IMG/VR virus record: IMGVR_UViG_3300032516_000248
Coordinates: 1 to 20,267 of that record
Direction: 5' to 3' (one strand)
Source: a virus
DNA: 20,267 nucleotides
The notes under the pieces are model-generated. The model was not told the origin of the DNA and searched no databases. It saw only the letters and a program-made list of their open reading frames with translations. Each line of letters starts with the position of its first letter. The stretch's first letter is position 1. Both the position numbers and the translations under genes were made by a program. Positions 1 to 20,267 of this stretch are shown in pieces.

Positions 1-85
1 CAGCAAGACCGATCATCGCGCCGGCAGCTGCGGCTAGCGGAGCAGCAGAATATGGCCGGCCTGAATATGTTAGTGAGCTAAACAT
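1..85 (-). CDS. Partial ORF after the Gly-rich array; unknown function
   Basis: An open frame starts at ATG 85-83 and runs off the left edge without a stop, giving 28 residues. They begin MFSSLTYSGRPYSAAPLA and continue into an Ala/Gly-rich stretch. The start lies 3 bases past the stop of the Gly-rich gene at 89-994, matching the tight spacing elsewhere. Another ATG at 89-87 overlaps that stop but closes after three codons. The ribosome-binding site is weak (GGTGATGA just upstream). Too little is visible to assign a family. Short proteins of this style often sit beside phage fibre genes, but that is only context. Confidence 0.5.
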   Translation of the reverse strand, partial: MFSSLTYSGRPYSAAPLAAAAGAMIGLA

Positions 86-88
86 TCA

Positions 89-994
89 TCACCAGGAGAA
101 AATCATTACGAGACCGGGGCCGCCTGTCCCACCGATCCCACCCCCGTTACCAGATCCCCCACCGCCGCCGCCGGAACAAAATCCGAAAGAGTCGCCCCCT
201 TTTCCACCGGCTGCTGAGTCACCGTTACATCCACCCTGGCCGCCCCACGACCACCACAGTGACGGGTTGTGTAACTGGGGGCCAGAAGGCCCATCGGCTC
301 CGAGGACAGCAACAATCGGGCGCGGAGCCTGATCCCCCACGAGACTGAGATTGCCGGCTGGAATAGTGAATGCTCCGCCCAAGCGTGGGGTTGTATTAGT
401 GGCCCCCGCACCGCCGGTGCCACCAGTACTCTGTCGGTTTAATGCGCTTAGATTCAAAGCCGTCCCGGCCGCAGCTGGGACCCCACCAGCGGTCCCCGCA
501 GTACCGGTATTGATATTGATCATTCCGAATCCGCCTGCCGCGCAATCTGCAGCCGTGTTGGCGGTAGGAGCCACACCACCAGCCCCACCAGCGCCAGAAG
601 TACCAACAGCTCCGAAACTCCCCCCAGTGGCGGTCAGAATGAGATTAGTTGTGCCCGAATTAGGCGCAATAGAGATCGACGACGTTGTGCCAGCAGTTCC
701 AGTCGGCCCCCCTCTACCAGCAGTGATATACAAGACGCTGGGGATGAGCATTAGCGGAATCGTGTTGGTATTAGAATTCCCAGAACTCCCGCCACCACCA
801 CCGCCGCCAGTGGCAGATGCCGCCCTCGAAAATCCCGCGCCGCCACCACCCCCGCCGCCCATGCATACCATGTGAGCGAATTGCGCCCCACGAGGTCTTA
901 TCCACGTATATCCCTGGGTAAAATCCGAGGCGCTGGAAACACCAATCCACTGTTGGATGTCTACTCTGGAATCGGTTGAGCGGTGTATGTACAT
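89..994 (-). CDS. Gly-rich adhesin-like tail protein, copy 3
   Basis: A 301-residue protein and the last of three tandem paralogs. Residues about 15-45 hold a compact start with a W-I-R-P-R-G element, matching W-T-K-P-R-G and W-N-K-P-R-G in the other two. It is followed by runs of Gly (GGGGGGG near residues 46-52 and 63-69), a hydrophobic strand, then Gly-Thr-Gly-Gly repeats. The end is a polyglycine block and a hydrophobic tail finishing in IFSW. This is the pattern of the glycine-rich domain found in phage tail fibres and tip adhesins, where polyglycine helices pack into a rigid stalk. Residues 242-250 carry an aromatic segment with W-W-S-W that differs from the equivalent segment in the paralogs. 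A receptor-binding role is inferred. It lies 6 bases after copy 2. Confidence 0.8.
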   Translation of the reverse strand: MYIHRSTDSRVDIQQWIGVSSASDFTQGYTWIRPRGAQFAHMVCMGGGGGGGAGFSRAASATGGGGGGGSSGNSNTNTIPLMLIPSVLYITAGRGGPTGTAGTTSSISIAPNSGTTNLILTATGGSFGAVGTSGAGGAGGVAPTANTAADCAAGGFGMININTGTAGTAGGVPAAAGTALNLSALNRQSTGGTGGAGATNTTPRLGGAFTIPAGNLSLVGDQAPRPIVAVLGADGPSGPQLHNPSLWWSWGGQGGCNGDSAAGGKGGDSFGFCSGGGGGGSGNGGGIGGTGGPGLVMIFSW

Positions 995-1000
995 ATTGAT

Positions 1001-1924
1001 CTACGAACAGAATAGGAGAACTGCGCCATCGCCACCGGCACCGCCGCTGCCACCAGTAGTGCCGCCGCCACCGCCGCCGCCGCCAGAACCCATGATCCCA
1101 TTGCCGCCTTTCCCCGCTTGTCCGAGATTAGACGTCCCGCCCCCCATGCCGGGATACACCCAGAATGGCCTGTAAACAATTACACCTCCGGACCCGTCAG
1201 AATTCGCTCCAGTTCCAGACGGCTGTGTTCTCCAATCGGAGAGTGTTACCCCGGCGGAAACGTTGATCAACCCACCAGCAAAATCAGTTGTAGTAACACC
1301 ACCGCCGCCAGTGCCACCCATGATTAAACTACCTGTAGTCGCGAGGGTTACCGCGACACCGACAGCGCCGGTGTTGGAGCCACCGCCAGACCCGGAGGTA
1401 CCCGAGATAATTGAGGCATTACTCCCTTGCCAATAATTATTTGTAGCGGCGCCACCACCAGACCCGGCTCCGCCTCCGCCGCCAGCACTGCCACCCGTCC
1501 CTAAAACTCCGCCAGGAGCCACGAATATTACGTCACAATTCGAAGTGAAGTCCGTGGATATGGAAACTATGGTGGATATTCCTGTAGTGCCGCTCGTGCT
1601 AGCAGCACCGCCAGTGCCACCTCTTCCGACGCGGATGAACAATTTATCCGGCATGAAAAAGGTCGGGGCATATACTTTGCACTGGGTCCCACCACCGCCA
1701 CCGCCGCCGCCGCCGCGAGCAGTAGCGGAAGCAGCAGTGTGCCCACCGCCGCCGCCGCCACCGGAGCCGATCACCCACATGAAGCAGTTGCTAACCCCAC
1801 GGGGCTTATTCCATATGCTGTAGGAGAGTGCGTTGTCGGTATTGTGGGCGTGGACAAAAATCTGCGTGTTCCCAAGGGGGGAACCATCAAGAAATCCAGC
1901 CATAACGTGTGCTGCGTCTAACAT
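1001..1924 (-). CDS. Gly-rich adhesin-like tail protein, copy 2
   Basis: A 307-residue protein, the middle member of the triplet. It opens MLDAAH, like MLDVGH in copy 1. The W-N-K-P-R-G element is near residues 38-43, then come polyglycine runs, a middle region rich in Gly, Ser and Thr, and an aromatic segment at residues 251-257 (YRPFWVY). A long poly-Gly block (8 Gly) precedes the C-terminal strand ending LLFCS. The layout is the same as in both neighbours, so it arose by duplication. A role in a tail fibre tip or side adhesin is inferred from composition and from its position downstream of the fibre genes. It starts with ATG 3 bases after copy 1 ends. No strong ribosome-binding site is visible, so reinitiation from the upstream gene is likely. 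Confidence 0.8.
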   Translation of the reverse strand: MLDAAHVMAGFLDGSPLGNTQIFVHAHNTDNALSYSIWNKPRGVSNCFMWVIGSGGGGGGGHTAASATARGGGGGGGGGTQCKVYAPTFFMPDKLFIRVGRGGTGGAASTSGTTGISTIVSISTDFTSNCDVIFVAPGGVLGTGGSAGGGGGAGSGGGAATNNYWQGSNASIISGTSGSGGGSNTGAVGVAVTLATTGSLIMGGTGGGGVTTTDFAGGLINVSAGVTLSDWRTQPSGTGANSDGSGGVIVYRPFWVYPGMGGGTSNLGQAGKGGNGIMGSGGGGGGGGTTGGSGGAGGDGAVLLFCS

Positions 1925-1927
1925 GGT

Positions 1928-2848
1928 TCACCAACACACTAGAATGATGAGGCCGTCGCCACCTTTACCCCCGGCACCGGCGGGGTTTCCGCCGCCGCCG
2001 CCGCCTCCGCCGCCGCCCCAAATACCGGGGCCACCAGCGCCAGCCTGGGCGCCGTCGAGGCTAAAACCACCCATGCCGCCGAAGCCATACATGCAGGCCC
2101 CCCAGTTAGGGGCACCCATGCCGCCAGTCCCAGCGCCAATACTTTGCAGTGGACGCACTTCAGAAATGAATGACCCAGCAATCGCAGTTATGGGGCCACC
2201 GGCAAAGTCTGTGCCAGCGGTGCCGCCGCCACCTGTACCGCCCATTGATACTACGCTGGTGGTGGGTATGGTCTGAGTTCCACCAGCTGCGCCTGCGGCC
2301 GCACCGCCAGCAGTACCAGCATGACCGGCGAGGAGATTACGGAAACCGATGTGGGCCAGGACCTGTTGAGCAGTGGTGCTGATAGTTCCACCAGCTCCAG
2401 CAGTGCCACCAGAAGTAGTACCCCCAGCCCCGCCGGCAGTGGGAGCGGCGCTGCTGGACCGCGCAAGAATATTCTGGGCATTCGTGCCAGTAGCAGGGGT
2501 CATCGAAACAGACGCGATGGTTCCATCAGTTCCGGCGGCGCCGGCCGCGCCACCGGCACCACCAGTGCCAGGACGTACATGCAGGGTATTTGGCACCATG
2601 CATAGCGGCATGATGGTGCGGGTTTGACCCCCAGATCCACCGCCGCCACCGCCGGCTACAGTCGATAGTGCGGCACCGGTGAAACCACCGCCGCCGCCAG
2701 CACCGGAGCCAACTGTGTATATGAAAAAGAACGTGTAGCCACGCGGTTTCGTCCACGTAAACCACGTATTTCCGTCGGCGTGCGAGGCGCCGGTGAAAAT
2801 TTGTACGTCAACTCTCCCCGACTTTGGCAGGTGGCCGACGTCGAGCAC
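1928..2848 (-). CDS. Gly-rich adhesin-like tail protein, copy 1
   Basis: A 306-residue protein, first of the three paralogs. It starts with GTG (MLDVGH). Residues about 15-45 form the conserved head with W-T-K-P-R-G, followed by a hydrophobic strand and polyglycine (GGGGG, GGGGGG). The middle is built of GGAGG, GTAG and similar short repeats, like a collagen or polyglycine-II fold. Residues 248-256 hold the copy-specific segment NWGACMYGF, followed by ten consecutive Gly and an end in ILVCW. The family resembles the glycine-rich phage domain used in fibre tips. Function as receptor-binding protein is inferred. Its start is 3 bases after the preceding stop, with a GGAAAG element upstream. Confidence 0.8.
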   Translation of the reverse strand: MLDVGHLPKSGRVDVQIFTGASHADGNTWFTWTKPRGYTFFFIYTVGSGAGGGGGFTGAALSTVAGGGGGGSGGQTRTIMPLCMVPNTLHVRPGTGGAGGAAGAAGTDGTIASVSMTPATGTNAQNILARSSSAAPTAGGAGGTTSGGTAGAGGTISTTAQQVLAHIGFRNLLAGHAGTAGGAAAGAAGGTQTIPTTSVVSMGGTGGGGTAGTDFAGGPITAIAGSFISEVRPLQSIGAGTGGMGAPNWGACMYGFGGMGGFSLDGAQAGAGGPGIWGGGGGGGGGGNPAGAGGKGGDGLIILVCW

Positions 2849-2851
2849 AAG

Positions 2852-3286
2852 TTAGTACTTTCCGCCGATCGCGGTGCAGACCCAACCCGCGGCAACAGCT
2901 GTACCGAGACCGAAGTAAACCCGGAATCCAGCCGGTAAGGCAATACCCATTGGGTAGTCGATATCGATTGTCGCGGCCACAATGGTAGCTGTAGTCGCTG
3001 GCATCGAAAGCTCACCGTAGAATGAATTGTTCGTGGCTGTGGTATTCGCGGAACCGTTGTTGATGTAGATGCGGGCAACGGACGCCGTATTGGTGCCACC
3101 TGCCTTGAAGCGCAAACGCTGAATAAACCCGCCGTTGGTGGCATCTGCCGTGAACACTAGGGTGTTGTTCGCACTGATACCCGTGTAATCATTCGCTGCG
3201 GCAGTGACCAGCTGGCTCATTCCAGTTGTGGCGTTGGTCGATGTCTCTCCAAGTTTGGAGAAAATCGGTTTGGTATTTGCTGGCAT
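2852..3286 (-). CDS. Small virion/fibre-associated protein
   Basis: A 144-residue, Thr/Ala/Asn-rich protein without Lys-rich or membrane segments, predicted to be mostly beta strand. It contains an R-I-Y-I-N-N-G element near the middle that I recognise from small structural proteins near phage tail fibres (R-L-Y-I-N-N-G type). The start MPANTKPIF is well supported by AGGAAAGACTACC just before the ATG. It sits between a fibre-adaptor-like protein and the Gly-rich array. The likely role is a trimeric or ring-forming piece of the fibre or tail tip. No enzymatic motif is visible. Confidence 0.7.
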   Translation of the reverse strand: MPANTKPIFSKLGETSTNATTGMSQLVTAAANDYTGISANNTLVFTADATNGGFIQRLRFKAGGTNTASVARIYINNGSANTTATNNSFYGELSMPATTATIVAATIDIDYPMGIALPAGFRVYFGLGTAVAAGWVCTAIGGKY

Positions 3287-3301
3287 GGTAGTCTTTCCTG
3301 C

Positions 3302-3661
3302 TTACGGCAAATTCATGCCGAGTGATGTCGCGTACGCACCGCCGATAGTGTGTTCCTCGTCGGCGATCTGTGTGGCAAAGATTCGTTTCGTACCAGCGGC
3401 GAAATTGATTACCGCACCAGTGCTGGATGACTTGAGCCTTGAGCGTACCAGTGTAGTACTCGCGGACAAGTGGGCCTCAGTCACCTCCCAATCACCTGTA
3501 GGAACTCCACTGGCATCAACAGCCTCGATGCAACAATCAAACGTGGCGAGCGTACCGAAGGCATTATTGACCGTCCGATACCCAGTCACCGCACCCGCAG
3601 TGGTCAGATCACCAGTGCCGGTAGAGGTAGTTGTCTCCATCACACGATCGGCAGATGCCAT
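3302..3661 (-). CDS. Phage structural protein with fibre-adaptor-type beta domain
   Basis: A 119-residue protein starting MASADRVMETTTSTGTGD. The N-terminal D-R-V-x-E-T-T-x-x-x-G-T-G-D, the G-Y-R-T element, A-V-D-A-S-G-V-P-T-G-D-W-E and N-F-A-A-G-T-K-R-I-F-A near the C-terminus are characteristic of a beta-sandwich protein widespread in phage fibre clusters. It is usually annotated only as hypothetical or structural. It probably attaches fibre or tip components. The ATG is 3 bases after the preceding stop. No enzymatic residues are seen. The family is recognised with fair confidence; its biochemical job is inferred from context. Confidence 0.75.
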   Translation of the reverse strand: MASADRVMETTTSTGTGDLTTAGAVTGYRTVNNAFGTLATFDCCIEAVDASGVPTGDWEVTEAHLSASTTLVRSRLKSSSTGAVINFAAGTKRIFATQIADEEHTIGGAYATSLGMNLP

Positions 3662-3664
3662 GGG

Positions 3665-3892
3665 TCACCAGGGGGCTTCGCCGTGCTCGACGGCTGTCAA
3701 ATTTCCGACCACTGACCAGTGTCTGCTATGGTCTCCAGCACGCGCCTTCGCGGCTTTTCCTTGGACCCGCATCCAGGTAGAGATCTTGATGGCGTCTTCA
3801 TACCCCATCTTCAATTCAGATCTACCGACTTTCAGCACCACAGTTATGCCGTCGGTGTAGACCTGAACATTCTGCTTCGTTAGCAGGGTCAT
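3665..3892 (-). CDS. Small hypothetical protein in the fibre cluster
   Basis: A 75-residue protein starting MTLLTKQNVQVYTDG. I chose ATG 3892 because it begins 4 bases after the preceding stop. A longer form starting at 3925 would overlap the upstream gene by 29 bases. It is predicted as beta strands followed by a helix (Y-E-D-A-I-K-I-S-T-W-M-R) and a basic segment K-A-A-K-A-R-A. Many phage fibre loci carry a gene of this size with a D-A-I-x-x-A-x-W-(L/M)-R helix between structural genes. I cannot name a function. It contains no signal peptide, membrane segment or Cys motif. Confidence 0.65.
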   Translation of the reverse strand: MTLLTKQNVQVYTDGITVVLKVGRSELKMGYEDAIKISTWMRVQGKAAKARAGDHSRHWSVVGNLTAVEHGEAPW

Positions 3893-3896
3893 TGGA

Positions 3897-4331
3897 TCAA
3901 TCCAGCGTAACGTCGAGGGCACCAATGGCGAACTGCGGGGTGACCCCAGAACTCACGGTAAGCGCCGAGGCCCCATTCAGATCGCGGGTACCAACACCAG
4001 AAACTGCTGACCCCAGGGCAAAGTGGGTAATCGTCGAACCGGTTACGCCACAAGCCGGGAATACGATCGCGGCATCGTTGTCACCGGTTCCGGTAAGGAT
4101 TGTCCACCCAGCCGTACTCCTGGCCACCGCCTGGCGGGCGTAGTTCGTATACGCAGATTCGCTGGTAGTCTGGTCACCGGTTTCACCGGGGTCCGCGGTA
4201 TGAAGAGAGACGTAGACAGATCCCGCTGTGGTCGATCCCCGGAGGCCGGTGCCGTCGCCGATATCAGCCGCGCCTGTGTTCTCCAGGTACAACCGCAAGA
4301 TCTTGTCTTCAAAGGTATTTGTTGCAGACAT
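3897..4331 (-). CDS. Gp80-like phage tail/fibre structural protein
   Basis: A 144-residue protein with the pattern V-Y-V-S-L-H-T-A-D-P-G-E-T-G-D-Q followed by E-S-A-Y-T-N-Y-A-R-Q-A-V-A-R. That combination is typical of a phage structural family found near tail fibres. The rest is Gly/Thr-rich beta structure with an F-P-A-C-G element. ATG 4331 is preceded by AGGAGAATTCGAT, a strong ribosome-binding site. The likely role is a virion decoration or fibre-attachment subunit. No enzyme motif is seen. The gene stands among small proteins of similar length (107-144 residues), all probably parts of one tail or tip complex. Confidence 0.75.
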   Translation of the reverse strand: MSATNTFEDKILRLYLENTGAADIGDGTGLRGSTTAGSVYVSLHTADPGETGDQTTSESAYTNYARQAVARSTAGWTILTGTGDNDAAIVFPACGVTGSTITHFALGSAVSGVGTRDLNGASALTVSSGVTPQFAIGALDVTLD

Positions 4332-4358
4332 ATCGAATTCTCCTGGGGAGCTTGAAAA

Positions 4359-4682
4359 TCAGGTGCCCTCTTCCAAGCCGGACACGGTGAAAGAAATAGT
4401 ACCATTAGTGCTATAGACACGCACCACATCCGTGCCACCAACTTCGAAAGGGGCGGATGAGACAGAATCGTTGGCCAAGATGGCCTGCCCATAGGCGACA
4501 TAATGCGCGTTTGCGATGGCCGCTCCGAGGGGGGAAACTGCCACTCGGAAGGAATCGTCGCTACCCCGGTTAGCCACAATGACCCGGATAGCCGCACGCC
4601 GGGCCGCAGGTACGGTGTATATATCGGTCAGGACCCCTGCGGCAGGAGCCGCCTGGCCAAGAACACCATAAAGATCGGCCAT
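4359..4682 (-). CDS. Small beta-rich structural protein
   Basis: A 107-residue protein starting MADLYGVLGQAAPAAGVLTD. It reads as alternating hydrophobic strands: A-A-I-R-V-I-V-A-N-R-G, a D-S-F-R-V-A-V-S-P pair and a final T-I-S-F-T-V-S-G-L-E-E. Phage proteins with L-G-Q-x-x-P-A-A-G-x-x-T-x-x-Y-T-V-P-A near the N-terminus commonly lie beside fibre genes and are thought to be structural. A weak GGGAAC precedes the ATG, which follows the preceding stop by one base. No membrane or catalytic features are seen. Function is by context only. Confidence 0.7.
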   Translation of the reverse strand: MADLYGVLGQAAPAAGVLTDIYTVPAARRAAIRVIVANRGSDDSFRVAVSPLGAAIANAHYVAYGQAILANDSVSSAPFEVGGTDVVRVYSTNGTISFTVSGLEEGT

Positions 4683-4683
4683 A

Positions 4684-4962
4684 TCAGTTCCCGCTGAAAT
4701 GGATGTAAGCCCGCAGCCGTTTGGCTACTAGCGTTGCAGTATCGACGATATCGGTAACCAACCCCGTCTTTATGTTCCCATACTGGTCCGCGAGGCCCAG
4801 GGAGGTCATCTCGTCGAGCCGGGTAAACGACTTTAACGGGTCGCCGCGTTGCCGCTGAGCGATCTCCAGAATCTCCTTGGTCGTACGCAGGAATTCCCTC
4901 TGCCCAACCGGATCGCCTGTCGGGGTAGGAAGACCATGCCGCGTTCTAAGGGGTGTTGCCAT
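4684..4962 (-). CDS. Small helical protein following the large fibre gene
   Basis: A 92-residue protein starting MATPLRTRHGLPTPTGDP. I chose ATG 4962 because it overlaps the fibre stop as TGATG. A four-residue-longer start at 4974 is possible. The N-terminus is Pro-rich. It is followed by a helix E-F-L-R-T-T-K-E-I-L-E-I-A-Q-R-Q-R-G-D and then L-D-E-M-T-S-L-G-L-A and a C-terminal helix. Proteins of this size with a P-T-x-x-x-D-x-x-x-R-E-F-L start and a K-E-x-x-E-x-x-x-x-x-R-G-D helix occur in phage tail clusters without known function. It may be a fibre chaperone or a virion adaptor; this is inference. Confidence 0.65.
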   Translation of the reverse strand: MATPLRTRHGLPTPTGDPVGQREFLRTTKEILEIAQRQRGDPLKSFTRLDEMTSLGLADQYGNIKTGLVTDIVDTATLVAKRLRAYIHFSGN

Positions 4963-6710
4963 CACACAACCCATCTAGCTGAGAGGCCGTCGATATTCAA
5001 TTGCATCACGTCCATGTCGATCTTTATCGCCGTGGCCCCCAATAATTTTCCTACGAGGGCACCTGGATTCGCGGTAATTGACGGTATATTGGTGGTCAAT
5101 GTTCCGAGCGACACACCGTCTAGGAAATACTGAATGCTGGTCCCTGCGGCATTGACCTCTATTCTACCGTTGTACCAAGTGCCTGCAACCGCAGTAGCGC
5201 CAAATGAGGTTGTGCTACTTGAACCACCACTAGTCGCAACGGTCCTACCCCGGAATTTCCATACGCTTGAATCGTCCGCGAGTTCTATCCACGCCCCAGC
5301 GGTGGTTACAGCATCGCACCGATTCAAAAATCCCATGAAAAAAGTGCCTGTTTGGCTGCCAGTAACTGGTAATACAGGGATCCGAAAAACAAAATTCAGA
5401 ATCGTGCGTCCTACGCCGAAATTAAAATTGCCAGTAGCTGCGGCGAGGGAAGACACCGCGATTCCAGCGCGGCCTACTGCGGATGTGTAAGTGCTAAGCG
5501 AGACTATCCCCGGGTGCCCAGACTCGCTGGATACTGCGGTCAAAGTTGTTTGGATCCCGGCGACAGAGACAAACCACTCACCGTTGTTCGCAGTAGAAGA
5601 TCCCGGTGGGGCTATGAAATCATCGTACCAAACAGTACTCGTTGAAAGATTCAGCCCCGAAGTTACTGAAGAATCTGCATAAAGAAAACCGTTGAGTGCA
5701 CGCCAACGAGCTGACCCCCCATCGTAAAGCAAATGCAAGGACTCCCCCGCCGGAAGGAGTATGTTGTAACCGAATTTGAAGCGATTTGCCGCAATAGAAG
5801 ATCCCGACTCGTTCAGAAAAAGGATTCCGCTCGTGCCAATATTCGTGACATCCAGATATCGACCATTCGAGCCAGTGGCAAATCCGGAAATAGACCAAAG
5901 CGCCGAAGTAGTGAGGCGCAAAAGTGCAGCCAAACTCATCAGAGTAGGGCTGTAGTCATCCTGGTTGGACGTAAGCTGGGGGGGGCTAAGTGCGTTATAA
6001 AGATATACCCCTCCATCCAAGACGTTTGACTCCCCCAGCAGTTGAACGGTACCGGAAACCAGCCCAATAGAGTTAGTTGCTCGAAGTTCAATATCCAGGG
6101 TGTCTGATCCAACACGAGTAGCATAGAAAAACGGAATGGTTCCCGGGATCCCCGCGTCATCGGTAAACTGCATCGTAATGGAACTGGTTTCATGTAGGAA
6201 CTCAACCCTGCGTTCACCGGCGAGATCTAAGTGATTGTAGATCGTAATCCGGGGATCGAACGTCCAACTCCCAGTGACAGCAACAGTGCCCGCAGGATCA
6301 GCCCCACCTGAGCCGTCAACAGGGAGCGTTTCACCATCAGCCTGGACCTGCAAGAACTTACCCGAATCCGCCCCGGTGTAGTGCCGCTGGACGAGTTTCT
6401 CCATCGTACCCTTCGTGAGCCGCATCTGAACGACTGAACTTGCTGCAAGAAATACTTGCGCTGTCGTGCCCTCCTGGGCTCGTTCCACCGAGAGCACATC
6501 CCCAGCTCGCGCTGTGCAATAGCAAACCTCGAAGGCACCCGAAATAGTACTCTGCACTGTTACCGCGAAAAACTGGCCAGCTGCCGGGCTCGGAAACGCC
6601 GCGCCCTGTCCTGCTGTAAGTACAAGCGAAGTATCAGGTACGGCAACGTCATTATTGAGCGTTGCGCTCTTGTTGTTCGCAAACAGTTGGATGTCAGTAG
6701 TAGCAACCAC
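4962..6710 (-). CDS. Tail fibre/spike protein with lectin-like C-terminal domain
   Basis: A 582-residue protein. Residues about 5-105 form a virion-attachment-type domain with G-Q-G-A-A-F-P-S-P, A-R-A-G-D-V-L-S-V-E-R-A-Q-E-G-T and R-L-T-K-G. The same domain opens the next fibre gene at 7745. The middle is beta-rich and repetitive. Residues about 370-575 read like a concanavalin/laminin-G jelly roll: long strands, W-I-E-L-A-D-D-S-S-V-W-K-F, A-G-T-W-Y-N-G-R-I-E-V-N and I-Q-Y-F-L-D-G-V-S-L-G-T-L. This suggests glycan or surface binding. It starts with GTG, supported by AAGG 8 bases upstream. It is probably the main host-recognition fibre. No autoproteolytic chaperone motif is recognised. Confidence 0.8.
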   Translation of the reverse strand: MVATTDIQLFANNKSATLNNDVAVPDTSLVLTAGQGAAFPSPAAGQFFAVTVQSTISGAFEVCYCTARAGDVLSVERAQEGTTAQVFLAASSVVQMRLTKGTMEKLVQRHYTGADSGKFLQVQADGETLPVDGSGGADPAGTVAVTGSWTFDPRITIYNHLDLAGERRVEFLHETSSITMQFTDDAGIPGTIPFFYATRVGSDTLDIELRATNSIGLVSGTVQLLGESNVLDGGVYLYNALSPPQLTSNQDDYSPTLMSLAALLRLTTSALWSISGFATGSNGRYLDVTNIGTSGILFLNESGSSIAANRFKFGYNILLPAGESLHLLYDGGSARWRALNGFLYADSSVTSGLNLSTSTVWYDDFIAPPGSSTANNGEWFVSVAGIQTTLTAVSSESGHPGIVSLSTYTSAVGRAGIAVSSLAAATGNFNFGVGRTILNFVFRIPVLPVTGSQTGTFFMGFLNRCDAVTTAGAWIELADDSSVWKFRGRTVATSGGSSSTTSFGATAVAGTWYNGRIEVNAAGTSIQYFLDGVSLGTLTTNIPSITANPGALVGKLLGATAIKIDMDVMQLNIDGLSARWVV

Positions 6711-6713
6711 TGG

Positions 6714-7745
6714 TTATACCTTCATTATGAAGAACAGCGCAACATACGGAGGTGCAACCACAGCCACTGTGTGGGTATGATCCGAGACCAGGGACGCAGT
6801 ATGGGTATGCGTAGCACCTGAGCCTGTGTTCTCTATCAGTATATGCCCAGCAGCGCCAACATCGTGTGACGCCATGGAAGAGCCGTTGTCACCAAGTATT
6901 CCATTGGCGGAACCTGGCGGGAATCCATTGCCATTAACAGATCCACCAAAAAAGCCCCAAATCGTGTGGCGATGCGATGGCAATTGTGCGATCGTGAGCG
7001 CGGTTCCAGTAATACTCGGGGTATGACTCCCGCCTGCGCCAGAGACAATCGGGGCGAGCGAACCGCCTGTAGAACCTTCGGCATAAGTACCGCCAGCGCC
7101 AACAACGAACTTGTTGCGCATGTCCGGCGTGCCGTTGGTACCGTCGCAGGCTTGGAACCCCGCAGGTATGGTGCCGATTAACCCGTGGAACAGAAAAATC
7201 GTACCCACCGGGAATGCAACCGCATTGATTGCAGCCTGGGTCAGATTTGCAGTCGTGTAGATCACGGCCCCACCGATAGTTGGCGGACCGGCCGCAGCTG
7301 GGACCACAAGTTGATTCGTAGTTACGCCGGTGGCTCCACGCATGGGGGTGAGGACCGTTTCGCCACCGTTGATACGTGTGTTGCTGAGCTGCCCAACGCT
7401 CCCGCCATCAATAATCCCAGTGAATGAATCTCCAGCCTTCTGGATGAATTCGTTCAGTACTGCCGCCGTAACTCGGTTCTCGACTCGGGATCCCGAGGCG
7501 AATGCGAGCGCGATAGTCCCTTCCTGCGCTCGCGTGACAGTCAGAACATCTCCAGAACGACCGGTAAGATGGACGATCTCTATATTTCCAGAGATATCCT
7601 CGAGGGCAAGTTTTGCGTACAGTGCCCCACCCACAGAGGGGAACAAGGCCCCCTGGCCGCCCGTGACCGTGAGACTGGTATCCCCGGCGAGAATTCCAGC
7701 AGCGAGTAACGAAGAGGCGTTGTTCGAGTGGCGAATGTTGCCCAT
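6714..7745 (-). CDS. Tail fibre protein with phage Collar domain
   Basis: A 343-residue protein. Residues about 10-95 are the attachment domain shared with the 582-residue fibre (G-Q-G-A-L-F-P, G-R-S-G-D-V-L-T-V-T-R-A-Q-E-G-T). About residues 175-220 match the phage tail Collar domain: F-P-V-G-T-I, then P-A-G-F-Q-A-C-D-G, then T-P-D-M-R-N-K-F-V-V-G-A-G. The C-terminal part has L-P-S-H-R-H-T, T-H-T-H-T and D-H-T-H-T, which may bind metal as in short tail fibres. It ends in the typical P-P-Y-V-A-L-F-F-I-M-K-V. ATG 7745 follows GGAGTTCTGATC. It is probably a short fibre or tip that sits with the lectin-like fibre. Confidence 0.85.
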   Translation of the reverse strand: MGNIRHSNNASSLLAAGILAGDTSLTVTGGQGALFPSVGGALYAKLALEDISGNIEIVHLTGRSGDVLTVTRAQEGTIALAFASGSRVENRVTAAVLNEFIQKAGDSFTGIIDGGSVGQLSNTRINGGETVLTPMRGATGVTTNQLVVPAAAGPPTIGGAVIYTTANLTQAAINAVAFPVGTIFLFHGLIGTIPAGFQACDGTNGTPDMRNKFVVGAGGTYAEGSTGGSLAPIVSGAGGSHTPSITGTALTIAQLPSHRHTIWGFFGGSVNGNGFPPGSANGILGDNGSSMASHDVGAAGHILIENTGSGATHTHTASLVSDHTHTVAVVAPPYVALFFIMKV

Positions 7746-7747
7746 GA

Positions 7748-8059
7748 TCAGAACTCCGTGACACGCAGCTCGATTTCATCTTCGAGTTTTTGGTTGTCGC
7801 TTGTATTGGTACGCATGGTGATTCTGTACGTGTTGGCGGTCACTCCTCCACTCAGGAACATGACGAGTTGATCCCCATCCGGGGCCACGGCCACATTGAG
7901 AACCTGGACTGGCGGGACCGTTATTGGTGACACGAGGAAAGTCGGGGAACTTATTGTCTCCCCGGTGGCGAGCGAACTCCTGAAGTCAACGCGATACCGC
8001 TTGACCTCGTATGGCTGTTGCTCAAACCTGCCGATGATTCGTTCTGCATTTACAAGCAT
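7748..8059 (-). CDS. Ig-like fibre/tail adaptor protein
   Basis: A 103-residue protein. It has E-V-K-R-Y-R-V-D-F near the start, G-E-T-I-S-S-P-T-F-L-V-S-P in the middle and F-L-S-G-G-V-T-A-N-T-Y-R-I-T-M-R towards the end. This is the layout of a one-domain Ig-like family found just before phage fibre genes and thought to connect fibre to tail. ATG is preceded by AAGGTGCTGAC. The gene ends 2 bases before the Collar-fibre start, fitting a role as its attachment partner. The family is recognised by pattern; the partner is inferred. Confidence 0.75.
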   Translation of the reverse strand: MLVNAERIIGRFEQQPYEVKRYRVDFRSSLATGETISSPTFLVSPITVPPVQVLNVAVAPDGDQLVMFLSGGVTANTYRITMRTNTSDNQKLEDEIELRVTEF

Positions 8060-8060
8060 G

Positions 8061-8276
8061 TCAGCACCTTACCGTCGTTGAGCGGGTTTCCGCTGGTATA
8101 CAAACGCGTGGGTTAATACTCGGAAAGTCAACGACGAGCAACGGAGCAAATGTTTCCCCCGCTCCCATCGAATCCATAACTATTGCCGAGTTACCCCCCA
8201 TCCCGTCCACCTCTATCAGGTTCACCTGCATGGAATTCAGGGCTCCAAACAAATCAATGAGTTGTATTGTGTTCAT
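8061..8276 (-). CDS. Small hypothetical protein of the tail block
   Basis: A 71-residue protein whose ATG overlaps the preceding stop (ATGA), so it is probably translationally coupled. It opens MNTIQLIDLFGALNSMQVNL and is predicted as a helix followed by strands, with a G-M-G-G-N-S turn and a C-terminal R-S-T-T-V-R-C. I do not recognise a family. It lies between two structural proteins, so a small virion component is likely. The reading frame is believable because it fills the space between neighbours exactly and no alternative frame does. Confidence 0.6.
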   Translation of the reverse strand: MNTIQLIDLFGALNSMQVNLIEVDGMGGNSAIVMDSMGAGETFAPLLVVDFPSINPRVCIPAETRSTTVRC

Positions 8277-8680
8277 GCTCGGTAGAACCCCCCATATGCA
8301 GCATTGTACGATACGGAGTAATTAAACCCGACACCAACAAAAGGCAGCGCAGGTCCATCGCTGGAATAGCAAATCAGTTTTGACGTCGCATCTACGCCAG
8401 TGTCCTCGAACACAATGATCCCCGTAACTGGGGTGTCATTCCGGTAAAGCAGGAACTGGGGGGTCAAACCAGCGGCATATCCGTCCGTGACGGACTTACC
8501 AGTGAGGACTCCAGATCGAGCCAGGATCGATCCTACCGGAAGAGCCGACAAGAACTCGTCGGTGTCCGCATTGGGAACGTAAGCAGCGGACACGAACGCC
8601 AGTTTGATGCTGGCTGTACCCCAGTTGAATCCGGCTGACTGTAGACGTTGCCGATGCTTACTGAAAAGGATGTTTGCCAT
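8273..8680 (-). CDS. Phage structural protein (decoration/tail family)
   Basis: A 135-residue protein that resembles a widespread small phage structural family. It has N-terminal R-Q-R-L-Q-S-A-G-F-N-W followed by I-K-L-A-F-V-S-A-A-Y-V-P, then D-E-F-L-S-A-L-P-V-G-S, and a late strand set with K-L-I-C-Y-S-S-D-G-P-A-L-P. Relatives have the order W-x-x-x-x-I-K-x-A-L-V-D, E-Y-L-S-D-I-P, and S-x-L-I-A-Y-I-D. They are usually listed as hypothetical virion proteins located between adaptors and fibres, as here. ATG 8680 lies 3 bases after the previous stop; no strong ribosome-binding site is visible. Confidence 0.7.
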   Translation of the reverse strand: MANILFSKHRQRLQSAGFNWGTASIKLAFVSAAYVPNADTDEFLSALPVGSILARSGVLTGKSVTDGYAAGLTPQFLLYRNDTPVTGIIVFEDTGVDATSKLICYSSDGPALPFVGVGFNYSVSYNAAYGGFYRA

Positions 8681-8683
8681 GGA

Positions 8684-9364
8684 TCACGCGAACGAGGGGA
8701 ACCGCCAGCCCTGGTCAGCGCGGAGGTATCCCTGATCCGATATGGCTCGAAACTCCAGGCAGCGACGACGGAACGTCTGCCCATACCGGGTCGCCAGCAT
8801 GGGGTCAGACCACGGCTTGTTAGACATCATGTGCAGCCTGGAAAGGGCCCCTTCCAGGATTGCCTCAAAATGGTGCGACTGGGCCATATCTGGCAACCGA
8901 GTAGCGTCAGGCAGTGGGACCAGGGAAGCGTCCACCCAGAGATAGGGACCAACCGCGGTGTTTGGCTTGGGCCACAACCTCAGTACGGTTGGATCCGCTG
9001 CCTGGAAGTACATGGGGAAGCCCGTCTGCCCGTCGGTGGGGCGGAACGTAAGAGGCTTCAAGTTCATGCGTCCACGTATGGGGTCCTCGATCCATGCGCC
9101 GTGAACGAACATGACGTTCGAATAGGCATCCACCGGGTTCAACCATACCAAGTCCTGATCCAGGTAGATGCTGTACGGGCCGAATTGCTCCCTCCAGGCG
9201 CGTGACTGGAAGTAAAACTCCCTGATCGCGGCATGGAGTTCGCACTCTATCTGCGCCGTAACAGCTCCCGGAAGCCGGGACTGGAGGGGATTCATCCACA
9301 AATCCAGAGTGAGTCCACAGTTCGCGGTGAGCGATCCGGCGTTATCACAGAAAATTGTAGCCAC
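8684..9364 (-). CDS. Head-tail connector/tail tubular-type protein
   Basis: A 226-residue protein. I chose GTG 9364 because GGAGG lies 6 bases upstream. A TTG at 9370 that overlaps the previous stop is the other option. It contains R-E-F-Y-F-Q-S-R-A-W near residues 48-57, a run of strands, L-R-L-W-P-K-P-N, and a C-terminal helical part with L-E-G-A-L-S-R-L, K-P-W-S-D-P and Y-G-Q-T-F-R-R-R. Late helices of this kind (short-lived Asp-Pro then R-x-x-F-x-x-x) are typical of podovirus connector proteins stacked under the portal (tail tubular A or gp4-like). The gene is the second of the adaptor pair after the coat gene. Confidence 0.7.
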   Translation of the reverse strand: MATIFCDNAGSLTANCGLTLDLWMNPLQSRLPGAVTAQIECELHAAIREFYFQSRAWREQFGPYSIYLDQDLVWLNPVDAYSNVMFVHGAWIEDPIRGRMNLKPLTFRPTDGQTGFPMYFQAADPTVLRLWPKPNTAVGPYLWVDASLVPLPDATRLPDMAQSHHFEAILEGALSRLHMMSNKPWSDPMLATRYGQTFRRRCLEFRAISDQGYLRADQGWRFPSFA

Positions 9365-9366
9365 GA

Positions 9367-9744
9367 TCAACCTCCAACCAGGGACTGGCGAAACGCTGCC
9401 AGCAGGGTCATGGCACGATTATCAAGGGTAAACTCGTCGTCGCCAAGCTGCAATTTGCCGACGGAGTAGAAAACCGAGGGCATGAAGAACATCTCGTCGA
9501 TCGGATACGGTGTTGGCGTGGGGGTCAGCCCCAAATCAGCTTCTATGAAATCAGGAAGCGCAATGGTGCCACCCCCAGTATCAGTGCAGCACCCAACGAA
9601 GATATCGGGCCGCAGGCGTTGAGCTTCCCGAAAACTGGAGTTGATCGACGCGAGAATATCCGCCTGGGTGTACCGATAAGGCACACGACGATCCTTGAGC
9701 ATCAGGCGGACTTCATCCACCAAGTTGTCTAACGTCTTCGCCAC
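9367..9744 (-). CDS. Phage adaptor protein (DUF6682-like)
   Basis: A 125-residue protein starting with GTG (MAKTLDNLVDEVRLMLKD). GGAGG lies 7 bases upstream, immediately after the coat-gene terminator. The first 45 residues match the adaptor pattern: a helix L-V-D-E-V-R-x-M-L-K-D, then R-Y-T-Q-A-D-I-L-A-S-I-N-S-S, then R-E-A-Q-R-L-R-P-D. Relatives read D-x-E-L-L-x-W-L-N-D-A-Q-R-E-I-x-x-L-R-P-D. It probably binds below the portal ring and carries the next connector. The C-terminal half (F-T-L-D-N-R-A-M-T-L-L-A-A-F) is a helix. Position right after the coat gene supports this role. Confidence 0.75.
   Translation of the reverse strand: MAKTLDNLVDEVRLMLKDRRVPYRYTQADILASINSSFREAQRLRPDIFVGCCTDTGGGTIALPDFIEADLGLTPTPTPYPIDEMFFMPSVFYSVGKLQLGDDEFTLDNRAMTLLAAFRQSLVGG
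9371..9375 (-). promoter_or_regulatory. Ribosome binding site that sets the connector start
   Basis: GGAGG on the minus strand, 6 bases before GTG 9364 and inside the end of the upstream adaptor gene. The TTG at 9370 starts directly beside this site, too close for normal initiation. This spacing is why GTG 9364 is preferred over TTG. Confidence 0.7.
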
Positions 9745-9755
9745 GAAGCACCTCC

Positions 9756-9797
9756 GGAAGAAGAAAGGGGGTCACCTCATTTCTGAAGTGACCCCCT
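9756..9797 (-). terminator. Intrinsic terminator after the major capsid gene
   Basis: On the minus strand a perfect GGGGGTCAC / GTGACCCCC stem (9767-9775 with 9788-9796, minus one offset) is extended by four more pairs. One of these is a G-U wobble only on the minus strand. The loop is GAAA (9780-9783) and an A-T pair closes the base (9766/9797). It is followed by TTCTTCTT. The wobble, the GAAA tetraloop and the T-rich tail all favour function on the minus strand. It separates the coat gene (stop at 9831) from the adaptor gene (start 9744). Confidence 0.9.
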
Positions 9798-9830
9798 CTG
9801 TTGGGCCAGGTTCCCTAGAGAGGGCTGCTA

Positions 9831-10823
9831 TCAGCCCTTCGCAACAACGCTGGTCGCCAGGCAGGTGCCATCGATGACACCGAGCCCGTAGACCTGCAAG
9901 CCGCGCAGGAGGGTACCAAACGTGCTTTCAGACCGGAGGGTTTCGACCTTGGTCATCTGGCTGGCAAAGGTCAGGCCGTTCTTGTGACCGGCGTAGACCG
10001 CGAACTCGCCCGCTGCCAGACCGCCCGCGACACCCGCTGGCAGAAGGTTCGACACGTAGATCATGAACCGATCCACCATGCCGAGCCGACCGTTGCGTAG
10101 CATCGAAGAGCCGTCGCCCGAGATGGAGGCATCGCGGAGTTCCGACCGTTTGATCGCGGCGGCATACCATGCCGGTACGATCACGAAGCGGCCAGATTCC
10201 GGGATATTCTGCTCATCCAGGACCTGTCCGAGGTCAACCAGGTGGTTGATGACTGAGCGATCGTTCGCGCTCGTGTCACCAACGCCTGTGCCCTGGGCCA
10301 CTTCGGCGACGAACGCCGGTGTGGTTGTCGCACCGAGACGGAGGTTCGCGCTGATGCGACCGGCTGCGAGGCCTTTGTTCGCAGCAACTGTTCCGCCGTT
10401 GATCAGTGCAAACGCGAGGGCGTCGTTGTCCACTGCGATCTTCATCTGCTCGGAGGCGTCATCCGCCCACAGGCTCAGAAGGTCGGCATCGGCCTGCACT
10501 TCCATCACGTCGTCGAGGACCGTGTTGAAGTACTTGCCCTTGTCAATATTCAGATCGACAGATGCCGCGGACGGACGCGTGACCACGAGGGCCTGTGTCG
10601 CCGAGTAGCTTGCGATTGAGATGGTCGGACGAGTGCGAATCTTGACCAGATCCCCCATATTCCGGATTTCGCCTTCGTAATCCGTGTTGGAGATCGCGGC
10701 CAGGACGGTCGCATCGTAGAACTTCTCGATGAATTTGCCGGCCCAGAGGGTCGGAATGAAAATACCGGTATATGCGGGAGATGCAGCTGCGCCGCTATAC
10801 GGTGAACCAATTGGATATGCCAT
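9831..10823 (-). CDS. Major capsid protein
   Basis: A 330-residue coat protein, expected to have the HK97 fold. The opening (A-S-P-A-Y-T-G-I-F-I-P-T-L-W-A-G-K-F-I-E-K-F-Y) is followed by N-M-G-D-L-V-K-I-R-T-R-P-T and V-D-L-N-I-D-K-G-K-Y-F-N. Next comes a long helix region with A-S-E-Q-M-K-I-A-V-D-N-D-A, like the spine helix of podovirus coat proteins. Late elements include G-R-F-V-I-V-P-A-W-Y-A-A and A-G-H-K-N-G-L-T-F-A-S-Q. It is placed after scaffold and before adaptors, as expected. ATG 10823 has CGGAG about 9 bases upstream. The terminator just after it suggests its transcript is made in excess over the tail genes. Confidence 0.9.
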   Translation of the reverse strand: MAYPIGSPYSGAAASPAYTGIFIPTLWAGKFIEKFYDATVLAAISNTDYEGEIRNMGDLVKIRTRPTISIASYSATQALVVTRPSAASVDLNIDKGKYFNTVLDDVMEVQADADLLSLWADDASEQMKIAVDNDALAFALINGGTVAANKGLAAGRISANLRLGATTTPAFVAEVAQGTGVGDTSANDRSVINHLVDLGQVLDEQNIPESGRFVIVPAWYAAAIKRSELRDASISGDGSSMLRNGRLGMVDRFMIYVSNLLPAGVAGGLAAGEFAVYAGHKNGLTFASQMTKVETLRSESTFGTLLRGLQVYGLGVIDGTCLATSVVAKG

Positions 10824-10850
10824 GACGATGTGCTCCGTGTCTCATGATGG

Positions 10851-11831
10851 TTACTGAACGCGCCCTTCGGCAGCCGCCTTGAAGATTTCCCCTTCTATCC
10901 GAACTTTTTCGGCTTGGGGGACCCTTCCGCGACGTACCTGCGCGTAGAACTGACCTATTTCAGACTGTGTCCACACGCGGCCACCACCAGGAGCTACGAC
11001 CGGCCCACCGCTTCGCGGAGTGCCTGGGGCCATCAGTGATCCAGCGTCTACGGAAGGAGTCCGTGCTGCTGGAGCTGGCGACCTAGCCGAGTCTTCCTGA
11101 AAAGCCTTGAAGAACTGAACGACGCGGGCAGCGTCGCTAGCCTGGAAGGCTTCAGTCAGAAGCTCTCGCTTCTGTCTTCCAGAGAATACATCACTTCCTG
11201 TCAACCATGCAAGGAAGGTCGGATCTTGATTGATCTGCGCCCAGTTTGGAACCTGCTCATCTAGTGCATTTATTACACTGGTTCGCATACGTTCCTGCTC
11301 TACCTTTTCCTGGTGGGAACTACGCCCAGTTGCTTCTTTCAGCTGTTTCTGGAAGGGCTGTAGCTCAGCGGCTACAACCTCTCGGGCGCGACGTGCCACG
11401 ACATCGAAGAATTCTTCCCCGTACTCTTCCCTCTCCTGTTTGGTGAAGGAGTCTGGCTTTGGGAGTGAGCCATTGGAGGCCGGCGCAGCCGCCGGTGCGC
11501 GGTCAGCCAACTGAGCCAATAGCGTCTCATTCTGTCGATTTCGCTCGGAAAGTTCGCTTATGGAGACTTTCAGTTCCGGGATTTCCTTGTCGTACTTACC
11601 CTTCAGTACTCCATACATCTGCTTGTAGTCTCGGTCATCGGAGACGGGGGCAGCAGCCGGGGCAGCAGCCGGGGCAGCAGCCGGGGCAGCAGCCGGGGCA
11701 TCAACAGGAGCCGCAGCCGCAGCCGCAGCCGCAGCCGCAGGATCAGCCGCAGGTTTTGTGGACAGTTCCGCGAGCAACTTGTTTGCTTCATCGACCTGTC
11801 TCTGAATGGGGGCTGGTAGGCGTTTGCTCAC
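10851..11831 (-). CDS. Capsid scaffolding protein, Ala/Pro-rich N-terminus
   Basis: A 326-residue protein starting with GTG in a GTGA overlap. Residues 32-41 are ten Ala, followed by P-V-D and AAAP repeats up to about residue 62. Both come from tandem DNA repeats. Residues about 65-115 are a coiled coil (K-G-K-Y-D-K-E-I-P-E-L-K-V-S-I-S-E-L). A second helical stretch follows around A-E-L-Q-P-F-Q-K-Q-L-K-E-A. The C-terminus is basic (R-R-G-R-V-P-Q-A-E-K-V-R). Charged, helical and located directly before the coat gene, it fits an internal scaffold that drives procapsid assembly. No protease motif is visible. Confidence 0.85.
   Translation of the reverse strand: MSKRLPAPIQRQVDEANKLLAELSTKPAADPAAAAAAAAAAPVDAPAAAPAAAPAAAPAAAPVSDDRDYKQMYGVLKGKYDKEIPELKVSISELSERNRQNETLLAQLADRAPAAAPASNGSLPKPDSFTKQEREEYGEEFFDVVARRAREVVAAELQPFQKQLKEATGRSSHQEKVEQERMRTSVINALDEQVPNWAQINQDPTFLAWLTGSDVFSGRQKRELLTEAFQASDAARVVQFFKAFQEDSARSPAPAARTPSVDAGSLMAPGTPRSGGPVVAPGGGRVWTQSEIGQFYAQVRRGRVPQAEKVRIEGEIFKAAAEGRVQ
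11647..11700. repeat. 12-base tandem repeat, 4.5 copies
   Basis: The plus-strand unit GGGGCAGCAGCC is repeated 4 times plus half a unit with no mismatches. It lies in frame in the scaffold gene and codes for four AAAP units. A length that is a multiple of three means slippage changes the number of AAAP units without breaking the frame. Confidence 0.9.
11711..11740. repeat. 6-base tandem repeat, 5 copies
   Basis: The plus-strand unit CCGCAG is repeated five times exactly. On the coding strand it gives an uninterrupted Ala tract of the scaffold (residues about 32-41). It is separate from the 12-base repeat that codes for AAAP. Confidence 0.9.
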
Positions 11832-12052
11832 GGTTTATCTCCCGTCTTGGTGGACTCGGCGATCAACTCGCCAAGGCAGCGTGCGTACGATCGGAGGTCT
11901 TGGAGGTTTTTGGGGTTACAGTGCATTACATCCTCAACCGCTTTGGCATGCGCTATCCGTAGTTTATCAATATAAAAACGGAATTGCGCCGAGCCGTTTA
12001 GCTCGGCCATGACCTTTCGGTCATCAGCCAGACGGAAAAGCCCCTTGATCAT
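11828..12052 (-). CDS. Small helical protein before the scaffold
   Basis: A 74-residue protein with start ATGA overlapping the previous stop and end overlapping the scaffold start (GTGA). It opens MIKGLFRLADDRKVMAELNG and is almost all helix: charged, amphipathic, with one Cys-x-x near C-N-P-K-N. No family is recognised. The tight coupling on both sides suggests it works with the scaffold or portal. Podovirus genomes often keep a small helical gene here. No membrane segment is seen. Confidence 0.7.
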   Translation of the reverse strand: MIKGLFRLADDRKVMAELNGSAQFRFYIDKLRIAHAKAVEDVMHCNPKNLQDLRSYARCLGELIAESTKTGDKP

Positions 12053-12306
12053 CGAGTATTCAGTGGGCCTGAAGTAGGGCCAAGAAGCCCACCGAGACCT
12101 GCAGAAAAATCATCCGCGTCCGGGCCATTCTCACCCTTCTCGTAGTTCTTTGTGTACTTGCGGCTTGTCGGCGACCGACCAGGAAGCTGCACAGTCTCAC
12201 CGAACTGCAGATCCATGTCCCCACGGCTTTTGCCACCAGGAGACTGGTCCCGAGGACTCTGAGCCCCGTTCTTGGGGTAAGAGCCGCTGCGTTTTTCCTC
12301 GCTCAC
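12049..12306 (-). CDS. Small hydrophilic protein between portal and scaffold
   Basis: An 85-residue protein starting with GTG 12306, overlapping the preceding stop as GTGA, with GGGAG 6 bases upstream. A longer version of the frame from 12441 exists but overlaps the 52-residue ORF in another frame. The product opens VSEEKRSGSYPKNG and is rich in Gly, Ser, Arg and Pro. Its C-terminal half (D-D-F-S-A-G-L-G-G-L-L-G-P) may be a short amphipathic segment. It looks largely disordered. No family is recognised. Confidence 0.65.
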   Translation of the reverse strand: MSEEKRSGSYPKNGAQSPRDQSPGGKSRGDMDLQFGETVQLPGRSPTSRKYTKNYEKGENGPDADDFSAGLGGLLGPTSGPLNTR

Positions 12307-12461
12307 TTCTTGCTCCCGCCCTGTGAGCTGAATACCTTCTGGGAAGAAGGTTTCGCAAACTTGGGGGACGAAGTCGAGAGTACCTTGGTGGGCTTGGGCT
12401 TCCCTTTCGAGATGCTCATGACGCCACGAGGGTGCTTGCACTGAACGTAACCTTCGGACAT
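12303..12461 (-). CDS. Short basic protein after the portal gene
   Basis: A 52-residue ORF starting at ATG 12461, 11 bases after the portal stop, with a good site GAGGAATCAGCC. It reads MSEGYVQCKHPRGVMSISKG and continues as Lys/Ser/Pro-rich sequence ending in G-S-K-K. The product is strongly basic and probably disordered. Evidence for a real gene is the ribosome-binding site, the fit between the portal stop and the next gene, and the GTGA link. The function is unknown; a nucleic-acid-binding or head protein is possible. Confidence 0.65.
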   Translation of the reverse strand: MSEGYVQCKHPRGVMSISKGKPKPTKVLSTSSPKFAKPSSQKVFSSQGGSKK

Positions 12462-12471
12462 GGCTGATTCC

Positions 12472-14514
12472 TCAAGAAGTATTTTGACGACCCGAAACTG
12501 TATTCAGGGACTGAGTCTGCAACCGGGGGCCGTTGCTATCCGATACCGCTGGTACCGGCGTAGGCGTACCCGCCGGGTTGAAGCCTGCGCCCCCACCACC
12601 CTGCGGACTCTGTGAATTCTGCTCGCCCGGCTCCGGAATGTCCAGATCAATGCCAATACGATCTGCCACCTGCTGGAGCACGCTCGCCCTCTGGGCTCCG
12701 ACAATCGGCCCATCGATCTCGTTCGCTGTGAGCTGGAGGAACTCGAGTTGACGGACCCGATCCTGCTCCTGCTTGACCACGTTGCGCACGCCATTGACCT
12801 TGACGGTCTCATCGCCGCGCAATATCCCGGTACTGTCAGTGAGCATTACCAGGTCGTAGAGCGACTGCAGCATTGGCTCAAAAACATCGTCATCGATGTT
12901 TTCCGCCACGTTCTGCAGCGCCTTGTTGGCATTCGACATCAGCATCGCCAGACCGGACGCGGTGCGGCCGGCACCACCTACATTCTGGTCGCCCTGCATG
13001 TAACGGGGTATCGCCGAAACTTCATCGGCAATAGTGTTGAATTGGCCATACACACCGAGCAATTCGGTGGCGTTTGACCCCGGCTGGAAGAATCCCACCG
13101 GCGCTGATGCGCTCGGGTTCGATGGATCCGTGGTGTATTTCCAGCGTTTCCACGGGTACAACGTGTCGTCCTGGTTCGGGTTGACGAGATCCTCATTGAA
13201 GAAGACCTGCGGTCCCGACGCGATCGACATGTTGTTCACCAGGGAGCGAAGCGTAGCGTTCATGACATCCTGGATATCACCGATCAATTCAGCGATGCCG
13301 GAGCCATAAATCGTGCCCGGTTGCTTGTCGAAACTGGTGCAGTAGTAATTCGGGCGCTTGCGGATGTTCGGATTCAGCATGGCCTTGATGACCATCCGGT
13401 TCACCGTCCAGCAAGTGATGAAATACGGCTTATCCTCGTCATCAACGCCCTTCAGGCCGTATTCCTTCAGGTATTTCCCGAGTACGTTCCCCTGAAACTC
13501 GATGCAGTCAACCATCTGGTCGTCGGTGGCTGAAACTGTACCCCGATTCTCGATGTCGCGGCGTTCCTGCTCGAAAATCAGGCCCCACTCGCGCAAACCG
13601 CCGCTTTCGGCCAGTTTTATGCACTCGCGGATCTTGTCTTCGCGGTAACCGGGGAGTCCGATCAGGTTGTACAGGTCCGTGAGCGAAAAACGCTGTCTTT
13701 CGAACGTATCGGCGTTGGCGATTGATGCCGCGCCGGGGGTGAACCACAAATCGAAGGGAGAAACACGGTCCCAGAAGAACCTGGGGCGGGATTCCATGCT
13801 TGGTTCGCCGTCTTCGCCCCATGTAAGCAGCTCGGCGTTGCGAACTGTTGGCCCTTTCAGGAATGCAGTGTGGTAAATGGGGAGATCGGTAAGAAATTGG
13901 GACATCGCCTCCCAAAAACCACCCTCAAGTAGAAGATCATCCATCTTCTGCTCGGCTGCCTTGGCCTGCTCGCTCGCCTTTTTCATCTCGGCGACCTTGG
14001 CGGCCTTCGTAAGATCCTGTTTTCGCTTCTCCAGTTGCGCTTTTTCGGGGGGTTGGCCGTTCATGACCAGATACATGGCCTCGCCACCAACCACCGAGGT
14101 AATGTCCCGCGTTACTGATCCGGGCAAACGAGGATCTGGGCTTGGTTCGATGGACCAGGGGCGTTCCGCAGACATGTAGATGTCACGCAGGAGGGCTGTT
14201 GCGCCCCGGCATTTCCCCGCAGTAACCCTGGCGAACACACTCGAGCCGCCAAATTTGGCAATTTCCGCCTTCTTCGTCGGGGAATACTCCCCGTTGTAGG
14301 CTCTCATGAAAGTAATCATCTGCTCATCCACGTTGGATGAAGTGCGGTGCCGCTTGGCCGCTTCGAATTTCCTGCGAACGTAGGCAGCAAGATCGTCATC
14401 TACTTCCGGTTTCGCAGTAGCGATGGAATGCGCGAGTTGTTCGGCCTTCTGCAACTCTTTAGGAGACACCACTCGAAGAGTGGTGCGGCCCTGCGGTACT
14501 GGAATTGCTGCCAT
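12472..14514 (-). CDS. Portal protein
   Basis: A 680-residue protein directly after the large terminase, the usual portal position. It matches the long podovirus-type portal layout. A helical N-terminus is followed by G-K-C-R-G-A-T-A-L-L-R-D-I-Y-M around residue 100. A Lys/Glu-rich coiled coil (about residues 160-190) reads K-A-A-K-V-A-E-M-K-K-A-S-E-Q-A-K. The stem and clip region contains F-F-W-D-R-V-S-P-F-D-L-W-F-T-P-G. The late part carries P-R-Y-M-Q-G-D-Q-N and G-A-G-R-T-A-S-G-L-A-M-L-M. G-R-T-A-S-G-L-x-M-L is a common mark of this portal class. The end is a Pro/Gln-rich disordered tail. ATG 14514 has AGGA 9 bases upstream. Confidence 0.9.
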   Translation of the reverse strand: MAAIPVPQGRTTLRVVSPKELQKAEQLAHSIATAKPEVDDDLAAYVRRKFEAAKRHRTSSNVDEQMITFMRAYNGEYSPTKKAEIAKFGGSSVFARVTAGKCRGATALLRDIYMSAERPWSIEPSPDPRLPGSVTRDITSVVGGEAMYLVMNGQPPEKAQLEKRKQDLTKAAKVAEMKKASEQAKAAEQKMDDLLLEGGFWEAMSQFLTDLPIYHTAFLKGPTVRNAELLTWGEDGEPSMESRPRFFWDRVSPFDLWFTPGAASIANADTFERQRFSLTDLYNLIGLPGYREDKIRECIKLAESGGLREWGLIFEQERRDIENRGTVSATDDQMVDCIEFQGNVLGKYLKEYGLKGVDDEDKPYFITCWTVNRMVIKAMLNPNIRKRPNYYCTSFDKQPGTIYGSGIAELIGDIQDVMNATLRSLVNNMSIASGPQVFFNEDLVNPNQDDTLYPWKRWKYTTDPSNPSASAPVGFFQPGSNATELLGVYGQFNTIADEVSAIPRYMQGDQNVGGAGRTASGLAMLMSNANKALQNVAENIDDDVFEPMLQSLYDLVMLTDSTGILRGDETVKVNGVRNVVKQEQDRVRQLEFLQLTANEIDGPIVGAQRASVLQQVADRIGIDLDIPEPGEQNSQSPQGGGGAGFNPAGTPTPVPAVSDSNGPRLQTQSLNTVSGRQNTS

Positions 14515-15900
14515 TTACGTCCATCCTGCTGCGGTCGGAGCCGGGGTTGTGATCATCCCATACGGCGGCTTTACAAACTTTGCATAAACTTTAGTCGAAT
14601 GCCCCAGGGCTGCGTACTGCAATGCATCGGCGATGTCGGACCAGGGGTGATCCTTGGCCGGCAGCGGCTGCAGTTGGCCGTCCTTGCGCTTAGCATACCG
14701 GTACTTGGACCGTAGCGCACGTATCAGGTTGACACACCGGGGGCTGACCAAAATTGCAGGCCCGCCATCCCGCTGTTGCATGAACCATTTCTCGACCGAA
14801 CGCAGCCGTGGATCGATACTATTCGTAAGGGCGGGCTGGGCACGGAAACCTAACCGCTTCAAGGCATCGAAGATGCTTTCCTCACCAATCTGCGAACGAA
14901 CGCGACCGGAAGGGTCACCAACGACACCAACAGGAAGACGATGAAACTCCGGTTCGGCAAGGATTGGACGTAACACCGTAACCACGAACTGCTCGATGCC
15001 CATGTTTTCACTGACAGCCTCCGCTAGCACGAGCATACGCCCGCGAGGGTCAAGCTGGGTAAGTACCATGGCGGGGCTGCGGCCGAAGTCCATGCCTGCA
15101 ATCAGCATACTCATCGGTACTGGCTTCAGGACTTCTTTGGCAATGTGGAAGTCGGAACGGAACGTAGATCGGAATACCGCCTCGCCGGAGAGGGAGGGGG
15201 TAATCTGGTTATCGATATACTGCTCAACCCACTCAGGTGTGTTGTTCTCGACGAGTTCTTCGTAGTACCCATCGGGGAGATTTTCCTTGTTCTCAGCGTA
15301 GGGATCGCGGGCCCCTGGCTGGACAAAGTACCCCCAGCTTGGATTCAGTTCCAGCTCGAGGGATTTGTACCAGATGTCATCTTCGCTGAACGAGTTGGTC
15401 TCCCCAAACACTCCGCGCCAGGTAGTTCCACCGCGCATCTTCGAAGGGTACCTGCCAACACGGCCAAGAATATCTTCGAGGATCTTCGGGGGCAATTCGC
15501 GCAGTTCGGACAGCCATGCGAAGGTGAGTTCCAGGGACAACAAGCGCTGCACGTTATCCGGGGTATCCAGGGGCAGTAATAACCACTCTGTCTCCACGTC
15601 GTTGAACCGAATGTAGATCGTATGGTTGCTGGTCTTGTAATGCATGATCTCTGGCGGGATCACGTTACGAATCGTCTGCAGCACGGTCGTTTCCAACTGC
15701 TGCAAGGTGTTACGGACGATCACACCGCGGGTATGGCGTATGCCATCCGCTCCACGGGCTTGCTGGCAGGCCCGGCGGAACATTTCCACCGCCATGACAG
15801 TCGATTTTCCGGATCCTACAGGACCGCGAACGACGCGTACTCGCGAATCCGATGCCATGAACTCCCCCAGAGTCTTGGCGGGGGTGTAGTCCAGATTCAT
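14515..15900 (-). CDS. Terminase large subunit (ATPase and nuclease)
   Basis: A 461-residue packaging motor that translocates DNA into the procapsid and cuts it at headful or cohesive sites. Walker A is G-P-V-G-S-G-K-S-T at residues 26-34. A Walker B-like strand lies at 123-132 (L-E-L-T-F-A-W-L-S-E) with catalytic Glu 132. The C-terminal nuclease has D271 (A-G-M-D-F-G), D329 (V-G-D-P-S-G-R) and the acidic cluster D422/D425 (W-S-D-I-A-D-A-L). ATG 15900 overlaps the holin-like gene stop (ATGA). Length is normal for the group. Walker B carries L-S-E rather than D-E, as in several related phage terminases. Confidence 0.95.
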   Translation of the reverse strand: MNLDYTPAKTLGEFMASDSRVRVVRGPVGSGKSTVMAVEMFRRACQQARGADGIRHTRGVIVRNTLQQLETTVLQTIRNVIPPEIMHYKTSNHTIYIRFNDVETEWLLLPLDTPDNVQRLLSLELTFAWLSELRELPPKILEDILGRVGRYPSKMRGGTTWRGVFGETNSFSEDDIWYKSLELELNPSWGYFVQPGARDPYAENKENLPDGYYEELVENNTPEWVEQYIDNQITPSLSGEAVFRSTFRSDFHIAKEVLKPVPMSMLIAGMDFGRSPAMVLTQLDPRGRMLVLAEAVSENMGIEQFVVTVLRPILAEPEFHRLPVGVVGDPSGRVRSQIGEESIFDALKRLGFRAQPALTNSIDPRLRSVEKWFMQQRDGGPAILVSPRCVNLIRALRSKYRYAKRKDGQLQPLPAKDHPWSDIADALQYAALGHSTKVYAKFVKPPYGMITTPAPTAAGWT

Positions 15901-16142
15901 GGGGGGCTGATAGGCGGAGGCTCAGGGTTGGTGCCGGAGTCGCGGGTCCGACTGAACCAGAATTGCAAAACCATCATCACACCGGCGGTGAGAACCCCAA
16001 GCAAAATGCTCAGCTGATCCCGCCACTCCGGAGGAGTCAGGACTTTACCTTCCAGGAACAACCCGAGCATGAGGAAGTACCCGGTCAGAAAAATTATGCT
16101 CAATGCAATCTGAGCCGTGGCCAGGATACGCGAAGTTTTCAT
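15897..16142 (-). CDS. Holin-like small membrane protein (two TM)
   Basis: An 81-residue protein with two hydrophobic helices at about residues 8-30 and 45-62, separated by a short loop with E-G-K-V-L-T-P-P-E-W-R-D. The second ends V-L-Q-F-W-F-S-R-T-R-D-S-G, and the tail is Pro-rich. Small two-TM proteins with a Q-F-(F/W)-F-x-S end are common phage holin candidates. Terminase-adjacent holins occur in T7-like genomes. The start has GGAAG upstream. It ends in ATGA with the large terminase. No lysin is adjacent, so holin is a moderate call; an antiholin or other membrane protein is possible. Confidence 0.6.
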   Translation of the reverse strand: MKTSRILATAQIALSIIFLTGYFLMLGLFLEGKVLTPPEWRDQLSILLGVLTAGVMMVLQFWFSRTRDSGTNPEPPPISPP

Positions 16143-16637
16143 TTAGAACTTCCAGCTGACGGTAGCGAAATCACGCCCGGCATTTGGTTCGCAACTACCC
16201 GCGCTGGAGAAGTGCCGCCACTGCGCGGCGATCCGGTCGGAGAACCGCCAGCGGGCCATCAAGGCCGCGGTGTACTGGCAGGTGTATTCCCAGGAGACGT
16301 TGGTATATGCGAATCCGAACCCGAGTTCGAACTTTTTCCAGCCATCGACGATCAACCCATAGGCGGTGAACGCGTTCGGATTATCCTGGTAGTGATACGA
16401 CTGGCCAGACAACAGGAACCCAATTTCCCAGTCGGTGTTGACCGGGCCGGCCTGCGGCCAGCGAACGACGAGTCCGAGGGCTGGGGTCTCCCCTCGCACC
16501 ATGGCGCTGCCACCTTCCACACTCAGATCGGAGGCCCGTGACTTGATCGCGAACAGGGCAAGCAGCAACGCAACGAACGCCACGATGGCGTACACCACCG
16601 GCTTCTTGTTATTGAGCAGCTTTTTCTTTTTTGCCAT
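16143..16637 (-). CDS. PagL-like outer-membrane lipid A deacylase candidate
   Basis: A 164-residue protein. A basic N-terminus (K3-K6) and hydrophobic segment at about 13-30 form a signal peptide ending near S-R-A-S-D. The mature part (about 128 residues) alternates aromatic and polar residues as in a small beta barrel and ends in F, as outer-membrane barrels do. Near the C-terminus it reads R-H-F-S-S-A-G, then P-N-A-G-R-D. H142, S144, G147, N152 and D156 fall at offsets 0, +2, +5, +10 and +14. In PagL the active site is H126, S128 and E140, with G131 and N136 at the oxyanion hole, which are the same offsets. The acid here is Asp instead of Glu. It would remove the 3-O acyl chain of lipid A. 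Ribosome-binding site GGAG; TAATG overlap with the gene before. Activity is inferred. Confidence 0.65.
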   Translation of the reverse strand: MAKKKKLLNNKKPVVYAIVAFVALLLALFAIKSRASDLSVEGGSAMVRGETPALGLVVRWPQAGPVNTDWEIGFLLSGQSYHYQDNPNAFTAYGLIVDGWKKFELGFGFAYTNVSWEYTCQYTAALMARWRFSDRIAAQWRHFSSAGSCEPNAGRDFATVSWKF

Positions 16638-16966
16638 TACGGGGACTCCTCTAACTCGGCAATATGCGCGTTGATACGGGCCAGATCATCCACATACCCC
16701 TGCAATACCAACTTGTCGTACTCATTGAGATCTGGTTTGACAGCCAGCAGTTGCATACTGGAACTGGTCATTTCTTTCTGGAACTTGAGGTCGGCCAGTT
16801 TCCGGTCGGTCGCCTCTTCCTGGACAGACTGCTGGTCCATCTGCTGGGCTTCAGATCTGCTTATGACCCAGCCAGTCTTGAGGGCAATTCCGTAGAGAAT
16901 GCCCGCCGCAGTGGCTAGCACCAGGAAGTCCCTGGCCAACTCCATCGGAGAGAGATCAATCTTCAC
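16637..16966 (-). CDS. Spanin-like membrane/coiled-coil protein
   Basis: A 109-residue protein if GTG 16966 is used, which overlaps the preceding stop as GTGA. A start at 16978 or ATG 16945 is also possible. After a short N-terminus comes one membrane helix (L-A-R-D-F-L-V-L-A-T-A-A-G-I-L-Y-G-I-A-L). It is followed by a charged helical region with E-A-Q-Q-M-D-Q-Q-S-V-Q-E-E-A-T-D-R-K and a late helix with L-A-R-I-N-A-H-I-A-E-L-E-E. One N-terminal TM followed by a periplasmic coiled coil is the plan of an inner-membrane spanin, as Rz in T7, which also lies between terminase genes. No lipobox partner is visible. Rz-like is a reasonable but not certain call. Confidence 0.55.
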   Translation of the reverse strand: MKIDLSPMELARDFLVLATAAGILYGIALKTGWVISRSEAQQMDQQSVQEEATDRKLADLKFQKEMTSSSMQLLAVKPDLNEYDKLVLQGYVDDLARINAHIAELEESP

Positions 16967-17658
16967 GCCAACGCGCACTTAGTGACGATGATCGAAGAGC
17001 GCGGGGTCCTGGTGATGTTCACGTTCGCCCTGCGTATCTTATAAAACACAGGCGCCCGCCACTTGATATCCACCTGGGTATTTGTACAGGCAGTGCCCAG
17101 CGGCATGGTTCCTATCACGCGTCCGAGCAGGATCTCGTTGTTCGAATTCATCCGCAAGTCATACGCGACAGTGATGGTTGAAGTCAGCGTCGGCGGATTT
17201 GGAACTGGAGACGGGAATACTTTTGCAACTACCAGAGACGCCGCTGACTCCGCCAAAAACGTATTCTTGACATACGCCCGCCAGCAAACTATCTGGGCGG
17301 GGGCGAATCCGGGGACTACTACCGAGACCGCTGGCTGGTTCACCACCACCTCGCTGGCCTTCACGCCGAAGGTGCCGCCAGCTCCGCATGTGCCCCACTC
17401 AATCCTGGTTGATACTAGCGAGCCTGGCCCCGTCGCCGGGATCACCGTGGCGTCGGTGTTGGTAGTCGGATTGGTCCACGACACTGTGGCGTCGTACGCG
17501 AAGGCCTGCCATGAGAAAAACAGTATGAGCAAAAACGCCAGACTCATGATCGCCACCTGGATCTTGTATTTCGTATAGAAATACGAGAACGATTCCACGA
17601 GTGCGTCGTGATGCTTCGCAACCCAGGCCAGGGCCAGGACCCAATACTTGAACACCAT
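16963..17658 (-). CDS. Membrane-anchored fibronectin-III-like protein
   Basis: A 231-residue protein. Residues 35-50 are strongly hydrophobic and end in A-F-A-Y, a possible signal-peptidase site after a long basic N-region; otherwise it is a membrane anchor. The exported part opens A-T-V-S-W-T-N-P-T-T-N-T-D and has P-A-T-G-P-G-S-L-V-S-T-R-I-E-W-G-T-C, V-P-G-F-A-P-A-Q-I-V-C-W-R-A-Y-V-K-N and a N-P-P-T-L linker. This is a fibronectin type III strand pattern with two Cys that could pair. A second beta-rich region follows (about 165-231), ending in K-C-A-L-A. The start has GGAG upstream. It is not a usual lysis gene; it may bind the envelope or act at the cell surface. Function unknown. Confidence 0.7.
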   Translation of the reverse strand: MVFKYWVLALAWVAKHHDALVESFSYFYTKYKIQVAIMSLAFLLILFFSWQAFAYDATVSWTNPTTNTDATVIPATGPGSLVSTRIEWGTCGAGGTFGVKASEVVVNQPAVSVVVPGFAPAQIVCWRAYVKNTFLAESAASLVVAKVFPSPVPNPPTLTSTITVAYDLRMNSNNEILLGRVIGTMPLGTACTNTQVDIKWRAPVFYKIRRANVNITRTPRSSIIVTKCALA

Positions 17659-17668
17659 GCCAGTCTCC

Positions 17669-17824
17669 TCAGATCATCGGTGAAGTGGGTCTACGCGGCG
17701 GGGAAGTACCCGGCCGATAGGGCGCAAACGTGGGGACGTGCCTGGCTGGCGGCGTCGGCGCGTAACGGGGGGAGACTGGTGCGGGTACCGGTCGCGGGTA
17801 CCGCGGAATGACAGGTGTGGCCAT
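17669..17824 (-). CDS. Small Pro-rich protein
   Basis: A 51-residue ORF starting at ATG 17824, one base after the preceding stop (TAACATG). GAGG lies about 12 bases upstream inside the preceding gene. It reads MATPVIPRYPRPVPAPVSPR and continues with P-P-A-R-H-V and Y-R-P-G-T-S-P-P-R-R-P. About a third of the residues are Pro and many are Arg, so it is disordered and basic. It ends before the ribosome-binding site of the fibronectin-like gene. It has no recognised family; a peptide like this could bind nucleic acid, the envelope or a capsid. It is supported mainly by its fit between neighbours. Confidence 0.55.
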   Translation of the reverse strand: MATPVIPRYPRPVPAPVSPRYAPTPPARHVPTFAPYRPGTSPPRRPTSPMI

Positions 17825-17825
17825 G

Positions 17826-17918
17826 TTAGTAATACCTCGGTCGTACCGGAGCTTTCCTGGACGACTTCACGGGAGACGGACGTTTCGCGGGTTTCTTCGC
17901 TGCCGGGGGGTATGCCAT
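17826..17918 (-). CDS. Very small basic protein (30 residues)
   Basis: A 30-residue ORF with ATG 17918 and an excellent GGAGG 8 bases upstream. The first residues are MAYPPAAKKPAKRPSP, followed by S-S-R-K-A-P-V-R-P-R-Y-Y and TAA. About a third of the residues are Lys or Arg. The next gene begins one base later. The strong ribosome-binding site and tight junction argue for translation despite the size. The composition recalls a DNA-condensing or head-internal tail, but no family is known. The 52 bases before it hold nothing else that I see. Confidence 0.55.
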   Translation of the reverse strand: MAYPPAAKKPAKRPSPVKSSRKAPVRPRYY

Positions 17919-17970
17919 ATCGAAGTCCTCCAGAGGGGGCGACTGGTACTCCCAGGCATCTTACCAGACC

Positions 17971-18285
17971 TCACCCGTTCGGCAACACGATCCTCGGCCC
18001 GGTCGTGGGCTGGCGTCCCTGCTTCATCTCGATGTTTTCCTGTGACAGGATCTCGAGCCGGGACTGGGTTATCCGGCGCTGGGTCTCCATTTTGGTCCAG
18101 GTCGCCTCGGTCATGACAACCAACCTGGTCTTCTCGTCGCTGGGGTCTATGAATCCATACAGCATGCCGTCCACAGCAGGAGCCTCGGGCCAGACTTTCG
18201 GCGGCTCGGGCGTGGACGGCCCGGGTTTCTCAATCTTCACTACATCGTTCTCATCCACTTCGATGTAGTCGTCCTGTACTGTCAT
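17971..18285 (-). CDS. Acidic hypothetical protein with C-terminal coiled coil
   Basis: A 104-residue protein starting at ATG 18285 in an ATGA overlap. The N-terminus is very acidic (M-T-V-Q-D-D-Y-I-E-V-D-E-N-D-V-V), then there is a Pro-rich linker with T-P-E-P-P-K-V-W-P. A middle strand region (M-L-Y-G-F-I-D-P-S-D-E-K-T) leads to a predicted helix or coiled coil (T-K-M-E-T-Q-R-R-I-T-Q-S-R-L-E-I-L). No family is recognised. Placed just after the terminase small subunit and Cys-rich protein, it may be an accessory to packaging, but that is inference. Confidence 0.65.
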   Translation of the reverse strand: MTVQDDYIEVDENDVVKIEKPGPSTPEPPKVWPEAPAVDGMLYGFIDPSDEKTRLVVMTEATWTKMETQRRITQSRLEILSQENIEMKQGRQPTTGPRIVLPNG

Positions 18286-18476
18286 AACGGATCCGGCGTC
18301 CCGTGTTTGTGGTCACCACACCAGACATCGGAAGTTACCATCGGGAACGGGCTGTGCCCCGATGACACGTTGCCGTCCGGGGGGTATCTGCGGCACAGGT
18401 ACTGCCCCGCATCAGGCACACCGGCCGGTATCGGTCCCTGCGAATATAGACATCTCGCGCAGCAATCAGTTGGCAT
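18282..18476 (-). CDS. Small Cys-rich, likely zinc-binding protein
   Basis: A 64-residue protein starting at ATG 18476, overlapping the end of the small terminase by 11 bases. GGAGG lies just upstream. Five Cys plus a His sit in the pattern D-C-C-A-R-C near the N-terminus, Y-L-C-R-R-Y in the middle, and W-C-G-D-H-K near the C-terminus. This is enough to form a zinc ribbon or knuckle. Similar short phage proteins end in W-C-G-x-(H/W). The function is unknown; DNA or protein binding is likely. It is one of two tiny Cys-rich genes flanking the small terminase. Confidence 0.7.
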   Translation of the reverse strand: MPTDCCARCLYSQGPIPAGVPDAGQYLCRRYPPDGNVSSGHSPFPMVTSDVWCGDHKHGTPDPL

Positions 18477-18927
18477 CGAACACCTCCATACCCATCGGCG
18501 TAGCGTCGAGGGTTACACCGGTTTTTCCCGGCACGTTGATCACGATATGCACCGGAGCTGCAGGCGGCCCAGTGTCCTTGCGCACCGCGCCCACCTCGCC
18601 GGCTTTCGCCAGGGCTCCGAACGCCTCGAGCTTCTGCCCCGGCGAGGCCTCCTGGTCCTTGATGATTTCGTAGACATCCAGCAGCGAGTCTTCAGTCAGC
18701 AGCGCGGCTTTCAGCATCACCCGCTGATTCACCGTGAGTTCGGAGTTCCACTGCTTCCGATACTGGTCGAGCATGGCCCGGAACGCCGGGTCGCGTTTTT
18801 TCGCGTCGTACTCGTCAAACGTCAACTGGTGCCTCCGGATCAGATCCGGCAGCGGGGTGATGTTCGACACGATCTCCCAGGCCAGCCGGGCATCGGCTTG
18901 AGAGACGCCAAGAGGGACCGGAAACAT
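18466..18927 (-). CDS. Probable terminase small subunit
   Basis: A 153-residue protein. I use ATG 18927, which overlaps the preceding stop as TGATG; a TTG one codon earlier is possible. It opens MFPVPLGVSQADARLAWEIV. It has a helix-turn-helix-like start (D-L-I-R-R-H-Q-L-T-F-D-E-Y-D), a central helical section with F-R-A-M-L-D-Q-Y-R-K-Q-W and L-L-T-E-D-S-L-L-D-V-Y-E-I-I, then E-A-F-G-A-L-A-K-A-G-E-V-G, where small terminases form their oligomer ring. A short strand V-H-I-V-I-N-V-P follows. It recognises DNA to start packaging. Length and location, upstream of the large terminase, fit. The large subunit lies 2.6 kb away. Confidence 0.75.
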   Translation of the reverse strand: MFPVPLGVSQADARLAWEIVSNITPLPDLIRRHQLTFDEYDAKKRDPAFRAMLDQYRKQWNSELTVNQRVMLKAALLTEDSLLDVYEIIKDQEASPGQKLEAFGALAKAGEVGAVRKDTGPPAAPVHIVINVPGKTGVTLDATPMGMEVFDAN

Positions 18928-19109
18928 CAACGCGCCTGCTCAATAGTTGAGCGATCGGCCTGGATCTGTGCAGCGTTCTTCACGATGTACTCCCGACACG
19001 CAGTTCGTACCAATTCAGCGTACGCCACGTCGCGCATCTGGGCCAGTTTTTTCAGGACCTTCAACATGTCGGGTGACATGTAGATGTTCACTTTGATCTT
19101 GTCAGCCAT
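18927..19109 (-). CDS. Ribbon-helix-helix DNA-binding protein
   Basis: A 60-residue protein starting at ATG 19109, with AGGAAACACC upstream. It has the Arc/CopG fold layout: a strand K-V-N-I-Y-M, then helix 1 (S-P-D-M-L-K-V-L-K-K-L-A-Q-M-R), a turn, and helix 2 (A-Y-A-E-L-V-R-T-A-C-R-E-Y-I). The strand pairs in a dimer and reads the major groove. The stop overlaps the small terminase start (TGATG), so the two are probably made together. It may regulate late transcription or assist DNA recognition in packaging. A longer start at 19163 is possible but lacks this ribosome-binding site. Confidence 0.8.
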   Translation of the reverse strand: MADKIKVNIYMSPDMLKVLKKLAQMRDVAYAELVRTACREYIVKNAAQIQADRSTIEQAR

Positions 19110-19221
19110 TTTTTGGTGTTTCCTGTGACTTGCGCTTCTGCATGCGGGCGCGGGCCCACTCAATGGTGCGAAGCATCGCCTTGCGGCGACGATCGCATCC
19201 CGTGCAGGGTTTCTTAAGCAT
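19102..19221 (-). CDS. 39-residue CxxC protein
   Basis: The ORF runs from ATG 19221 to TGA 19102 and reads MLKKPCTGCDRRRKAMLRTI followed by a basic helix. C6 and C9 form a CxxC pair with a run of Arg behind it. The start overlaps the preceding stop (ATGCTTAA) and GGAG lies 8 bases upstream. The end overlaps the ribbon-helix-helix start by 8 bases. With only one CxxC pair it could form a metal site as a dimer. Phage genomes often encode such K-x-C-x-x-C-x-x-R-R peptides, with no known function. The size and coupling pattern support a genuine gene. Confidence 0.65.
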   Translation of the reverse strand: MLKKPCTGCDRRRKAMLRTIEWARARMQKRKSQETPKNG

Positions 19222-19606
19222 TGGCGATCTCCGTGGCGAAGGCGCGAAGTCTATCAATCAACTCCGCGGGTGAACACTTTTTGAATGCGTGCTCATGTAT
19301 CGAGTGCGGTGCGTGCCTTACTGACAGCAGAATTTTCTGCTTCTTGCCAACATCCGGACGCGGAATAGTCACGTCGATTCCGAGTGTCAGGGCCCAGGCT
19401 ATCGCTTCAGCGTAGGACTCGCCATCGTAGGAATCTTCGACGCTTAGCGGTCTGGGGAGTCCGTAGAAGGTGTTCATGATATCCGCGTCGATTTTCGCAG
19501 CGAATTGCTTGCCAATTTCATCCGCCCATAGTTCCGGGAGGAAAGGCTTTATCCCAACCACGTCTGGGGAGGAGGTGGTTTCCAGAAAATATTTGACGGT
19601 AGGCAT
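19214..19606 (-). CDS. Hypothetical protein between HNH and RHH genes
   Basis: A 130-residue protein using ATG 19606 (MPTVKYFLETTSSPDVVGIK). A longer frame to 19702 is open but would overlap the HNH gene by 76 bases, and no strong ribosome-binding site decides between them. The product has K-P-F-L-P-E-L-W-A-D-E-I-G-K-Q-F-A near residue 20. It has a helix E-A-I-A-W-A-L-T-L-G and a late A-P-H-S-I-H-E-H-A-F with three His close together. The end is a helix (E-L-I-D-R-L-R-A-F-A-T). No domain or enzyme motif is recognised. Its location at the head of the packaging operon suggests an accessory role. Confidence 0.6.
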   Translation of the reverse strand: MPTVKYFLETTSSPDVVGIKPFLPELWADEIGKQFAAKIDADIMNTFYGLPRPLSVEDSYDGESYAEAIAWALTLGIDVTIPRPDVGKKQKILLSVRHAPHSIHEHAFKKCSPAELIDRLRAFATEIANA

Positions 19607-19626
19607 GCGGGGATTATGGGGGTAGG

Positions 19627-20193
19627 TTATGGGGATGTCAAACCCAAAGGACGGGTCAAGTGGGTACGTATCCGATGACAATTGGCACAAACGACATCGC
19701 ACTTAGCTGCCTCTGCGAGCATACCTTTGAACGTGCCCATCTTTGAAACCAGTCGTTTTTTATTCTCCCGATGGTCGAAGTCCATGACGTAGGGTGGGTA
19801 CTTCTGCCCACAGTCGTGGCATGGTTTGTTTTTCAACTGATCTCTAAACTCGCGTAGACGTTGGACTACTGGTACTCCGCCTTGGTGCCCGTTATGCCGG
19901 TGTGCTCCACGAGGTTCTCTAACCGCATCGTCGTCCGCTACTCCGCGTGATAACCGGCTTCGAATCAAGTAGGCGCTTGTCCCAAACCGCTTAGCCGCCT
20001 GGTCTACGGAAAAAGTCTCACCATTAATCGTCAAGCGGGTCTTGTGAATTGGGGTGCGGAGGGCCCGGTCCAGGGGCCACTTGGCCTCCAGACGAGATCT
20101 GAGAGACGCGGGGGGTATGCCGAATGCGGCCGCCATAGCTGAAAAACTCGGGAAATTGACCCCCTCGTGGGTGTAACTAAGCCGCTTGGCCAT
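19627..20193 (-). CDS. HNH endonuclease
   Basis: A 188-residue protein. The C-terminal half is an HNH nuclease with a zinc knuckle: C125 and C128 (C-H-D-C-G), D138-F-D140-H141, then C169 and C172-H173 (C-A-N-C-H) followed by R-I-R-T-H. The N-terminal half contains two similar repeats of about 38 residues (S-M-A-A-A-F-G ... S-L-R-S-R-L-E and Q-A-A-K-R-F-G ... L-I-R-S-R-L-S). They look like short helix-turn-helix DNA-binding modules. It may be a homing endonuclease or help the packaging terminase. The start ATG has AAGGGA upstream; it is first in the block. Confidence 0.85.
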   Translation of the reverse strand: MAKRLSYTHEGVNFPSFSAMAAAFGIPPASLRSRLEAKWPLDRALRTPIHKTRLTINGETFSVDQAAKRFGTSAYLIRSRLSRGVADDDAVREPRGAHRHNGHQGGVPVVQRLREFRDQLKNKPCHDCGQKYPPYVMDFDHRENKKRLVSKMGTFKGMLAEAAKCDVVCANCHRIRTHLTRPLGLTSP

Positions 20194-20224
20194 TTGAAAT
20201 TCCCTTAAAAACTAAAACTGACGA

Positions 20225-20253
20225 AGTATAACATGAATTTGGGAGTTCGGTAA
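20225..20253 (-). promoter_or_regulatory. Possible sigma-70-type promoter for the packaging block
   Basis: On the minus strand TTACCG (20253-20248) is followed after exactly 17 bases by TATACT (20230-20225). The -10 box matches 5 of 6 consensus positions and the -35 box about 3 of 6. It lies 32 bases before the HNH start, in an AT-rich leader unlike the GC-rich genes around it. It is the only candidate promoter I see in the window. The -35 is weak and the fragment ends here, so confidence is low. Confidence 0.4.
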
Positions 20254-20267
20254 GTCCAGGGTACATA

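Follow-up and report, generated by a model that had tools for sequence, protein, structure and literature searches.

A PagL-family lipid A deacylase candidate encoded near the terminase gene of a phage

What use could a phage make of a lipid A deacylase encoded near its terminase gene? The question is raised by one ORF in a 20,267-base IMG/VR virus record (IMGVR_UViG_3300032516_000248), which was analysed over its whole length (hereafter the window) and is probably a fragment. The ORF was found exactly where the original prediction had placed it, at 16143..16637 on the minus strand. It runs from ATG to TAA, is preceded by AGGAG, and encodes a PagL-family lipid A deacylase candidate of 164 aa.

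Family membership and predicted fold

A profile search and a structure prediction had been proposed as checks in the original prediction. In the former, the window protein matched Pfam PF09411 (PagL) with 25.2 bits, the curated cut-off being 23, and the same family was matched by all 23 phage relatives forming alignment A2. Relatives were collected via neighbouring genes and by scanning viral contigs for the active-site motif in its DNA form; the neighbouring-gene route gave one distant relative (G014, 34–35% identity), and the fragment L093 carries a PagL 57% identical to that of the window. The A2 profile had a single match among PDB sequences, the Pseudomonas aeruginosa PagL 2ERV, at an E value of 6.4e-15 and over nearly the full length. 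Since many members had been recovered by the motif, it was deleted from the phage profile; bacterial PagLs still outranked all 727 decoys, the first decoy appearing at rank 26. The possibility that the motif alone drove the family call was thus rejected and, together with the PF09411 score above the cut-off, this result shows that the motif is not a chance one. Membership of the window protein in the PagL family is secure.

Searches of PHROGs and NCBIfam with the window protein gave no match, a whole-protein search of viral contigs gave none either, and a scan of GTDB genomes using the alignment of the window and L093 proteins gave no match; a motif scan of GTDB genomes recovered bacterial PagLs. 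Eleven phage PagLs, including that of the window, had no tblastn match in 50,697 INPHARED isolate-phage records.

All five residues named in the original prediction (H142, S144, G147, N152, and D156) occur in the ORF with PagL spacing, and they align with H126, S128, G131, N136, and E140 of 2ERV, which we take to be the catalytic His and Ser, the oxyanion Gly and Asn, and the acid, respectively. The motif DNA (16177..16214, minus strand) lies within the ORF and encodes HFSSAGSCEPNAG; its DNA form had a single occurrence in the window, and 100 shuffles gave none. H, S, G, N, and mostly D were retained across relatives down to 20–35% identity, among them L027 and L289, both recovered without the motif; L289, recovered via patterns outside it, retained all five. 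Asp at H+14 was common both in phage PagLs of the window's group and in the motif-based bacterial sample. Among the 111 motif-matched bacterial PagLs listed, the acid position was occupied by Asn (66), Asp (36), Thr (7), Glu (1), and His (1). Asp replacing Glu was therefore ruled out as a phage peculiarity and, with Asn or Asp usual in the bacterial sample, an acidic residue is not a strict feature of PagL. The length from His to the end was mostly 23 residues in phage PagLs of the window's group and mostly 25 in the bacterial PagLs listed.

AlphaFold2, run on A2, gave a model with a pLDDT of 85.9, consisting of a helix at residues 11–32 and eight strands between residues 37 and 163, in agreement with the barrel-like pattern described earlier. 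When the PDB was searched with Foldseek, both chains of 2ERV ranked on top (TM 0.57–0.65), and no other match fell below E 0.001; 2ERV aligned to the model at approximately 12% identity. The window protein is predicted to be an eight-strand outer-membrane beta-barrel. Identity with PagP, a palmitoyltransferase barrel, was rejected, because PagP 1THQ ranked only 14th (E 7.6e-3), behind PagL and OmpA, and the window protein had no PagP Pfam match. The protein ends in F164, as the claim of a final Phe had stated. Where a signal peptide had been claimed, a hydrophobic N-terminal stretch is present at about residues 14–31. Its length exceeds that expected of a signal peptide; the candidate cleavage site, between SRA and SD, is plausible but non-canonical as judged by eye.

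Gene neighbourhood in the window and in other phages

Four abutting genes on the minus strand code, in order, for a TM/coiled-coil protein, PagL, a two-TM protein, and the terminase large subunit (TerL). The first (113 aa, 16637..16978) has a coiled-coil-like part after its single TM segment, and its gene terminates at the PagL start in the sequence TAATG. The two-TM protein (81 aa, 15897..16142) is encoded directly past the PagL stop, with its own stop overlapping the TerL start (ATGA). TerL (14515..15900; phrog_2, E 3.8e-24) closes the chained block, and on the other side lies the gene for a 231-aa protein (16963..17658, minus strand) with one TM segment and an extended secreted-like part. 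The flanking genes had been called spanin-like and holin-like; this is correct for the topology of the 113-aa and 81-aa proteins and only for that, as neither gave a significant family match in Pfam or PHROGs. No endolysin was seen adjoining the window PagL.

Two other regions of the window were recorded. Three tandem Gly-rich paralogue-like genes of approximately 305 aa each (89–2848, minus strand), one of which matches minor tail protein families, are probably tail-fibre or adhesin repeats. An HNH endonuclease region (19616–20267) is 99.1% identical over 652 bases to contigs L002/L003, with flanks of about 79% identity or less, a pattern suggesting that a homing-type gene has spread recently.

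Among TerL and portal relatives, gene order is conserved around the slot between the 231-aa gene, which forms its upstream border, and TerL. In L002/L003, whose TerL is 90% identical to that of the window, the slot is taken up by a holin (phrog_9284, E 7.8e-6) together with two further ORFs, one lipoprotein-like and one small; in L004 and L005 it holds small TM proteins. PagL was found in only one of the 23 core relatives, the distant G014, and there elsewhere in the genome. Since the slot in relatives holds a holin or small TM proteins, PagL is an accessory occupant of a lysis-type slot.

Relatives of PagL are carried by approximately 25 diverse IMG/VR contigs, and several of them adjoin holin, spanin, endolysin, or TerL genes. 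The neighbours of PagL in L158 are a holin (E 1.5e-4) and a spanin with a weak match (E 0.016), and an M15 endolysin is encoded roughly 2.5 kb from it; L153 combines PagL with an Rz-like spanin (E 2e-4) and an amidase (E 3.6e-60); in L093, PagL lies between a SleB-type hydrolase (E 4.7e-25) and a gene for a small TM protein; and in L289 and L151 PagL adjoins TerL. Small TM proteins were neighbours of 6 of 15 PagLs, compared with 12 among 152 other ORFs (p = 0.002); the ORFs for this test were called crudely, and the 15 PagLs include related loci. PagL lies away from lysis genes in G014, L028, L155, L144/L159, L160, and most marine contigs. Two different phages (L028, 5996–7591; L148, 6813–8453) encode similar zinc-ribbon proteins of about 530–550 aa near PagL.

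Phage branch and Pseudomonas-type prophages

A tree of 62 PagLs, with bacterial members taken by motif from among the matches listed, separated 24 phage and 2 bacterial sequences from 35 bacterial sequences and that of viral contig L062 (97/97). The two bacterial genes on the phage side are from gammaproteobacterial MAGs (L199, 1353–1931; L180, 47–220) and stand amid cellular-looking genes. The phage branch thus has cellular cousins, hinting at either a cellular source of the branch or exchange.

A further 95 motif hits in predicted viral contigs were host-type PagLs of Pseudomonas type, the host name being deduced from the sequence and not given in the records. They included L102 (7125–7634), L061 (7513–8025), L034 (5905–6483), and about 92 more, from L029 to L147. 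The PagL of L102 matched 2ERV at E 1.4e-71, and the host-type PagL matched full length to PHROG 15758, labelled "unknown function" in PHROGs. These contigs contain lambdoid-type genes, and the PagL loci lie at the junction of Q/NinG-type genes with holin, spanin-like, or terminase genes. Of the 57 contigs with enough upstream DNA, 49 had a Q-type, NinG, or NinB gene within 4 kb upstream, and 29 of 76 had one of the three holins tested for no more than 2 kb downstream; in others, such as L141, genes for hol-like and spanin-like proteins, an HNH gene, and TerL follow PagL. Reading these hits as mere host flanks was unsupported, as phage genes were present on both sides in the loci read. The Pseudomonas-type prophage PagL seems to have been recruited into a late block separately, as a second event. 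The envelope timing put forward in the original prediction is backed by the lysis, packaging, and late-regulator neighbours of PagL in other phages and by the holin in the relatives' slot.

Proposed role and alternative explanations

We propose that the window gene encodes a serine hydrolase of the PagL family that forms an outer-membrane beta-barrel and would be produced from the packaging/lysis block at a late stage of infection, exported, and inserted into the host outer membrane. There it would remove the 3-O-linked acyl chain from lipid A, an activity that we consider likely. Deacylated lipid A would make the outer membrane more curved and more prone to vesiculation, with looser packing of LPS, so that the weakened outer membrane, as the last barrier, would yield more easily once holin, endolysin, and spanin-type proteins act. 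In Salmonella, His163 and Ser165 of PagL are essential, and active PagL raised vesicle output about 4-fold, with no rise for the H163A/S165A variant (PMC4958258); a role in weakening or vesiculating the outer membrane accords with this effect. We infer enzyme activity, late expression, and a contribution to lysis for the window PagL, and give the whole account, of a late-made PagL-family enzyme that deacylates lipid A and weakens or vesiculates the outer membrane for lysis, an even chance of being right. Against a role in lysis, close relatives manage without PagL, no endolysin adjoins the window PagL, whose immediate neighbours are without lysis-family matches, and PagL lies away from lysis genes in G014, L155, L144/L159, L160, and most marine contigs.

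The main alternative is receptor or debris modification, in which lipid A deacylation alters the cell surface, blocking superinfection or the sticking of progeny to LPS debris and vesicles; the lysis-gene neighbourhood would then reflect late timing only. The PF09411, 2ERV, and fold evidence applies equally to this explanation, the late position fits it, and occurrence as an accessory gene (1 of 23 core relatives) would suit a host-specific surface function. However, the 3-O acyl chain of lipid A lies deep within the membrane, and the parts of LPS that serve as phage receptors are usually sugars of the core or O-antigen; we consider surface alteration unlikely. That the protein is an inactive or re-purposed barrel of PagL fold, or has a different lipid ester, for instance phospholipid, as its substrate, would agree with its distance from tested PagLs (about 12% identity to 2ERV in Foldseek), but is made distinctly unlikely by the retention of the active-site residues at 20–35% identity, L027 and L289 included. 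Least probable, and by our estimate very improbable, is cargo for lysogenic conversion that aids the host cell through altered endotoxin, vesicles, or peptide resistance. The 95 Pseudomonas-type PagLs in predicted viral contigs with lambdoid-type genes speak for such cargo, whereas the window PagL sits in a tight gene chain with no room for its own promoter, and no tyrosine integrase match was obtained in the window and 11 other PagL-bearing records, all fragments; in the search of 19 records, the sole match was in G006, which is without PagL.

Several known systems are close to the window PagL. The PagL family itself is already known, and the window protein shares with it (PF09411; 2ERV) the eight-strand barrel, here predicted, the spacing of His, Ser, and oxyanion Gly and Asn, export, here putative, and the C-terminal Phe. 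It differs from 2ERV in being phage-encoded, shorter (barrel of about 129 residues), and of low identity, and in its long hydrophobic N-terminus and its position in a packaging/lysis block. PHROG 15758 is also a phage-borne PagL family, but represents the host-type branch, to which the window protein had no match. LpxR, the lipid A 3′-O-deacylase of EHEC and others, is likewise an outer-membrane lipid A deacylase and sometimes located on mobile elements; it belongs to a different, larger barrel family, and the Pfam search gave no LpxR match for the window protein. In the literature searched, with subscription journals outside its coverage, no description of a phage PagL was found, mentions of "PagL" in two phage papers being author names and not the enzyme; the phage-dominated branch with its lysis/packaging linkage and its Pseudomonas-prophage counterpart is undescribed in the same literature and unnamed in PHROGs.

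The accepted outer-membrane step in phage lysis is mechanical, carried out by spanins and disruptins. With these the window PagL shares the proposed target, the outer membrane, and the timing; they fuse or disrupt membranes without catalysis, whereas the window PagL would be a lipid A enzyme. Different phage lineages may have repeatedly recruited PagL into late blocks as a catalytic outer-membrane lysis factor, the enzymatic counterpart of spanins, once in the phage-dominated branch and again from host-type PagL in Pseudomonas prophages, a generalization that we put somewhat short of even. PHROG 15758, listed as unknown, gains a likely function as PagL. If the generalization is true, a late-block lipid A deacylase would add a chemical step to the mechanical lysis of the outer membrane, might help to account for phages in which no spanin is recognisable, and would influence the endotoxin structure and vesicle output of phage lysates.
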